NCBI GenBank assembly: GCA_022712315.1
Contig: JALAGS010000069.1
Location: 46,511 to 110,510, forward strand
Direction of reading: 5' to 3'
Source: Sphingobacterium sp.
GTDB lineage: Bacteria > Bacteroidota > Bacteroidia > Sphingobacteriales > Sphingobacteriaceae
DNA length: 64,000 bases
This document shows positions 1-64,000 of the stretch, in pieces (positions within the stretch are counted from its first letter, which is position 1; each line of letters begins with the position of its first letter). Position numbers and translations under genes: made by a program. The notes under the pieces were generated by a model, which ran no database searches, was not told where the DNA came from, and saw only the letters and a list, made by a program, of their open reading frames with translations.

Positions 1-1
1 T

Positions 2-2302
2 ACACATGAGAGTAATGTGAATATGCCGGATCTGACGGGCTATGATGTTTTACATGCGGCGGATAAATTGGCTTATGAGAAGTTGGCGGGACTGTACGAT
101 GCAACAATTCAGCGTCAGCCACAGGATGCATTGGATGAACTGTATTATCAAAAGCTGGCCAATGTTCTCGGTGGTGTGGACACTTATTGGCTGTCGCAAC
201 CCGTGCGAACTGCAGTCGGACAAAAACACGGGCTCTATCTGGAAGGTGGCTCGGAGACTTTCCGTTATGGCGTAGATATGCGCTATCAGACCAGACCGGG
301 GGTCATGAAGGGATCGGGAAGAAATCAATATTCGGGCGGGCTGAATTTTAGCTATAACCTAAAAGGTAAATTTAGATTCCAGAATGAGCTTGCCGTAACC
401 GTCGTCGACGGCCGCGAATCTCCTTATGGAAGTTTTTCGGACTATGTGAGGATGAATCCGTATTACCGCATGACCGATGACAATGGCAATATTATACAGG
501 AGGCCGATATGTGGACAAGGGTAGCAAACTCCGGTAGTGCGCAACGAGAATATGTCCTGAATCCACTTTATAATGCGACACTCAATAGCTTCAATAAACT
601 TGGTTATACCGAATTGCTGAACAATTTCTCTGGTGATTTTGATCTCAGTAATGGACTTCGCCTGCGGGGACAGGTGAGTCTGCTAAAGCGCTTGAATACC
701 AATGATAATTTTCGGTCGCCCTTAGCCAATGATTTTTATTTCTATCCAACAGCGCAGACAGATGAAAAAGGTAGTTATAGCAGCTATACAAACAATGAAT
801 TGTACTGGGATGCAAATATCAGGCTCAATTGGATGCGCAATATTGATAAACACAGCTTCAATGTGGTTGGGGGAACCAATATCCGGACAGAAAGTTATGA
901 CGAGCGTTCTTTTACGGCCATTGGATTTCCTAATGACCGATTTACAAGTGTGGGGTTTGCTAAAGGATATGCCGAAAATGCGAGCCCTTCGAGTAGCCTA
1001 GGGGCCTCCAGGTTATTTGGAGCCTTCCTAAGTGCCAACTATTCCTATGATAACCGTTATCTGATGGACGCAACTGTCCGCATTGACGGCTCTTCCAAAT
1101 TTGGGTCCAATAAACGTACCGCGCCCTTTTGGTCTACGGGTATTGGATGGAATATGCATAAGGAGAAATGGTTTGCCAACGATGTTATCAGCCAGCTGCG
1201 TCTCCGAGCAACGATAGGTCTGACGGGATCTGTACAGTTTGACCCTTACATGTCGCGCACAACTTATAGCTACGATAAGAGCAATTGGTACAGCTCGGGA
1301 CTTGGAAGTACGGTCCGTAACTATGGTAATGAAAACCTGACCTGGCAGAAGACCCAGAGTACTGATGTCGGTCTTGACCTTGGACTTTGGCATGATCGGT
1401 TGACGCTTTCGCCACGCTATTACCATAAGATCACCCGTGATATCCTGGCGGATATCAACCTGGCACCGTCTACAGGATTCAGCTCTTATAAGGAGAATCT
1501 TGGCGATCTTGAAAATAAAGGATTTGAGCTCAATGCCAATTGGGTTCCCATTAAAAATCAAAAGTGGACACTGAGCCTGTTGGCCAATTTGGTTCGAAAT
1601 ACAAATAAAATCGTCCGTATTTCAAATGCACTGAAGAGCTACAACGAACGGGTCGACGAAGCACAGCAAGGGAGTGATCTAATGGCTGTACCGCTGCTTC
1701 GCTACAAAGAAGGCCAATCGCTTGATGCGATATATGCAGTACCTTCTCTAGGAATCGATCCCGAAAATGGAAAGGAAGTTTACATTAAAAAAGATGGAAC
1801 TCTGTCTTATGACTGGGATGCACGGGATATTGATGTCGTGGGGGTGGCCACTCCAAAAATGGAAGGATTCTTTGGAGGAACACTGCGCTACAAACAGTTT
1901 ATGATGGTTGCATATTTCCAGACACGGATAGGTGGTAAAACCTATAACCAGACCTTAGTAGACCGCGTTGAAAATGCCGATCCACGTTATAACGTTGACA
2001 GTAGGGTTTTGGAGGAAAAATGGAAAAACCCAGGGGATGTCACTTTTTATAAAAGTATTCAGGATTTGGGCCAGACAAGGGTGTCCTCGCGGTTCATCAT
2101 GCCTGACAACCTGTTTGCACTGCAGTCGCTTAATTTTTCTTACGATGCACGAAAGGAGTTCGCAAAAAAACTAGCACTGTCAAGCCTGCGTGTCGGACTT
2201 GTTGCAAATGATATTTTTCGCTGGTCTTCGGTGAAAGTAGAACGTGGAATTACATATCCGTTTGCCCGGAGTGTGACTTTTACCCTACAGGCAGGATTAT
2301 AA
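2..2302 (+). CDS. SusC/RagA TonB-linked outer-membrane protein, 5' end outside window
   Basis: C-terminal part of a SusC-family TonB-dependent transporter, an outer-membrane beta-barrel that imports oligomers bound by its SusD partner. The track starts it at a GTG at 17, but the frame stays open to the window edge (codons read THES before the GTG), so this is an internal fragment. About 765 residues remain of a usual 1000-1100. The N-terminal beta-sandwich and plug are missing, and the visible part begins where the barrel starts. It ends in an alternating aromatic beta-strand and stops at 2302. A SusD gene follows 44 bp downstream, which supports the family call. The partner genes (DUF4843-like, PKD-like, thioredoxin) contain no glycosidase, so the substrate cannot be named. 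I am confident of the family and ignorant of the ligand. Confidence 0.93.
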   Translation, partial: THESNVNMPDLTGYDVLHAADKLAYEKLAGLYDATIQRQPQDALDELYYQKLANVLGGVDTYWLSQPVRTAVGQKHGLYLEGGSETFRYGVDMRYQTRPGVMKGSGRNQYSGGLNFSYNLKGKFRFQNELAVTVVDGRESPYGSFSDYVRMNPYYRMTDDNGNIIQEADMWTRVANSGSAQREYVLNPLYNATLNSFNKLGYTELLNNFSGDFDLSNGLRLRGQVSLLKRLNTNDNFRSPLANDFYFYPTAQTDEKGSYSSYTNNELYWDANIRLNWMRNIDKHSFNVVGGTNIRTESYDERSFTAIGFPNDRFTSVGFAKGYAENASPSSSLGASRLFGAFLSANYSYDNRYLMDATVRIDGSSKFGSNKRTAPFWSTGIGWNMHKEKWFANDVISQLRLRATIGLTGSVQFDPYMSRTTYSYDKSNWYSSGLGSTVRNYGNENLTWQKTQSTDVGLDLGLWHDRLTLSPRYYHKITRDILADINLAPSTGFSSYKENLGDLENKGFELNANWVPIKNQKWTLSLLANLVRNTNKIVRISNALKSYNERVDEAQQGSDLMAVPLLRYKEGQSLDAIYAVPSLGIDPENGKEVYIKKDGTLSYDWDARDIDVVGVATPKMEGFFGGTLRYKQFMMVAYFQTRIGGKTYNQTLVDRVENADPRYNVDSRVLEEKWKNPGDVTFYKSIQDLGQTRVSSRFIMPDNLFALQSLNFSYDARKEFAKKLALSSLRVGLVANDIFRWSSVKVERGITYPFARSVTFTLQAGL

Positions 2303-2346
2303 AAGATGGTAAGTCCCATCCGACGGATGGAAAAAAATATGTACAG

Positions 2347-3840
2347 ATGAAGAAGTTAACTATAGTTTTAATACTGTTCACAGCCCTGAGTACGCTTTCT
2401 TGCTCTAAGTGGCTAGATATACAACCTGAAAGCGAAATAGACAAATCCGTCCTCTTCGCCACCGAAGATGGTTTTAAAGAAGCCCTTATTGGGGTCTATA
2501 CCCGCTGTGCCAAAGACGATCTCTATGGAAAGGAGCTAACAATCGGAACACCCGAAGTATTGGCGCAGAACTATGCGCTGTCGAGCAATGATCCCTTGCG
2601 TTATCAGCAGACAAAGTTGTTTAAATACAATGATGGCAATTTTATCGGACGCAAGGACAATATCTGGAAAGGCCTGTACAATGGCATTGTGAATGCCAAC
2701 CTGATTCTGACTGAGATCGATCAGAAGAAGCAATTGTTTACGGGAAGCAATTATCAATTGATCAAAGGGGAGTCGCTGGCTTTGAGAGCTTATCTGCATT
2801 TTGATGCGCTGCGCCTGTTTGGCCCTGCACCAGTTGTGAATGACAAAATCGAAGCTATTCCTTACGTAACCAGCTATTCAAATAAATCTACCAAACTGTC
2901 GACGGTGTCGCAGGTACTGGATTCGGTGGTGCGCGATCTAGAGGAAGCCAAAGAACTACTTAAAGTTGATCCAATTCGCTTGAAATCTTATGTGGTCGGT
3001 TATCCGACTGTCGGTGACACCCTGAAAAATTCAGAGCTTCAGGATAAAAGTCTCTTTTTACAGAACAGAAGACATCGGCTTAACTACTATGCGGTATGCG
3101 GGTTGCTGGCGCGAACTTATTTGTATAAAGGAGATAAAATTAAAGCGTTGCTCAATGCACGTGAAGTGATCGATGTCAAAAAGTTTCCGTGGACAAATGC
3201 GACTGATTTTTTAGCAGTCGATGCGGACAAAAAAGACCGGATTTTCTATAAGGAATTGTTATTTGCCTGGTACATCCCGGCCATGAACAGCACGTATAAC
3301 AATGACTGGTTTCAGGACAATAACAGTGCAATATACCTGGATCAGGACGAAGCAAAGACCATCTATGAGGTTGCAGGTGCCGGAGGTGGTGATATGCGCT
3401 ATACCCAGTGGTTCGGAACAGTCAGCGTTGGCAATTCTTTTATATCGTCTATTCATAAATATCGCCGAAATACACTGGGCGACAGTTTTGCAGCCAATCT
3501 GCACTATTTGGTAGCTCCAGCAATCCGCTTGACTGAAATCTATTATATCGCTGCTGAATGTAGCTATGAAACAGCTCCGGCCCAAGCTGCGGCATGGCTG
3601 GATGAGGTGCGTGAACATCGGGGCATCGGCCAGAAAGTGGATATCTCGACCTATGCAAAGCTCCAGAGCGAACTGCTGAAGGAATACCGGAAAGAAATGT
3701 TTGCCGAAGGGCAATTGTTCTTTGCTTATAAAAGGTTGAATGTACCGATTGTAGGGCAGCAAGGCACAACAATTCCTGCCAATCAGCAGATCTATGTATG
3801 GCCTTTGCCTGATGATGAAATAATTTATGGACAACGGTAA
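2347..3840 (+). CDS. RagB/SusD-family surface lipoprotein
   Basis: SusD-like lipoprotein that would cap the SusC channel encoded just upstream and present substrate to it. The N-terminus is a lipoprotein signal with LSTLSC, placing the lipidated Cys at residue 19, followed by the typical WLDIQPE start of the mature protein. The middle carries the tetratricopeptide-like helices seen in SusD (for example RAYLHFDALRLFG). The C-terminus has the conserved RKEMFAEGQLFFAYKR segment. At 497 residues the length is normal. It lies 44 bp after SusC and 13 bp before the next lipoprotein gene, so it is in the same operon. No sugar-binding residues can be read with confidence, and the ligand is unknown. 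Confidence 0.93.
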   Translation: MKKLTIVLILFTALSTLSCSKWLDIQPESEIDKSVLFATEDGFKEALIGVYTRCAKDDLYGKELTIGTPEVLAQNYALSSNDPLRYQQTKLFKYNDGNFIGRKDNIWKGLYNGIVNANLILTEIDQKKQLFTGSNYQLIKGESLALRAYLHFDALRLFGPAPVVNDKIEAIPYVTSYSNKSTKLSTVSQVLDSVVRDLEEAKELLKVDPIRLKSYVVGYPTVGDTLKNSELQDKSLFLQNRRHRLNYYAVCGLLARTYLYKGDKIKALLNAREVIDVKKFPWTNATDFLAVDADKKDRIFYKELLFAWYIPAMNSTYNNDWFQDNNSAIYLDQDEAKTIYEVAGAGGGDMRYTQWFGTVSVGNSFISSIHKYRRNTLGDSFAANLHYLVAPAIRLTEIYYIAAECSYETAPAQAAAWLDEVREHRGIGQKVDISTYAKLQSELLKEYRKEMFAEGQLFFAYKRLNVPIVGQQGTTIPANQQIYVWPLPDDEIIYGQR

Positions 3841-3853
3841 ATAGTGACCAAAA

Positions 3854-4660
3854 ATGAAAAAAGATACTTTATTACTTCTGTTACTCCCGATGCTGCTGCT
3901 GTGCTCTTGTAAAAAGGCCGGCTTAACGACTTACGACAGGGCAGCAAATGTTTATTTTGATCTGAGCGATGCGGACCGGGATAGCATTGTCTACACGTTT
4001 GCCTATGATATGACCAAGGCACAGGATACCATATTTATTCCCGTCAAAGTGATGGGGTATCGTGATCAGCAAGCACGGCATTTTGAGGCCTTCGTAGAAA
4101 AGGATTCATCAACGGCCCGCGCCGAGCAGCATTATGATGCGCTGAAATCCCAATATACATTGGAAAGCAATGCCGGCCGGACTCTAATGCCAATCATCGT
4201 GCACAATATAAGTGAACTTGAAAATCAATCTGTATCACTGCTCGTCAAACTGAAGGCAAGCGATGACTTTGGTGTTGAAAATCCGGCGCTAATACGGGCA
4301 CGCATTATTATTTCGGCCCAATTGGAGCAGCCTGCCTGGTGGACGATGTGGCTCGACAACTATTCGCGGGTAAAACATCAGCTCTTCTTAATTGTCACCG
4401 AACAGCGTTCGCTTTCCATGGTGGGCCTCGATGCACCCAAGAATCTTTACTTTGCAAATCTCCTGCTCATGATGCTCAACGATCCATTTAAATGGGTCAA
4501 AGATCATCCTGAAAAAAAATACGTACTGAACAGCAAAGACAACGGGCAAACCTACCAGTTCTACCACCTGGACAATCCCAGCCGAAGTATCCTGCTGCGA
4601 AAAAATAGCGCTTCAGGTAAGTATTATTTTATAGATGAATTAGGAAAGGAAGTCAGATAA
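3854..4660 (+). CDS. DUF4843-like lipoprotein of a SusC/SusD operon
   Basis: A 268-residue lipoprotein with a leucine-rich signal ending CSC (Cys 17 or 19). The mature part opens with a beta-strand pattern typical of DUF4843 proteins (YDRAANVYFDLSDADRDS), and residues 60-160 look like a small beta-sandwich. The family is known almost only as the third gene of SusC/SusD operons that also hold a PKD-like lipoprotein and a thioredoxin. It is probably a surface accessory that helps bind the imported substrate, but no function has been shown that I can name. The start follows SusD by 13 bp, and its stop is separated from the next ATG by a single base, so translation is probably coupled. The domain assignment is by eye. 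Confidence 0.75.
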   Translation: MKKDTLLLLLLPMLLLCSCKKAGLTTYDRAANVYFDLSDADRDSIVYTFAYDMTKAQDTIFIPVKVMGYRDQQARHFEAFVEKDSSTARAEQHYDALKSQYTLESNAGRTLMPIIVHNISELENQSVSLLVKLKASDDFGVENPALIRARIIISAQLEQPAWWTMWLDNYSRVKHQLFLIVTEQRSLSMVGLDAPKNLYFANLLLMMLNDPFKWVKDHPEKKYVLNSKDNGQTYQFYHLDNPSRSILLRKNSASGKYYFIDELGKEVR

Positions 4661-4661
4661 G

Positions 4662-6113
4662 ATGAAAAGAGATGTAAACAAATTAAGAGCAATATTATTT
4701 GCTGCGGTGTTGTCTTTAACTTTATTGGCTTTGGGCAGCTGTTATAAAGACAAGGGGAATTATGTTATCGACATGCCCGGAGAGCCAAAGGTGACGGGTT
4801 TGGACACCTTATATGAAGCTTCGGTAGGGGACAGTCTTATTATAGCGCCCAAAATTACCGGTATTGATGCGGCTTCCGTTAAATGTAATTGGCGGATCGA
4901 TGTGCCTGAGGCAATTGTCCCTGAAGCTAACCACTACGAAGGGGCTGCGCTGCGTATCGTTTTCGGACTGCAGGCTAAAAGGTATACAGCCCGGCTTACG
5001 GTGACCAATACCGCCAATGGAATGAAATATTTCTACAATTTCAAAATTCAGGGAACGACTGCATTTTCGCGAGGATCACTTGTGCTATCTGTTCAAAACG
5101 GGGTCAGCAAACTCTCCTTTATCAAACCCGATAACACTGTACAACCCAATATTTATGAGGCGATCAACGGCGAGCCATTACCTCCTGATCCGCTGCATAT
5201 CCATTACCTGAAAAATCAGTTCACGGGAAATACACCACTGGGCTATTGGATTATTTCCAGGCAGGCAGGTGTGCGGCTGGATGTGAACAATCTGGTAAAA
5301 GAAGCCGTAAAACCAGGGACTTTGCACGATAACTTTTTTCTGGCACCGTCGACGATTGATGTTGGAAGCCTGATTGCCCATCCACAAGGCGTAATGATGG
5401 GTGTTATCAATGGCAAATTTTATGGTGGAACCACGAATACCTGGGATCAATCGAATACCTACGGGATGTTTGGAACATATGCGGACGGAGATTACGAGTT
5501 GGCCCCGGAAATTATTTTGACCGCGGTAGACAACAATTTTAGCGTCATCGCTTTCGAAAAGAATAAAAAGCAGTTTGTGCGCATCAATATGTATGGTAGT
5601 CCAATGTACTTCGGTACGCAATATAGTCCAGTCAATACTGAAATTTTTGATCCGACAAAGGTGGGCATGGATTTGATACGAATGGTACAGATCAATAGTA
5701 CGGACACATATGCGTATGTGAAAGATAGCAACGGGAACATTTACGAGCTGAAGTTCAATGCCAACTTTAATGGACCTTTTATGATCACTGCGGTACACAA
5801 AAGACTCTTTTCAAAACAGGAGTGGATCAATGAGCGAACCAAGATGGTGGCGACCCGTAATGGCTACATCTATGTGGCCTACAAAAATCAGGTATTTCGC
5901 TACAATCCGCTCAATCAGCAGGTGGAGCAGTTAAAAGCAGCTATCAAATCGGATATCGGATTGCTCAAATTGGATGATGATGAAAATACCCTGATTGCAG
6001 GTGCAGAGGGTGCACTGTATTACATGGACATTCGAGTAGGACAGCAAGGTGAGCTCCTCAAAACAATCGAAGGTATCCCGGGAAATCCTGTGGACATGAC
6101 CTGGCGTAAGTAA
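4662..6113 (+). CDS. PKD-like family surface lipoprotein
   Basis: A 483-residue lipoprotein with LALGSC at the signal end (Cys about 27), followed by CYKDKGNY, the usual opening of the PKD-like lipoproteins that accompany SusC/SusD and DUF4843 genes. Residues about 40-130 contain a PKD/Ig-like beta-sandwich (CNWRIDVPEA, then a strand rich in Thr and Val). The rest is repetitive beta structure that may be propeller-like, with NGNIYELKFN and NGYIYVAYKNQVFRY as blade-like strands. It probably sits on the cell surface and binds the operon's substrate. The ATG lies one base after the previous stop. The ligand is unknown. Confidence 0.72.
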   Translation: MKRDVNKLRAILFAAVLSLTLLALGSCYKDKGNYVIDMPGEPKVTGLDTLYEASVGDSLIIAPKITGIDAASVKCNWRIDVPEAIVPEANHYEGAALRIVFGLQAKRYTARLTVTNTANGMKYFYNFKIQGTTAFSRGSLVLSVQNGVSKLSFIKPDNTVQPNIYEAINGEPLPPDPLHIHYLKNQFTGNTPLGYWIISRQAGVRLDVNNLVKEAVKPGTLHDNFFLAPSTIDVGSLIAHPQGVMMGVINGKFYGGTTNTWDQSNTYGMFGTYADGDYELAPEIILTAVDNNFSVIAFEKNKKQFVRINMYGSPMYFGTQYSPVNTEIFDPTKVGMDLIRMVQINSTDTYAYVKDSNGNIYELKFNANFNGPFMITAVHKRLFSKQEWINERTKMVATRNGYIYVAYKNQVFRYNPLNQQVEQLKAAIKSDIGLLKLDDDENTLIAGAEGALYYMDIRVGQQGELLKTIEGIPGNPVDMTWRK

Positions 6114-6145
6114 AAAGAATAAAAATAAAATCTAATCATATAAAC

Positions 6146-7288
6146 ATGAAAAATTTAAAAACAGTGGCTTTGGCACTGGCATTTTTACCCATGGCAGCAT
6201 TTGCACAACAAGCAAATTTTCAGATCAATGGAAGTGCACCAAAAGCTTTCAATGGTAAAAAAGTGTATTTGGATTATACAAAAGATGGATTTCCGGCATC
6301 CGATTCGTCTGCTATTGTGAATGGCAAGTTTAGTTTCAAAGGGACAGTAGAGGAGCCTGCTTATTCAAGAATGGTTTTTGATCAGGAGGGTAAAGGAAAA
6401 TTGATCGCACAGAATATCGGTGACCGATTATACTTTTATTTGGGTAATGAGACTTACAACATGACCATCAAAGATTCGCTGCGGACGGCTGCAATAAAAG
6501 GGTCCCCTTTGCATAATGCATATGTTGCTTATTTGAATGAAATCGGTGGCGGTTTTATGGATATTATTGATGCGGGGAATAAAGCTTTTGCTGCTGTAGA
6601 TAAAAATGCAGCTGATGCTAATGAACAGTATAAAGCTATCCACGAAAAGTTTGAGGCAAGGTTTGAAGCACGCCGGGTAAAGGAACTTGCATTTGCAGCA
6701 AAAAATCCGAGTTCGATCTTTGCGGTGGATGCCCTTATAGATGCGGCCAATAAACGTAAGCTCAGTGAGATCGAACCTTTATTTTTGAAGCTCTCGAAAG
6801 AGGTGCGTCAAATGACGAATGCGCGGCAGCTGGAAGCACGCTTTCTGGCTGAGCGAAGTGTGAAAATTGGTAATAAAGCGCCTGATTTTTCTCAGCCGGA
6901 TACGAATGGGAAAATGATCAAGGTGTCCGATTTCAAAGGACAGTATGTGCTGATCGATTTTTGGGCAAGCTGGTGTGGTCCCTGTCGTGCGGAAAACCCC
7001 AATCTATTAAAGGCGTACAACAAGTATAAAAGTAAGGGACTGGAAGTCCTTGCGGTATCCCTCGATGATACAAAAGGAAAAAATGCCTGGTTAAAAGCGA
7101 TTAAGGATGATGGTCTGCCTTGGATCCATGTTGCGGATCTGAAGGGTTGGAGCAATGAGGCGGCGGTATTATATGGCGTACGTGCTGTGCCACAGAATTA
7201 TCTGGTGGATCCGAAAGGAAACATTGTCGCTATTAATATCAAAGGAGAACTGCTGCATCAGGAATTGGCCAAAATTTTTGGGAACTAA
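6146..7288 (+). CDS. TlpA-family thiol-disulfide oxidoreductase with DUF4369 N-terminus
   Basis: Exported thioredoxin-like protein of 380 residues. A signal peptide (LPMAAFAQQ, cleavage near residue 20) is followed by a DUF4369-type beta domain to about residue 120, a helical linker, and an AhpC/TlpA thioredoxin fold from about 245 to 380. The redox motif WCGPC is complete at W276-C280, and the cis-proline strand reads VRAVPQNYLV. Family members act in the periplasm, reducing or reshuffling disulfides. It is the last gene of the first operon, 32 bp after the PKD-like gene. That setting suggests the SusC/SusD cargo or one of the surface proteins is Cys-containing, for example a peptide, but that is inference. 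A strong terminator lies 98 bp downstream. Confidence 0.9.
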   Translation: MKNLKTVALALAFLPMAAFAQQANFQINGSAPKAFNGKKVYLDYTKDGFPASDSSAIVNGKFSFKGTVEEPAYSRMVFDQEGKGKLIAQNIGDRLYFYLGNETYNMTIKDSLRTAAIKGSPLHNAYVAYLNEIGGGFMDIIDAGNKAFAAVDKNAADANEQYKAIHEKFEARFEARRVKELAFAAKNPSSIFAVDALIDAANKRKLSEIEPLFLKLSKEVRQMTNARQLEARFLAERSVKIGNKAPDFSQPDTNGKMIKVSDFKGQYVLIDFWASWCGPCRAENPNLLKAYNKYKSKGLEVLAVSLDDTKGKNAWLKAIKDDGLPWIHVADLKGWSNEAAVLYGVRAVPQNYLVDPKGNIVAINIKGELLHQELAKIFGN

Positions 7289-7385
7289 AGATTAAATGCG
7301 GGCTCATTGACCTGAGATTGGAATGCTGATACCGTATACGAAAGATGCACGTTGAAGATCTTCTCTAAACGACGAGGTATATATT

Positions 7386-7413
7386 AAAGCTAGGGATTGA
7401 ATCCCTAGCTTTT
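7386..7413. terminator. Intrinsic terminator between convergent operons
   Basis: An 11-bp perfect stem (AAAGCTAGGGA paired with TCCCTAGCTTT) with a five-base loop, flanked by T on the right and A-rich sequence on the left. It can therefore end the plus-strand operon (TlpA) and the minus-strand xylan operon, whose last stop codon begins at 7414. Confidence 0.9.
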
Positions 7414-8313
<900 letters not shown>

Positions 8314-8350
8314 CTACCGCGAAAAAGATGATGTCTAGTTTATCTGAGGT

Positions 8351-10081
8351 TTAATTCATCGCTATAAACTTGAATTTGAACAATTGGCAAGAGGTACCGT
8401 AATAATCCCACAGCTGTAGGTTGGAATTTCCATCCATCGTACAGTTGGGTACATCCCATCCACGTGTGGCATCCACTTTCGACAGGATTTTGTAATAGCC
8501 ATTGGCTACTGCCAGCACCTGCCAGGCTTGTGCATCATTGTTGTAGTTCTGCCAAAGCCGGATGGAAGTGCCGAGGGTATTGCTGTTGCTGGCCAGGTCA
8601 ATGCAGCGATTACTTGCGCTAGCTTTGGAAACAAAACGCCAGTAGCCATTGCCGGCATCGATGGCAACCCAGCGTTGCGCATTTGCACCATTTCGGGTCC
8701 AGGGTCTGAGTACAGCGCCGTTGGCGTCTTCCCCTGATTTTAAATCAACGACTTTGTTGGCATCGGTCTGAAATTCGATTTCGTAAATACCGTTATTGAC
8801 GAGGCTGGTAACATTGCAATTTGAACTGGGATAATTGGAGGCGGCATATTGTTGAAACCATTGTTTACTAGGAGCAGCGCAGGCTTCCCAATCGTTATTG
8901 AAGGCAGTACCTGCATTGGGATCGCCTTTGTGAAGCAGGTCGTCAGGGGCGAGAAGGTTCCAACTCACATTGCCGGATTGATCGACGATATATTTTAAAT
9001 TGGCACCAAAACCATTGCCACCGGCAGTACCTGTGGAGCCTGTGCCAAAGGTGCCATATCCTTGCGGTGCCCAGTCGGTCTCGGTAATGGCGATTGGTGC
9101 AATGTCAGCAATAGGTTTAACATTGGTATTCCAGGCATTTTGAAAGGCCTGATAGGTATTAACGCCACCCCAATATCCGGGATAAATATGTACAGCGTAC
9201 CCGATGTTGCCACCTGTAATCTGATTACTGACATAGCCTTGGTAATGAGACTGCCAGCCAGTGCCGGGTATCCAGCATACATTGTTGGCACCGTTGTTAC
9301 GGATAATATTGACCAATGGCTGAAAGAAATTTTTAAGTGCAGCAAAATGTTCGTTTCCTGTTGTTCCCCAAGTGCCATTTGTGCCCAGGATTTCAACGGG
9401 TTCGTTGGCCAGCTCAAACATCACATTATCGGCGTTCTTCAGTGCAGGGTGCTGCGAAAGAAAAGTCCATACGGTTTTGAGATAAGTATGATAGGCATCA
9501 TTGACCGCAATACGGTGCGGACATACACCCGGAGGGCGCAAGATGACATACATACCCCGATTGCGGGCATGGTTGATCAACGGAATAATGACTTGGTCGG
9601 TATACGTAACCAAGCGATTGTAATTGAACCTTGAGATGTCATCTTCGGGAATAGGTGCACCAGGATCGTTGGTCCAATAAGGATCGATATGGAGACGAAT
9701 ATAATTGAGATACCAACCGTCGGCCGCACTGCTGAGTTTGTCAATGACGGCTTTGTTGTAATTGAGCGCTCCTTGTACATTGTAATTGTCCCAGGTGCAG
9801 TACCCCGAGTTGGCCCCATACTGACAGCCATTGAACCAGGGGCTTGGCGTAATGGCTACCCCATGCAGGACGATATTATTGTCGCAGGGATCCTTGAGGT
9901 ACTTTCCGCCTACATGCAGGGTCGGTGTCGACCGCGGCCAGCTTGTGACAGCTTGCGCGGAAACATTGGACTTCAGACTTCTTTCGGATTCGCTGGTCAA
10001 GGTTTTTTCTTCCAGCCGCGAACAGCTGGAAAGAATGGTTAATAAAAAGACCAGCAGTAACCACATTTTGTTTGTTCTCAT
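8351..10081 (-). CDS. GH5-family glycanase lipoprotein with C-terminal ricin-B lectin domain
   Basis: A 576-residue lipoprotein (LTILSSC, Cys20), likely on the cell surface. Residues about 50-415 form a GH5 (clan A) barrel: FELANEPV gives the acid/base Glu227 and AITETDW the nucleophile Glu334, with ILRPPG on strand 3. Residues about 428-576 are a ricin-type beta-trefoil (CBM13-like), marked by QxW-type strands AQRW and AQAW in two lobes and a degenerate CQLF in the third. The lectin part should tether the enzyme to polysaccharide. The position in the Xus-type operon, 30 bp after the GH10 gene, points to xylan or arabinoxylan, but GH5 also covers endoglucanases and mannanases and I cannot set the subfamily by eye. 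Confidence 0.87.
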   Translation of the reverse strand: MRTNKMWLLLVFLLTILSSCSRLEEKTLTSESERSLKSNVSAQAVTSWPRSTPTLHVGGKYLKDPCDNNIVLHGVAITPSPWFNGCQYGANSGYCTWDNYNVQGALNYNKAVIDKLSSAADGWYLNYIRLHIDPYWTNDPGAPIPEDDISRFNYNRLVTYTDQVIIPLINHARNRGMYVILRPPGVCPHRIAVNDAYHTYLKTVWTFLSQHPALKNADNVMFELANEPVEILGTNGTWGTTGNEHFAALKNFFQPLVNIIRNNGANNVCWIPGTGWQSHYQGYVSNQITGGNIGYAVHIYPGYWGGVNTYQAFQNAWNTNVKPIADIAPIAITETDWAPQGYGTFGTGSTGTAGGNGFGANLKYIVDQSGNVSWNLLAPDDLLHKGDPNAGTAFNNDWEACAAPSKQWFQQYAASNYPSSNCNVTSLVNNGIYEIEFQTDANKVVDLKSGEDANGAVLRPWTRNGANAQRWVAIDAGNGYWRFVSKASASNRCIDLASNSNTLGTSIRLWQNYNNDAQAWQVLAVANGYYKILSKVDATRGWDVPNCTMDGNSNLQLWDYYGTSCQLFKFKFIAMN

Positions 10082-10111
10082 AATTTAAATATTAAAGGGT
10101 GATTAATGATC

Positions 10112-11797
10112 TTATTTTTTAGCCTGCAATGCTTCAGCGACAGCCTGATATGCTGGCTTTCGAACGAATCCTTCGGTCCATAAACCGATCGGTTCTCCCC
10201 GCCGCCAGAATGAATTCTCTTGGTCAGGACTGTCTAATGGACTCCATATGGTAATACCATATTGTTTGTTTTTGGGAATGATCTCGAGATATTTCTCAAC
10301 GACAAATTTGTATAAGTCCGCTTGTTTCTGATACATTTCAGCTGTTGCATTTGTAGTTTTAATACCAGTACCAAGCCCGATATCTAATTCAGACACCTTG
10401 ATGAACTTGCCGGTGGCTGCCAGCAGCGTAAACATATTGACGATGTTGTCTTTGTTTGTATTGATATCGATGTGCATCTGCGTGCCGATACCATCAACCT
10501 TGGCGCCTTTGCTTTCGATGTAGCTGACATAGGCGATCAGTCCTTTACATTTGTTGCCGCTGCCTTCCAAACCGTAGTCATTGATGAATAGGAGATCATT
10601 GGTATTGCCATATTTGCGGGCGAATTGAAAGGCTTTTACCGCATAATCTTTTCCAAGATAATCCTGCCAGTAGAATTCGTCATCAGCCAGATCGGTTTTT
10701 CCGATTCCGGTCTTCAAGGCATATTGGTCTGGCCAGTCGGACATCGGCTCGTTGACCACATCCCAGGCCTTGATATACCCTTTGGTTTTCTCCAACATGC
10801 CGGCAATAAATGTCTCCAGTGCTTTTGTGAGTATGGCTTCTTTCTCGGCAGGTGTTTTCTCGATCGTGCTACCTCCCGGGCTGCCATACCCTTCACCATT
10901 GGCGGACTGTGCTCTGGAGGAGTTATTTCCCCAGCCAAACCAACCATCGATATTGTTTTCAAAATCACTGTTGGCGATAAGATTAGTCGAACTGCCTGTT
11001 TTTGTCAGCACAACCTTGTCGATGAAAATAGTGCCATCATATTGACCAAAATTGATAATAAAACGGTTGCGTGCAGCAGTTGCGGTGACTTTAAGTTCGT
11101 ATTCTTTGTAGCTTGTTGTTAATGCCAATGAGCCCATATTGTCACCGGTATAATTGGAAGTGCTTTGCAGATCAATACCAATATTGCCTGTTTTGCTACC
11201 ACGGGCCACAATCTTCAAGACATACTCTTTACCCACTTCCGTAGGGGTAATGTCATAGGCTGTCTGTGCTTCCCAGGCATTGACAACAGAAGGATTGCTC
11301 ATTTTTAATGCATGTCCAGCTAGCGCTGGTCCGCCCGAACCCGGTAGAACCACAGGGGCGATCAACTTATTGAGATAGGCAGCGTTTTGTCCCGAATGCC
11401 AGCATAAGGTGTGACCATAAAGCGTCATATTGTTTTCCTGCGCAGCGGTGATCAGCTGTTCCACGCGTGATAGATTAAGGCTTCCGTCGGCCTGCACAAT
11501 GGAGCCATGCTTCATTTCATAGCCTATCACCATTTCTTCAAAATTGCGGTTGGCCAGACGGTAGAGGACTCCCTTGTTAAAATAATCGTTCATATTGAGG
11601 GCTACACCAAGCTTAAATGCCGGACTTGCCTGTTTATCTAAATAACTTTTCAGGGGATTGTAGGCGTTTATATCTTCCTGCGCCAGCACTTTTTCCGGTT
11701 TATCGACGGCAAATCCCAATGGTTCATATTTGGTACAGGAACTCCAGACGGTGCTGAGCGAAAGTAGGATGACGATAGTTTTATTGATTTTTTTCAT
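10112..11797 (-). CDS. GH10 endo-1,4-beta-xylanase lipoprotein with CBM4-like insertion
   Basis: Surface endo-xylanase of 561 residues. The lipobox VWSSC puts the lipid on Cys21. The GH10 barrel is split: GHTLCWHSGQ (strand 3) is at 128-137 and the helix before strand 4 resumes near 315. Catalytic residues are present, acid/base Glu350 in WDVVNEP and nucleophile Glu470 in KVSELDIG. The insertion of about 165 residues looks like one CBM4/9 module, but with its parts in permuted order (see findings). Interrupted GH10 xylanases of this kind are known next to XusE in Prevotella bryantii and gut Bacteroides, where they are the main surface xylanase. The gene follows the XusE-like gene by 23 bp and precedes GH5 by 30 bp. 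Confidence 0.93.
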   Translation of the reverse strand: MKKINKTIVILLSLSTVWSSCTKYEPLGFAVDKPEKVLAQEDINAYNPLKSYLDKQASPAFKLGVALNMNDYFNKGVLYRLANRNFEEMVIGYEMKHGSIVQADGSLNLSRVEQLITAAQENNMTLYGHTLCWHSGQNAAYLNKLIAPVVLPGSGGPALAGHALKMSNPSVVNAWEAQTAYDITPTEVGKEYVLKIVARGSKTGNIGIDLQSTSNYTGDNMGSLALTTSYKEYELKVTATAARNRFIINFGQYDGTIFIDKVVLTKTGSSTNLIANSDFENNIDGWFGWGNNSSRAQSANGEGYGSPGGSTIEKTPAEKEAILTKALETFIAGMLEKTKGYIKAWDVVNEPMSDWPDQYALKTGIGKTDLADDEFYWQDYLGKDYAVKAFQFARKYGNTNDLLFINDYGLEGSGNKCKGLIAYVSYIESKGAKVDGIGTQMHIDINTNKDNIVNMFTLLAATGKFIKVSELDIGLGTGIKTTNATAEMYQKQADLYKFVVEKYLEIIPKNKQYGITIWSPLDSPDQENSFWRRGEPIGLWTEGFVRKPAYQAVAEALQAKK

Positions 11798-11820
11798 CGT
11801 TGTTCATTGTTGAATTGATA

Positions 11821-12849
11821 CTACTTTTTGATGGGGGTAAAAGTTTCCATTTTTACGGACCTGTCCCGCATCACGAGGGTATCCTTGCTTGTGATGCTCA
11901 TCTGTGGCATTTCAATCGCATAGGAAAGATAAAGTGCGTCTCTATCCGTATTGCCCCAGCTGTTTTTTTCGCCCCGTTTGACAAACTTTCCTGTTCCTGT
12001 AGCAGATATGCCGGCAGTTGCCGAGCTGATGTGACAGGTATTGTCCTCATCAAAAGTTAAGTTGAGGTTGACATTAATATTGACGTCATCAGTCCCTTTA
12101 AAAGACAGCGGTAATACCGATTTCTTTAGCGCTGCTGTCGTGATGTTTTTGACTTCGTCTTTTTCGACATAAGCCTGATGTCTGACCATATTTTTAGTCA
12201 AGCTGCTGTTGACACCTTTGCCGACAATCTGGTCGGTGCCCCGACGTAGGTAATTGCCGTGCCAAGGGTTTATATATTTGAGGGCGTAGAAAATAAAATC
12301 TTTTGGTGCAACATCCCAATCGGATACAATAGCCCTATTGGCATTCTGTAGGGAAGTTTTGCCGGATAGGATGGAATCGGCGTTGACGACTTTTGACATG
12401 CGTAAGGGCAGTACGTAGTAGGTCTCCAATGCTTTGGGATCGGCAAAAAATGCGTCGGTCAGCTGTACCTCGACACCGCCTGTTAGGCTTCCACTTGGAA
12501 TAGTGATCTGGTTGCTGGCCAGTTGATAGTAGTTGGTCGGCAAGGGCGTGACCGGTTGTCCACCTGGGTAGCTGAGTCCGTTTGTGAGGCTATTGTCGAC
12601 CACAAAATCGATGCGGATGTCTTTGCTGTTGTTGTACACCCCACCTGTGGTTGCCATGACTTTGACCTTATGCTGGTTGTCGAGGCTGTTGTCAATGATG
12701 TCTTCGCCCAGAGTTACCGTTCTGACAGGTGTCTGATAGGCGAAGTATACCGATTGAAATTCGAAGTCTGGGAATTCCCAGTCGTTATTTTTGCAAGACG
12801 CCAGGCTTACTAATGCCATCGCGTAAAGGAGATTGATTTTTTTCATCAT
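11821..12849 (-). CDS. xusE: XusE-like surface lipoprotein (DUF1735/DUF5627 type)
   Basis: A 342-residue lipoprotein thought to bind xylan oligosaccharides on the cell surface beside the two SusC/SusD pairs. The track starts it at 12963, but that adds 38 residues that overlap the upstream SusD gene and hide the signal. Starting at 12849 gives MMKKINLLYAMALVSLASC, a good lipoprotein signal with Cys19, 13 bp after the SusD stop. The mature part holds a DUF1735-like beta-sandwich (residues about 30-165) and a C-terminal beta domain with INPWHGNYLRRG, a pattern of DUF5627 proteins. Position between xusD and the interrupted GH10 matches xusE of the Prevotella bryantii xylan cluster. No enzyme motif is visible. 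The symbol rests on synteny. Confidence 0.75.
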   Translation of the reverse strand: MMKKINLLYAMALVSLASCKNNDWEFPDFEFQSVYFAYQTPVRTVTLGEDIIDNSLDNQHKVKVMATTGGVYNNSKDIRIDFVVDNSLTNGLSYPGGQPVTPLPTNYYQLASNQITIPSGSLTGGVEVQLTDAFFADPKALETYYVLPLRMSKVVNADSILSGKTSLQNANRAIVSDWDVAPKDFIFYALKYINPWHGNYLRRGTDQIVGKGVNSSLTKNMVRHQAYVEKDEVKNITTAALKKSVLPLSFKGTDDVNINVNLNLTFDEDNTCHISSATAGISATGTGKFVKRGEKNSWGNTDRDALYLSYAIEMPQMSITSKDTLVMRDRSVKMETFTPIKK

Positions 12850-12862
12850 GTGCGTATTAATG

Positions 12863-14626
12863 TTAATTCCATCCCGTATTCTGTACAAGGTTGCTATATT
12901 TAAGTACTTCACTGTACGGGATCGGACCATAGTACATATAGGTTTCGTAAAGTCTATTTTCAACCGGGATTTCCGTGTAGCTGTTGTTACTTATGCTGAT
13001 TCCTTTTGCAGCAACATTGATATCCATCTTCCAGCGGCGGAGGTCCCAAAACCGAAATCCTTCAAAGCAGAGCTCCAGTCGGCGTTCGTTGCGGATGAGC
13101 TGCCGCATTTGATCTTTATTGTTTTTTACTTGCTCCAGGTAAGGATCGCCATTGTTGGTGCCGACACCGGCACGTCTGCGAATAGCTTTGATGATATCGT
13201 AAGCAGAGAACGTAAAGGTCCCCATGCCTGTAGGTCCCCAGGCTTCATTAGCTGCCTCGGCATAAGCCAGATACATTTCTGTCATCCGTAGGCGGACATT
13301 GAAATGCATTTGTTGGGTCGGGGATGATGGATTTAGATTAACGTCCTGACGTAGGAGCTTTTTGAGGTAATAGCCCGTTCGTGTAGATGTTTCGACCTTA
13401 TTTAGCCCATCGTTGGTTGGACTGTTGGCAGTGGTATTGATCGCTGTGCTGCTGACACCTGCAGTTGCTCCATTGACAATAATATAAGTCTTCAATCTAG
13501 GATCCCGCTTATCATAAGGATTGGCTTTATTGTAGGCCGAATTGGCATCTCCAATCGGATATCCATTTTCCATGGGGAAGGCATCAACCAGGTTTTGCGT
13601 GGGATTGAGTCTTCCTTTTCCAAATAATGTTGGTGGAAAATGGTCCTGTTCCATGCTATTGCTATTTCCTTTGTCGGTACGCCAAAGGATTTCGGCGGGG
13701 TTTGATCCGGAGGTTAAACCGTCGACTACATCTTTATTGTACCAGGTAAATCCTTTAGGATCGATGCCACTGGGGCCGCCTTTGGCTTGGATGACTTGTC
13801 CGGCATAGGTGGCCGCTTGCTCCCAAGTCGTTTTGCTGCCTTCACTGTATGCTGGACTTGCAGCCAATAATGCCGCTCTGGCGCGGATCGCCTGTGCGAT
13901 GCGTTTGGTCATCCGGAGTTTGAAATAAGATCCGAATACGCGATTGTAATCGTCCTTATTGATCGTTCCTGCATATTTGGCCGGGATCTGACTATCGGCG
14001 CTGATGTCTTCATAATCCATCGGCAACAGGTCTTCTGCTTTTTTGATGTCATCGTAGAGCTGTTGCATGCAGGTTTCAAATGGTGCCCGTGTATGGTTAA
14101 AGTCCGAATTGATGGTTTCGGGAGTCAGAAGGATGGGGACACCCATGATTTCCCCGGTACTTGATTTCCCAGCATGTGCCTGCAGCAGGTGAAACATAAA
14201 TAGGGCACGAAGGCCATAAGCTTCACCTTTCATCCGGTCGTTGAATAGGACGCTGACCTTTGGATCCAGCGCCCATTCCACCTTATCGCTCAGGGATAAA
14301 AAGTTGTTGAGGTATTGCAAAGCTGCGTAACTGTTGCGCCATTGGTCGAAAGGGTTGTTTATGCTTGTCCATTGCCCCGTGGCTGTTTTAAGATAGGTGT
14401 TGCTTTTATCGTTGCTTACTGCATTGTCGGTGGCAACATCATCGAAGCTATAACTATTGCCCGGAACGCGGTTGTACCCGTTTAGGAGCAATCCTTGGGC
14501 ATACAGGGGACGGCTGTTGGCCGTTTCAATTTCAAGATTATTCTCTAGAGCCGGCTCAAACATATCTTCACAGGAGGAAAATAGTAAGCTACTTAGGATG
14601 GCTATGGTTAGTATTCTTTTCATCAT
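12863..14626 (-). CDS. xusD: RagB/SusD-family lipoprotein (second pair, XusD-like)
   Basis: SusD-like lid protein of the second transporter, 587 residues. The signal ends LLFSSC with Cys19 lipidated. The N-terminal helical region has RALFMFHLLQAHAG, and the C-terminus carries the conserved RNERRLELCFEGFRFWDLRRW block that ends SusD proteins. It follows its SusC by 21 bp and is followed 13 bp later by the XusE-like gene, so the order SusC-SusD-SusC-SusD-XusE-GH10 is complete. By analogy with Xus systems the ligand should be xylo-oligosaccharide or decorated xylan fragments. The name is assigned from gene order and family, not from a sequence search. Confidence 0.9.
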   Translation of the reverse strand: MMKRILTIAILSSLLFSSCEDMFEPALENNLEIETANSRPLYAQGLLLNGYNRVPGNSYSFDDVATDNAVSNDKSNTYLKTATGQWTSINNPFDQWRNSYAALQYLNNFLSLSDKVEWALDPKVSVLFNDRMKGEAYGLRALFMFHLLQAHAGKSSTGEIMGVPILLTPETINSDFNHTRAPFETCMQQLYDDIKKAEDLLPMDYEDISADSQIPAKYAGTINKDDYNRVFGSYFKLRMTKRIAQAIRARAALLAASPAYSEGSKTTWEQAATYAGQVIQAKGGPSGIDPKGFTWYNKDVVDGLTSGSNPAEILWRTDKGNSNSMEQDHFPPTLFGKGRLNPTQNLVDAFPMENGYPIGDANSAYNKANPYDKRDPRLKTYIIVNGATAGVSSTAINTTANSPTNDGLNKVETSTRTGYYLKKLLRQDVNLNPSSPTQQMHFNVRLRMTEMYLAYAEAANEAWGPTGMGTFTFSAYDIIKAIRRRAGVGTNNGDPYLEQVKNNKDQMRQLIRNERRLELCFEGFRFWDLRRWKMDINVAAKGISISNNSYTEIPVENRLYETYMYYGPIPYSEVLKYSNLVQNTGWN

Positions 14627-14647
14627 TCTCGGTTTAAATATTTATGA

Positions 14648-17527
14648 TTAAAATAGTGCCTTGAGGCCGATGTTGAAAAAACGCATCTGCGGTGCCTGGC
14701 TAATATTGAGCTGCATTGTTTCCTTTTCCTTTGCGATCGTTAAAAGATTGGATCCCATAGCATAAATTCCCAGCTCGTGGATAAATTTGGAATTGAATAG
14801 ACGCTTTGGGAAATCGTAAGAAAGCTGTACTTTGGACAGGTTGATGCGATCGGTTTTATAAAGCCAGAAGTCTGAGCTTCGGAAATTGTTGTCACTGTTG
14901 AACGTCGTAAGACGTGGGTAGGTAGCGGTTTCTTTGGTCGATTCCGTCCAACGATCACGCACTACTGCCGAATATTTGTCTTCCCCGTCGACCCAAAAGT
15001 ATGCGCTATTTTTGATGGCTTTGGCTCCGAACTGTCCAGTGGCAGCAGCAAATAGCGTAAAATTGTTCCATTTAACCGTCAGGTTGCAACCTAGGGTCAG
15101 TGGGGCACCAGCCCATCCAGCTTTACCTAAATAAACTTCGTCGCGCGTATCAATAGTACCATCGCCGTTTTGGTCTTTATACTTGATGTCTCCGGGTTTT
15201 ACCTCTCCGAATGAGGAAAATGCTGCATTGTCTATGTCGGCCTGACTATTATAAAACCCATCGTTTTGTAGTCCCCATATGGCATCCAAAGGCTTTCCAG
15301 CCCGGTTTTGATAGGCGAATTGGTATAATTCGTCACGTTGCACGGCCTTTGTCGAGTAATACATCCCATTGAAACCCAGTGATACAAAAGTTTGGTTTAT
15401 TTGTTTGTTCAGATTGATGCCAAAGTCGACCCCGCGGCGTTCGTCACTGTTGTAATTGATGTAGGGAAGATCCGAGTAAACCGGCCAATAAGTCATAAAA
15501 TACATCGGATACTGTGTTGCCGCCTGCACAAGGCCACCGCTCATCCGATTAAAAAAGTAAGAAGTATTGAAGGTGATTAAATTGTCGTAAAGTCCGCCCT
15601 CAAGGTTGACGTTAAATTCCTTGCGCTTAGGAAACTTCATGTTAGGATTGTCTCCGCGACGTCTATCAAAAGTATGGACGAGGTCGCCATCGCGCCAGCT
15701 ATACCAGGCAGCATCGTTGTAGGTGTAGTATCCCTGATAAAGATAATAATCGGAGATGTCCAGGTCGGTGTTTAAGATACCTGCAGAGGCGGACAATTTT
15801 AACTCATTGACAACTTTGCTGTTGGCGAGAAAATTTTCTTTTGACAGGCGCCAGGCAAGTGCTAACGTTGGTGAGAGAGCCTGACGGTTTCCTTGGGGCA
15901 ATTTGGCCGAATGACTATAAGCGCTACTAAAGTCAACATAATATTTACTCGAATAGTTGTAGCCTAGTTGAAGTCCGAGGTTGGCATTGCTGATTTTGTG
16001 GTAGCTTCCAGAGGCAGCGATCTGAAACGCATTGGCCAATAGGATCGCCGAAACATGATGTTTATTGTCGTAGGTACGGTTAAAGTTTAGGGATCCATTG
16101 AGGCCGATGGTCTGCCTATAGGTGCTGCCACTGATATTTTGTATGCCGGATATACGGTCATCACCATATTTTGTCAGGCTACTTATGAGGTCCTTTCCGT
16201 CGTAGTTGTTCCACGAAGCCTGATAAACTGCATAATTGTTGTTATAGGATTGATTGTAATTTGACTGATAATCCACCGCGAGATTGGTTTTGAAAACGAG
16301 GCCTTCGAGGATATTTTTTAAGTCAAAATTCAAGCCGGTATTAAATTGAAACTGCCGGTTAAGATAGCGGTTTGTACCTCCGGCATAGACATTGGCAAAA
16401 GCATTGGTCTGGTCCAGCTGACTTCCGCCCAGCAGGTATTTGCCATCAATGAGAAAATTACTGTTGTTGACATAGACCATGGAGTTGACATCGTTCTCTT
16501 CGATCATATCAATAGGGATGAGGGGGGAGAAGCGATGTGGCCGTCCGGTGGCCGCCGCACCCCAATAGTCCGTATTCACCCCTTTGGAAATATAAAAACT
16601 GGCGGCAGCATCTACATTCAGGGAGATCAGATCATTGACTTTAACATCAATGTTGCCGCGCATATTAAATCTATTGGCGCCTCCGTTTTTTTTCGCCTGA
16701 CCAAAATTGAGCAGGGAGCCTTCCGACCAAAACCCAAAGTTGGTATAGTATTGCGCGCGCTGATTGCCACCGGAAATTTCTGCGGTTGCATCGTAACGGT
16801 TGTAATGATCTTTGATGTAGTCTGAGGCGTAGTAATCGACATTGGGATAACGATAAGGATTTGTTCCGGCGGCATGCTGGTAGATAGTTTCGGCACTATA
16901 AAGTGTAGAGAGACCATCATTCTGCCGGGCCTCGTTATAGAGTGTCATATATTCTGCTGAACCCAGGTATTTTGGATAACTGATTGCTGCATTGATACCA
17001 CTATTAGCTCTAATTTTAATTTGCTGATCACCAGCTTTTCCACGTTTTGTGCTTATGCTGATGACGCCTTTGGCTGCCCGGCTACCATAAAGGGCGATGG
17101 CATTGGCTCCTTTTAGCACACTGATCTGATCGATTTCTGTTGGCATAACGTTATTGGCGTCGCGCGGAAATCCATCCACTAAAACCAGATAACCGCTCAT
17201 CCCCCAAATATTGCCATTATAACCAGCAATAAAGGCGTCTAGATTCTCCAGACTGTAGGTGTTGTAACTCTTGTCGAGTACCTGTGGGATGTTGATGGAT
17301 TGAACATTGCCCATCAGGTCTTTTTTCGGAACTTTCCGGAAAGCAACCTGTACAAGTGCTGTACTGTCTATGCCGGTACTATCCGGACGAGCGGCTGTTG
17401 AAAATGCCGGGAATCTATTTTTATACTGTCTAATGGTTGGATTAAAGACTTCTTTGGCCATCCCATCGGTGACCGCTATGCAGTTTAATCCAAGACATAG
17501 TGCTATGCTTAATTTTTTGTACTTCAT
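14648..17527 (-). CDS. xusC: SusC-family TonB-linked transporter lacking the N-terminal beta-sandwich (XusC-like)
   Basis: Outer-membrane import channel of 959 residues. After a signal peptide (cleavage near residue 24) there is no carboxypeptidase-regulatory-like domain, which the first SusC has at 45-115. Instead a short linker runs to a plug at about 80-165, with LVLVDGFPRD, ISVLKGANAIALYGSRAAKG and ISTKRG as conserved plug motifs. The barrel follows and ends with the aromatic strand MRFFNIGLKALF. The plug is well conserved, so the protein is not a decayed copy. It lies 27 bp after SusD-1 and 21 bp before SusD-2. The ligand is probably a xylan oligosaccharide, perhaps differing in size or decoration from that of the first pair. 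Confidence 0.9.
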   Translation of the reverse strand: MKYKKLSIALCLGLNCIAVTDGMAKEVFNPTIRQYKNRFPAFSTAARPDSTGIDSTALVQVAFRKVPKKDLMGNVQSINIPQVLDKSYNTYSLENLDAFIAGYNGNIWGMSGYLVLVDGFPRDANNVMPTEIDQISVLKGANAIALYGSRAAKGVISISTKRGKAGDQQIKIRANSGINAAISYPKYLGSAEYMTLYNEARQNDGLSTLYSAETIYQHAAGTNPYRYPNVDYYASDYIKDHYNRYDATAEISGGNQRAQYYTNFGFWSEGSLLNFGQAKKNGGANRFNMRGNIDVKVNDLISLNVDAAASFYISKGVNTDYWGAAATGRPHRFSPLIPIDMIEENDVNSMVYVNNSNFLIDGKYLLGGSQLDQTNAFANVYAGGTNRYLNRQFQFNTGLNFDLKNILEGLVFKTNLAVDYQSNYNQSYNNNYAVYQASWNNYDGKDLISSLTKYGDDRISGIQNISGSTYRQTIGLNGSLNFNRTYDNKHHVSAILLANAFQIAASGSYHKISNANLGLQLGYNYSSKYYVDFSSAYSHSAKLPQGNRQALSPTLALAWRLSKENFLANSKVVNELKLSASAGILNTDLDISDYYLYQGYYTYNDAAWYSWRDGDLVHTFDRRRGDNPNMKFPKRKEFNVNLEGGLYDNLITFNTSYFFNRMSGGLVQAATQYPMYFMTYWPVYSDLPYINYNSDERRGVDFGINLNKQINQTFVSLGFNGMYYSTKAVQRDELYQFAYQNRAGKPLDAIWGLQNDGFYNSQADIDNAAFSSFGEVKPGDIKYKDQNGDGTIDTRDEVYLGKAGWAGAPLTLGCNLTVKWNNFTLFAAATGQFGAKAIKNSAYFWVDGEDKYSAVVRDRWTESTKETATYPRLTTFNSDNNFRSSDFWLYKTDRINLSKVQLSYDFPKRLFNSKFIHELGIYAMGSNLLTIAKEKETMQLNISQAPQMRFFNIGLKALF

Positions 17528-17554
17528 TTTTTGAATGATTAAATGAAAAACTTG

Positions 17555-19450
17555 TTACCAGCCTGGGTTCTGATAGAACTCGGGATACATGTTGACATCT
17601 CTTACCTTTAGGGGCAACCAGTAATGCTTGCTTGTAAACTTGCGCTCCAAAAGCACATTTTCTTTGATGTTGACAATGCGGTTTTGGGATGGGTCTACGG
17701 TATTAAAGGTTCCTGCCCGATCAAATGAAACCGATTTTTTTAAGGTGTAAGGAGATTCGGTCAATAACAGCCAGCGTCGAAGATCATTAAAGCGATGGCC
17801 TTCAAAGGCGAGTTCCACTGCACGCTCTCTCCGTAGCTCGGGCAATAGTGCAGTTGCTGAACTTAGAAATTTAGCATCTACATGGCCTACTCCGGCGCGA
17901 TCCCGAACGACGTTGATCGCGTCTACAGCTGTTTTGTTATAATTGTCTGCTTTGCCTGTGGCGGAGTTGGAAGCCATCATCGCTGACTCGGCATACATCA
18001 GATAAACATCAGATAGGCGCATGTAAGGCACATAAATATGAAGATTGGAACCATAATTATAGGCTTGATCATATTTGTTTGCTGTTATAGGGACAAATTT
18101 GCGTAACACATAACCTGTCTGGCTGCCAGACTGTATATCTCGGTAGCTTCCATTGCTGTAGAGGTTAGCGTAACGGTTTTTTTCATCCTGCGTATTTCCC
18201 TGAACGACTTTTGTTCCATCAAAGATGATATCCTTATAAAAACGTGGATCCCGGTCTTTCCATGGGTATTCGGCATTGTAGCCTGACTCGGCATCGGACT
18301 GGGTGATGTCTTTGATCGGTAAACCGTTTTTCATACCATAGTAGTCCACATAATTTGCTGTTGGGATAAACTTCAGTGCATCCCCATCGGATACGACCAG
18401 TGGGATATATTGTTTACTGGTTCCAAAATTTGATACCCATGCATCAATATAAGGGCCCCTGAATATTGCTTCGGTACTGCCCGGCATGGCCCAGTTTTGT
18501 CCTGTGGTGTAAAAATTTAAATGAATATTGGCCATTGGAACAAGGGCGTAATTCGTTTGCCCGCTTTCGACGAGGGAAAGCAGTTCGCCAAAGGCTTGGG
18601 CTGCCTTTTTGCAATACTCCGTATGGTAAGCTTTAGTTCCTGTCGACTGAAAATTCATCAACGGACTTCCCGCCCAGAGGTAGTTTTTGCCGAGATAGGC
18701 CAGCGCCATAATTTTATTGATGCGCAGCTGGTTTTTTCCTAAAGTCCGTTTTCCGGCGGTGGTATTGTCCCAATCAATCGGTAAGAGATTGGCTGCTTCT
18801 CTAAAATCGGCCGCAGCAAGATCCGCACAGGCATGGTAACTCAGTCTTGGCAACCGAAGCTTTTCGTCGCTGGGAAGTACATAATTGATATAGGGCATTC
18901 CGCCAAAATATTCCATCAGGCGGTGGTGAAACCAGCCTCGGAAAAATAACAATTGCCCCTTGATCAGATTTTTCTCTTCCTGTGTAGCTTCGGTCAATTT
19001 GTCAATATTCTCTAGTCCGAGACTTACTTTTCTCAGACCAAACCAGGCTGCACTCCATAGATCGCGAAAAGCGCGGTTGGCAAAGACATCCCCGTTTGCT
19101 GTGGTAAAATCACCTTGATCCATCCAGCCGGAGCCCCAGCCGTCGGATTCTCTTTGCCAGCCCCAGAAATTGCCGTTATCGATTTTGTGGACGAAATGAT
19201 AATTGCCAGCCGTTGAGGTCATTTCATCTTCGCCCCAGTTCCAAGAGTTCGTCCAGTAGTTATTACTAAAGTTGACAACACAGCTGTAGAGCTCTTCCGT
19301 ATATCCCTGGAAGTTAATAAAGTTTTTAAATGCTTCTTTGGAGGACACATTGGACTGCTCTTCTTTGTCTAAATATTTTTTACACGAGAGTAGGGAAGAG
19401 GAAGACCAGATCACACCAGCTATAAAGATTACCTTGAAATACTTTTTCAT
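17555..19450 (-). CDS. xusB: RagB/SusD-family lipoprotein (first pair, XusB-like)
   Basis: SusD-like xylan-oligosaccharide-binding lipoprotein, 631 residues from the chosen start. The track begins at 19480 inside the upstream SusC gene. The ATG at 19448-19450 gives MKKYFKVIFIAG and a lipobox SLLSC (Cys23), 10 bp after the SusC stop, and is clearly better. Many Trp and Tyr residues occur in the first third (YWTNSWNWGEDE, NFWGWQRE), as expected for a sugar-stacking surface. The conserved SusD C-terminus reads RRERAVELAFEGHRFNDLRRW. It forms the lid of the first SusC. The xus name is by synteny. Confidence 0.91.
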   Translation of the reverse strand: MKKYFKVIFIAGVIWSSSSLLSCKKYLDKEEQSNVSSKEAFKNFINFQGYTEELYSCVVNFSNNYWTNSWNWGEDEMTSTAGNYHFVHKIDNGNFWGWQRESDGWGSGWMDQGDFTTANGDVFANRAFRDLWSAAWFGLRKVSLGLENIDKLTEATQEEKNLIKGQLLFFRGWFHHRLMEYFGGMPYINYVLPSDEKLRLPRLSYHACADLAAADFREAANLLPIDWDNTTAGKRTLGKNQLRINKIMALAYLGKNYLWAGSPLMNFQSTGTKAYHTEYCKKAAQAFGELLSLVESGQTNYALVPMANIHLNFYTTGQNWAMPGSTEAIFRGPYIDAWVSNFGTSKQYIPLVVSDGDALKFIPTANYVDYYGMKNGLPIKDITQSDAESGYNAEYPWKDRDPRFYKDIIFDGTKVVQGNTQDEKNRYANLYSNGSYRDIQSGSQTGYVLRKFVPITANKYDQAYNYGSNLHIYVPYMRLSDVYLMYAESAMMASNSATGKADNYNKTAVDAINVVRDRAGVGHVDAKFLSSATALLPELRRERAVELAFEGHRFNDLRRWLLLTESPYTLKKSVSFDRAGTFNTVDPSQNRIVNIKENVLLERKFTSKHYWLPLKVRDVNMYPEFYQNPGW

Positions 19451-19460
19451 ATGGGTAGGG

Positions 19461-22400
19461 TTAAAATGTAATGTTTGCACCTAGATTAAACCGCTTTACA
19501 GTAGGGTAGGCTCCCTGTGAAGCCCAGCCTGTACCGGCGTAATTGGATTCACGGTCATCCGGCATTTTGGACCAGAAAACTAAGTTGTTTCCATTGAGGA
19601 ATACGCGAAGATTTTGAAGGCCCATGCGTTTGATGATGCTGGATTCCCGGTTAAAATTGTAAGCAATTTCGGCTGTTTTCAGGCGGATGTATGAACCATC
19701 AAACATATATCGACTACCGGGTGTATACGTGCTCGATTGCGATAGCCAGCGAGGCAGTGGCACATCGGCATTGACATTGTCTTTTGACCAATAGGAACCT
19801 TCGTCGTAAGCCAGGTTTAACTGGCCAGAAAAGCTGTTGAAAACAACCTGACGGGTGACATTATTGACGGCATACCATTGTGTCATGATACTAAAATTCT
19901 TCCAGTCGAACCCAATCGTACAATTGTATGTGTTTTGTGGAACCGAAGGAAAGGCGTAAGGGATATTATCCTTAGCATCGATAATACCGTCCCCGTTATA
20001 ATCGAGTATATGATAATTGCCGGGTAGTTTGGCTAGATCATTACTTTCGTGCGCAGTACTCGAATAAAGTTCGTCCCAGGTATTATAGTAGCCTGCACTG
20101 ACGTACGAGTAAGTCTGATTGACCTGTTTATTGTCTGGTTTTTGGTACTCGGGGAGCAATTCGGGAGCATCGGCATTGATGACTTTATCCTTGGCGTGGG
20201 TAAAGTTGATATCGGCCCATATTCTCGAGTCGATATTGAGCTTTCTGTTGAATTTTAGCTCAACCTCAAATCCTTTGTTTTGAACTTTGCCGAGGTTGGC
20301 TGTTGGTGCCTCCATCCCAAAATAGGAAGGGATGGCTCTATTGGCGCCGCTGATGAGAACATCTGTCCGCCGGTCCCTAAAAAAGTCGACCTTACCGCTT
20401 ATCTGGCTATTGAATAGACCGAAATCGAGTCCGACATTGAATTTGTTGACTTTTTCCCAACGGATATTTGGATTACCGAGCGCACTTTCCTTGTACCAGA
20501 CATAGGGGCTGGTATTGCCGTCGGAATAGGAGAATCGCCCCTCAACGCCCATGCCGGCGGTGCCGCCATAAGCCCATTGGGTTAGATATAGAAATTGCCG
20601 CCCACCACTATCGTCACCGATGTCACCGTAAGAAGCACGGAGCTTAAGCATATTCAAAAATGAAACCGGCTTCATAAACTCTTCTTCACTGACTAACCAG
20701 CCTAGACCTCCTGAGTTGAAAAAGGCAAATCTGTTATCAGGACCGAATTTCTCTGATCCTGTATAGGCGCCATTATACTCGAGCATATACTTGTTTTTGT
20801 AATTATAGGTTGTCCGGAATACCCAGTCCTCACGATAGGAGGGGATCATACTTCCTGTACCGGTTTGATTGCGGTTGAAAAGTCCCATGGCAGTAATGTT
20901 GTGGTCTTTGCCAAGGGTGGTCGCGTAGTTTAATTGCAATTGATAGAAGAGTCTTCTGTAGGTGGACCAATCCCTGACTTGTCCGGCGCCGGTTGTCCAG
21001 TTTATACCTTCGACAAAATCAAATCTGTTGGTGCCATCGAATGCAATCTGGTAGGTTGGCAGTCCGGTATTGGGATCTATCCATTTACTTTGTGTGCTAT
21101 TGTTGGCGTCATTGATACCCCGGCCACCTTCGACAAAGGTATTATCCAGTGAGATCGTTCCGCGAACGTTGAGGCCCTTCGCTAAAAACTTGAGATCTTG
21201 CTCAAGTGTAAAATCCGTCGTAATACGGCTTGTGGTTACATATTCAGTACCGCTGATCGCCAGCACGCGGGCAGAGTTTATTCCTGCTTGCGTGTTTAAC
21301 GCATAGTAGCCCCATGTTCCATCTGCGTAACGTGGATAGATAACGTCAGGAGCTACGGTATAGGCCGCGATCCAATACGAATAATCGTTGCCACCGCCCC
21401 ATGGGCTTTTTTTGACACCGCGGGATCCTGCCAGGTTGGTGGAGAATTTAGTTGTGGGGGTGAGCTGGAAATCCAGATTGGAACGTACATTCAGACGGTT
21501 AAATCCGTAACCGGCTTTGTATCCGCGTGCATTTTCGAATTGACGGAACATATCGCCTTCGTAAAGAAAATCTGCATTGGCAAAATACTTGACAAAGGGT
21601 GTACCACCGGCAATATTGACGCTGCTATTTTGTGAAAAGGCTTGGCTCTTAAATAATTCTTTTGCCCAGTCCGTATTTACATAGCGTTCGCGTTCTGTCT
21701 GGTCAGCAGGAAAACGGTATTTGTTGATGATATCCTGTGGAAGATAGTTGGCCCAGCTGGCAGGTGAGATGCCTAATTCATTTTCGATAACCTTGTTGCG
21801 TAACATTAGGGCATCGTATGAATCCATTTTACCGGGAAGCTGCGAAACAGTTTTGATGATATTGTTGACAGTACCACGTATCAGCATATGCCCTTCCATA
21901 CCCCGCTTGGTGGTGATTAAGATTACACCATTGGCTCCTCTTACGCCATAAACAGCAGTTGCTGATGCGTCTTTGAGTACTGAGATGGTTTCAATGGAAC
22001 TGATATCAACGGCAGATAGCGGCCTTTCCACACCATCAACCATGACTAAAGGATCGGTATTATTCCAGGTACTGCGTCCGCGGATTACAATACGGGGATC
22101 TTCTTCACCGGGCATTCCGGTACTTGCTGTGGTTATCACTCCCGGCACGTTGCCCGTCAGCGCAGCCCCTACACTCGAAACACCTCCAGCACGCTCTAAA
22201 ACTTTGCCTGAAGTCTGGGCGATGGCTCCAACGACGGTTTCTTTTTTCTGACGGCCATAACCGACAACAATTGTTTCTTCGATTTCAATTGATTTGTCGA
22301 TTAGCTGTATCTCTACGGTATTCTTATTGTTGATGTCGACTTCAACTTGTCCATACCCGAGCTTGGAAATGGTCAATAAGTTTTTATCCGCAGGTACTTG

Positions 22401-22643
22401 AAGGGTGAAATTGCCGTTGTCGTCACTAGCTGTAGCCAATGAAGTACCCTTTATCTTAATGGACGCGCCAGCGATCTTTTTATGGTTGCTATCGACTACA
22501 ATACCTCTTACCTGTCTTTTGGTCTGAGCATGTAGTGTGGACTGTCCCATATAGATTAGGAACAGCAGTAAAGTAAATGGCTTAGCTATACCCCATAGCT
22601 TTTTCCAATGCCTTACTAGTGTGATTGTAAATGTAATCATCAT
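19461..22643 (-). CDS. xusA: SusC/RagA TonB-linked outer-membrane transporter (first pair, XusA-like)
   Basis: Full-length SusC of 1060 residues and first gene of the minus-strand xylan operon. Order of parts: signal (hydrophobic 21-33, TLHAQ cleavage near 40), carboxypeptidase-regulatory-like beta-sandwich at about 44-115 (VRGIVVDSNHKKIAGASIKI), the IEETIVVGYGRQKK TonB-interaction segment near 121-134, plug to about 255 (VMVDGVERPLSAVD, ISVLKDASATAVYGVRGANG), then the barrel, ending FNLGANITF. With SusD-1 it should import xylan oligosaccharides using TonB energy. The ATG at 22643 is the only plausible start. A promoter-like element with a 21-bp-spaced direct repeat lies about 250-320 bp upstream, leaving a long leader. 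Confidence 0.94.
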   Translation of the reverse strand: MMITFTITLVRHWKKLWGIAKPFTLLLFLIYMGQSTLHAQTKRQVRGIVVDSNHKKIAGASIKIKGTSLATASDDNGNFTLQVPADKNLLTISKLGYGQVEVDINNKNTVEIQLIDKSIEIEETIVVGYGRQKKETVVGAIAQTSGKVLERAGGVSSVGAALTGNVPGVITTASTGMPGEEDPRIVIRGRSTWNNTDPLVMVDGVERPLSAVDISSIETISVLKDASATAVYGVRGANGVILITTKRGMEGHMLIRGTVNNIIKTVSQLPGKMDSYDALMLRNKVIENELGISPASWANYLPQDIINKYRFPADQTERERYVNTDWAKELFKSQAFSQNSSVNIAGGTPFVKYFANADFLYEGDMFRQFENARGYKAGYGFNRLNVRSNLDFQLTPTTKFSTNLAGSRGVKKSPWGGGNDYSYWIAAYTVAPDVIYPRYADGTWGYYALNTQAGINSARVLAISGTEYVTTSRITTDFTLEQDLKFLAKGLNVRGTISLDNTFVEGGRGINDANNSTQSKWIDPNTGLPTYQIAFDGTNRFDFVEGINWTTGAGQVRDWSTYRRLFYQLQLNYATTLGKDHNITAMGLFNRNQTGTGSMIPSYREDWVFRTTYNYKNKYMLEYNGAYTGSEKFGPDNRFAFFNSGGLGWLVSEEEFMKPVSFLNMLKLRASYGDIGDDSGGRQFLYLTQWAYGGTAGMGVEGRFSYSDGNTSPYVWYKESALGNPNIRWEKVNKFNVGLDFGLFNSQISGKVDFFRDRRTDVLISGANRAIPSYFGMEAPTANLGKVQNKGFEVELKFNRKLNIDSRIWADINFTHAKDKVINADAPELLPEYQKPDNKQVNQTYSYVSAGYYNTWDELYSSTAHESNDLAKLPGNYHILDYNGDGIIDAKDNIPYAFPSVPQNTYNCTIGFDWKNFSIMTQWYAVNNVTRQVVFNSFSGQLNLAYDEGSYWSKDNVNADVPLPRWLSQSSTYTPGSRYMFDGSYIRLKTAEIAYNFNRESSIIKRMGLQNLRVFLNGNNLVFWSKMPDDRESNYAGTGWASQGAYPTVKRFNLGANITF

Positions 22644-22822
22644 AGCATTTTTGGATTGATAAATAGGTTTAAAAAATCTTGGTTAAATTTTCTTGAATTT
22701 GTTAGGTAGACTAATACCTGTATTGGGCTCATTTTTGATAAAAATAAACGCCATTTACGGACCGTTTTGTGCTGTCATATTTTGTTTAATAATTGGTTAA
22801 TTTTTCCGATCTTCACGTTGTC

Positions 22823-22834
22823 GCAACCGGTTGC
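22823..22834. promoter_or_regulatory. 12-bp perfect palindrome in the divergent intergenic region
   Basis: GCAACCGGTTGC is a perfect palindrome 180 bp upstream of the first SusC and about 245 bp upstream of the regulator gene. It would fall inside the SusC leader if transcription starts near 22892. The CCGG-centred form is like a dimeric repressor operator (LacI family, for example), but no such regulator gene is in the window. The role is unknown. Confidence 0.4.
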
Positions 22835-22896
22835 ATTATTGGTGTGTAATTTTCCCATGATAGGGAAACCTTTCAAAGCAGTTTATAATTGTAGAC

Positions 22897-22960
22897 CAAA
22901 GCTAGCCAATGTAAATTTTGACGGATAGCAAGAATGTTTAAATGAAGGATAAGAATGTCA
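22897..22960 (-). promoter_or_regulatory. Putative regulated promoter of the SusC-SusD-GH10-GH5 operon
   Basis: Read on the minus strand: distal half-site TGACATTCTTATCCT (22960-22946), proximal half-site AAACATTCTTGCTAT (22939-22925), start-to-start distance 21 bp, then 20 bp to TAGCTTTG (22904-22897), an exact TAnnTTTG -7 box. The same arrangement occurs before the transaldolase and symporter genes. The expected start site is near 22892, giving a leader of about 250 bases. The proposed activator is the hybrid regulator at 23079. Confidence 0.62.
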
Positions 22961-23078
22961 AAAATGACCGACAATAGCGCATAAATTATGATCGAGGCTA
23001 GTTTGGAAGGGATTAATTTGATAATTTAGTTCACAGTTCACTTCAAATTTTTGTGGTGGAGATTATTTACCTAAATAT

Positions 23079-26000
23079 ATGATACGCATTTTACTGGCAT
23101 TAAGCTGGATGTTGCTGACGTTTTTTTCGTACGGGCAAAATCATCCTGTAACATTTCAGCGCTATTCTTCAAAAGATGGACTTTCCTCCAATACGATCTA
23201 TAGTATCTATCGAGATAGCTATGGTTTTCTTTGGTTGGGCACAGAAGATGGACTGAACCGCTTCGATGGGCGTCGGTATAATGTCTATCGATATGATGCC
23301 AACCAAGAGAATAGTTTAATGGCCAATCATATTTCGGCTCTGTGTGAAGACAAGAAGGGAAGAATTTGGATTGGTACTAATGGCGGTGGATTGAGTTATT
23401 ATGATCGTGAAGCAGACCGCATCCGTTCGTATAATCTTACACCTGATGGGAAATGGCTCAGTACCGCAATTAATGCTATCGATACGGATGCCAATGGAAA
23501 TATTTGGGTCGCTTCCTATGGTGCTTTGTATATACTGGATGTCAATAATCTACAAAAGAAAATGGATCCAACCTATCGGCGTATCGTGGAAACTTTTGCC
23601 GACAAAGTGACGAGCTGTGTATTTCGCGATCGGCAAAACAATATGTGGGTATCCTCAGAGAATGGAATATTCCGTCTCTCGGCAGACTTCAAAACAATAA
23701 AACGTTTTGAAGTCCTATCGGAACAGGAAGGATATGGGAACGGGATTGAAGTCAGCTCCATTGTTGAAGATGATAAGGGTCGGATCTGGATCGGTTCTAT
23801 GCTGGGACTTAAATACCTCAGTCCTGGCGATTCTCAGTTCAATAAGTTTATTGCGAAGGACGGGAATGGGGCTTTAAGCAGTCCCCGGATTTATACCTTG
23901 TGCCACAATCAAAAGCAGGATCTATGGATTGGAACGGACAATGGTTTGGATGTACTTAATACCAATAATTTTACAGTTCGCACCTTTAAGCCTGATCCAA
24001 GTAATGTGCATAGTCTTTCTCACAAATCGATACGGTCTATTTTTGTAGATAATAGCGGAATTTACTGGATAGGTACTTTTCAGGGAGGATTGAATAAATT
24101 CGACACCAATTTAAGTCAATTTAGATTAAAAAGCCTGGATTTTCTAGAAGGAATGACCGGCGATCCGGCCATAGTAACCTCGTTTGCGGCCTATCAAAAT
24201 AAGATTTTTTTAGGCGTCGACGGTGGCGGTGTCTGGAAATACGACAGGGAGACTGATCGATTATCATCCGTCAGCCTTTCTGTCAATCTACCCAGAGATC
24301 TAACGGTGCTCACTTTGGAAAGAAAGCTCGATCAGCTTTGGATCGGGACGTATCAGCAAGGCGTCATTTGTTATGACCTCCTTAACGGAAATTTAAAAAG
24401 GTACATTGTTGGCAACAAAGAAGATAATCTAAATAATAACGATATTTTTTGTTTAAAAGTTGACTTTAAGGGAAATACATGGGTTGGGACCAATGGAGGA
24501 GGTGTTAACATCATTCAAAAAGGGAGTGGAATTGTCAAGAAGTATAAGCGGGATGATCACTTAGGCGATGGAATCCAGGTGCCGGGGAATTTTATACGGG
24601 CGCTGGCGGAAGATCAGGAACAGCACATGTGGATCGGTACTTATGGCTCGGGATTAGTGATGTATGATCCTTTGACAAAACGGTCCAAAATTTTTGATAA
24701 GGCAAACAACAAGCTACCCAGCAATTATATATTAGCGATATATACAGATAAAAAAGGGGATTTATGGGTTGGAACCAATGGCAATGGGATAGGGTTGCTG
24801 CGAAAAGGGAAAGTAGTTTTTGAGACACTTTCTGAGAAGGACGGACTGGCTAATGGTGCTATCCAGAGTATTGTCGAAGACGATAAGGGGCGGATTTGGT
24901 TTTCAACGAACAAAGGCTTGAGCTGTTATTCTCCGGCACAAAATAAGTTTAAAAATTATTCGAATGCTGTAGGGTTGCAAGAGGGCGCTTTTATGCTCGG
25001 TGCCTCGCTAAAAACGAGCGATGGAGAAATCTACTTTGGCGGTCAGAAGGGTTTTAATCATTTTTATCCAGCTCATTTAAAAACAAACAGTAATCCTGCT
25101 AAGGTTGCACTAACTGATCTAAAAATTGACAATGTGATTATTCAACCAGCGGAGAAAGGTCCAATACAGCAGTCTTTGTTGACCTCCGATCGTATCGAAC
25201 TAAAATATAAACAGAATTTTTCAATTTCTTTTGCTGCACTAAACCTCACTGTACCGGAGGATAACCAATATGAGTACCGTCTTGTCGGTTTTGATAAAAA
25301 CTGGATTCGCAACGGAAAAGAAAATAGTGCCTATTACACCAATCTGGATCCCGGAGATTATGTCTTTGAGGTACGTGCGAGTAACAACGACGGGATTTGG
25401 AACAAGGAAATCAAATCGATTGCTATATATGTTGCTCCACCGTTTTGGCGCACGATTTATGCTTATCTATTTTATGTGATCGCAGTCGTGGGGGTACTTC
25501 TATGGATGAGACATCGTGGGATTGAAAAGCTAAAGCAAAAATTTGCGATTGAGCAGGAGCGTACCCAGGCGAAACAGCTCATTGAACAACAAAAAAGAGA
25601 TGCTGAGACCAAACATCAGCTGGATGCGATGAAAATCAGGTTTTTAACCAATTTAAGTCATGAATTCCGCACGCCAATCTCGTTGATCATGGGACCGATA
25701 GATGCTTTGATTGCCAAAAATAAAGATAGCAAACTCGGTGATCAGCTTAATTTGATCAGTCGTAATGCGCGCCGGCTTTTAAATCTGGTCAACCAGTTGC
25801 TTGATTTTCGTAAGATGGAGTATCACGAACTCAAGCTGCAGGATGAAGATGGTGAATTGGTCTCTTTTGTGCAGGAGGTATACCGCTCCTTTCAGGACAT
25901 GGCCTTGCAAAAAGGTATAGACTATTCTTTTTTCCCCTGTCAAGAAAAATTATATTGCCGTTTTGACCGCAATAAGGTGGAGCGCGTTTTATTTAATTTA

Positions 26001-27155
26001 ATCTATAACGCCTTTAAGTTTACGAAAAAGGATGGGGATATCGCCGTAAGTATATCATCTGTCAGTGCGGTTGACAAAAAGCTGCATGTTTACCTCGAAG
26101 TGCGAGATACCGGTATCGGGATTCCCGAGCAGTTGCAGCAATCGATATTTGAGAGTTTCTTTCAGTATGATAATGATGGTAAGGTGGCTAGCCAAGGTTC
26201 AGGTATTGGACTCTCGATCGCTCAATCTTTTGTTCAGATGTATGATGGCGAAATCTCGGTGAGCAGTCAGCCTGCGAAAGGCAGTAGTTTTAAATTTGAT
26301 TTGTGGTTAGACCAGGCTGAGCCGGTATACGATGGGATACCTGAACAGGAAACTATCACGCTGGTGCAACCTGTGGAAGCTAGACAGAGCCCCTTGGTGC
26401 TGATTATCGAAGATGATGAAGACTTTAGGTATTATCTCAAAGAGTCCTTAAAAGAGCATTACCAGATTATTGAGGCGACCAATGGAAAAGATGGCTGGCA
26501 AAAGGCGCTTTTCCATCATCCCGACATTGTGGTGAGCGATGTACAGATGCCCTACCTAAATGGGATGGAATTTTCGCAGAAACTTGCACAGGATAAACGG
26601 ACGAAACACATTCCTGTGGTGTTGCTGACGGCTTCACAGGTCGATAATGGTCTTGTCTGTGGTCTAGAGTCCGGTGCCGTAGGCTACCTGACCAAGCCCT
26701 TTGATATGGATGTGCTGATTGCGAAGATAAATAGCTTGCTCCAGCTGAATCAGGCGTTTAAGGAAGTCTATAGCAAACAGGTTTCTATTTTACCTCCGGA
26801 ATTGACGATCAACTCCGAAAAGGACAAATTTCTACAGAAAGTGTTGAATTATGTTCACGATAATATTGATAATCCTCAATTATCGGTGGAGGCTTTGAGT
26901 GCGCATACGTCGATGAGCAGGGCCTCTTTATACAACAAGCTGCTGGAACTAACAGGCATGTCGCCTGTGGATTTTATTCGTTCAGTAAAACTGGAGAAAG
27001 CAGCGAGCCTATTGGAAAAAAGTGATAAGTCTATTTCTGAAATCGCTTATGAAACGGGGTTCGCTAATCCGAATTACTTTACAAAAGTTTTCAAAGCTAA
27101 ATATCAGATGACGCCGAGTGAATATATTCAGCTGCAAAAAAGCACTTCGGTGTAA
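23079..27155 (+). CDS. Hybrid two-component system sensor/regulator (HTCS) with AraC output domain
   Basis: One-protein signalling system of 1358 residues that should sense xylan oligosaccharides in the periplasm and switch on the surrounding operons. Order: signal peptide (1-20), two-component-propeller repeats (about 25-700; blades such as GLSSNTIYSIYRDSYGFLWL), Y_Y_Y domain (about 715-785), one membrane helix (about 790-808), coiled region, HisKA with phospho-acceptor His861 in SHEFRTP, HATPase (N box near 975, GTGIGIPEQ-type G box), receiver domain with phospho-acceptor Asp1154 in VVSDVQMP, and a C-terminal AraC double helix-turn-helix (about 1250-1355). All catalytic motifs look intact. 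It is transcribed away from the SusC operon and ends in a terminator at 27207. Confidence 0.96.
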   Translation: MIRILLALSWMLLTFFSYGQNHPVTFQRYSSKDGLSSNTIYSIYRDSYGFLWLGTEDGLNRFDGRRYNVYRYDANQENSLMANHISALCEDKKGRIWIGTNGGGLSYYDREADRIRSYNLTPDGKWLSTAINAIDTDANGNIWVASYGALYILDVNNLQKKMDPTYRRIVETFADKVTSCVFRDRQNNMWVSSENGIFRLSADFKTIKRFEVLSEQEGYGNGIEVSSIVEDDKGRIWIGSMLGLKYLSPGDSQFNKFIAKDGNGALSSPRIYTLCHNQKQDLWIGTDNGLDVLNTNNFTVRTFKPDPSNVHSLSHKSIRSIFVDNSGIYWIGTFQGGLNKFDTNLSQFRLKSLDFLEGMTGDPAIVTSFAAYQNKIFLGVDGGGVWKYDRETDRLSSVSLSVNLPRDLTVLTLERKLDQLWIGTYQQGVICYDLLNGNLKRYIVGNKEDNLNNNDIFCLKVDFKGNTWVGTNGGGVNIIQKGSGIVKKYKRDDHLGDGIQVPGNFIRALAEDQEQHMWIGTYGSGLVMYDPLTKRSKIFDKANNKLPSNYILAIYTDKKGDLWVGTNGNGIGLLRKGKVVFETLSEKDGLANGAIQSIVEDDKGRIWFSTNKGLSCYSPAQNKFKNYSNAVGLQEGAFMLGASLKTSDGEIYFGGQKGFNHFYPAHLKTNSNPAKVALTDLKIDNVIIQPAEKGPIQQSLLTSDRIELKYKQNFSISFAALNLTVPEDNQYEYRLVGFDKNWIRNGKENSAYYTNLDPGDYVFEVRASNNDGIWNKEIKSIAIYVAPPFWRTIYAYLFYVIAVVGVLLWMRHRGIEKLKQKFAIEQERTQAKQLIEQQKRDAETKHQLDAMKIRFLTNLSHEFRTPISLIMGPIDALIAKNKDSKLGDQLNLISRNARRLLNLVNQLLDFRKMEYHELKLQDEDGELVSFVQEVYRSFQDMALQKGIDYSFFPCQEKLYCRFDRNKVERVLFNLIYNAFKFTKKDGDIAVSISSVSAVDKKLHVYLEVRDTGIGIPEQLQQSIFESFFQYDNDGKVASQGSGIGLSIAQSFVQMYDGEISVSSQPAKGSSFKFDLWLDQAEPVYDGIPEQETITLVQPVEARQSPLVLIIEDDEDFRYYLKESLKEHYQIIEATNGKDGWQKALFHHPDIVVSDVQMPYLNGMEFSQKLAQDKRTKHIPVVLLTASQVDNGLVCGLESGAVGYLTKPFDMDVLIAKINSLLQLNQAFKEVYSKQVSILPPELTINSEKDKFLQKVLNYVHDNIDNPQLSVEALSAHTSMSRASLYNKLLELTGMSPVDFIRSVKLEKAASLLEKSDKSISEIAYETGFANPNYFTKVFKAKYQMTPSEYIQLQKSTSV

Positions 27156-27206
27156 GGCGGGCTGTTGAATTGTTATTTAAAAAGATCATTTTGGATCTAT
27201 TTTTCG

Positions 27207-27248
27207 GAAGGGTAATCTGTTTTAAACATTTTTACCCTTCTTTTTTTT
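27207..27248 (+). terminator. Intrinsic terminator after the hybrid regulator gene
   Basis: A 9-bp perfect stem (GAAGGGTAA with TTACCCTTC), 16-base loop, followed by eight T. It ends the regulator transcript. Its loop and right arm overlap the distal half-site of the downstream promoter, so the two signals share DNA. Confidence 0.82.
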
Positions 27249-27287
27249 ATTTGTTGCAACCGTATCTTGTTGAAAGCTATAGTTTTG
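27224..27287 (+). promoter_or_regulatory. Putative regulated promoter of the transaldolase-transketolase-GH operon
   Basis: Distal half-site AAACATTTTTACCCT at 27224-27238 and a degenerate proximal half-site TTTTATTTGTTGCAA at 27245-27259 (only ATTTGT matches), 21 bp apart. Twenty bases later comes TAGTTTTG (27280-27287), an exact TAnnTTTG box. There is no well-placed -33 TTG at 20 bp, as expected for an activator-dependent promoter. A 15-mer starting at 27220 recurs exactly at 40521, at nearly the same distance from that promoter's -7 box. Confidence 0.6.
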
Positions 27288-27342
27288 CTTTATAACCAAT
27301 CGCTGGAAGTCTGGCGAATACTAAACTAATCAACTCAAAAAA

Positions 27343-28011
27343 ATGAAATTTTTTATCGATACAGCAAGTCTCTCTGAGATTCGCATGGCTCAAAATCTAG
27401 GTGTCTTGGATGGGGTAACGACCAATCCTTCGCTGATGGCCAAAGAGGGAATCTCGGGCACGGCTCAAGTACATGCACATTACAGAGCAATATGTGCCAT
27501 TGTTGATGGCGATGTAAGTGCGGAGGTCATTTCGACCGATTATCAGACAATGATCGAGGAGGGGATGTTGTTGGCGGCCCTGGACAACAAGATCGTTGTG
27601 AAGGTCCCGATGACCGAAGATGGAATCAAAGCAATCAAATATTTTAGTACAAAACAAATTAAGACCAACTGTACCCTGGTCTTTTCCGCTGGTCAGGCCC
27701 TCTTGGCGGCAAAGGCAGGAGCGACTTATGTATCTCCATTTGTCGGTCGCCTAGATGACATATCTGTTGATGGCCTGGCATTGATCCGTGAAATACGTAC
27801 GATCTACGATAATTATGCTTTTCCAACCCAGATTCTTGCGGCTTCGGTGCGCCACAGTGCCCATATCCTGGGCTGTGCGAAGATCGGGGCTGATGTAATG
27901 ACAGGACCGCTGCAGGCGATCTATTCTTTATTAAAACACCCGCTGACGGATAGTGGGTTGGCTCAATTTTTAGCCGACCACAAACGTGTCGCTGCGCAAA
28001 ACAACAATTGA
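27343..28011 (+). CDS. fsa: Transaldolase / fructose-6-phosphate aldolase family protein
   Basis: Cytoplasmic enzyme of 222 residues, the short TalC/FSA type of transaldolase. The Schiff-base lysine is Lys87 in [18 protein letters not shown] near 26-35 and FVGRLDD near 131 are the other active-site segments. The family either transfers dihydroxyacetone between sugar phosphates or cleaves fructose 6-phosphate, and sequence alone does not separate the two. Here it is followed one base later by transketolase, so a transaldolase role in the non-oxidative pentose phosphate pathway is likely, supplying the route for xylose and arabinose released from xylan. It is the first gene of its operon, 55 bp after the -7 box. 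Confidence 0.9.
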
Positions 28012-28012
28012 G

Positions 28013-28879
28013 ATGGTCATGACAAAACATAGTATCCATAATTTAGAAGCTATTGTGAAGCAGGTCCGAAGAGATATCGTCCGTATGGTGCATGGTTGCC
28101 AATCTGGACATCCCGGCGGATCCTTAGGCTGTACCGAATTATTGGTTTGCCTGTATTTTGAATTGATGCAGCGAAAGGAGGCATTCGACCTGAATGGAGA
28201 GGGCGAAGATCTGTTTTTTCTTTCCAATGGGCATATATCACCGGTATTTTATAGTGTACTGGCGCGGGCGGGTTATTTTCCAGTGGATGAACTTGCCACA
28301 TTTAGGAAACTCAATTCACGGCTTCAGGGTCATCCAACAACGCATGAGGGGCTGCCGGGGATACGCGTTGCTTCGGGATCCTTGGGGCAAGGCCTTTCTG
28401 TCGCTATTGGTGCTGCGCAGGCCAAAAAACTAAATCAGGATCATCACTTGGTGTATGTGCTGATGGGGGATGGCGAATTGCAGGAAGGTCAAGTCTGGGA
28501 AGCGGCCATGTATGCCGCGCACAATGAAATGGACAACCTGATTGCTATTGTCGATTACAATGGAGCCCAGATCGATGGGGCGACCAACGATGTCCTATCG
28601 CTGGGCGATTTACCACGCAAATGGATGGCATTCGGCTGGAAGGTTATTGAAATTATGCGCGGAAATGATATTGGATCTGTGATTTCAGGTTTTCGAAAAG
28701 CGCAAGCCTTGACAGCAAGCCGAGTACCGGTGATGGTGCTGCTGCATACTGAAATGGGGAATGGAGTTGATTTTATGATGGGGTCGCATAAGTGGCATGG
28801 CATAGCTCCTAGTGATGAGCAGCTGTCCTCGGCTTTAAATCAAAATGCAGAAACATTAGGCGATTACATCGTCTCGTAA
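28013..28879 (+). CDS. Transketolase, N-terminal (thiamine diphosphate binding) subunit
   Basis: N-terminal half of transketolase as a separate 288-residue protein. GHPGGSLGCTELLVCLY, HPTTHEGLPGI and the thiamine diphosphate/Mg motif GDGELQEGQVWEA are all present, and the protein ends where the single-chain enzyme would continue into its pyrimidine-binding half. The track start at 27986 lies inside the previous gene. ATG 28013 (one base after the transaldolase stop) or ATG 28019 are the realistic starts. With the next gene it forms a two-subunit transketolase that interconverts xylulose 5-phosphate and other sugar phosphates. Cytoplasmic. Confidence 0.92.
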   Translation: MVMTKHSIHNLEAIVKQVRRDIVRMVHGCQSGHPGGSLGCTELLVCLYFELMQRKEAFDLNGEGEDLFFLSNGHISPVFYSVLARAGYFPVDELATFRKLNSRLQGHPTTHEGLPGIRVASGSLGQGLSVAIGAAQAKKLNQDHHLVYVLMGDGELQEGQVWEAAMYAAHNEMDNLIAIVDYNGAQIDGATNDVLSLGDLPRKWMAFGWKVIEIMRGNDIGSVISGFRKAQALTASRVPVMVLLHTEMGNGVDFMMGSHKWHGIAPSDEQLSSALNQNAETLGDYIVS

Positions 28880-28904
28880 ATAAGGAAATTTCGAACGAGA
28901 TAAC

Positions 28905-29867
28905 ATGAAAAAATATACATATACAGCGTCCAAAGACACACGCTCTGGATTCGGTGCAGGTTTGCTGGAAGCAGGAAAGGAAAATGAAAATGTAGTTGCA
29001 CTCTGTGCAGACCTTATCGGTTCCCTCAAAATGAATGATTTTATCAAGGCATTTCCAGAACGCTTTTTTCAGATCGGTATTGCTGAAGCAAATATGATGG
29101 GGATCGCGGCGGGCCTTACGATCGGAGGGAAAATACCATTTACGGGTACATTTGCCAATTTTTCTACGGGACGGGTATACGATCAGATTAGACAGTCTAT
29201 CGCGTATTCGGATAAGAATGTGAAGATCGCGGCCTCGCATGCAGGTCTGACTTTGGGTGAAGACGGAGCAACCCACCAGATATTGGAAGATATCGGACTA
29301 ATGAAAATGCTTCCGGGAATGACAGTTATCAATCCTTGTGATTATAATCAGACGAAAGCGGCTACGATTGCAGCTGCAAGGCACCAAGGGCCAATTTACC
29401 TGCGCTTTGGGCGTCCTGTAGTTCCGGTATTTACGCCGGAAGATCAGGAATTTGTGATCGGAAAAGCTGTGCTGCTCAATCCGGGTACTGCAGTGACTAT
29501 TCTGGCGACGGGCCACTTAGTCTGGGAAGCCATACGTGCAGGGGAAGAATTGGAAACATTGGGTATCGATGCGGAAATCATCAATATACATACCATCAAA
29601 CCTCTGGATGAGAAAGCGATACTCAGTTCTGTTGCCAAAACAGGCTGTGTTGTTACGGCCGAAGAACACAACCGGATCGGCGGACTCGGAGATAGTGTGG
29701 CACAGCTGCTGGTAAAGCAAATGCCTACTCCACAGGAATATGTGGCTGTAGACGATAGCTTCGGTGAATCGGGACCGCCAAGTGCACTGATGGATAAATA
29801 TGGCCTAAACGCCGATGCTATTGTAGCAGCGGTATTACGGGTACTGAAAAGGAAAGTGGTGGCTTAA
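28905..29867 (+). CDS. Transketolase, C-terminal subunit
   Basis: The 320-residue second half of the split transketolase. It carries the pyrimidine-binding domain (FQIGIAEANMMGIAAGL, with the conserved Glu that activates the cofactor) and the C-terminal domain (TAEEHNRIGGLGD). The domain order matches the C-terminal parts of transketolase and DXS, but the pairing with an adjacent N-terminal half supports transketolase. The 25-bp spacing to the previous gene means they are co-transcribed. It should act with that subunit and the transaldolase to turn pentose phosphates into glycolytic intermediates. Another transketolase may exist elsewhere in the genome for housekeeping. Confidence 0.92.
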   Translation: MKKYTYTASKDTRSGFGAGLLEAGKENENVVALCADLIGSLKMNDFIKAFPERFFQIGIAEANMMGIAAGLTIGGKIPFTGTFANFSTGRVYDQIRQSIAYSDKNVKIAASHAGLTLGEDGATHQILEDIGLMKMLPGMTVINPCDYNQTKAATIAAARHQGPIYLRFGRPVVPVFTPEDQEFVIGKAVLLNPGTAVTILATGHLVWEAIRAGEELETLGIDAEIINIHTIKPLDEKAILSSVAKTGCVVTAEEHNRIGGLGDSVAQLLVKQMPTPQEYVAVDDSFGESGPPSALMDKYGLNADAIVAAVLRVLKRKVVA

Positions 29868-29923
29868 TTGAAATTGGGTTGTTACTAATAGGAATGCTTA
29901 ACCTGATATTTATGTACTGTTAA

Positions 29924-30784
<861 letters not shown>

Positions 30785-30885
30785 TGTCTGGCTATGATAT
30801 AAATCAAAAGGTTCCTGTTGGGCGCTCTGAATCGGTAGATCTCAATAGGGGATGGAATACCTGAAAAAATAATTCGAAACAGTAG

Positions 30886-33360
30886 ATGATGCAAGCAAGA
30901 GAAATGATCGGAAAATTTATTTTTAAATGTGTTGGTGTACTGTTGGTGATGTTATCACTGAACAGTACATTTGCCCAGAAACGATCGGCATTAACGATGT
31001 GGTATGATCGTCCTGCCGATGCTAAGGTATGGGAGCAAGCCCTGCCGCTCGGTAATGGAAGGTTGGGAGCTATGGTTTACGGAATTCCGGCTGTTGAGAG
31101 AATACAACTCAATGAAGAAACAATCTGGGCCGGAAGACCTTATCGAAATGATAATAAGAAGGGCGGGACGGCATTGAAAACCATTCAGAATTATATATTC
31201 GATGGAAAACCTGTTGAAGCCGACCGGCTGGCCAATGAAACTTTTTTCACCAAGACACATGGGATGCCTTATCAGACAGCAGGCGACATTTTGCTCCAAT
31301 TTCGGGGTCATGAACAGTTTCAGGATTATTATCGTGAACTGGATCTTGAACGGGCAGTCTCCTTGTCACGCTATCAAGTTGATGGGGTGACTTTTACCAG
31401 AGAAGTTTTTACTTCATTTGCCGACGATGTGATTATCATGCAGATTACATCAAGCAAGAAGGGAGCGCTCAACGGTACATTGACCTATGAAAATGAAGCG
31501 AGGCATCGTATTTTTAAAAATGGGCAAAATCTTATTTTAGCGGGTAGGGGGACGGATCATGAGGGGATAAACGGACAGGTTGTCTACCAAATTCATACAG
31601 GCTTACAACATACAGATGGTAATATTGTCGTAACGGACTCGTCGATCGATATACAGCAAGCGAGCAGCATTCGTCTCTATATTTCAATTGCGAGCAATTT
31701 CCAGAATTATAAACAATTGGGAGCTGATCCATATACGCTGGCGGCAGAACGGCTGCAAAAGGCCATGGACAAGGATTATCAGCTCGCTTTGCGGCAGCAT
31801 ACGGTCGCTTATCATAAACAATTTAGTCGTTTTCAGCTCCATTTGGGGAGCGACAGCAGCGAACATCTTGAGCCCATACCATCGCGGATTGCAAATTTTG
31901 CCCGTACACAGGATCCGGCACTGGTGACACTGTTGGCTCAGTTTGGACGCTATTTGCTTATCTGCTCTTCGCAGCCGGGTGGTCAGCCGGCCAATCTTCA
32001 AGGCATCTGGAACAGGTCCATGCAACCTGCATGGGACAGTAAATATACAATCAATATAAATACCGAGATGAATTACTGGCCAGCTGAGGTCACTAATCTT
32101 TCCAGTACGCATGCACCATTGTTTTCCATGATCAAAGAGCTCAGTGAAAGTGGAGCAGAAACAGCGAAGATCATGTATAATGCACGGGGCTGGGTGGCTC
32201 ATCACAATACAGATATCTGGCGTGTGACCAGTCCGATTGATTTTGCGGCTGCCGGAATGTGGCCCAGTGGAGGGCTATGGTTGTCTCAGCATCTGTGGGA
32301 GCATTATCTTTTTACGGGCGATAAGATGTTTTTAAGGCAATATTACCCTGTTATGAAGGGGGCTTGTGATTTTCTCTTGTCCACGCTGATAACGCACCGT
32401 GGTTATCCCGCGGAAAAATGGCTCGTATTGAGCCCTTCCATTTCGCCCGAACAGGGGCCGCTCGCTGCAGGAGTAACGATGGATAATCAGCTCTGCTATG
32501 ATATGTTGACCCGTACGGCCTTAGCCGCAGAAGCGCTGGGGATCGATTCCATCTATAAAGATACACTGCTGGCTACGGCGCGGCGTATTCCACCGATGCA
32601 TATTGGAAAATATAATCAGCTACAAGAATGGCTGGAGGATGTCGATGATCCTCAAAATCAACATCGGCATGTATCACATTTATATGGATTATTTCCCGGC
32701 AATCAGATCTCGCCTTTCCGCACCCCTGAACTGTTTGAAGCGGCGCGTAATTCGTTGGTCTATCGTGGTGATTTTGCGACAGGATGGTCAATCGGATGGA
32801 AAATAAATTTATGGGCCCGCCTACTGGATGGAAACCATGCTTACGAGATTATAAAAAAAATGCTGACAGTCTCCGATGAAAATCATCCTGATGGACGTAC
32901 CTATCCAAACCTGTTTACTGCACATCCACCATTTCAGATCGATGGTAATTTTGGCCTAACTGCGGGTATCGCCGAAATGCTGATTCAGAGCCACGACGGA
33001 GCTGTGCATCTGCTGCCGGCAATTCCGGAGCTGTGGAAAGAGGGATGGGTAAAAGGAATAAAAACGCGCGGTGGATTTGAAATTGACCTGCAATGGAAAA
33101 AAGGAAAGATAAAGGAGCTTAAGGTATTTTCGGCATTAGGGGGCAATTTGCGCTTGCGGACAAGGTTCCCATTAAAAGGCCCTGGGCTCCAGGTCGCAAA
33201 AGGGAATCAGACAAATCCTCTTTTAAATCCAATACAAATACCAGGGCCTATTCAGTCTGCGAATTCACATCTGAAAGGGATTGAATTGCCAAGTTTTTAT
33301 GAATACGATGTGCTGACCTTGCCGGGGAAGAACTACACGTTTAGGGAGCTACTGAATTAA
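30886..33360 (+). CDS. GH95 glycoside hydrolase (alpha-L-fucosidase or alpha-L-galactosidase)
   Basis: Exported enzyme of 824 residues. Signal peptide to about residue 31 (NSTFAQ). The N-terminal beta domain has [15 protein letters not shown] and [10 protein letters not shown], diagnostic of GH95. The (alpha/alpha)6 barrel holds [13 protein letters not shown], carrying the Asn pair that activates water in this family, [13 protein letters not shown], and [20 protein letters not shown]. Family members are inverting alpha-L-fucosidases, but GH95 in complex-xylan loci of gut Bacteroides acts as alpha-L-galactosidase on corn-type glucuronoarabinoxylan. The xylan context favours the latter. The stop codon overlaps the next ATG by one base, so translation of the two is coupled. 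Confidence 0.92.
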
Positions 33361-34943
33361 TGCGATTAATTAATCCTGTCAATATGTTAAGAATGAAAAT
33401 CAGCGCTTTGGTGTTCTGCTTGATGAACCTATTTTTTTGGGCAACAGCGCAACAGGCTCATAATCCAATCATCTTTGCCGATGTACCTGATATGTCCATG
33501 ATACGTGTCGGTGATACCTACTATATGAGCAGTACCACGATGCATATGAATCCTGGTGTTCCGATTATGAAATCCAAAGATCTGGTCAATTGGACCTTGG
33601 TCAACTACACGTACGATCGCCTTGGAGATCAGGATGAACTTCAATTGTCAGACAAAAAAAATGCCTATGGACATGGTTCCTGGGCGAGCAGTTTACGTTT
33701 TCATGAGGGGCAGTACTTTGTGAGTACATTTTCTGCCAACACGGGGAAAACACATATCTATCGCACACGTGATATTGAGCATGGACCTTGGGTTTCAACC
33801 GAATTTAGACCGATGATGCACGATCACAGCTTATTCTTTGACCAAGGGAAAATCTATATGATCTGGGGTGGAGGCCAGATCAATATGGCTGAATTATTAC
33901 CAGATTTTTCAGGTATAAAAGCGGGAACACAACGTGTTTTGATAGACGATGCCTCCTTACCCGCCAAGCCTAAAGAGGGCAAAGGTGGTTTACCGGCAGA
34001 GGGATCCCAGCTATTTAAGATCAATGGTATGTATTATCTTTTTAATATTTCATGGCCAGCAGGAGGAATGCGCACCGTAATTGTGCATCGGGCGAGTCAA
34101 CTAGAAGGTCCCTATGAAGGTAAAGTGGTGCTACAGGATCAGGGTGTGGCGCAAGGTGGTCTGATCGATATGCCGGGTGGACAGTGGTATGCGTACCTTT
34201 TTCAGGATTACGGTGCAGTAGGCCGAATTCCGTTTTTGGTTCCCGTCAAATGGGAAGATGGGTGGCCTATACTTGGTCTTGACGGAAAAGTCCCAGCCAC
34301 ATTGGATCTTCCTGCAAATAAAAGTTTAAGTCCCGGAATCGTTAACTCGGATGATTTTGACAGGAAAGCTGGGCAGGCAGCTCTCCCTTTGGTATGGCAA
34401 TGGAACCATAACCCAGACTCCAGTCTATGGTCGGTGACCGAACGCAGCGGTTTTCTGAGACTGCGTACCGGCGAGCGTACCGATGATTTTCTGGCCGCCA
34501 GAAATACATTGACACAACGCACCACGGGACCAAAATGCAGTGCTTCTATCGCTCTTGAGGTTTCTAAAATGAAAGATGGTGATTTTGCGGGCCTATCGCT
34601 GCTGCAGAAAAATTATGGATTAGTGGGAATTCGTATGGAAGGAAATACCAAATCATTGGTTATGATCAATGCAGCGACAGGTGTACCGCGAGAACTGGCG
34701 AGGATCGGTATCAAACAGACGCGTGTATTTCTCAAAGCGAGCTGCGATTTTACCGACAGAAGAGACAGGGCTCAATTTTTTTACAGTATGGATGGACAGC
34801 ATTGGAATTCAATAGGTGACGAGCTGGCAATGAGCTATACGATACCCCATTTTATGGGGTATCGGTTCGGAATTTTTAATTATGCGAGCAAAGCAGCCGG
34901 CGGCTATGTAGATGTTGATTACTTCGATTTGACGACAAATTAA
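33360..34943 (+). CDS. GH43 beta-xylosidase/alpha-L-arabinofuranosidase with C-terminal beta-sandwich
   Basis: Exported GH43 enzyme of 527 residues, GH43_12-like. The five-blade propeller occupies about 35-320: base Asp in FADVPDMSMIRVGDTYYM (about 41-44), pKa-modulating Asp in MHDHSLFFD, acid Glu in PAEGSQLFKINGMYYLF. A concanavalin-like domain of the beta-xylosidase C-terminal type fills about 335-525 (FAGLSLLQKNYGLVGI). ATG 33360 overlaps the GH95 stop. ATG 33384 would give a cleaner signal peptide (MLRMKISALVFCLMNLFFW), so the start is uncertain by eight residues. It probably removes xylose or arabinose from oligosaccharides in the periplasm. Confidence 0.9.
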   Translation: MRLINPVNMLRMKISALVFCLMNLFFWATAQQAHNPIIFADVPDMSMIRVGDTYYMSSTTMHMNPGVPIMKSKDLVNWTLVNYTYDRLGDQDELQLSDKKNAYGHGSWASSLRFHEGQYFVSTFSANTGKTHIYRTRDIEHGPWVSTEFRPMMHDHSLFFDQGKIYMIWGGGQINMAELLPDFSGIKAGTQRVLIDDASLPAKPKEGKGGLPAEGSQLFKINGMYYLFNISWPAGGMRTVIVHRASQLEGPYEGKVVLQDQGVAQGGLIDMPGGQWYAYLFQDYGAVGRIPFLVPVKWEDGWPILGLDGKVPATLDLPANKSLSPGIVNSDDFDRKAGQAALPLVWQWNHNPDSSLWSVTERSGFLRLRTGERTDDFLAARNTLTQRTTGPKCSASIALEVSKMKDGDFAGLSLLQKNYGLVGIRMEGNTKSLVMINAATGVPRELARIGIKQTRVFLKASCDFTDRRDRAQFFYSMDGQHWNSIGDELAMSYTIPHFMGYRFGIFNYASKAAGGYVDVDYFDLTTN

Positions 34944-34949
34944 GATGAT

Positions 34950-36326
34950 ATGAGAAAACAATTTTTTACACGATTACAGTTTGGGTTTCTGACGATGTTC
35001 GTGGTCACGATAAATGTATTAAGGGCGCAGAATCCGATTGTACAGACGTCCTATACTGCAGATCCGGCACCATTGGTGTATAACAACCGTCTTTATCTTT
35101 ATACCACGCAGGATGAAGAGGAATCCACCTGGTTTAATATGAACAATTGGCGTGTATATTCAACCAATGATATGGTGAACTGGACCGATCATGGCGCAAT
35201 TCTCTCTTACACTGATTTTGAATGGGCAAAAGGTGATGCCTGGGCGGCACAATGTGTTGAAAAAAATGGCAAATTTTATCTCTATGTGCCTGTTATTTCT
35301 AAGTTGAACAATCGTGGTGCGATCGGCGTTGCGGTGGGCGACAGTCCACTGGGGCCATTTCATGATCCTTTGGGAAAGCCGTTGCTGCAGAGCGAATGGG
35401 GCGATATCGACCCTACAGTATTTGTTGATGACGATGGTCAGGCCCATATGTATTGGGGTAATCCCAAGCTGAAATATGTCAAGCTGAATGAAGACATGAT
35501 CTCCTATACAGGTGATATCGTTGAGGTTCCGATGACGGCGGCATCGTTTGGAAAAAGAGAGGGCGACCCTAAACGTCCTTCTAATTATGAGGAGGGCCCC
35601 TGGTTGTACAAAAGAAACAGTTTGTATTATCTTTTCTGGCCGGGAGGTCCTCTTCCGGAATTTATTGGGTATTCGACGAGTAAAAAAGCAGAGGGGCCCT
35701 GGAAGTATGGTGGGGTGCTGATGCCGGCTGAAGGAAAAGCATTTACAAATCATCCCGGTGTTGTGGATTTTAAAGGGAAAAGTTATTTCTTTTACCATAA
35801 TGGTGCATTGCCCGGAGGGGGAGGTTTCACACGTTCGGTCGCTGTTCAGGAATTGAATTTTAATCCGGACGGCAGTATCCCGCCGATGAAAATGACTGCC
35901 GGAATTACGAGGGCACTTGCAACAGTGAACCCCTACGCGCTTAATCAGGCCGAAATGATTGCCTGGTCCGAGTATGTTAAATCCTATCAGAACGAAAAAG
36001 TAGGTGTTTTTATAAAAGCGAGGAAAGACGGCGCCTATACCGTTGTGAAAAACGTTGACTTTGGTGAGAAAGGGGCTCGCAATTTTTTTGCGCGGGTAGG
36101 AACGACACATCATGGCGGTGTCAGTATGGAGGTGCGTTCGGGGGCTAGTGACGGGCCTTTATTAGCCACCATACAGGTTCCTATGACAGGAGGCGATGAT
36201 AGATGGACTACCGTGGAGACTATTTTGCCGGATAGTGTTAAAGGGATACACGATCTATACTTTGTCTTTAAAGGCAAGGCTCCATCCAATATCCTGTTTT
36301 TCGATTGTTGGAAATTTGGACGGTAA
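34950..36326 (+). CDS. GH43 enzyme with C-terminal CBM6 domain
   Basis: Exported GH43 of 458 residues, six bases after the previous gene. Signal peptide to about 26 (VLRAQ). Propeller: base Asp38 in [18 protein letters not shown], second Asp in [15 protein letters not shown], acid Glu in [19 protein letters not shown]. Residues about 325-458 form a CBM6-like beta-sandwich ([13 protein letters not shown], ending [10 protein letters not shown]). This arrangement is typical of arabinofuranosidases that clip arabinose from xylan and of some exo-xylanases. The CBM6 should hold the enzyme on the chain end or backbone. Subfamily is a guess (GH43_29-like). Confidence 0.9.
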
Positions 36327-36337
36327 GGTGGTAGCAT

Positions 36338-38242
36338 ATGGCTTTTAGATTTAGAAATTTCTTTTGTCTTTCCTCTTTTTTTTGTCATCTGACACTGGTT
36401 TTTGTTTTGCTTTTTTGCGGGCTAACGAGTGTTGCCCGTGTACGGCTCCCCGCAATTATGGGGGACCAAATGGTGCTGCAACGGGATGTCGATCTCAACA
36501 TCTGGGGATGGGCAACGAAAGGTGAGAAGGTTACGCTGCGGTTTAGGGGGGCATATTACTACACCGAAGCGGGAGAGGATGGCAAGTGGCATGTGCGGAT
36601 CCCGCCACAACGTTATGGTGGCCCCTATACGATGGAGATCAATGATATTGTCATTCGGGATGTGTTAATCGGCGATGTCTGGCTCTGTTCGGGCCAGTCT
36701 AATATGGAGACGCCAATTAAGCGACTCGTCGAACGTTTTCCTGAAATCAATGAATCTAATTATCATATGATCCGCTATTTCAAGGTTCCGACACAAAATA
36801 GTCTGACCGATGTAAAGGAAGATATACCACCCGGTGAACGATGGCATTCGGGGATTGCCTCTGATGTCATGAACTGGACTGCATTGGCTTATTTTTATGC
36901 ATTGGAGTCTTATCAGCATAATGGGATCCCTGTCGGGATGATCGTATCTAGCCTGGGTGGATCGGAGATCGCGCATTGGATCGATCAGAAATATTTGAAA
37001 AAATTTCCTGAGTTGATGGTCGATCGGCATGCGATCGATAGCCTTCGGTTGGCCGAAAGAGATCGGGGAGCGGATTTGTGGACTGAAGAGCACTATAACG
37101 ATTCAAATTGGCCCATAGTGCAAGTGCCGGAGTACTGGAGCAGACCACAGCAGACCCATAGAGGGGTCAGTTATTTTAGGCGGAGTTTTGTTGTTGCGGC
37201 AGCTAAGGAAGGAAGGCACGCCAAGTTATATCTGGGGACTTTGGCCGATAGCGACTCGGTGTATGTCAATGGTCATTTTGTCGGTTCTACAGCCTATCGA
37301 TATCCGCCGAGGATTTACGATATACCTGCAGGTGTGCTACACGCAGGAAAGAATAATTTAACCGTCCGTCTGCGAACGGATGGACGAGATGGCGGGTTTA
37401 CGCCTGATAAACCCTATAAAATCAAGCTGGATGATGTGTGTATTGATCTTGTAGGCGAATGGCATTGGCAAATTGCACTGGACCAGGATAAAATTGATGG
37501 GTATAAAGACCGTCTTGAGCATATGAGCCAGGTTGGTTCGGGCTTGTATAATGGAATGATCCATCCTTTACGCGACTACGGATTAAAAGGTGTGCTCTGG
37601 TACCAAGGGGAAGCAAATACCGCCGACCCCACACATTACCGAGACTATCTTACCTTGTTGGTCAACAGTTGGCGTGTGCATTTTGGTCAGCCACAGCTGC
37701 CTTTTTTGCTGGTGCAGCTGCCAAATTTTATGGACAAGGATACGATGCCCGGGGAATCAAATTGGGCCCGAATCAGGGATGCTCAATTTCAGGCGAGCAA
37801 GGAGATCCCTTTCACCGCACTGGCGGTAACTTATGATGTAGGGGAGTGGAACGATATACACCCGCTAAATAAAAAAGACATCGCAAAGCGATTATTTCTA
37901 TGTGCGCGTAAGATGCTCTATGGCGAAGATGTCGTCGCCTCCGGACCGCAGTATCAGCGTATGCGGGTGGATGGCGATCAGGTTGTCATTTCCTTTGAGC
38001 AGACCGGAAAGGGACTGGCTATCGGTCATGGTAAAAAACTGCAGCACTTTGCAATTGCCGGTTCAGATCGCAAATTCGTATGGGCGAATGCAGTGATACG
38101 GGGAAATGAAGTGGTGGTGAGTCATCCAAAACTCAAAGATCCCAAGGCGGTGCGCTACGCTTGGAGCAATAATCCCGAAGATGCAAATCTAATCAATAAG
38201 GAGGGGTTGTTAGCTGTGCCATTTCGTACCGATAACTGGTAG
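36338..38242 (+). CDS. Sialate O-acetylesterase-like esterase with inserted beta-sandwich (acetyl xylan esterase candidate)
   Basis: Exported 634-residue SGNH-type esterase. After the signal peptide a small beta domain (about 35-105: LPAIMGDQMVLQRD) precedes the SASA domain: GDVWLCSGQSNME (Ser121), GVLWYQGEANTAD and the C-terminal NDIHPLNKKDIA supplying His. A galactose-binding-like beta-sandwich is inserted at about 245-370 (SVYVNGHFVGSTAYRYPPR), as usual in the 9-O-acetylesterase family. No sialic acid gene is nearby, and the neighbours are GH43 enzymes, so xylan deacetylation is the better reading. It lies 11 bp after the CBM6 enzyme. Confidence 0.85.
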   Translation: MAFRFRNFFCLSSFFCHLTLVFVLLFCGLTSVARVRLPAIMGDQMVLQRDVDLNIWGWATKGEKVTLRFRGAYYYTEAGEDGKWHVRIPPQRYGGPYTMEINDIVIRDVLIGDVWLCSGQSNMETPIKRLVERFPEINESNYHMIRYFKVPTQNSLTDVKEDIPPGERWHSGIASDVMNWTALAYFYALESYQHNGIPVGMIVSSLGGSEIAHWIDQKYLKKFPELMVDRHAIDSLRLAERDRGADLWTEEHYNDSNWPIVQVPEYWSRPQQTHRGVSYFRRSFVVAAAKEGRHAKLYLGTLADSDSVYVNGHFVGSTAYRYPPRIYDIPAGVLHAGKNNLTVRLRTDGRDGGFTPDKPYKIKLDDVCIDLVGEWHWQIALDQDKIDGYKDRLEHMSQVGSGLYNGMIHPLRDYGLKGVLWYQGEANTADPTHYRDYLTLLVNSWRVHFGQPQLPFLLVQLPNFMDKDTMPGESNWARIRDAQFQASKEIPFTALAVTYDVGEWNDIHPLNKKDIAKRLFLCARKMLYGEDVVASGPQYQRMRVDGDQVVISFEQTGKGLAIGHGKKLQHFAIAGSDRKFVWANAVIRGNEVVVSHPKLKDPKAVRYAWSNNPEDANLINKEGLLAVPFRTDNW

Positions 38243-38328
38243 CATAAAGTAATTTGAGTCAAGGAAAGTCAATTGAACAGCATAACATATAATTCAGCAA
38301 TAATTTAAGTAATTAATTTAATCAGTTT

Positions 38329-40428
38329 ATGAAGGGACTAAATATTGTCTTAAAAAAACGGACAATGGTATTTTTATTATCCGTTACGGGAATTTTATCA
38401 GCAACAAGCGTGTTAGGACAGCAGCAAAATATCCTGAAGGATTACGGTAAAGGTTATGTACACCAATCCATTGGTAATCCTTACCTACCGCTTTGGGAGC
38501 ATCTTCCCGATGGTGAACCCCGTGTCTTTGAAGATCCCGACCAGCCGGGTAAATATCGTGCTTATATCATTGGTTCCCATGATTTACGTTTTAGCAGTTA
38601 TTGTGGCCCTGATATCAGAATGTGGTCTGCACCGATTGAAAATTTAACGAGTTGGCGCGATGAGGGTGCTATTTTTACCTATCCGATCGATGGAAAATGG
38701 GATGTGATGTATGCCCCAGATCTCGTAGAGGTCAAACGCAAAGATGGGAAAAAAGAATACTACCTGTTTCCACACAGCAGGGGAGATAAACGTGAGGCAA
38801 TGGTTGTTAAAGGCGATCGGCCGAACGGTCCATTTAAACCCATAAACCTCACCGAAGATGGCAAGCGTACCTTGCCTGGAAGTATCCTTGGATTTGATCC
38901 TGCGGTTTACATTGAATATGTTACGGATCCGAAAGATCCTGATTTTGAAATCGGATTCCGTGCATACGGTTTCTGGGGTTTTCAACGCTCCATGGCGGCA
39001 CAATTAGATCAGAAAACGATGTATTCGCTGCGGCCCGGTACGGAAATTATCAATTATTTATTGCCGGCAAGTGCACGGTATGGTGAATTACGTGATCCCA
39101 AAGGTACTTCATACCCCAATATTTTTGAGGGTGAGGATTTAGGAACATTCAATTTCTTTGAAGCGTCATCAATCCGTAAAGTAGGGAACAAATATGTCTC
39201 GGTATATAGTGGTTATTCAGGTCCGGAATATGGAGTAGGGAGCTCAAATTCAACCCTGCGGTACGCTGTAGCAGATTCGCCACTAGGGCCATGGAAGAGT
39301 GGCGGTGTCTTGGTCGATTCGCGTGCGCCGGTGTTAAATAAGGACGGCTCGGGGATTGAAACCAGCAATGCGGGTCATAATACCCATGGCAGTATCGAAC
39401 TGATCAATGGCCAATGGTATGTATTTTACCATAGGCCACCACGTGGATTTGGTTTTGCACGTCAGGCTGTGGTCGAACCGATCAAAGTTTCATGGGATGA
39501 AAAAAGCGTAAAAGAAGGCGGAATGGTTTCTATCCGGGCTTTTGATCCTTTTCAGGAAAATTTGACGATCAAAGATAAACAAGGAAAAGAATATAAAGGT
39601 GCCGAGGTGACGTCGGAGGGATTTCACTTTTATGGGTTGGATCCTTATCGGTATTATTCGGCTGGATATGCCTGTTATCTTTCAGATATCAGTTTACAGC
39701 AGGATTCATGGGATGTATGGGACAACCATATGCCTGTGACCAATATGAAAAATGGAAATATTGCAGGTTTTAAATATTTTGGATTTGGTGGTCTGAAACA
39801 GGATAAGTTTGGGTTGAAGGCGTTTAAGGGGACGGAAAAAGGGAACCTTACAGCTTTTAATCTATTTATTACTCCAAAAACACAAACTTCATTTACAGTC
39901 AATGTATGGCTGGATGGCCCTTGGGATAACGATACCTGGAAAGGGAAACGGATTGCTCAAATAACTGTGCCAGCAAATACTGAGGCGACAGTAAAGCAAT
40001 TTACGGTAGATGTTTCTCGCTACGTCGATCAACTGGATGGCAAACATGCTTTGTTTCTGGTCGCTGAAGGTGAAGAAGGCAAACCTCTTTTTGATTTTAT
40101 AGGGTTGGGATTCAGTTCGAAAGACAGAAAAATTGAACGTCCGGTACCACCTTCGGTCACGATTACCGTGAATGGCAAAAAACTAGTGTTGCCTTCGATT
40201 CCTGTAAGATCCACCGACGAGAACGGTATCGTTGGTTACAACCATTATGAAGTTGTTTTTCCAATGGAAGCCAAAGACCAGAAGATTCCTGTAGTGAAGG
40301 CTCTGGCAAATAACCCTGAAGTTGAAATCAAGGTTAAACAAGCCCATTCGTTGACCGATTTCGCACAGATCGATTGTGTTTACAAAGGGCAAACGAAAAG
40401 CTATATGGTGAAATATGTAGCGAATTGA
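38329..40428 (+). CDS. GH43-like exported glycosidase with long C-terminal domains
   Basis: A 699-residue exported protein. Signal peptide to about 31 (SVLGQQ). The propeller at about 45-400 has GH43 landmarks: an acidic first strand (FEDPDQPGKYRAYIIGSHD), MYAPDLVEV, LGFDPAVYIEY, FFEASSIRKVGNKYV, and NTHGSIELINGQWYVFYHR near the end. Residues 400-600 look like a CBM6-like beta-sandwich (FKYFGFGGL) and the last 100 like a separate beta domain (VTITVNGKKLVLP). The second and third acidic residues fit GH43, but the first active-site Asp is less clear than in the neighbours, so activity is likely but not certain. Last gene before a terminator at 40466. Confidence 0.8.
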   Translation: MKGLNIVLKKRTMVFLLSVTGILSATSVLGQQQNILKDYGKGYVHQSIGNPYLPLWEHLPDGEPRVFEDPDQPGKYRAYIIGSHDLRFSSYCGPDIRMWSAPIENLTSWRDEGAIFTYPIDGKWDVMYAPDLVEVKRKDGKKEYYLFPHSRGDKREAMVVKGDRPNGPFKPINLTEDGKRTLPGSILGFDPAVYIEYVTDPKDPDFEIGFRAYGFWGFQRSMAAQLDQKTMYSLRPGTEIINYLLPASARYGELRDPKGTSYPNIFEGEDLGTFNFFEASSIRKVGNKYVSVYSGYSGPEYGVGSSNSTLRYAVADSPLGPWKSGGVLVDSRAPVLNKDGSGIETSNAGHNTHGSIELINGQWYVFYHRPPRGFGFARQAVVEPIKVSWDEKSVKEGGMVSIRAFDPFQENLTIKDKQGKEYKGAEVTSEGFHFYGLDPYRYYSAGYACYLSDISLQQDSWDVWDNHMPVTNMKNGNIAGFKYFGFGGLKQDKFGLKAFKGTEKGNLTAFNLFITPKTQTSFTVNVWLDGPWDNDTWKGKRIAQITVPANTEATVKQFTVDVSRYVDQLDGKHALFLVAEGEEGKPLFDFIGLGFSSKDRKIERPVPPSVTITVNGKKLVLPSIPVRSTDENGIVGYNHYEVVFPMEAKDQKIPVVKALANNPEVEIKVKQAHSLTDFAQIDCVYKGQTKSYMVKYVAN

Positions 40429-40465
40429 TCCAATGAAGAGATCGGGGGCTTCTGTAGTGTTGGGG

Positions 40466-40494
40466 AAGGGAATCCAGTTGGGTTCCCTTTTTCT
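40466..40494 (+). terminator. Intrinsic terminator closing the GH95-GH43 operon
   Basis: Ten-base-pair stem (AAGGGAATCC with GGGTTCCCTT, one G-T pair), four-base loop, then a T run. It separates the operon ending at 40428 from the symporter promoter. Confidence 0.85.
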
Positions 40495-40524
40495 ATGGTA
40501 ATTTCTTTTATAGGAAGTCTTTTT

Positions 40525-40589
40525 AAACATTTTTATTGGAATATAAAACATTTGTATCGGGTGCCGGCTAAAGTGGACTTGTAGTTTTA
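40525..40589 (+). promoter_or_regulatory. Putative regulated promoter of the symporter-GH10-GH43-GH67 operon with 21-bp direct repeat
   Basis: AAACATTTTTATTGG (40525-40539) and AAACATTTGTATCGG (40546-40560) match at 13 of 15 positions and start exactly 21 bp apart, two turns of the helix on the same face. Twenty-one bases later comes TAGTTTTA (40582-40589), one base off TAnnTTTG. No -33 TTG is present, and the proximal half-site covers that position, as for an AraC-type activator that contacts the polymerase. Proposed binder: the regulator at 23079. Confidence 0.68.
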
Positions 40590-40623
40590 CTGCTGTAATT
40601 CAACTAATCGAATAACCAATTGT

Positions 40624-42036
40624 ATGGACCAAAGTATGACAGAGGTAAAGTCTTTAAAAGGCTTCTACAAACTTTCAATGAAACAGCGTGTGGGATTTGG
40701 TGCTGGCGATCTCGCACAGAACCTTATTTATCAGACTGTTTCTATGTATCTATTGATTTTCTACACCAATGTTTATGGAATTTCCGCTGCCTCTGCGGGA
40801 GTGATGTTCCTTATTGTTCGCGTTGTCGATGTCTTGTGGGATCCCATTGTAGGGGCATTTGTCGATAAGCGAAATCCGCGGATGGGGAAGTATAGATCCT
40901 ATCTCATTTTGGGCGGGATTCCCTTGACAGGCTTTGCTATTCTGTGTTTCTGGAATGGCTTTTCGGGGTCTCTGACCTATGCGTACATCACGTATGTTGG
41001 CCTATCCATGTTGTATACGCTGATTAATGTTCCTTATGGTGCTTTAAATGCTTCCCTAACGAGAGATACAAATGAGGTGACAAAGCTAACTTCGACACGG
41101 ATGTTTATGGCTAACGTGGGTGGGCTGGCTGTCGGATACGGCGTGCCCCTTGTGGTAAAATATTTTTCAGCAGATGGCAAGATTAATTCGAAGGATTCGG
41201 CAGAAGCCTGGTTTACGACGATGCTAATTTATGCGCTAACGGGATTAGTTCTTTTATTTTTTTGTTTTTCACAAACAAAGGAACGTGTTATTATGGACGA
41301 GAAGGATACGGATAATGTTCGGGTGTCTGATCTCTGGCAGGAGTTTAAGCATAACCGGCCCTTGCGTATTCTGGCATTTTTCTTCATTACCGCATTTGCG
41401 ATGATGGCTATCGGTAATTCGGCCGGATCCTACTACATGATCTACAATGTAAATGCGCCGGATATGTTGCCTTATTTTATGGCACTGGGATCATTACCCG
41501 CGTTTATTTTTATGCCACTGGTTCCGGCTATCAAACGTGCAATAGGCAAAAAGCAAATGTTCTATGTTTTTTTGGGTATTGCAATCCTTGGCATGCTGAT
41601 GTTATACGTTATTTCATCCAACGATAACCTGAAGGGAAATATCGGACTGGTGTTGGGGGCTCAGTTTATTAAATCAACCGGTGTGATCGTTGCCACTGGT
41701 TATATGTGGGCCCTGGTGCCTGAGGTCATATCCTACGGTGAATATAAAACCGGTAAACGCATCTCTGGTATCGTCAATGCGCTGACCGGTATTTTTTACA
41801 AAGCAGGGATGGCACTAGGCGGAGTTGTTCCGGGCTTGGTACTGGCTTATGTAGAATTTGATAAAGATAATGCAACAACGCAATCTCCTATGGCTGAAAA
41901 GGGAATTTTATGGTTGGTGGCCGTTATTCCTGCCATACTTTTGGTGCTGGCCATGTATGTTATTTCCAAATACGAACTGGATGATGTGACCATCGATAAA
42001 ATCAATCGGGATATTGAATCCAGATCCATTTATTAA
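40624..42036 (+). CDS. GPH-family sugar:cation symporter (xyloside/oligosaccharide uptake)
   Basis: Inner-membrane transporter of 470 residues with about 12 hydrophobic helices, of the glycoside-pentoside-hexuronide type (MelB, XynP, YicJ relatives). GAGDLAQNLIYQTVSMYLL at the first helix, VDVLWDPIVGAFVDKRNPRMGKYR in the loop after helix 2, and NVPYGALNASLTRD are the family signatures, including the Asp residues used for cation coupling. It should move xylose, xylobiose or small decorated xylosides from the periplasm with sodium or protons. First gene of the operon, 14 bp before the GH10 gene. A second ATG at 40636 is possible. Confidence 0.92.
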   Translation: MDQSMTEVKSLKGFYKLSMKQRVGFGAGDLAQNLIYQTVSMYLLIFYTNVYGISAASAGVMFLIVRVVDVLWDPIVGAFVDKRNPRMGKYRSYLILGGIPLTGFAILCFWNGFSGSLTYAYITYVGLSMLYTLINVPYGALNASLTRDTNEVTKLTSTRMFMANVGGLAVGYGVPLVVKYFSADGKINSKDSAEAWFTTMLIYALTGLVLLFFCFSQTKERVIMDEKDTDNVRVSDLWQEFKHNRPLRILAFFFITAFAMMAIGNSAGSYYMIYNVNAPDMLPYFMALGSLPAFIFMPLVPAIKRAIGKKQMFYVFLGIAILGMLMLYVISSNDNLKGNIGLVLGAQFIKSTGVIVATGYMWALVPEVISYGEYKTGKRISGIVNALTGIFYKAGMALGGVVPGLVLAYVEFDKDNATTQSPMAEKGILWLVAVIPAILLVLAMYVISKYELDDVTIDKINRDIESRSIY

Positions 42037-42049
42037 TCAAAAATAGACC

Positions 42050-43201
42050 ATGAAAATATTAAAAACTATGACGACGGCCGTAACGGCTTTATTGATTGCT
42101 ACTTCTGCTTCAGCAGCTATTCAAAGCGCTAAACAGGCAACGGATTCGGTGATCTTGAAAAATGCTTTTGAAAATAAATTTTTTATAGGAACGGCCCTAA
42201 ATCTTGATCAGATCTGGGAGCGGGATTCGAAGGCTGTTGCTGTGGTGAAAACACAGTTTAACTCCATCGTTGCCGAAAATTGTATGAAAAGTATGTTTTT
42301 GCAGCCGCAGGAGGGCGCGTTCAATTTTAAGGATGCAGATCGTTTTGTTGCGTTTGGTGAAAAAAATAAGATGCAGATTATCGGGCATACACTGATTTGG
42401 CATTCGCAGACTCCGGCCTGGTTTTTTGTTGATAAAAATGGTAAAGATGTCTCTCGTGAGGTCCTTATCGCACGGATGAAGAAGCATATACAGACCGTTG
42501 TATCCCGTTATAAAGGCCGGGTGTTCGGGTGGGATGTGGTGAATGAGGCGATATTGGATAATGGTGAATGGCGTAAAAGCAAATTCTACCAGATTATTGG
42601 ACCTCAATTTATTGAATTGGCTTTCAAATTTGCCCATGAGGCAGACCCTAAAGCTGAATTATATTATAATGATTATTCAACAGCCATTCCTGCAAAAAGG
42701 AATGGAATTATAGCTATGGTCCGGCAGGTAAAGGCTGCGGGTGGTCATGTCAGTGGTCTTGGTATGCAGGAGCATAATGGACTGGACAATCCATCAATCA
42801 GCGAAGTTGAAAAAACCATCCTTGGATTTGCAGGTCTTGGTGTGAAGGTCATGGTTACTGAAATGGATATTTCGGTTCTCCCACATGTACGTCCTGATAT
42901 GGGAGCAGAAATTGGGGAACGCCACGCGTACAGTAAAGAAACGAATCCTTATGAAGAAGGTCTGCCTGCCGAGAAAATGGAAGAGCTTGGGAAGAGGTAT
43001 GTTGACTTTTTTAGCTTGTATCTCAAACATCATGATAAAATATCCCGTGTGACTTTGTGGGGTGTTGGCGATGGGGATTCATGGAAGAATGGCTGGCCTA
43101 TTCCCGGGCGTACAGATTATCCCTTACTATTCGACCGGAATTATCAACCCAAACCATTTGTGAAAGATATTATTGCATTGACTCAAAAAAAAAAGAAATA
43201 A
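42050..43201 (+). CDS. GH10 endo-1,4-beta-xylanase, uninterrupted, periplasmic
   Basis: Xylanase of 383 residues with a plain signal peptide (ATSASAA, about 22) and no lipobox, so it is probably periplasmic. A single GH10 barrel fills the protein: IIGHTLIWHSQTPAWF (110-125), acid/base Glu166 in WDVVNEAI, nucleophile Glu271 in VMVTEMDI. Unlike the GH10 at 10112 the barrel is not interrupted, which makes the pair a useful comparison. It would shorten xylo-oligosaccharides after import through SusC. Followed 5 bp later by GH43. Confidence 0.96.
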   Translation: MKILKTMTTAVTALLIATSASAAIQSAKQATDSVILKNAFENKFFIGTALNLDQIWERDSKAVAVVKTQFNSIVAENCMKSMFLQPQEGAFNFKDADRFVAFGEKNKMQIIGHTLIWHSQTPAWFFVDKNGKDVSREVLIARMKKHIQTVVSRYKGRVFGWDVVNEAILDNGEWRKSKFYQIIGPQFIELAFKFAHEADPKAELYYNDYSTAIPAKRNGIIAMVRQVKAAGGHVSGLGMQEHNGLDNPSISEVEKTILGFAGLGVKVMVTEMDISVLPHVRPDMGAEIGERHAYSKETNPYEEGLPAEKMEELGKRYVDFFSLYLKHHDKISRVTLWGVGDGDSWKNGWPIPGRTDYPLLFDRNYQPKPFVKDIIALTQKKKK

Positions 43202-43206
43202 GAAAT

Positions 43207-44178
43207 ATGAACAAGAGCAGGTACTTATTTGCGGGGGATTATATGGCTGATCCATCAGCGCATGTTTTTGAAAACAAGATTTATATCTATCCTTCCCATG
43301 ACCGGGAGAGCGGAATGCCCGAAAATGACAATGGTGATCATTTTGATATGCAGGATTACCATGTATTTTCACTTGAAGATAGCCATGCTGAGGTGGTTGA
43401 TCATGGGAAAGTATTGGACCTAAAAGACATTCCCTGGGCTGGTCGTCAGCTTTGGGACTCCGATGTGACGGAGAAAGACGGGAAATACTATATGTACTTC
43501 TCGATGAAAGACAAAAATGATATTTTTAGACTTGGCGTCGCTATCGCAGATCATCCCTATGGACCATTTTTGCCTCAGGATAATCCAATTAAGGGAAGTT
43601 ATAGCATAGACCCCTGTGCTTTTAAAGATGAAGATGGTACATACTACTTGTATTTTGGCGGTATCTGGGGCGGGCAGCTGCAATTCTATCGAAATAATAA
43701 GATTGTTTCTCCCAATGAATTGCCTCAACCTGATGAACCCGCATTGTCTCCAAAGGTTGTCAGAATGTCTGCCGACATGCTGGAATTTGCGGAGCAGCCA
43801 CGTGATCTCGTTATTTTAGATAAAGATGGAAAACCTTTGAAGCATGGTGATACGGAAAAGCGATTTTTTGAAGCTTCCTGGATGCATAAATATCAGGATA
43901 AATACTATTTTTCATATTCTACAGGAGACAGTCATCTGATCTGTTATGCAACGGGAGACAATCCCTACGGGCCGTTTACCTACCAAGGCGTTATTTTGTC
44001 ACCAGTTGTTGGCTGGACAACTCATCACAGTATTTTGAAATTTAAAGACAAGTGGTACCTTTTTTATCATGACTCGGTCCCATCTGGCGGAAAGACCTGG
44101 CTAAGAAGTATGAAAGTGATTGAGCTGGAGTATGATGAAAATGGCTGTATTAAGCTCATCGACGGATTGACATCTTAA
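43207..44178 (+). CDS. Cytoplasmic GH43 beta-xylosidase/alpha-L-arabinofuranosidase (GH43_1-like)
   Basis: GH43 enzyme of 323 residues. The track starts at 43057 inside the GH10 gene. ATG 43207, five bases after the GH10 stop, gives the expected opening MNKSRYLFAGDYMADPSAH. There is no signal peptide, unlike the other GH43 genes here, so it should act in the cytoplasm on oligosaccharides brought in by the symporter. Base Asp15 in DYMADPSAHVF, second Asp in SYSIDPCAFKDEDG, acid Glu in RFFEASWMHKYQDKYYF. Length and the IYPSHD strand fit GH43_1. No C-terminal module. Confidence 0.92.
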   Translation: MNKSRYLFAGDYMADPSAHVFENKIYIYPSHDRESGMPENDNGDHFDMQDYHVFSLEDSHAEVVDHGKVLDLKDIPWAGRQLWDSDVTEKDGKYYMYFSMKDKNDIFRLGVAIADHPYGPFLPQDNPIKGSYSIDPCAFKDEDGTYYLYFGGIWGGQLQFYRNNKIVSPNELPQPDEPALSPKVVRMSADMLEFAEQPRDLVILDKDGKPLKHGDTEKRFFEASWMHKYQDKYYFSYSTGDSHLICYATGDNPYGPFTYQGVILSPVVGWTTHHSILKFKDKWYLFYHDSVPSGGKTWLRSMKVIELEYDENGCIKLIDGLTS

Positions 44179-44190
44179 TTTTTAGTACGA

Positions 44191-46242
44191 ATGAGGTCTA
44201 TCGTGCGTTTATATTGCTTGTTGTTGGCATTTTTAGCTGCTGTTCCTTTTGTCGTACGGGCAGAGGACGGTAGCCAATTGTGGCTGCGATTTTCAAAACA
44301 GGGAAAACCTACCGGTACCGTCCGGATTGCAGGCGGAGAATCAACGGATGCAACCCTCATGTTAGCAAAGCAGGAGCTGCAGCTTTACTGGAAGGGTATG
44401 GATGTCATTTTAAAGCTTGATCATCGGAGAAAGGAATTAAAAGATGGTTATCAAATAAGGCAGCATGGAAATCAGGTTCATGTGGTCGCTGGCCGATCGG
44501 TAGGGCTATTATATGCTGCCTATCATTTACTGCGTCTTCAGGAGACGGAAGGTCAAATACCGAATGCGGGACTCACAGAAATACCCTCTTATGATATCCG
44601 GATTTTGAATCATTGGGATAATCTGGACGGAACTATAGAACGGGGCTATGCAGGGCATTCACTCTGGAAATGGGAGGAATTGCCGAATAAGCTTTCATCC
44701 AGATATGAGCAATATGCACGGGCTAATGCATCGGTCGGTATTAATGCCACTGTATTGAATAACGTTAATGCTTCTTCAGAACTATTGAAGGCAGAATATT
44801 TGCTGAAAGTTAAAGCACTGGCGGATGTCTTTCGTAAATATGGTATCAAAGTATATTTGTCGATCAATTTCTCGGCACCAAAAAATTTAGGGGGGGTATC
44901 TAGTTCGGATCCGTTAAATCAGGATGTTCAGCAGTGGTGGAAATCCAAAGCAAAGGAGATTTATGGGCTGATTCCAGATTTCGGCGGATTTTTGGTCAAA
45001 GCAAATTCGGAAGGGCAGCCAGGCCCGCAAGATTATGGCCGCACGCATGCTGATGGTGCCAACATGCTTGCCGACGCGCTACGTCCCTATGGGGGGACTG
45101 TATTTTGGCGGGCTTTTGTCTATCACCCGACTAAAGATGACCGCGCGAAACAGGCTTATCAAGAGTTTGTGCCCCTGGATGGGCAGTTTCGGGAAAACGT
45201 GATCCTTCAGGTGAAAAATGGCCCAATAGATTTTCAGCCGCGGGAACCTTTTAACCCTTTACTGGGCGCGATGCCAAATACGGCAAAAATGCTCGAGTTT
45301 CAATTGACACAAGAATATCTAGGTTTTTCTAATCATCTGGTCTATCTGGCTCCTTTGTTTAAGGAGGTGTTGGACAGTGAAACGTATATAAATGGCAATG
45401 GCGAAACGGTGGCAAAATTGACTGGCAGCAGGGGGCATCCGGGACGGAAAACTGCCATTGCTGCTGTCGCCAATATTGGTGAGGATACCAATTGGACGGG
45501 ACATCATTTTGCCCAGGCTAACTGGTATGCGTTTGGCCGCCTGGCCTGGAACAGTACATTGTCATCTTCCCAGATCGCGGATGAGTGGATACGAATGACG
45601 TTTACAGGTACTCAGGCCTTTGTAGAGCCTGTCAAGAAGATGATGCTGGAATCACGGGAAGCAGCAGTAGATTATATGATGCCTTTGGGCTTACATCATT
45701 TATTTGCTTTTGACCACCATTATGGTCCCGAACCTTGGGGAGACAATCCGGGAGGACGTCCTGACTGGATGCCATGGTATTATCATCATGCCGATAGCCT
45801 GGGATTGGGATTTGATCGCACTGTAAACGGAAGTAATGCGGTAGCACAATATCATCCGCCTTTGGACAAAATTTATGGAACGCTATCAACTTGTCCAGAG
45901 CATCTTTTATTGTGGTTTCATCATGTTCCTTGGACTTATCGGATGAATAACGGCCGTACGCTCTGGGATGAATTATGTTTCCGTTATGATCACGGTGTCC
46001 AAAAAGTGAGGGAGTTTCAAAAAGTTTGGGATCGCATGGAAAGCTATAGTGATCGATCACGTTTTTCGGAAATCCAGGCTAAACTTAAAATTCAAGCCAG
46101 AGATGCTATTTGGTGGAGAGATGCTTGCGTACAATACTTTCAGCTTTTTTCACGCCTGCCGATTCCTTACGAACTGGAAAGACCAATCTATGAATTGGAA
46201 GAACTAAAGAAAATAAAGTTACCCATGGGGCATCACAACTAG
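44191..46242 (+). CDS. aguA: GH67 alpha-glucuronidase
   Basis: Exported enzyme of 683 residues (signal to about 24, PFVVRAED) that removes 4-O-methyl-glucuronic acid from the end of xylo-oligosaccharides. Domains: N-terminal beta-sandwich (about 25-130), central TIM barrel (about 130-450), helical C-terminal domain. Acid Glu274 lies in KANSEGQPGP, and the base pair Asp347 (GPIDFQPREP) and Glu375 (TQEYLG) are spaced 73 and 28 residues from it and each other, the same spacing as the characterised Cellvibrio enzyme (292, 365, 393). It follows GH43 by 12 bp and is the last gene of the operon. It shows the substrate includes glucuronoxylan. Confidence 0.95.
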   Translation: MRSIVRLYCLLLAFLAAVPFVVRAEDGSQLWLRFSKQGKPTGTVRIAGGESTDATLMLAKQELQLYWKGMDVILKLDHRRKELKDGYQIRQHGNQVHVVAGRSVGLLYAAYHLLRLQETEGQIPNAGLTEIPSYDIRILNHWDNLDGTIERGYAGHSLWKWEELPNKLSSRYEQYARANASVGINATVLNNVNASSELLKAEYLLKVKALADVFRKYGIKVYLSINFSAPKNLGGVSSSDPLNQDVQQWWKSKAKEIYGLIPDFGGFLVKANSEGQPGPQDYGRTHADGANMLADALRPYGGTVFWRAFVYHPTKDDRAKQAYQEFVPLDGQFRENVILQVKNGPIDFQPREPFNPLLGAMPNTAKMLEFQLTQEYLGFSNHLVYLAPLFKEVLDSETYINGNGETVAKLTGSRGHPGRKTAIAAVANIGEDTNWTGHHFAQANWYAFGRLAWNSTLSSSQIADEWIRMTFTGTQAFVEPVKKMMLESREAAVDYMMPLGLHHLFAFDHHYGPEPWGDNPGGRPDWMPWYYHHADSLGLGFDRTVNGSNAVAQYHPPLDKIYGTLSTCPEHLLLWFHHVPWTYRMNNGRTLWDELCFRYDHGVQKVREFQKVWDRMESYSDRSRFSEIQAKLKIQARDAIWWRDACVQYFQLFSRLPIPYELERPIYELEELKKIKLPMGHHN

Positions 46243-46288
46243 AAGATAAAGAAATTCCCAGCTAAAGGACTATTCCAAAAGGGCTATG

Positions 46289-47155
46289 TTATCTGGGAAT
46301 TCTTCGTTTATAGGCCATGGGAGTTTCGCCTGTTATTTTTTTGAACAATCTATTAAAGTAGGATATGTTTTCGAAGCCCAATTTGAAGCTGAGCTGTTGA
46401 ATATTGTCTTCATCGACAAGCATCATCAATTGTGCTTTTTCGATTTTCTTCTGATTGATATAAAGCACTGGCGTCGTATTCATCTGTTTTTTAAATAGCC
46501 GGATCAGGTGATCTTTGGAAATAAAGATCAAATTGGCAAGCTGCTCGATGGAAATCGGTTGATGGATATTTTCGTCTATGTAATCGAGTACGCGCAGCAG
46601 GCGTTTTTCTCCATGCGGAATTTTATTGATTGCTTCCGCCAAAAATCGGCTCATCAGTAAATGGATAATAGCTTGGTTTTCGGATGCCCGGGCGAAAGGA
46701 AAAGCTGTCTGTAGCGCCATGTTTTTCATTAATTCTGTCGAGTTGTCGTAGCTCTTAGGATCATAAATTGTCAGCTCGCGCTCTGGATTTATGCCATATA
46801 GATGTTGAATGAGTGTTTCCAATAAAGGGTCAGATTTGATTTCCTTCGGAAAGGCATAGCGGTCAAAAATACTCGATCTTAGCTCGGGGTTTTCATAGAT
46901 ATGGATATAATAGAGCGAAAATTTTGCTGAACAGGCATAGCTATGCTGGACGTAGGCAGGTGTAAGGTAAAGGTGGCCGGGCTGAAGTTTAATGACTTCG
47001 TCCTGCAAAATAATAGAGGCTTCTCCTTCACAGACATAATGTATTCGGGCAAATGGACTCTTGATATCTTTAAAATTCCAATCTGCCTGATGTTCTGCAT
47101 AGCCAACATTCAATAGTGTAAAATCGAGTTTATTCTTTTCGTTGTTTATTATCAT
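46289..47155 (-). CDS. AraC-family transcriptional regulator with cupin-like N-terminus
   Basis: Regulator of 288 residues from the chosen start. N-terminal cupin-like sensing domain (ARIHYVCEGEASIIL, QPGHLYLTPAYVQHSY) and C-terminal double helix-turn-helix (about 185-288; SIEQLANLIFISKDHLIRLFKK and the GFENISYFNRLFKK signature). The track start at 47251 adds 32 residues with an odd hydrophobic run. ATG 47155 (MIINNEKNKLDF) matches the usual opening of related proteins, and ATG 47197 is also possible. It converges on the GH67 gene and diverges from the zinc dehydrogenase, so either could be its target. The inducer is unknown, probably a sugar. Confidence 0.85.
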   Translation of the reverse strand: MIINNEKNKLDFTLLNVGYAEHQADWNFKDIKSPFARIHYVCEGEASIILQDEVIKLQPGHLYLTPAYVQHSYACSAKFSLYYIHIYENPELRSSIFDRYAFPKEIKSDPLLETLIQHLYGINPERELTIYDPKSYDNSTELMKNMALQTAFPFARASENQAIIHLLMSRFLAEAINKIPHGEKRLLRVLDYIDENIHQPISIEQLANLIFISKDHLIRLFKKQMNTTPVLYINQKKIEKAQLMMLVDEDNIQQLSFKLGFENISYFNRLFKKITGETPMAYKRRIPR

Positions 47156-47652
47156 TCGAAGAGGAGCATAGTACAATACAATATAAATTGTTTTCATTAA
47201 AAAAATGGTTTTTTTTAATGCGAATATCGATAATGTGACTGTTTGGCTCAATCAGGTAACCAGTATAGGACTATTTAAACCCTTTTTGAAATAATAGACT
47301 AAATCTTGCTTTTTACAGGGGCGATGAAGCTGTAAATTGAGCTATTTGCATCCTGCAGCTATTTTACAAATGTTTATCTGTATATAAAACGACGCAGCTG
47401 ATCGGTAAGAATCTATGCTAATGAAGGTTTTTTTTGAAAAGAGACCTTGCAAGAATGCTGTAGGGAACATGTCGATATTGTATTATTTTTGATCGTTAAT
47501 GTAGTTTCTTTCTCCCTTATATCCAATTATTTTTGGCTAATCGTTAAGATCAAAAAGAGGGAAATGGGAAGCCTCTTGATTTCTTATATTATCTTTGATA
47601 TCATTCTGAACGATAAGAGTAATAACTGTTTAAATCTTGGTACCCGATATAC
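47156..47652. other. Divergent intergenic region between AraC gene and zinc dehydrogenase
   Basis: About 500 bp without a credible gene. A minus-strand AAACATTTGTAAAAT at 47375-47361 matches the proposed regulator half-site over 11 bases, but no clear partner at 21 bp and no exact -7 box at the right distance were found. The track ORF at 47447-47656 runs into the dehydrogenase start and has no family features. Confidence 0.6.
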
Positions 47653-48669
47653 ATGAAAGCAATAAAAATTGTGAAAGAAGGAAGCGTGGAAATCACGGAT
47701 ATTCCTCAGCCGGCTGTTAAAGATGGGCATGCCCTCTTAAAGATTAATTATGTAGGATTTTGCGGTTCGGATCTGAATACCTTTCGCGGGTTGAACCCCT
47801 TGGTCAAGTTGCCTGTCATACCTGGACATGAAATCGGGGCTACGTTAGTGGAACTGGGAAATAATGTCTCGACTGATCTGAAGATTGGTGCCAGAGTTAC
47901 GGTAAATCCTTATTCCAATTGTGGCGTGTGTACAGCCTGTAAAAATAACAGGCCCAATGCATGCCGTTTTAATGAGACAATGGGAGTACAGCGTAATGGG
48001 GCGATGGCTGAATATATTGTGGTGCCTATGGAAAAGATCATCCCTGGCGGACAACTTTCATCGAAAGAATTGGCTTTAGTAGAGCCGATGAGTGTGGGCT
48101 TTCACGCCGTTGATCGGGCTTTGGTAACTGATAGTGATATTGTTCTGGTATTTGGATGTGGTATGATCGGGGTGGGGGCAATCGTTCGGGCAGCTTTGCG
48201 GGGTGCAACGGTGATTGCTGTCGATGTAAGTACTGAAAAACTTGAACTTGCAAAAAAACTTGGCGCCAAGTTTACGATTAACAGTGCCGAGGAAGATTTG
48301 GAAGCGAAGCTGCATGCATTCACCCAGTCTATGGGTGCAGATGTAGTCATTGAAGCTGTTGGCCGGAAAGAAACGTACCTAGCTGCCATTGCCGCAGCTG
48401 CATATACGGGCAGAGTTGTGTACATCGGTTATGCAAAAGATGCGATCCCTTTTGATACGCAATTTTTTGTAAAAAAGGAACTCGATATCAGGGGATCGCG
48501 CAATGCGACGCCAAAGGACTTTGCTGCGGTGATGAAGTACCTGGACATGAAAACCTGTCCGATAGAGGAACTGGTTACAGCAATCTATCCTGTGGAGAAG
48601 GCACAATTGGCCCTCGAGTCGTGGCTAAAGGATCCGGGGCATGTTTTTAGGCTATTGATTGAGTTTTAA
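47653..48669 (+). CDS. Zinc-dependent sugar-acid/polyol dehydrogenase of the RspB/LgoD type
   Basis: Medium-chain dehydrogenase of 338 residues, cytoplasmic, NAD(P)-dependent. Catalytic zinc ligands: Cys37 (FCGSD) and His59-Glu60 (PGHE). Structural zinc lobe: Cys90, 93, 96 and 104. Rossmann motif GCGMIG near 167. The KKELDIRGSRNATPKDF segment closely resembles the RspB and L-galactonate 5-dehydrogenase (LgoD) branch. A role in L-galactonate, L-fuconate or another hexonate/polyol oxidation is therefore plausible, and it would fit release of an L-sugar by the GH95 enzyme. The substrate is not decided by sequence. It is alone on its strand, divergent from the AraC gene. Confidence 0.85.
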   Translation: MKAIKIVKEGSVEITDIPQPAVKDGHALLKINYVGFCGSDLNTFRGLNPLVKLPVIPGHEIGATLVELGNNVSTDLKIGARVTVNPYSNCGVCTACKNNRPNACRFNETMGVQRNGAMAEYIVVPMEKIIPGGQLSSKELALVEPMSVGFHAVDRALVTDSDIVLVFGCGMIGVGAIVRAALRGATVIAVDVSTEKLELAKKLGAKFTINSAEEDLEAKLHAFTQSMGADVVIEAVGRKETYLAAIAAAAYTGRVVYIGYAKDAIPFDTQFFVKKELDIRGSRNATPKDFAAVMKYLDMKTCPIEELVTAIYPVEKAQLALESWLKDPGHVFRLLIEF

Positions 48670-49194
48670 ACAATGGTTGTAGTTGAATAAGATCGCTGGT
48701 TCCGATAAAAGTGATTGTAAGTCAGTTTTTTTTGCTGTTTAGCATTTTGGTTATTTCGCAGTCGACGATGGACAATGCTGATAAGAGATAATTTTATCCT
48801 TCACGCTAGCTTGGCACAATTGGCACAAGAAACACGCTACATCGACTAAACGATCACCCTACCTTAGCCCTTGTTAAGCTCAAGGATGACACAAGGAAAG
48901 TGTCGTTTTTAAACGTTTTCTGCCGTATTCCGCCGTATTTCTTCGCATCTGCCCGTGGCTATTGACATCGTTTGATTTCGGGTGCATATTTGTATTGTCA
49001 TGGCAATGATGTGCGCCCTTTGTGCCATAGATAAGCAGCTCGGTTTAGAATAAGATGAAGTAATATATATCGTTTGTTAAGTTGTTGTTTTGCATCGGGT
49101 GGTGTTCAGCTCGTCTAATTACTGCGTAGTAGTATGCATTTCGTTTCCGCGCAAAGTTTTTTAGGCTGTTTCCTGATAGGAATCAATTTGTTAT
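48670..49194. other. Gene-free region with short repeats and a hairpin
   Basis: No coding frame with family features. Visible items: TTGGCACAA twice in direct contact at 48811-48828, GCCGTATT twice at 48922-48939, and a composite hairpin at 48980-49018. Stop codons are frequent on both strands. It may be the untranslated end of the dehydrogenase transcript or decayed sequence. Confidence 0.55.
48980..49018 (+). other. Composite hairpin, possible structured RNA or terminator
   Basis: GGGTGCATA pairs with TGTGCGCCC over nine positions (two G-T pairs), enclosing a second stem ATTGT with GCAAT and a CATG loop. Only three T follow, so it is weak as a terminator. It lies about 310 bp after the dehydrogenase stop. 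Confidence 0.35.
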
Positions 49195-49225
49195 AAAAAG
49201 CCCGATCATGTATCGGGCTTTTTTT
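49195..49225. terminator. Strong intrinsic terminator upstream of the PepSY/TonB-receptor operon
   Basis: Twelve-base-pair perfect stem (AAAAAGCCCGAT with ATCGGGCTTTTT), five-base loop, further T. It insulates the downstream operon and works in either direction. The track start at 49208 lies inside it, one reason to reject that start. Confidence 0.9.
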
Positions 49226-49373
49226 GGAATAAGAAAGGTTCTTTTTCTCATCGCACAAATGTCGATGTGCACAGGTCGGTTGGGGAAGTATCGACGGCAG
49301 TCGTTACAATATAATCTGGAAATCGTGTTGTTTTCTACTTTGAAATGTGTTGTTTTTATAAATTATTTATTTT

Positions 49374-49406
49374 TATTATTTAGATTAATTAAAAATAATA
49401 CATTTG
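49374..49406 (+). promoter_or_regulatory. Promoter with overlapping AT-rich inverted repeat (Fur-like operator candidate)
   Basis: TATTATTT and AAATAATA form an inverted repeat with 11 bases between (49374-49400). It overlaps TACATTTG (49399-49406), an exact TAnnTTTG -7 box, 14 bp before the ATG at 49421. Position and form suit an iron-responsive repressor of a siderophore operon. No -33 TTG at the usual distance. Confidence 0.5.
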
Positions 49407-49420
49407 CAAAAAAACTACTG

Positions 49421-50539
49421 ATGAAATTGAAAGCTGCAAAACGTTGGTTCAACTGGCATAAATGGACAAGTCTGATTTGTACCATTTTTCTTCTTTATCT
49501 CTGTATCACGGGGCTACCATTGATCTTTCATGAAGAGATCAAACATTTATTAGAGGAAAATAAAAAAGCTGTAATCACAGAACAGAAATTGAGTCTCGAT
49601 AAGCTGGCAGAAATTGCGGCATCCAGGTATCCTGGAGAACAGGTGCGGTATGCGTTTTGGGATGAAAATGAAAAGAATAAGGTGCTTTTTGATGTCGTGG
49701 ACAAACCTGATGCACCTTATGAAAAAAGTAAGTATCTGGTCCTCAATGAGTATACAGGTGAGGTGCTTGGAGCTCCCAAGACCGATGGCCTGATGAATAT
49801 TATCCTTAAACTGCATACCGATATGTTTTTGGGCATCCCCGGCAAATTGTTCCTCGGTTTGATGGGGATATTATTTATGATTTCTATTGTCTCCGGGATT
49901 GTGCTTTATGGACCCATTATGAAAAAGTATGATTTTGGAATGGTACGGAAGAATCGATCCAAAAGACTGCAGTGGTTGGATACACACAATTTATTGGGTA
50001 TCGCTTTAACCGCATGGATGGTGGTGGTTGGTTTTACAGGCATCATCAATACGCTCTCTGATGTGATCCTCGGTCTCTGGCAGCAGGGGCAGCTGGCCGA
50101 AATGACTGCACCTTATAAAAATCAAGATCCGCTCAGGGGTAATTATAGTTCATTGGAGCAGGCGAAGTTAGCAGCTGAAAACAAAGTGAAAGACATGAAA
50201 GCTGCGGTCATAGCCCATCCAGGTACACCTTTTACCAGCAAGCATCATTATGCTGTATTTATGCGCGGCAACACGGAGCTGACATCGAAGTTGCTCAAGC
50301 CAGTTCTGATTGATGCGAAAACCGGATTAGTAACCGATAGCCGGGAAATGCCCTGGTATGTCAATACGCTTTTCCTTTCCGAACCGCTGCATTTTGGGAA
50401 TTATGGTGGTCCGGTTCTTAAAATTGTTTGGGCTGTGTTTGATATTTTCACGATTCTCGTTTTGGTAACGGGACTCTACCTATGGATTGCCCGGCGACGT
50501 GCAGAAAAACAGCAGCTATTTATCGCAAAAGAATCTTAA
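49421..50539 (+). CDS. PepSY-associated transmembrane protein of a siderophore-uptake operon
   Basis: Inner-membrane protein of 372 residues with about four helices (first near 19-34, LICTIFLLYLCITGLPLIF) and the PepSY_TM layout: an early WHKWTSLICTIF helix, a periplasmic domain, FLGIPGKLFLG leading to the second helix, and a last helix with LVTGLYLWIARR. Such proteins accompany TonB siderophore receptors and are thought to reduce or release iron in the periplasm. The track start at 49208 adds 71 residues that cross the terminator and promoter. ATG 49421 follows the -7 box by 14 bp and opens MKLKAAKRWFNWHKW, as expected for the family. Confidence 0.87.
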   Translation: MKLKAAKRWFNWHKWTSLICTIFLLYLCITGLPLIFHEEIKHLLEENKKAVITEQKLSLDKLAEIAASRYPGEQVRYAFWDENEKNKVLFDVVDKPDAPYEKSKYLVLNEYTGEVLGAPKTDGLMNIILKLHTDMFLGIPGKLFLGLMGILFMISIVSGIVLYGPIMKKYDFGMVRKNRSKRLQWLDTHNLLGIALTAWMVVVGFTGIINTLSDVILGLWQQGQLAEMTAPYKNQDPLRGNYSSLEQAKLAAENKVKDMKAAVIAHPGTPFTSKHHYAVFMRGNTELTSKLLKPVLIDAKTGLVTDSREMPWYVNTLFLSEPLHFGNYGGPVLKIVWAVFDIFTILVLVTGLYLWIARRRAEKQQLFIAKES

Positions 50540-50541
50540 CC

Positions 50542-50706
50542 ATGAAAAATACCTTCCTAAAACTTTGGGGCATGCCTATGCTATTGGCAGCTTTATCACT
50601 ATTTGGGCTAATTGCTGCATTATTGGGCGATGGTCTATGGGACTATTTGGGCTGGCTCGCGCTTTCTGTTCCGCTCTTTCTCGTGATTCGACACTATTAC
50701 AAATAA
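50542..50706 (+). CDS. Small two-helix membrane protein
   Basis: A 54-residue protein, two bases after the PepSY stop. Two hydrophobic stretches (GMPMLLAALSLFGLIAALL and GWLALSVPLFLVIRHY) joined by a short acidic loop, ending in a basic tail. Small proteins of this kind commonly follow PepSY_TM genes in Bacteroidota siderophore operons, with no known role. The track frame begins at 50482 within the previous gene, and ATG 50542 is the natural start. The receptor gene follows 21 bp later. Confidence 0.78.
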   Translation: MKNTFLKLWGMPMLLAALSLFGLIAALLGDGLWDYLGWLALSVPLFLVIRHYYK

Positions 50707-50727
50707 CTACAAATAAATTACCATAAC

Positions 50728-52929
50728 ATGAAGAAGTTGATCTTAAGTGCTTCTGTATTATCGAGTATCGCTGCCTATGGGCAACAAAAGGACACTGTCA
50801 AAATGAATAAAATGGATGAGGTTATCATTAATGCCTACATCAAAAAAGATAGTGAATACACCAATAAAATGCCACTTCGAGCGATTGAAAATCCGCAGGT
50901 CTACTCCTCGATAGACCGTGTCGCTTTAGAAAACCAAATGATTTTTACCGTCGATGAGGCCTATCGAAATGTGACTGGTTTGCAAAAAATGTGGAATGCA
51001 ACTGGGCGTGCGGGTGATGGTGGAGCGTATGTCAACCTGCGCGGATTTATCTCAAATAATTCGCTGAGAAATGGTTTGGTAGCGCCAGTAAGTGGTACCG
51101 TAGACGCCGTGAATATCGAAAAAATAGAGGTGTTAAAAGGGCCGTCAGCTACCTTATACGGAAGTAATGTGACTTCTTATGGAGGTGTGATCAATCGTGT
51201 CACCAAGAAGCCTTACGATAGTCTAGCTGGAAATGTTTTGGTCTCGGCCGGAAGATATGATTATTATCGTGCACAAGCCGATCTCAATGCCCCCTTGACA
51301 AAGGACAAAAGTCTTTTGTTCCGTGTTAACACGGCCTATACAACAGAAGGGAATTTTCAAAATTCCAAGGTGCACAATAAGTATTTTGCATTTACCCCCA
51401 GCCTAACGTGGAAGGTAAATGACAAAGTGGATGTCAACCTCGAATATGAGATGTTTGATAATAAGGCGCAGTCTGAGCAGAACTTCTTTTTTATCGGCCC
51501 CTTGTCCGCTTTTGGTTTTTCGGGAATGAAAGACTTGGAGAAAGCCGGCCTTGATTACAAACAGCCGTATGTGGGATCGGGTTTATACAATACAGGCCGT
51601 ACGCGTAACTTGTTCGGGCAGGTCAATTATAAAATCAATGAACATATCCGGTCGTCAACTTCGGTCAATAGTGCCTATAGCTATTCGAATGGTTTCAACC
51701 CCTATTTCTACATCACCACAAAATCTTACGGTGCTGATCCTAATGACAAGGAAGTTGGTTTATACCGTGGTGACCAGTCCACTGCAGATAGTAAACAACG
51801 TTACCTACAGGTACAGCAAAACTTTAATTTTGACTTTCATATAGGTCGTATGCGTAACCGGACCGTGGTGGGCGGAGATTATTTGCGCACCCGAAATGAT
51901 CAATTCTTTTATTTTGGGGTCATTGACTTCGTGCCGTTTACGGGCGATATGGACTATACAAATTTCAATGCCGACTATGTAACAAATTATTATAATTCAA
52001 TCCGTAATACGCCGGCATGGGATAGCTCAATCTGGCCATTGAAAAATAAATCAAATACGTACAGTGCGTATGTTTCCAATGTGATCACACCTGTACAGGG
52101 CTTAAATTTGATGACAGCCATTCGCTATGAAAGTGTTAAATTCAATGGGGGCGTGAAAGGTTCCAATGAAACTCCGGCATATACACAGCGTGCATGGTCG
52201 CCCAAATTAGGCTTGGTTTATGAACTTGTGAAAGAAAAATTGTCTGTGTTTGGGAACTATCAGAATAGCTTTACCAGTAATGGTTATTTTGTTTCCGACA
52301 CGGCTTCCAACCTTTCTCTCTCTGATCCTGAAAAAGCCAATCAGTGGGAGGGAGGATTTAAAGCCGATCTGTGGCATGGAAAAGTCAATGCTACACTTAA
52401 TTACTACAATATCAATGTCAAGAATACCTTACAGACAATTGGTTATACACCGCAGGGAAGAGCGATAGAACAGCAAATGGGAAAGCGTAACAGCAAAGGT
52501 GTTGAACTGGAAGTAAATGCTTATTTGGTTAAAGGTTTTTCATTGATCGCAGGATTGAGCTACAATGACTCCAAATTTACAGAAACGACAGATGTCACTG
52601 TTTTGGGTAAAAGGCCGAATACGGCTTCTTCGCCATGGTTAGCAAATTTCAATGCGACCTATCAGTTTACGGAGGGTAACCTAAAAGGATTTGGCCTGGC
52701 CTTTGGAGGAAATTATGCCAGTGCCAACAAGATTATCAACACGACAAATGGAACCTTTGAATTGCCCAAATATGTAGTCCTCAATGCGAATGTATTCTAT
52801 GATGCGAAGAAATTCAGAGTTGGGGTAAAAGCGGATAACCTGACCAACGAACATTATTGGATCGGTTATACCACAGCCAATGCACAAAAGCTGCTGAATG
52901 TAGCGGGAAGTTTTAGCTATAAGTTTTAA
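50728..52929 (+). CDS. TonB-dependent siderophore receptor
   Basis: Outer-membrane receptor of 733 residues. Signal to about 19 (IAAYGQQ), a TonB-box-like MDEVIINAY, plug at about 55-170 (YVNLRGFISNN, IEKIEVLKGPSATLYG, GGVINRVTKKP), then a 22-strand barrel ending in NVAGSFSYKF with terminal Phe. There is no carboxypeptidase-like N-terminal domain, unlike SusC proteins. Size and plug fit ferric siderophore receptors. The upstream PepSY protein and the candidate iron operator support iron import. The siderophore is unknown and no biosynthesis genes are present. Followed by two tandem terminators. Confidence 0.92.
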   Translation: MKKLILSASVLSSIAAYGQQKDTVKMNKMDEVIINAYIKKDSEYTNKMPLRAIENPQVYSSIDRVALENQMIFTVDEAYRNVTGLQKMWNATGRAGDGGAYVNLRGFISNNSLRNGLVAPVSGTVDAVNIEKIEVLKGPSATLYGSNVTSYGGVINRVTKKPYDSLAGNVLVSAGRYDYYRAQADLNAPLTKDKSLLFRVNTAYTTEGNFQNSKVHNKYFAFTPSLTWKVNDKVDVNLEYEMFDNKAQSEQNFFFIGPLSAFGFSGMKDLEKAGLDYKQPYVGSGLYNTGRTRNLFGQVNYKINEHIRSSTSVNSAYSYSNGFNPYFYITTKSYGADPNDKEVGLYRGDQSTADSKQRYLQVQQNFNFDFHIGRMRNRTVVGGDYLRTRNDQFFYFGVIDFVPFTGDMDYTNFNADYVTNYYNSIRNTPAWDSSIWPLKNKSNTYSAYVSNVITPVQGLNLMTAIRYESVKFNGGVKGSNETPAYTQRAWSPKLGLVYELVKEKLSVFGNYQNSFTSNGYFVSDTASNLSLSDPEKANQWEGGFKADLWHGKVNATLNYYNINVKNTLQTIGYTPQGRAIEQQMGKRNSKGVELEVNAYLVKGFSLIAGLSYNDSKFTETTDVTVLGKRPNTASSPWLANFNATYQFTEGNLKGFGLAFGGNYASANKIINTTNGTFELPKYVVLNANVFYDAKKFRVGVKADNLTNEHYWIGYTTANAQKLLNVAGSFSYKF

Positions 52930-52935
52930 TACGTT

Positions 52936-52954
52936 ATGGGAGACTCCCATTTTT
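52936..52954 (+). terminator. First of two tandem terminators after the siderophore receptor
   Basis: Six-base-pair stem ATGGGA/TCCCAT with a GAC loop and a T run, seven bases after the receptor stop. Confidence 0.65.
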
Positions 52955-52956
52955 GC

Positions 52957-52997
52957 AGTACCCCTAAAAAGTTAGCTACTTTTTGGGGGTACTTTGT
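52957..52997. terminator. Second, stronger terminator after the siderophore receptor
   Basis: Sixteen-base-pair stem AGTACCCCTAAAAAGT with ACTTTTTGGGGGTACT (one G-T pair) and a TAGCT loop. It lies between convergent genes and can serve the methyltransferase as well. Confidence 0.85.
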
Positions 52998-53063
52998 TTC
53001 TTATCGCTATTGTCTCTTATCCATATAGGGTTTTAAATTGCCTCAATCGTACGAAGCTCCATT

Positions 53064-53750
53064 TTATTTTTTGACAGCTTCCAGCATAAAAAGCCCCTCG
53101 GTTTCAAAAGGAAGTCCGAGAATACGATTTTGGGCATCCATATCGATTTCGATAGCACCAAACCCAACGGTTTCTAATAGTTCGACGTCTTTAGCTGGGC
53201 GTTGGTGTGCGCTGATCTCAAGAGCCGATTTGATGTCATTGATCTGATCGATGGCACCAGACGGACATTCATCGTGCCTTTCGGTACTAAAAACTGTTTT
53301 TCCGAAATCGGCATCCAGATTGATCAGCCGTCCACCGGATTTGAGTACACGTTCCATTTCGCGGTAACATTTTTCAAGGTCAGGGATGGTCCATGTCATC
53401 AATCTGGTGAAGACCAAATCAAAAGTATTGGCCTCAAATTGCAACGTCTGTGCATCCATTACCTGATAATCTACGTTAAGTTCCAGTTCTTGGCTGACGA
53501 GGTTTGCATACTCAATCATTTGTGGGGAGAGGTCAACGGCAGTAACCTCAAAACCCGCTAGGGTCATAATGTTGGCAAAATACCCTGTAGCAGTACCGAC
53601 TTCAAGGACTTTGTTGCCCGTAACCTGGCTACGTACAGACTTAAAGAAGTCAAGCCAGCGTTCGGTCTCCGGACGGGACCAAGCCTCATCCCGTTCCTTG
53701 CGCCAAGAAGCGCTCCGATCATTCCAGTAGGCTGTTATTCTGTTAATCAT
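53064..53750 (-). CDS. Class I SAM-dependent methyltransferase
   Basis: Cytoplasmic methyltransferase of 228 residues. Motif I VLEVGTATGYF (about 49-59), acidic post-I strand VTAVDLSPQMIEYA, motif for the fourth strand FDLVFTRLMTWTIPDLEKCY, and a GGRLINLD strand. This is the methyltransf_11/25 pattern. The substrate cannot be inferred. Similar proteins next to siderophore receptors have been guessed to act on small metabolites, but nothing here decides it. It is a single-gene unit. Upstream there is a TAAATTTG box (53778-53771) and a ten-base direct repeat. Confidence 0.88.
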   Translation of the reverse strand: MINRITAYWNDRSASWRKERDEAWSRPETERWLDFFKSVRSQVTGNKVLEVGTATGYFANIMTLAGFEVTAVDLSPQMIEYANLVSQELELNVDYQVMDAQTLQFEANTFDLVFTRLMTWTIPDLEKCYREMERVLKSGGRLINLDADFGKTVFSTERHDECPSGAIDQINDIKSALEISAHQRPAKDVELLETVGFGAIEIDMDAQNRILGLPFETEGLFMLEAVKK

Positions 53751-53765
53751 CGTAATAATTTTAAG

Positions 53766-53799
53766 AGGAACAAATTTATCTATTTTATCAGGAACAAAT
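53766..53799 (-). promoter_or_regulatory. Methyltransferase promoter with a ten-base direct repeat
   Basis: On the minus strand ATTTGTTCCT occurs twice, 24 bp start to start (53799-53790 and 53775-53766). The downstream copy contains the end of TAAATTTG, an exact -7 box. It could be an operator. A chance duplication cannot be excluded. Confidence 0.4.
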
Positions 53800-53812
53800 G
53801 ATGGAATTTATG

Positions 53813-54943
53813 TCATATCTCCAAGCGCCCATTTTGCAGCTTTGTTTTTTGTCGCTTACTGCGCCTAGTCCAAAGGACAAAGCCAGTCAGTGCAAGAAGG
53901 GCGGGAGTCAATCCAATCAAAGCATAAAAAATTCGTAATGCATAACCGCCGAAGGCACCAATGTGGAGCTGGTAAACTGCCCAGGAAATCTTTTTAGATG
54001 AATCGGCTCTGTCGATGTCCAATATACTGAGGCATGCACCGGTCGAAGCGTCAAATGAAAAATGACTTGCTTTTCCGCCAAATAAAGGGAAATAGGTACT
54101 CGAAAGCTGGCCACGTACCAAAATTGGGGAATCGTTGTTCTTTGGGATATTGATGGCAATAGGGTGAAAACCGGGCGACCTCGTTTTGCAATAATCCAAT
54201 AATTTGTCCAAATCTGTTTTTGAAGCAAAAGACCCTTGCACATGCGGGGCGGCGGTCTCTGCGGAAAACAATTCCTGAAAAGCAGGGAGATTCATCCAAA
54301 CTCCGGTAACCAGTAAAACTAAATTGAGCAAAGCAGACCACACACCGACTACGCGATGCCAGGATGAATACAGTCTGCGTCCATTCTTATGAAGCGGTAC
54401 TTTAAATAGCAATACGCTGAGAAGATGTTTTCGATAAACGATTAGGCCAGAAAGAATAGTCAACAACAGCAGTATCCCCAGTGCTGCGACAAAGGCCTGG
54501 CCTAATCGCCCCAGTAAAAAGCTATAATGTAGCGCATATGTCCATCTGAAAAATGAGCTGCTGAGTGTTTCATAATTGCCTTCCCGGAGAATTGCTCCGG
54601 TGTGGGCGTCGACAAATGCAAAGCCTAGATGATTGTCTGCGGGATCATTGATCGTCCGATAGAGCATAAATTCGTACGGTTCATGGGAAGATAAGGGAAA
54701 ATCATGGAGCACAATTTTTTCTAAATCGGGAAAGGCAGTAGCGATAATCCGATAGGCGCTATCGGCAGAAATCACAGTCCCATTGGCTGACCTGTGATAA
54801 ATATCGGGATTTAGCGCGCGATCGAGATCATGGCGAAATAGCAGCACAGCACCTGTCAGGCCTAAGATCAGAAAGAATAACCCTGTGCTCAGTCCGAGGA
54901 ATCCGTGTACGCGGAATGCCCATTTGGTGATTGTTTTCATCAT
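53813..54943 (-). CDS. PepSY-associated transmembrane protein, second system
   Basis: Inner-membrane protein of 376 residues, same family as the gene at 49421. First helix near 16-36 (GLSTGLFFLILGLTGAVLLF), periplasmic PepSY-like region with FVDAHTGAIL, helices near 150-170, 197-215 and 338-360, basic C-terminus (TRRSKRQK). His residues in HRVVGVW and LHYSFLLGRLG are the sort thought to bind haem or take part in ferric reduction. Its ATG shares one base with the stop of the upstream receptor, so the pair is translationally coupled. Confidence 0.87.
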   Translation of the reverse strand: MMKTITKWAFRVHGFLGLSTGLFFLILGLTGAVLLFRHDLDRALNPDIYHRSANGTVISADSAYRIIATAFPDLEKIVLHDFPLSSHEPYEFMLYRTINDPADNHLGFAFVDAHTGAILREGNYETLSSSFFRWTYALHYSFLLGRLGQAFVAALGILLLLTILSGLIVYRKHLLSVLLFKVPLHKNGRRLYSSWHRVVGVWSALLNLVLLVTGVWMNLPAFQELFSAETAAPHVQGSFASKTDLDKLLDYCKTRSPGFHPIAINIPKNNDSPILVRGQLSSTYFPLFGGKASHFSFDASTGACLSILDIDRADSSKKISWAVYQLHIGAFGGYALRIFYALIGLTPALLALTGFVLWTRRSKRQKTKLQNGRLEI

Positions 54944-57084
54944 TAGAAATTATAGGAAACATTCATGCGAAATTCGCGTGGGGCATAAGGGACATAGGCA
55001 TAGAGGCCAGTAGGCCGTGTCCAAGCACTTCCATAATTGAACCGGTTGGTGATGTTATTGATAAGTCCGTTGATGGCGATCTTACCATTTGTCCAGCCGA
55101 TACCAGCATCCAATCGAAAGATCGGTGCTAGAGAAGGGATGTCGTCTTGCGGGTAACGTCCAGCTCTACCCGCTTGATATTGATAACCTGCGGATACACT
55201 CATTCCTGTTACTTTTTTGAATGGAAGCCGGTAATTCAGCCAGGTATTTTGTATATGTCGTACCCGGTAGGGGCTTGCTTTGCCAATCAGCGCTGGATTG
55301 GCATCGGCAGAAATATAGCTATCCGTATAGGCATAGTTGATCACTGTATTGAGGCCCGGAACAATTTCACCTTTGAGGTCGAATTCAATTCCTTTGGATG
55401 TCGTCTGGCCGATCTGTGACTGCAGGTTGGTCGCGGGATCGGTTACCAGAATATTGTCTCTCGTGATATGATAAAGCGATAAGGTACTGTTCCATTTGCC
55501 GTCCCACCAGTCCTTTTTTAGACCAAGCTCATAGTTTTTGCCGCGTAGTGGCGAGAATGTTTTGCCATCAGCGCTGAGACCGCTCTGGGGAGTAAACGTA
55601 CGATCATAAAGGGCGTAAGCCGATGCACTTTCTGTCAGCGCATAATTTAAACCCACTCGGGGTGTAATCACCAGATCTGAGACTGTGGAGGGGGTAGGGA
55701 TATCGATATGGCTTGTCGATCGCGTTAGCCGCGCCGCTAAGGTCACATGTAAGCGGTCCTGCAGGAATGCAAGTTCATCCTGGAGATAAAAGGCGACATA
55801 TTTGATCTGCTGCTTGTTGGTCGCAATGCTGTCTAAAGAGCCTGTCTTTTTATTATCATAAAATGGTACTCCATATTGTGGGTTATTGACGTTTAAGGGA
55901 TATAAGGTTGGGTTCGCATTTTTGTCGTTATAACCCGAATAACCCAGTAAAGATTTTCGGTTGCCATCGATACTTGCCAGGATATGATGCGCAAGATTAC
56001 CCGTATTTAATGTACCATTCAAATAGATCTGAACGGAAGTAACATCCGTTGTAAATCGTTCGTAGGTGACACGTCGTTTGATTTCATCGGGACGGTTTTT
56101 ATCGTATGCGAATACAAAAAAATAATTGCCATCCATCTGGCTGTTGGCATAGGCCGTTTTCGCTGTGAGATTCCAATTTCGGCCGATTTTTTTTGTGTAG
56201 GTCAGAAAAGCTGTATGTTCCCGAGCCTTGACGGGGTCTTTTGTGGGATCGGCAATACTAAAATCCCGAGGAAGGGATGCAAATCCGTAGGGTGAAAATA
56301 CCGTGAGCAGGTACTGTAGAAAAGACTGCTGCTGAAAGCTGTATTCTGCAGTCAAAGAAGATGTTGTGTCTATGCTGTAGGTCAGGCTCGGATTGACCAC
56401 AACCTTGTCGTTAAATGCAAAACGCTGAAAAGAGCGGGATTTTTGTCCGACGGCATTGACTCTATATAGCCATTTTTTTTGTTGATCAAAATGGCCATCC
56501 AGATCTGCTCCAACGCGATAGAGGTCCCAGCTGCCTGTCTGAAAGAACACCTGATTGGAAGGTATACCCGTCGGTTTTTTGGTGACGAGGTTGAAGGATC
56601 CCGCTGGATCGCCAATAGCATTCATAAAACCCGAAGGCCCCTTGATAAATTCCAGCCGATCGATCATATTGGCATCTTCGGGCATGGGACCGTAATAGAT
56701 CATGGAAAGATCTACCCCGTTTCGAAGCGTGTTGATACCTGCTCCGCGCATAAAAAGAAAAGGACCATAGAAGTCTGCTGTGTTGTTGCGCATTGCACCG
56801 CTCACATTCCTACTGATGCTTTCGTTGATATTGATGGCCTGCTGGTCGATGATGATACTATGGTCGATTTCCTGGATGTTCTGTGGTAGCCGTAGAAGCG
56901 GTACCTGCAGTTTTAGGGTATTGGAAGCAGCGTCTAATTTGTATTTTCTATAATATTTGGAAGTGACAAGCGCCTCTTCCAGGCGAATACTATCGCGAAG
57001 TGCGGAAGTTGTATCCCGTAAAGGATGTTGAGCATATACGATACTGCCTGATAACACAAGCAATACTGAAAATGAGTATTTCAT
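54943..57084 (-). CDS. TonB-dependent siderophore receptor, second system
   Basis: Outer-membrane receptor of 713 residues. Signal to about 18 (GSIVYAQ), TonB-interaction segment near LEEALVTSKYY, plug at about 55-175 (FLFMRGAGINTLRNG, DRLEFIKGPSGFMNAIGDPAG, SFNLVTKKP), and a barrel ending FRMNVSYNF. GPSGFM is a common variant of the GPAS/GPSA plug motif in siderophore receptors. The next gene is PepSY. The gene 76 bp upstream encodes one of the small Cys proteins, so the receptor may be co-transcribed with it. The substrate could be a ferric siderophore or another metal complex. Confidence 0.92.
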   Translation of the reverse strand: MKYSFSVLLVLSGSIVYAQHPLRDTTSALRDSIRLEEALVTSKYYRKYKLDAASNTLKLQVPLLRLPQNIQEIDHSIIIDQQAININESISRNVSGAMRNNTADFYGPFLFMRGAGINTLRNGVDLSMIYYGPMPEDANMIDRLEFIKGPSGFMNAIGDPAGSFNLVTKKPTGIPSNQVFFQTGSWDLYRVGADLDGHFDQQKKWLYRVNAVGQKSRSFQRFAFNDKVVVNPSLTYSIDTTSSLTAEYSFQQQSFLQYLLTVFSPYGFASLPRDFSIADPTKDPVKAREHTAFLTYTKKIGRNWNLTAKTAYANSQMDGNYFFVFAYDKNRPDEIKRRVTYERFTTDVTSVQIYLNGTLNTGNLAHHILASIDGNRKSLLGYSGYNDKNANPTLYPLNVNNPQYGVPFYDNKKTGSLDSIATNKQQIKYVAFYLQDELAFLQDRLHVTLAARLTRSTSHIDIPTPSTVSDLVITPRVGLNYALTESASAYALYDRTFTPQSGLSADGKTFSPLRGKNYELGLKKDWWDGKWNSTLSLYHITRDNILVTDPATNLQSQIGQTTSKGIEFDLKGEIVPGLNTVINYAYTDSYISADANPALIGKASPYRVRHIQNTWLNYRLPFKKVTGMSVSAGYQYQAGRAGRYPQDDIPSLAPIFRLDAGIGWTNGKIAINGLINNITNRFNYGSAWTRPTGLYAYVPYAPREFRMNVSYNF

Positions 57085-57160
57085 GAAATGGTTTTACCTA
57101 ATTATCAATTTGTCTAAAATTATTTATCAATGGATGGATCTTCCATTGAGCAAAGATTAA

Positions 57161-57532
57161 TTAGGCAATAGGGGGACGTAGTAATCTATTTGGATTTCTA
57201 CGGATGGATTTGGAAACACTTATAGGAATGGGAAGTACGGTAATTTCAATCGAAATAGGAGTGAATGAAAACAAAGCATTGGAGTCAACAATATCGTAAA
57301 CCTCAGCTTTAAGCTTGACGCTTGGATTCTGCTTTTCCTTTTCCTGTGCCTTTCTGATCTTTTTCATTAATACGCAGTTACCATTACAATGCAATTGGGG
57401 TTTATCCCGATTTTCGCAGAGGTATTTGGCGATATAGTCTTTATTGGCATAAAAAGCTCCTATCACAATATAACCCCATCCAGCTTGGACGAGCAATGAT
57501 ACGGTCAGAAAATACAGGAGCATTTTTTTCAT
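57161..57532 (-). CDS. Small exported Cys protein (CxGxC...LMKK type), copy 1
   Basis: A 123-residue protein of unknown function. N-terminal hydrophobic segment (LLYFLTVSLLVQAGWGYIVIG), then NKDYIAKYLCENRDK and HCNGNCVLMKKI, giving a C-x9-C-x3-C arrangement, a charged helix (KAQEKEKQNP) and a beta-rich tail ending PNRLLRPPIA. The second copy at 58475 shares YIAK, CxNR, CxGxC and VLMKK. The track start at 57568 precedes the promoter's -7 box. ATG 57532 fits promoter and signal. The Cys cluster suggests metal or thiol chemistry outside the cytoplasm, which is inference. The siderophore receptor follows. Confidence 0.75.
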   Translation of the reverse strand: MKKMLLYFLTVSLLVQAGWGYIVIGAFYANKDYIAKYLCENRDKPQLHCNGNCVLMKKIRKAQEKEKQNPSVKLKAEVYDIVDSNALFSFTPISIEITVLPIPISVSKSIRRNPNRLLRPPIA

Positions 57533-57537
57533 CGGGC

Positions 57538-57568
57538 CAAACTTAGATAAATAGTTTTTTATATGCAA
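57538..57568 (-). promoter_or_regulatory. Promoter of small Cys protein copy 1
   Basis: On the minus strand TTG (57568-57566), 20 bp, then TAAGTTTG (57545-57538), an exact -7 box only five bases before the ATG. The transcript would start at or within a few bases of the start codon. Confidence 0.65.
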
Positions 57569-57605
57569 TTTAAATTTGGTCGTGCTCTTTTGTCGTCTGT
57601 ATCTG

Positions 57606-58310
57606 CTAGCTGTTTTTTGACTGTTTTAGCTGATCAAATGTTCGGTTATATCGGTCATAAATGACTTTTTCAGATTCAAAATCTGGATTTGGCTTCCAAT
57701 ATTCTTCGACCCGAATTGTATTGTTTTTGATTATGGTATTTGAGCTTATCAACGTTCCTTTTCCGTGGACTTCGTTCATGTTAACGGAGTTTATGGGGAC
57801 AAAGAATTTTTCTAGCATTTTGGGGATTTCGCGAAAACTGATGCAATCCTCGTCGATAATGACCGTTTTGCTTTTTGTGATCAAAGGCAAAAGTACTTTG
57901 GCTATCCAGCGGGGTTGTTTCGACTTGATTTGATCTGCGGGCTGTGTCAGATAGAAACTGAACTGTGCCTTATCGTCGCTGTGGTGGTTGCGGTAGACAA
58001 CGGTTTCGATGGTATTCCAAGGAATAAACTGCGTTGTATTTAGCAGTGGGATTTGATGAGATAGACCTTTGTGATCGGCTGTTACACTTTCCTGTAGCGC
58101 TGTTTGTCGTTCGATCGTTTTCTCAGAAACTCGAAAACCAACTGTTAAACCGTATAGGATAATACCTGGAAAAAGGATAAAAAGTCCTGAAACGAAATAG
58201 GCCCCCACAACTTTGCTGCCATGAATAATCATAAATATGGTCAAACCTATTCCAATGCAAATAAATAGTCCAAGAAATAATTTAATAAATAAAAAAGGGT
58301 TAAATTTCAT
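57606..58310 (-). CDS. Hypothetical two-helix membrane protein
   Basis: A 234-residue protein I do not recognise. Two hydrophobic helices at about 8-30 (LFIKLFLGLFICIGIGLTIFM) and 35-57 are followed by a soluble domain with strands such as FIPWNTIETVVYRNH and SKTVIIDEDCISFREIP. This layout resembles membrane-anchored PH-like or DUF3592-like proteins, without a firm match. Its stop is 73 bp from the start of the small Cys protein downstream on the same strand, and that gene has its own promoter between them. The other copy of the Cys protein diverges upstream. It may be a bystander or a membrane partner of the cluster. Confidence 0.7.
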   Translation of the reverse strand: MKFNPFLFIKLFLGLFICIGIGLTIFMIIHGSKVVGAYFVSGLFILFPGIILYGLTVGFRVSEKTIERQTALQESVTADHKGLSHQIPLLNTTQFIPWNTIETVVYRNHHSDDKAQFSFYLTQPADQIKSKQPRWIAKVLLPLITKSKTVIIDEDCISFREIPKMLEKFFVPINSVNMNEVHGKGTLISSNTIIKNNTIRVEEYWKPNPDFESEKVIYDRYNRTFDQLKQSKNS

Positions 58311-58428
58311 TTACTCAAAGCCAGTGGTTTCTAGCTAAATATACTAAAAGTTGTTGGTTTTTATGGAAGCGCTACTCACTTTGAAAAGAGAAGGGCGACA
58401 CAGGCTTGCTACAGAAGGGGCTAAAGTC

Positions 58429-58459
58429 TTGGGGCAAATAGCAATAATTATTATATTTG
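58429..58459 (+). promoter_or_regulatory. Promoter of small Cys protein copy 2
   Basis: TTG (58429-58431), 20 bp, TATATTTG (58452-58459), an exact -7 box 15 bp before the ATG at 58475. Same 20-bp spacing as the promoter of copy 1. Confidence 0.68.
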
Positions 58460-58474
58460 TGGCACTGTCGATAC

Positions 58475-58852
58475 ATGAAAGCGAAACAATTGATATGGAT
58501 ACTATTGCCGTTGATGCTCTTGCAGAGCTTCTCGTCGGTGTGGCTATGGACTGTTTTTGAGCTAAATAGAGATTATATCGCTAAGAACGAGTGTATCAAT
58601 CGATTCAACGAAAAGGCACTCTCCTGTCGAGGACAATGTGTGTTGATGAAGAAAATGCGTGAACATGAGGAGAAGGAACAGAAGAACCTCGAATCGCGTA
58701 TAATCGATGTTGTGTTTATCAATAATCAGCAGAATTTTAACCTTGATATCGCTTTTTTTGAAGAAGCAGCTGTAGAAACCCTACTTCCGGAATATCGGGC
58801 AAATTATACCTATACACCAATCTTTTCTATTTTTCACCCACCCTTGGTTTAG
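58475..58852 (+). CDS. Small exported Cys protein (CxGxC...LMKK type), copy 2
   Basis: A 125-residue paralogue of the protein at 57161. Hydrophobic N-terminus (LIWILLPLMLLQSFSSVWLW), then NRDYIAKNECINRFNEKALS and CRGQCVLMKKM (C-x10-C-x3-C), a charged helix (REHEEKEQKN), and a beta tail ending IFHPPLV, again a proline-rich end. The track start at 58457 overlaps the -7 box. ATG 58475 is favoured by promoter and signal. It starts a plus-strand cluster with a YtkA-like lipoprotein, a cytochrome c and an AraC regulator. Function unknown. A thiol-based metal carrier is one possibility. Confidence 0.75.
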   Translation: MKAKQLIWILLPLMLLQSFSSVWLWTVFELNRDYIAKNECINRFNEKALSCRGQCVLMKKMREHEEKEQKNLESRIIDVVFINNQQNFNLDIAFFEEAAVETLLPEYRANYTYTPIFSIFHPPLV

Positions 58853-58936
58853 ATCATTTTGTTTTTTAGTACGTGCTATAGGCTTATTGTCTGATAGCCG
58901 GTACTGTCTATTTTCAAAAGTTTTAAATCAATTCAT

Positions 58937-59788
58937 ATGAATATCTATTCCCGTATAGGGACTATCGAGGGATTGTTATACTCTCTATTTGCCTTTTTAA
59001 TTACTTTTTCAATTTCATCATGTACGTCGGATCTTACAAAAAATAGCAGGGATGAAGCAGATCTTATTCCGCCAAAAGAGTCTGATCTGGTCCGCATAAC
59101 GGATACGACCTGGCGTGACAACAGCTATACCGTATACGCAGATGCCAAACTCAACAATAAATATCACACTGTTTACCTCCATGTACAAGATAAGTCCGGA
59201 AATCCGATCAATGACAAAACCTTAGATTTCTATCCCGAAATGAGTATGGGACGCATGAAGCATGGTGGGCCCTACGAACATCCTCTTGCACTCGGTGATG
59301 GATGGTATAGAAGCCCTATGGTTTTTATTATGGCGGATATCCCGCAAATGGGAATAGGCTGGCAACTGCATACCATACGTAGTCATGAGGGGAAAAAAGA
59401 CACATTGGCAATTAAGATTCCAGTTACAGCGGCAGCAAGCATGCGCACCATGAGCTCAGGCACAAGAGACGATAGCCGTGTATTTATATCTTGTTTATTG
59501 CCCGACAGCGTAAAACACGGAAAGCATCAGATTCAATTTTTAATGAATAAAATGGATGGACATCATTTTCCGGTACTGGATAATTATGTCATTAAATTAA
59601 AAACCAACATGCTGTCCATGGGCCATGGTTCTTCGGATAACATAGCCGCGCAGAGCATGGGGCGTGGTTATTATGAGGGTACCGTTAATTTTTCCATGGC
59701 TGGTTCTTGGGAAGTTATTGTCGAACTATGGAAAGATGGCAAAAAGGCAAATCAAGATGATATCAAATATCGCGTACAAGTCATTTAG
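58937..59788 (+). CDS. YtkA/FixH-like lipoprotein with two beta domains
   Basis: A 283-residue lipoprotein (SISSC, Cys29). Two similar beta-sandwiches: about 55-155 (YHTVYLHVQDKSGNPI, MSMGRMKHGGPYEHP, GWYRSPMVFIMADIPQMG) and about 180-280 (VFISCLLPDSVKHGKHQI, NMLSMGHGSSDN, GYYEGTVNFSMAGSWEV). Both follow the YtkA/FixH pattern, in which an export-folded sandwich ends with a strand for 'improves or weakens binding' loops rich in Met and His. The Met-His clusters suggest copper binding. It follows the small Cys protein by 84 bp and precedes cytochrome c by 43 bp. The family name is by eye, the metal is inference. Confidence 0.7.
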   Translation: MNIYSRIGTIEGLLYSLFAFLITFSISSCTSDLTKNSRDEADLIPPKESDLVRITDTTWRDNSYTVYADAKLNNKYHTVYLHVQDKSGNPINDKTLDFYPEMSMGRMKHGGPYEHPLALGDGWYRSPMVFIMADIPQMGIGWQLHTIRSHEGKKDTLAIKIPVTAAASMRTMSSGTRDDSRVFISCLLPDSVKHGKHQIQFLMNKMDGHHFPVLDNYVIKLKTNMLSMGHGSSDNIAAQSMGRGYYEGTVNFSMAGSWEVIVELWKDGKKANQDDIKYRVQVI

Positions 59789-59831
59789 ATAAATGATAAA
59801 CTTATTTTACGAACATACTTAACAAATAGAA

Positions 59832-60323
59832 ATGAAAAAGAGAATCAACGTAATCCTAGCCTCTTTCGGTTTTGCGGCTATCCTGGCTTGTGGCGGACAT
59901 GGGGATACAAAATCCAACAAAGAAAATAGCACGCCGCAGCCTGCAGTAGCAGAGCCAGCAGCCATGCTGGATTATAAGACCGAAGGATCTAAAGGAGTGG
60001 GGAGCATTACTTCCTTTGAACACAAACCTTTTGATGCAGCGATGGCAAATAAAGGGGTAGAGTTATTTGTGTCAAAATGTGCTATGTGCCATAGTTTTGA
60101 CCGGACTTTGGTGGGCCCGTCATTGGATGCTGTGGTCAAACGTCGTACACCGGAGTGGATTATGAACATGATGCTGGATCCGGCAACTATGTTAGAGAAG
60201 GATGCTGATGCGAAAGCACTTAGTAAGGAATACGGCTCGCCAATGATTAGTCTGGGCCTGAAGCAAGATGAGGCACGTGCGATTTTAGAGTATCTGCGCG
60301 AACGCAATAGCATAGCAAAATAG
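59832..60323 (+). CDS. Cytochrome c lipoprotein, single haem
   Basis: A 163-residue lipoprotein (ILAC, Cys20) with a low-complexity linker and a class I cytochrome c domain at about 70-160. Haem attachment is CAMCH (Cys83, Cys86, His87), and the distal ligand is probably Met138 in YGSPMISLGL. It carries one electron on the outer face of a membrane. Small haem lipoproteins like this accompany nitrous-oxide-type and copper-related operons in Bacteroidota, but no oxidase is nearby. It is co-directional with the YtkA-like gene upstream and the regulator 30 bp downstream. Confidence 0.9.
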   Translation: MKKRINVILASFGFAAILACGGHGDTKSNKENSTPQPAVAEPAAMLDYKTEGSKGVGSITSFEHKPFDAAMANKGVELFVSKCAMCHSFDRTLVGPSLDAVVKRRTPEWIMNMMLDPATMLEKDADAKALSKEYGSPMISLGLKQDEARAILEYLRERNSIAK

Positions 60324-60353
60324 GAGAGGATCAATGAAGTTGTACTATTATAG

Positions 60354-61220
60354 ATGGTTATACGAAAAGAGAAATTAGATTTTCTAAAATTAGAAGATAT
60401 TGATTCCACTTCGCAAGGAATCGTTATTATGCCTATAATGGATTTTATACATGCTAAAGCTAATCAGAATACGCTGCATATACGCTCGTTTTATAGCCTC
60501 TTGTTTGTCCAAAGTGGCGAATTGTCTATGGTTGTTGATCAACATATACATGTTGTAGGTGCTCATGACCTGATCAGCATCAATTCAGATGCTGTATGCA
60601 GTTTTCAGTCGCATACTAACGTAGAAGGCTACATTGTCCTATTTACGGCATCTTTTTTTATGCAACGGCATCCGACTGATGTGATGCATTATTTTCATTT
60701 TTTGAAGAGTAGATGTATATATGCTTTTGTGCTCTCGGAAGAAGAAAGGACGAGTTGTTTGGAAGTCGTAAACCTCATGCTGACGGCATATAATTCATTT
60801 AAATTGAGTGCTAAGGATGTATTGAAACGCTATTTGTTTATGCTTGTACAGATGCTGGGGCGGTATCTCGGAGTCGAGGGAGTCGCTGCACAGATGGATG
60901 AAGGAGACGATAAAATCCGAAGCTTCGAAATGCTGGTCGATAACTATTATGCTCAACAGCGTTACCCTTCATTTTATGCAGGGCAATTAAATATTTCGAT
61001 CAATTATCTCAATCGGATCTGCCGGGAAAAGAGAGAAGCAAGCTGTGGTACGATTATCCGTGGACGTATTTTACTGGAGGCAGAGCGTTTGCTTTACCAT
61101 ACTTTTAAAACAGTAAAAGAAATTGCTTTTGAACTCGGATTTGAAAATGTACCTTATTTTAGCACATTTTTTAAGGCAAATAAAGGAATGAGTCCCGAAG
61201 AATACCGGAAGAATCTGTGA
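60354..61220 (+). CDS. AraC-family transcriptional regulator
   Basis: Regulator of 288 residues. The N-terminal half is a cupin-like fold with LLFVQSGELSMVVDQ and VEGYIVLFTASFF. The C-terminal half holds the helix-turn-helix pair (about 190-288; YAGQLNISINYLNRICREKR and the GFENVPYFSTFFKANKG signature). It is the last gene of the small-Cys/YtkA/cytochrome cluster, 30 bp after cytochrome c, and ends before a terminator at 61236. It is likely to control that cluster or the adjacent receptor operon. The effector is unknown. ATG 60354 is the first in frame and gives a normal length. Confidence 0.88.
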   Translation: MVIRKEKLDFLKLEDIDSTSQGIVIMPIMDFIHAKANQNTLHIRSFYSLLFVQSGELSMVVDQHIHVVGAHDLISINSDAVCSFQSHTNVEGYIVLFTASFFMQRHPTDVMHYFHFLKSRCIYAFVLSEEERTSCLEVVNLMLTAYNSFKLSAKDVLKRYLFMLVQMLGRYLGVEGVAAQMDEGDDKIRSFEMLVDNYYAQQRYPSFYAGQLNISINYLNRICREKREASCGTIIRGRILLEAERLLYHTFKTVKEIAFELGFENVPYFSTFFKANKGMSPEEYRKNL

Positions 61221-61235
61221 AATACATGATGCTAG

Positions 61236-61265
61236 AAGCCTTTTCCATTTATATGGAAAAGGCTT
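61236..61265 (+). terminator. Intrinsic terminator after the AraC gene
   Basis: Thirteen-base-pair perfect stem AAGCCTTTTCCAT with ATGGAAAAGGCTT, loop TTAT, then a T-rich tail. It closes the cluster that starts at 58475. Confidence 0.9.
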
Positions 61266-61354
61266 TTATATTTTAATTGCAAAGTATTCCTGTGGCCTGC
61301 TTGGCGAAAACTTTTTCAAAAACGGGATATTTCCTATTGCTGATGGCACCAACC

Positions 61355-61474
61355 TTACTTTTTCTTTTTCATTTTTTTATCGCCTTCGGCAGGCAGATCT
61401 AATATAGCCATCAATAACAAATAATAGCCTTTTTCCAATCCCATTTTTTGTGCTTTTTGGTTTATAGTTTCCAT
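61355..61474 (-). CDS. Possible 39-residue protein
   Basis: A short frame below the track's limit: starts METINQKAQKMG, has a mid-region GYYLLLMAILDLPAEG and ends in a lysine run. The start context is A-rich, as in real genes here. There is no recognised family and no clear promoter, so it may be chance. Confidence 0.25.
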   Translation of the reverse strand: METINQKAQKMGLEKGYYLLLMAILDLPAEGDKKMKKKK

Positions 61475-61757
61475 ATCTTTATTCGATTATTGTTTAAATA
61501 TTATTTTATGATTTATGTAAACTGAATCAAATGCTATACCCAAAAGCTTCTTTCGGACCCATAACCGTATTTTTAGAATGGAAATAACGTAGAGATTTTA
61601 TTTTATACCAAAAAAATACGGATGACTTGGGTATTTAATGCAATGATATATCGGATAGAGCGGAAGCAAGGTGTAAAAATACATGAACATCTTTGAATCA
61701 AAACATTTTTAACGCCAGTATTGTCATACTTCCGATTAATAATTAAAACAGGTATTT

Positions 61758-61931
61758 ATGAAAAAGATAATTCCATTTGCACTCATGTCGAGTTTATTGG
61801 TGCTCGTATCGAGCTGTGCAGCAATTGAAGGTATTTTTAAGGCTGGTGTCTGGTCGGGAATTCTATTGGTTGTAGTCGTGGTCGCTATCGTCATTTGGCT
61901 GGTGAGCAAATTGTTTGGTGGTTCAAAATGA
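61758..61931 (+). CDS. Small lipoprotein with one membrane helix, missed by the track
   Basis: A 57-residue protein below the track's length cut. It has a lipoprotein signal (MKKIIPFALMSSLLVLVSSC, Cys20), a short GIFKAGVW linker, a hydrophobic helix (WSGILLVVVVVAIVIWLV) and the ending SKLFGGSK. I have seen near-identical small proteins in many Bacteroidota, always with the AAIEGIFKAGVW-like core, but without a known role. The start codon follows an AT-rich leader, and the gene is independent of its neighbours. The combination of lipobox, helix and basic tail makes it convincing despite its size. Confidence 0.78.
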   Translation: MKKIIPFALMSSLLVLVSSCAAIEGIFKAGVWSGILLVVVVVAIVIWLVSKLFGGSK

Positions 61932-61964
61932 TTATATGGACTAGGAGGTTCAGCACTTAGGCCT

Positions 61965-62723
61965 TTATATTTTTTCGACCAAATATTTCCAGTAGCGTTT
62001 GGGAACATGTCTTAAATGAAGCTTTAAGTTCTTACGTGATTCAATATTGGTACTTTTGAAATAAGTTTTCCAAAGATGCTGATATTCCTTTTCCTGAGGA
62101 TCGAGATCCACTTCTAACTGATATGGATCTCGAATCTCGCTCTTATCTTCATTGGATACCTCCACGATGCTTTGGCAATCGTAGTGGAAGCCATAGTTTC
62201 GTCGTATATCATAAATTAACCAATTCTGGTCAGCGAATCGGTTTTTAAAGAAGTCTACAACCAAAGGAACCACATTGAAATCAGGTTCAACGATGGCTGT
62301 GTAAAGGTGATCGTTAGATTTGACAAATCGGATAAATGCCTTCATACGGTGGCGTTCACGGCTAATCTTTTTGACTGTCTGATGCATACGGAGGATAGCT
62401 GGATGCCCATAATTATGTATATCCAACTTTCCTTTGCGGAAGAGTTCGGTGATCAGTCGAAACCCATTGAGCCATTCAGATTGGTTGTCGGACAGAAAGT
62501 TGTGATAAAAGATTTTTGCTTCTTTCTTTCCCAATATTTTTTCCATTCCAGCAAGAATGCGATTAGCTTTTTTAGCATCCGTATTAATTTGGCGATTCTC
62601 CGAAAAAATATTAATTTCCATCGTTTGCATTGTAGCAGGAATAATATCAAATTCTTTGCGTTCAAAGGCTTCAAATATGCAGCAGAGGTACCCGGTATAA
62701 CTTCCATCAAAAATATAATTCAT
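61965..62723 (-). CDS. TIGR03915/DUF4130 family putative DNA-repair protein
   Basis: A 252-residue cytoplasmic protein beginning MNYIFDGSYTGYLCCIFEAF, the typical opening of the DUF4130 family (TIGR03915), and ending in RHVPKRYWKYLVEK. Conserved features include RFVKSNDHLYTAIVEPDFNV and WLIYDIRRNYGFHYD. The family always goes with the radical-SAM protein encoded next to it, sharing one base of coding overlap (ATG of this gene in the stop of the other), and the pair is predicted to act on DNA damage or modification, perhaps with a uracil-DNA-glycosylase-like activity in fused versions. No biochemical role is established that I can cite. Confidence 0.9.
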   Translation of the reverse strand: MNYIFDGSYTGYLCCIFEAFERKEFDIIPATMQTMEINIFSENRQINTDAKKANRILAGMEKILGKKEAKIFYHNFLSDNQSEWLNGFRLITELFRKGKLDIHNYGHPAILRMHQTVKKISRERHRMKAFIRFVKSNDHLYTAIVEPDFNVVPLVVDFFKNRFADQNWLIYDIRRNYGFHYDCQSIVEVSNEDKSEIRDPYQLEVDLDPQEKEYQHLWKTYFKSTNIESRKNLKLHLRHVPKRYWKYLVEKI

Positions 62724-63976
62724 TAGAATAAGGTCAATTGGCTATTAGAAGCTGGAATTTGTGCTTGAGGGTTGCGTTCAAGAATCGACTTTCTGATATT
62801 TTCGGGGTAGTGGAAGCCTGCGGTTATCAATGTATCCTGGCAAACCATAAAGTATTTGGCGCGATTATAGGCAATTCCCATTTTTCGAAGCTTGTGTTCT
62901 TTTAGTTTTCCATATTTGCGCGCCTGCACAATTTTGTTTGCGGATTGTCTGCCAATTCCCGGAACTCGAATAATCCATTCGTAACTAGCAGTATTGATGT
63001 CGATAGGAAAGAATTGAGGATTGCGCAGCGCCCAAGCAAGCTTTGGGTCTATTTCCAGATCGAGCTGCTGATGTGTGCTATTGAGTATTTCATGGAGTGA
63101 AAAGCCATAAAACCTGAGTAACCAATCTGTCTGATAAAGTCTGTTTTCACGTACAAGGGGCGGTGATGTTCCAATCTGGGGGAGGGTGGAGTCGGTCGCG
63201 TTGATAGGTATATAGCCCGAATAATAAACCCGTTTGAGATTATAATCTTTATAGAATGCGTTGGCAGCCTGCATAATCTGTAGGTCACTTTCTGGCGTAG
63301 CACCAATAACCATTTGGGTACTTTGACCTGCCGGTACAAATATAGGCGTTTTCTTATTGATTTTTCGATCCTGCCGTAGGTTTAGAATTTCATTTTTAAC
63401 AATAGCCAACGGCTCGCGAACGGATTGATGATCCTTTTCAGGAGCAACCAACTTGAGCCCTTCCTCCGTAGGAATTTCGAGATTCACACTCATTCGGTCA
63501 ACATATAGCCCCGCTTCTTTTAATAACAATTCACTGGCGCCAGGAATGGCTTTCAGATGGATATAACCATTAAAACGTTCTTCAGTCCGGAGTTTCTTAA
63601 CGACTAACATTAAGCGTTCCATGGTGTAGTCTGCTGATTTGAAAATACCCGAACTTAAAAAAAGGCCTTCGATGTAATTACGGCGGTAAAAGTTCATGGT
63701 CAATTCGACAACTTCCTTGACCGAAAATGCGGCACGTTGTACATCATTGCTACGGCGGCTAACACAAAAGGCACAATCATAGATGCAATAATTGGTCATT
63801 AGGATTTTTAAGAGGGAGACACAGCGGCCATCTTCGGTGTAGGTATGACAAATACCACTAGCTGAGGAATCGCCAATACCACCATTATTCTTTCGTTTAC
63901 TTCCGCTCGAACTACAGCTTACGTCATATTTTGCGGCATCAGCCAGTATCTGCAATTTATCAGCAAATGCAAACAT
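62723..63976 (-). CDS. Putative DNA modification/repair radical SAM protein (TIGR03916)
   Basis: Cytoplasmic enzyme of 417 residues. The radical SAM cluster motif is CIYDCAFC (Cys64, Cys68, Cys71), preceded by an early Cys-rich stretch (YDVSCSSSGSKRKN). HLKAIPGAS and MSVNLEIPTEEGL are barrel strands of the family. Near the C-terminus IIRVPGIGRQSANKIVQARK is a helix-hairpin-helix for DNA binding. Family members pair with the DUF4130 protein encoded by the downstream gene. They are presumed to repair or modify a DNA base, and the reaction is unknown. The start at 63976 gives the usual N-terminus. The last 24 bases of the window hold only upstream sequence. Confidence 0.93.
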   Translation of the reverse strand: MFAFADKLQILADAAKYDVSCSSSGSKRKNNGGIGDSSASGICHTYTEDGRCVSLLKILMTNYCIYDCAFCVSRRSNDVQRAAFSVKEVVELTMNFYRRNYIEGLFLSSGIFKSADYTMERLMLVVKKLRTEERFNGYIHLKAIPGASELLLKEAGLYVDRMSVNLEIPTEEGLKLVAPEKDHQSVREPLAIVKNEILNLRQDRKINKKTPIFVPAGQSTQMVIGATPESDLQIMQAANAFYKDYNLKRVYYSGYIPINATDSTLPQIGTSPPLVRENRLYQTDWLLRFYGFSLHEILNSTHQQLDLEIDPKLAWALRNPQFFPIDINTASYEWIIRVPGIGRQSANKIVQARKYGKLKEHKLRKMGIAYNRAKYFMVCQDTLITAGFHYPENIRKSILERNPQAQIPASNSQLTLF

Positions 63977-64000
63977 GATTTATCCTTCATTAATTGGTTG

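Follow-up and report, generated by a model that had tools for sequence, protein, structure and literature searches.

A predicted circularly permuted CBM4-like module inside the barrel of a Xyn10C-like GH10 xylanase of Sphingobacterium

The window, the whole 64,000-nucleotide stretch of Sphingobacterium sp. DNA analyzed here, encodes a GH10 enzyme whose barrel is interrupted by an insert. Our predicted structure and its match to a crystal structure make it highly probable that this insert folds as one autonomous, circularly permuted CBM4-like xylan-binding module of a surface Xyn10C-like GH10 endoxylanase. Profile matches support a circular permutant of one CBM4-like domain, with the C-terminal part (C-part) placed ahead of the N-terminal part (N-part). 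The permuted order is not peculiar to this xylanase and is common in Bacteroidota GH10 enzymes.

The xylanase locus and the order of parts in the insert

The GH10 family profile (PF00331, Pfam) covered the 561-aa protein in two stretches (1.4e-56). Motif GHTLCWH, barrel strand 3 (residues 128–134), lies directly N-terminal of the insert, and helix 3 and strand 4 (TPAEKEAIL..., WDVVNE at residues 345–350) are C-terminal of it; the preliminary description had located the insertion between barrel strands 3 and 4. The roles given to E350 and E470 in Table 1 are predicted from sequence motifs and from what is typical of GH10 enzymes. The protein thus has both predicted catalytic glutamates and a CBM between strand 3 and helix 3, the marks of a Xyn10C-like GH10, and its gene is downstream of the SusCD pairs, as in Xyn10C-like GH10s of xylan utilization loci. 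The gene order of the locus agrees with the xus order of Xyn10C loci (PMC7848910), and a hybrid two-component regulator is also encoded. Next to the xylanase, window positions 8351–10081 encode a GH5 enzyme whose C-terminus carries ricin-type lectin domains, and a separate SASA esterase is present in the locus at 7414–8265.

A profile of the canonical inserted CBMs of relatives gave two matches in the insert, and their order was reversed: positions 35–145 of the profile fell at insert residues 24–132 (115 bits), followed by positions 1–48 at insert residues 138–184 (48 bits). No extra first half was left over in the insert before the C-part, and no extra second half after the N-part. Along the xylanase the segments run ALKMSNPSVVNAWEAQ (residues 163–178), GTIFIDKVVLTKTG (residues 255–268) and NLIANSDFENNIDGWFGWG (residues 272–290); the coordinates first proposed for them were correct to within one residue. 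The reversed order that the preliminary description had claimed from this insert was shared by 31 of the 93 Sphingobacterium genomes and by other families, which excludes both chance and an assembly fault. An assembly artefact was ruled out by this recurrence in many independent genomes.

The CBM_4_9 family profile (PF02018, cut-off 25.9 bits) gave two partial stretches and scored 25.3 bits on the whole protein and 30.7 bits on the insert alone; both the profile matches and the structural comparison place the insert outside the canonical strand order of that family. Because profile annotation sees two weak fragments, a xylan-binding module common among soil and gut Bacteroidota is probably annotated too seldom or in separate pieces.

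Table 1. Positions in the window of the xylanase gene, its predicted parts and neighboring genes
Feature	Position in the window	Strand	Basis or remark
Xyn10C-like GH10 endoxylanase gene, permuted CBM inside the barrel	10112..11797	-	ORF, 561 aa
GH10 barrel, first part (residues ~50–134), up to strand 3 motif GHTLCWH	11396..11650	-	
Linker from barrel strand 3 to CBM (residues 135–156)	11330..11395	-	low pLDDT and profile matches
CBM C-part, last three quarters of the CBM4-like sandwich, placed first (residues ~157–265)	11003..11329	-	
WEAQ motif (W175, Q178), predicted ligand contacts	11264..11275	-	W and Q invariant in 31 permuted units
Y216, nearly invariant in the permuted alignment	11150..11152	-	
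Closing loop from old C-terminus to old N-terminus, six residues (~266–271)	10985..11002	-	
CBM N-part (NLIANSDFE...), first quarter of the sandwich, placed last (residues 272–305)	10883..10984	-	
GH10 barrel, second part, from helix 3 (residues ~315–558)	10124..10855	-	
E350, predicted acid/base (WDVVNEP)	10748..10750	-	sequence motif
E470, predicted nucleophile (KVSELDIG)	10388..10390	-	sequence motif
BT_3987-like N-terminal domain and DUF5627 protein, XusE position	11821..12963	-	
Two SusC/SusD pairs, xus order	19461-22643, 17555-19480, 14648-17527, 12863-14626 (overall 12863..22643)	-	

Predicted fold and structural match

AlphaFold2 was run on residues 140–320, the insert alone without the barrel, with an alignment of 31 rows (30 relatives). 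It returned one compact beta domain over residues ~157–305 (pTM 0.78). Across model residues 21–160 (of 181), pLDDT reached 89–97 in blocks and was mostly >90, and it fell to <50 in model residues 1–17 on the linker side. The top structural match of the model, whose fold AlphaFold2 may have learned from this very entry, was 4MGQ, the CBM of Prevotella bryantii Xyn10C (VIA, Z 19.1, 146 of 159 residues, sequential, model residues 17..166). Foldseek also placed 4MGQ first. The ordinary CBM4 structures 4QPW, 4MGS, 1GU3 and 1GUI scored Z 11–12 and were aligned over model residues 20..128 only. Sequence comparison agreed: 4MGQ matched in both parts, the C-part and then NLIANGTFEENADGW, in the same order as the insert (E 7.3e-12), and 4MGS and 4QPW matched in the C-part only.

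This agreement between structure and sequence on the order of parts shows that the permuted topology is real and is already present in the PDB. The preliminary description had proposed structure prediction as a check on its reading, and in the model the insert did close into one sandwich domain, which supports closure of the two parts into a single fold. The 4MGQ entry is ligand-free; it has been available from the PDB since 2014 and is probably described in a paper of that year. Host enzyme type and permuted order are shared between 4MGQ and the insert; their identity is 25%, and they belong to separate permuted sub-lineages. Our literature search, outside which the 2014 primary paper of 4MGQ fell, found no description of permutation in this xylanase family. 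The permuted topology is known structurally through 4MGQ and may already have been described as a permutation.

Distribution and history of the permuted unit

Among the 31 Sphingobacterium genomes, 21 carry the permuted unit as the sole CBM (frames of 563–581 aa), and in the other 10 a canonical CBM precedes it (720–736 aa). Named relatives with permuted units come from assemblies of Sphingobacterium, Parapedobacter, Niabella, Desertivirga, Paradesertivirga, Petrimonas, Paludibacter and Bacteroides, and permuted units overall are scattered over Bacteroidales, Sphingobacteriales and Chitinophagales. In Bacteroidota GH10 enzymes the unit occurs alone, after a canonical CBM, before one, or in tandem with another permuted unit. 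In genomes of the order or family of L059 and G805, the permuted-then-canonical order was seen in L196 and L197 and the permuted tandem in L198. Of 395 Bacteroidota genomes scanned, only that of the window showed a clear pair of C-part-then-N-part matches, and a scan of 393 genomes from the order of L059 revealed the other contexts of the unit. SASA esterases with an N-terminal permuted unit (L153 in G805, L176, L177 and L178) are kept in several genomes, and this free-standing context shows C-part plus N-part to be a portable and complete module. A search of plasmids for the insert gave no match.

Trees were built on the C-part alone, so that the sequence needed no rearranging. In the resulting tree (119 columns, many forks poorly supported) canonical and permuted units were intermixed, and well-supported branches forced at least four changes of the permuted label. 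The AU test rejected one clade of all permuted units (p-AU 0.0056); it did not reject one when the FETD-type units L161, L162 and L164, a group classed partly by hand from spacing and moderate N-part similarity (shuffle z ~3–5), were omitted (p-AU 0.076). A single origin for every permuted unit was therefore discarded, except with the FETD-type units left out. The barrel tree likewise showed frequent switches among single, double, canonical and permuted architectures.

These data suggest that (i) one and the same loop was probably the site of the swap, or of its reversal, on more than one occasion; and (ii) permuted units would have been born in tandem-CBM ancestors, probably more than once. 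The broader claim, that same-loop permutation was repeated (or reversed) across CBM4-like lineages on Bacteroidota GH10s with the aid of short-linker tandem CBMs, stands in our judgment at an even balance. If it is true, these loci would offer a ready-made series of architectures (canonical, canonical-permuted, permuted-canonical, permuted-permuted and permuted alone) in which domain permutation can be followed as it evolves.

Alternatively, the permuted order could be the ancestral topology of a PbXyn10C-type CBM subfamily, with the nearby canonical units derived and nothing moved in this lineage. The order of 4MGQ and the spread of permuted units over three orders are in keeping with such an ancestry. 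The intermixing in the C-part tree, the rejection of one clade and the other CBM4 structures found, which align without the N-part and are thus of canonical order, speak against it and make it doubtful. The preliminary description had allowed that the same order might prove to be the usual one in a described family; this turned out to be partly so, since the order has been crystallized in 4MGQ and is common in Bacteroidota GH10s.

Half-loss from two tandem CBMs was the route that the preliminary description had favored, and it may explain the older permuted unit. As a direct origin of the single-permuted form, by loss of the first N-part and last C-part of a canonical tandem [NC][NC], it is distinctly improbable. 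Canonical tandems do occur in related enzymes, and the short linker of one of them, L148 (G819:C904), with only four residues between its CBMs, could permit such pairing; L148 is a possible pre-permutation stage. The nearest long relatives, in Sphingobacterium and Parapedobacter, however, are canonical plus permuted. The Parapedobacter genes L018 and L041, with flanks 99.0% and 99.6% identical at the DNA level, differ by one complete in-frame canonical CBM of 459 bp. The long homologues, together with this near-clean case, make it more probable that the short form in this genome is a canonical-plus-permuted gene which lost the canonical CBM ahead of the permuted one, although the tree from which loss versus gain in Sphingobacterium is read is not rooted. 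Canonical and permuted forms at one insertion site in close relatives provide a rare test set for the duplication-and-loss model. The same data set suits the question of whether permutation re-aims the binding module relative to the catalytic barrel.

The C-part might instead pair with the N-part of another molecule or module, by domain swap or nested pairing, and not with its neighbor six residues away. A low-confidence AlphaFold2 model of the C-N-C-N insert of L059 matched 4MGQ over residues 8..316, with the outer halves seemingly paired. The pTM of that model is 0.47, however, and its repeats are near-identical, so that the pairing is ambiguous. Moreover, the single form has no second N-part to offer, and 4MGQ, which shares the order, consists of a single chain. 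C-N-C-N tandem inserts were found in L052, L057, L059, L062 and L198, and the C-to-N linker was six residues in all four tandems examined, which suggests that neighboring halves pair. The same length was present in 39 of 40 permuted units, and canonical tandems mostly have 10–14 residues there, with two exceptions; this near-fixed length argues that the linker is an intra-domain loop. Taken together, pairing with a distant N-part is very unlikely.

The dN/dS ratios among ten Sphingobacterium short forms, which are only rough because dS is close to saturation, were 0.049 for the C-part, 0.056 for the N-part and 0.036–0.041 for the barrel. The permuted unit evolves under purifying selection, with like constraint on both parts, and a decaying relic was ruled out by these values. 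That the insert consists of two truncated CBM halves, unrelated or without function, as deletion leftovers of a tandem-CBM ancestor, fits the partial PF02018 stretches around the cut-off and is otherwise barely credible in the face of the confident single-domain model, the end-to-end crystal-structure match (which together excluded two unrelated half-domains), the same order in 31 Sphingobacterium genomes, dN/dS of ~0.05 on both parts and the near-fixed loop. The proposal of one complete permuted domain, made in the preliminary description, was instead upheld by the model, the 4MGQ match, the loop, the similar constraint on both parts and the free-standing unit of the esterases.

Predicted xylan binding and related systems

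In the GH10 Pm25, the inserted CBM4s bind xylan and increase product release from wheat bran about 2-fold, and mutants of CBM4-1 show that Y213 and Q216 of its YDAQ motif matter (PMC7848910). By motif, W175 and Q178 of WEAQ would be equivalent to these two residues, and Y216 is the probable counterpart of Pm25 Y257 (PMC7848910). Xylan binding by the insert is likely, and the cleft with W175, Q178 and Y216 would bind the ligand. In the proposed arrangement the new termini would lie in the old loop between strands 2 and 3, now plugged into the loop between barrel strand 3 and helix 3, and the six-residue loop would join the old N- and C-termini. Since the C-part holds all three residues, the binding face would be kept, and the swap would mainly alter the place and orientation of the tether of the module to the barrel. 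The module would hold the enzyme on insoluble xylan, as demonstrated for the inserted CBM4s of Pm25.

Pm25 is Xyn10C-like and SusCD-linked, and its CBM4 insertion, like the one here, falls between strand 3 and helix 3; in contrast to the single permuted unit of this xylanase, it carries two tandem CBM4s that were aligned with canonical ones, and permutation is not mentioned (PMC7848910). CBM1 of Bacteroides intestinalis BiXyn10A (4MGS, 4QPW) also lies inside a GH10 of a xylan utilization locus and has a homologous C-part, although its order is canonical. A precedent for natural permutation between families of carbohydrate-binding modules is CBM36 and CBM60; unlike the CBM4-like insert, these are calcium-dependent. 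A natural circular permutation is named in the title of Montanier 2010, as cited in PMC4725902.

One GH10-like protein (L154, G601:C28:21507-22040) has kept a permuted CBM and has lost both catalytic glutamate motifs, which read WVVISDP and KLMDVRID. From its sequence, it is possibly a surface binding pseudo-enzyme.

Follow-up and report, generated by a model that had tools for sequence, protein, structure and literature searches.

Organization of the locus

The features of the window, by which we mean the whole stretch of 64,000 nucleotides that was analysed, are collected in Table 1. The susC gene is the first gene of an operon which extends on the minus strand to about position 7414, and it is followed there by genes for two SusD proteins, a second SusC, a GH10 enzyme, a GH5-like enzyme and an esterase, as assigned by Pfam. 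This combination of SusC/SusD, GH10, GH5-like and esterase genes identifies the region as a xylan utilisation locus. The divergent HTCS gene codes for a protein of 1358 residues, whose closest named relatives belong to Sphingobacterium species. A periplasmic propeller, a kinase, a receiver and an AraC-type HTH are all present in it, and its position beside susC/susD is one of the features by which HTCS promoters are recognised. The two divergent genes are separated by a gap of 435 bp, and the repeat pair described below is located inside this gap.

Table 1. Positions of genes and regulatory elements in the window (distances with a sign are relative to the predicted transcript start)
Feature	Positions	Strand	Remarks
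SusC/RagA TonB-linked receptor (susC)	19461-22643	-	NCBIfam TIGR04056, 741 bits; Pfam
HTCS regulator, divergent	23079-27155	+	Pfam: Reg_prop, Y_Y_Y, HisKA, HATPase_c, Response_reg, HTH_18
Distal half-site TGACATTCTTATCCT	22960-22946	-	about -70 to -56; 11 of 15 columns invariant in 17 close genomes
Proximal half-site AAACATTCTTGCTAT	22939-22925	-	about -49 to -35; 14 of 15 columns invariant in 17 close genomes
-7 box TAGCTTTG	22904-22897	-	fits Bacteroidetes TAnnTTTG; 20 bp after AAACATTCTTGCTAT
Conserved ACAATTATAAAC at predicted transcript start	22891-22880	-	invariant or nearly so in 17 close genomes
LacI-type palindrome GCAACCGGTTGC, 12 bp	22834-22823	-	about +57 to +68 in the predicted leader; candidate XylR operator
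Third promoter, AAACATTTTTACCCT / TTTTATTTGTTGCAA	27224-27259	+	weight-matrix match; before the transaldolase-transketolase-GH95-GH43 operon
Box of the third promoter, TAGTTTTG	27280-27287	+	20 bp from the repeat
Second promoter, AAACATTTTTATTGG / AAACATTTGTATCGG	40525-40560	+	before the GPH symporter-GH10-GH43-GH67 operon
Box of the second promoter, TAGTTTTA	40582-40589	+	21 bp after the repeat pair
Stand-alone AraC-family protein	46289-47251		encoded beside the gph operon

The repeat pair and the promoter before susC

The two half-sites form a direct repeat with a period of 21, in line with the period of about 21 bp typical of HTCS promoters, and the 6 bp between them read TCATTT on the minus strand. 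A first-pass annotation of this DNA had described paired half-sites exactly 21 bp apart, standing 20 bp before an exact -7 box, and these coordinates, sequences and spacings are confirmed. The box has the TAnnTTTG form of the -7 element in Bacteroidetes primary-sigma promoters, which is also the consensus determined for B. fragilis (PMC7366714). A TTTG near -33 was sought before susC and is absent as a conserved element, and the 20-bp spacer has a mean identity of 0.71 in the 17 close loci. An unconserved spacer and the lack of a -33 element are expected of an activator-dependent promoter.

The position of the -7 box places the predicted start of the susC transcript at about 22890, about 247 nt before the ATG at 22643, in agreement with the earlier estimate of about 250 bases. 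A conserved element is located at this predicted start: its part ATTATAAA is kept in all 29 orthologous loci, and the whole word ACAATTATAAAC in nearly all of them. The word was also considered as a general promoter feature and rejected, with 6 matches in the genome against 4 for the control. It is found in addition downstream of the 27224-type promoter in loci L024-L026 and L028. Comparison of the susC leader with Rfam gave no match.

Conservation of the repeat pair

A search for the HTCS in 94 Sphingobacterium genomes gave 33 orthologues with 50-100% identity, after which the next match drops to 38%. Thirty loci were compared; 29 of these have the HTCS-susC upstream region, and 17 loci, the window included, are close. 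In the 16 other close genomes the 36-bp repeat block has a mean identity to the window of 98.6%, compared with an intergenic median of 73%, and in the set of 29 the corresponding values are about 90% and 60%. When all 36-bp windows of the gap are taken in turn, the repeat is level with the best of them, one-base shifts aside, in both the close and the full sets. In the 17 close loci both half-sites and the intervening 6 bp are nearly invariant, with values of 0.97, 1.00 and 1.00, in contrast to the low value of the spacer. An upstream repeat conserved in 29 orthologous loci is a further feature of HTCS promoters, and in all 29 the repeat adjoins the HTCS gene.

The -7 box is conserved as well, with seven of its eight columns invariant in the 17 close loci. 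Over the 29 loci it reads TAGC, TAGT, TAAC, TATC or TACC followed by TTTG, so that changes are confined to the nn positions in 26 orthologues, while three distant genomes have one further mismatch (TACTTTCG or TACCTTAG). The gap between half-site and box is 20 in 25 of the 26 loci with an intact box and 21 in the remaining one; the sequence of the spacer varies and its length is constant. Conserved half-sites with rigid spacing to the box are the pattern expected of protein-binding half-sites joined to a promoter.

It is important to consider whether the repeat before susC could be a chance resemblance, found by a reader who was looking for it. Two copies of the core pair ACATTNNT-N13-ACATTNNT are present in the window, at the susC site and at 40525, and at other spacings from 12 to 40 none was found in the window. 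Markov resampling of the window, repeated 300 times, gave 0.023 pairs on average and in no case two, a figure that flatters the motif because the core was picked after both sites had been seen. Genome-wide, where sequence patterns were searched with the reversed pattern as control, the bare core pair gave 6 matches against 4 for the control. This near-chance count is the point in favour of coincidence; it makes the motif alone unfit for regulon prediction, and similarity alone would not settle whether the site is real. Conservation does, since the 36 bp are near-invariant in 17 genomes and persist in loci whose HTCS has only 57-64% identity. Together with the resampling result, this leaves chance with practically no probability, and we reject it.

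Two further promoters of the same design

The first-pass annotation had compared the susC site with the one at 40525. The paired geometry is indeed common to both, but the shared core is AACATTnnT and not ACATTCTT. Two further corrections concern 40525: the box there is TAGTTTTA instead of TAnnTTTG, and the gap is 21 instead of 20. The 40525 site is conserved too, as all 12 close loci keep it and so do three distant loci (G055, G024 and G039). Some genomes have the symporter gene at the head of a unit of its own. Of these, the 15 that carry the HTCS orthologue all have a 40525-type site, and the three that lack the orthologue (G006, G027 and G017) have none; these counts follow a few clades and are not independent events. 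Where the symporter gene is internal to an operon, the site is absent.

The third promoter, at 27224, had been missed, as had the LacI-type palindrome in the leader. It precedes genes for a transaldolase, a transketolase, an esterase, GH95 and GH43, and it is nearly invariant in the 17 close genomes, with a gap of 20 in 22 of 23 matched loci. With one geometry at susC, 40525 and 27224, the promoters of the xylan locus are built alike in three of three operons. One point against the reading that all three share one HTCS is that the 27224 promoter has a degenerate second half-site.

Pairs of this kind were also observed elsewhere. Two Mucilaginibacter genomes and one Bacteroidetes MAG have AACATTTGT pairs with a period of 21 (L152 2587, L157 2599 and L176 2732) upstream of the HTCS gene itself, with TAACTTTA 20 bp downstream in L152 and L157. 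This arrangement suggests autoregulation of the HTCS in those genomes.

The putative regulator

The proposal that these are paired activator half-sites of the 40525 type before a -7 box is supported by the footprint in 29 loci, by the parallel conservation at 40525 and by a published class of HTCS sites with 21-bp spacing (PMC3878776). For 16 HTCSs of B. thetaiotaomicron, direct repeats averaging 21 bp apart were reported, and binding of dimers to one face of the DNA was inferred (Ravcheev et al. 2013, PMC3878776). The present site has in common with those motifs a direct repeat of two sites at about 21 bp, upstream of susC/susD and beside the HTCS gene, and also the occurrence of the same motif at several operons of one locus. 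It differs in belonging to the genus Sphingobacterium and in its half-site, AACATTnnT; the main text of that study lists no motif for a xylan HTCS. Judged from sequence, the susC repeat site is real and biologically meaningful, and it falls in this known class of HTCS regulatory sites.

In class II sites of the AraC/XylS family, such as araI1-I2 of E. coli, two helical turns separate the direct half-sites, and the proximal half-site borders the -35 region. The susC half-sites have the same arrangement. However, the regulator here is a membrane HTCS, and the promoter is TAnnTTTG without a recognisable -33 element.

These observations allow us to propose, with considerable confidence, that the half-sites are the binding site of the divergent HTCS, which would activate susC in the class II manner and probably control the three operons as one xylan regulon. 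This reading is based on the observed sequence, geometry, conservation, gene context and co-occurrence, from which we infer binding, phosphorylation, ligand and start site. Xylo-oligosaccharides would meet the periplasmic sensor and the HTCS would then phosphorylate its own receiver domain. The AraC-type DNA-binding domains of the dimeric protein would occupy the two half-sites, where the spacing of two helical turns puts both direct repeats on the same face of the helix. Since the proximal half-site ends near -35, the bound regulator would take the place of the -33 element and recruit RNA polymerase with the primary sigma factor to TAnnTTTG. The same HTCS probably serves the gph operon and the transaldolase operon, making one regulon of the three.

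Receiver-DNA-binding fragments of HTCSs bind promoters of susC homologues in vitro and are held back without phosphorylation (PMC11253607). According to the same study, S or C precedes HIP in the alpha3-beta4 loop of the receiver in about 84% of HTCSs, and departure from S/CHIP is accompanied by a loss of this inhibition at the level of structural arrangement (PMC11253607). The HTCS described here has KHIP in this loop, as do all 28 readable orthologues. Some basal binding of DNA by this protein is possible, as the replacement of S/CHIP by KHIP would allow it.

Two other proteins might be considered as the binder. The stand-alone AraC-family protein of Table 1 has an AraC ligand-binding domain together with both HTH motifs. 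Direct repeats with a spacing of about 21 bp are bound by AraC proteins too, which would suit it, from its place beside the gph operon, for both the susC site and 40525. However, three genomes (G057, G066 and G073) keep both sites and have no match to this protein at E <= 1e-60, and the best match to it in G062 and in G007 is a weaker one, with 72% identity, that is located elsewhere. The persistence of the 40525 site in genomes without a local AraC gene points to the HTCS, and the presence of the HTCS gene beside the susC site in 29 of 29 loci argues in the same direction. We consider binding by the AraC-family protein very improbable and reject it.

Recognition or cross-regulation of the sites by a paralogous HTCS, for example one encoded on this contig at a distance of about 37 kb, is unlikely, though somewhat less so. 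HTCS paralogues are abundant, with 6 matches scored at E <= 1e-100 in this genome, and one of them could bind. In addition, a near-copy of the 27224 promoter (L076, about 1735-1804) precedes a second susC on the same contig, near a paralogous HTCS gene (C24:31601). Against this, the susC site goes with the adjacent HTCS throughout the 29 loci, and the half-site it has is not the L076/27224 version. The divergent HTCS is preferred over both.

A LacI-type palindrome in the predicted leader

The palindrome in the predicted leader is kept in the 17 close loci, in one of them with a single change, at 122-125 bp from half-site 1. Exact copies of GCAACCGGTTGC number 4 in the genome, compared with 0 for the reversed control, and one of them is located between a LacI-family gene and a xylulokinase gene. 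The latter matches XylB with 296 bits, below the curated cut-off of 380. The region between these two genes contains an identical 14-mer in 17 of 17 close genomes. The palindrome TGCAAnCGnTTGCA, which has the form of a LacI operator, is exact in this gap and has one outer mismatch in the susC leader.

A LacI orthologue (E <= 1e-80) is present in 22 of the 30 genomes and lacking in eight. Of the 21 testable LacI-positive loci, 20 have the leader palindrome (TGCAAnCGnTTGCA, one change being allowed), compared with none of the eight LacI-negative ones (Fisher P 2e-6, ignoring relatedness). In three distant LacI-positive loci it has the form TGCAATCGCTTGCA and is located farther downstream; genome G026 has the LacI gene and no leader palindrome.

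LacI-type operators with a central CG are known for regulators of the PurR, RbsR and CcpA type. The palindrome TGCAAnCGnTTGCA is like them, also in its position upstream of a LacI-family gene, here beside xylulokinase. In contrast to them, one copy here forms part of the leader predicted for a susC operon under HTCS activation. In the B. thetaiotaomicron study, xylose control was reported for an XylR of the NrtR type, not the LacI type (PMC3878776), and a literature search of partial coverage found no description of a LacI-type xylose regulator in Sphingobacterium.

The LacI protein encoded beside xylulokinase probably binds the leader palindrome and would block elongation or initiation until xylose is present. 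In the simplest interpretation, a LacI repressor that responds to xylose and acts at a downstream operator would form an AND gate with the HTCS. We regard such a LacI-family brake on susC as somewhat better than an even proposition, its ligand and sign of action being suggested by gene context only. The chances are evenly balanced for the fuller scheme of two-key control, in which activation by the HTCS in response to periplasmic xylo-oligosaccharides would be joined to a downstream LacI-type xylose roadblock, with the operator common to the xylulokinase promoter and other operons (GH43/GH95, possibly GH3-susC and GH31). If it holds, outer-membrane uptake would also require the presence of xylose in the cytoplasm.

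LacI-type palindromes were also observed near GH3/susC, GH31, GH43/GH95 and GMC oxidoreductase genes (L080, L082, L068 and L069, all 1501), among them near-matches before another susC with GH3 (L080 1501) and before a GH31 gene (L082 1501). A wider xylose-linked LacI regulon is possible.

Implications

For a xylan HTCS from outside Bacteroides, the repeat pair provides a concrete and testable candidate for the binding site and for the transcript start, and one promoter geometry is common to all three operons of the xylan locus. The putative LacI-type operator in the leader is the new and less expected part. A second, monosaccharide-linked layer of control in the leader would tie polysaccharide uptake to pentose catabolism.
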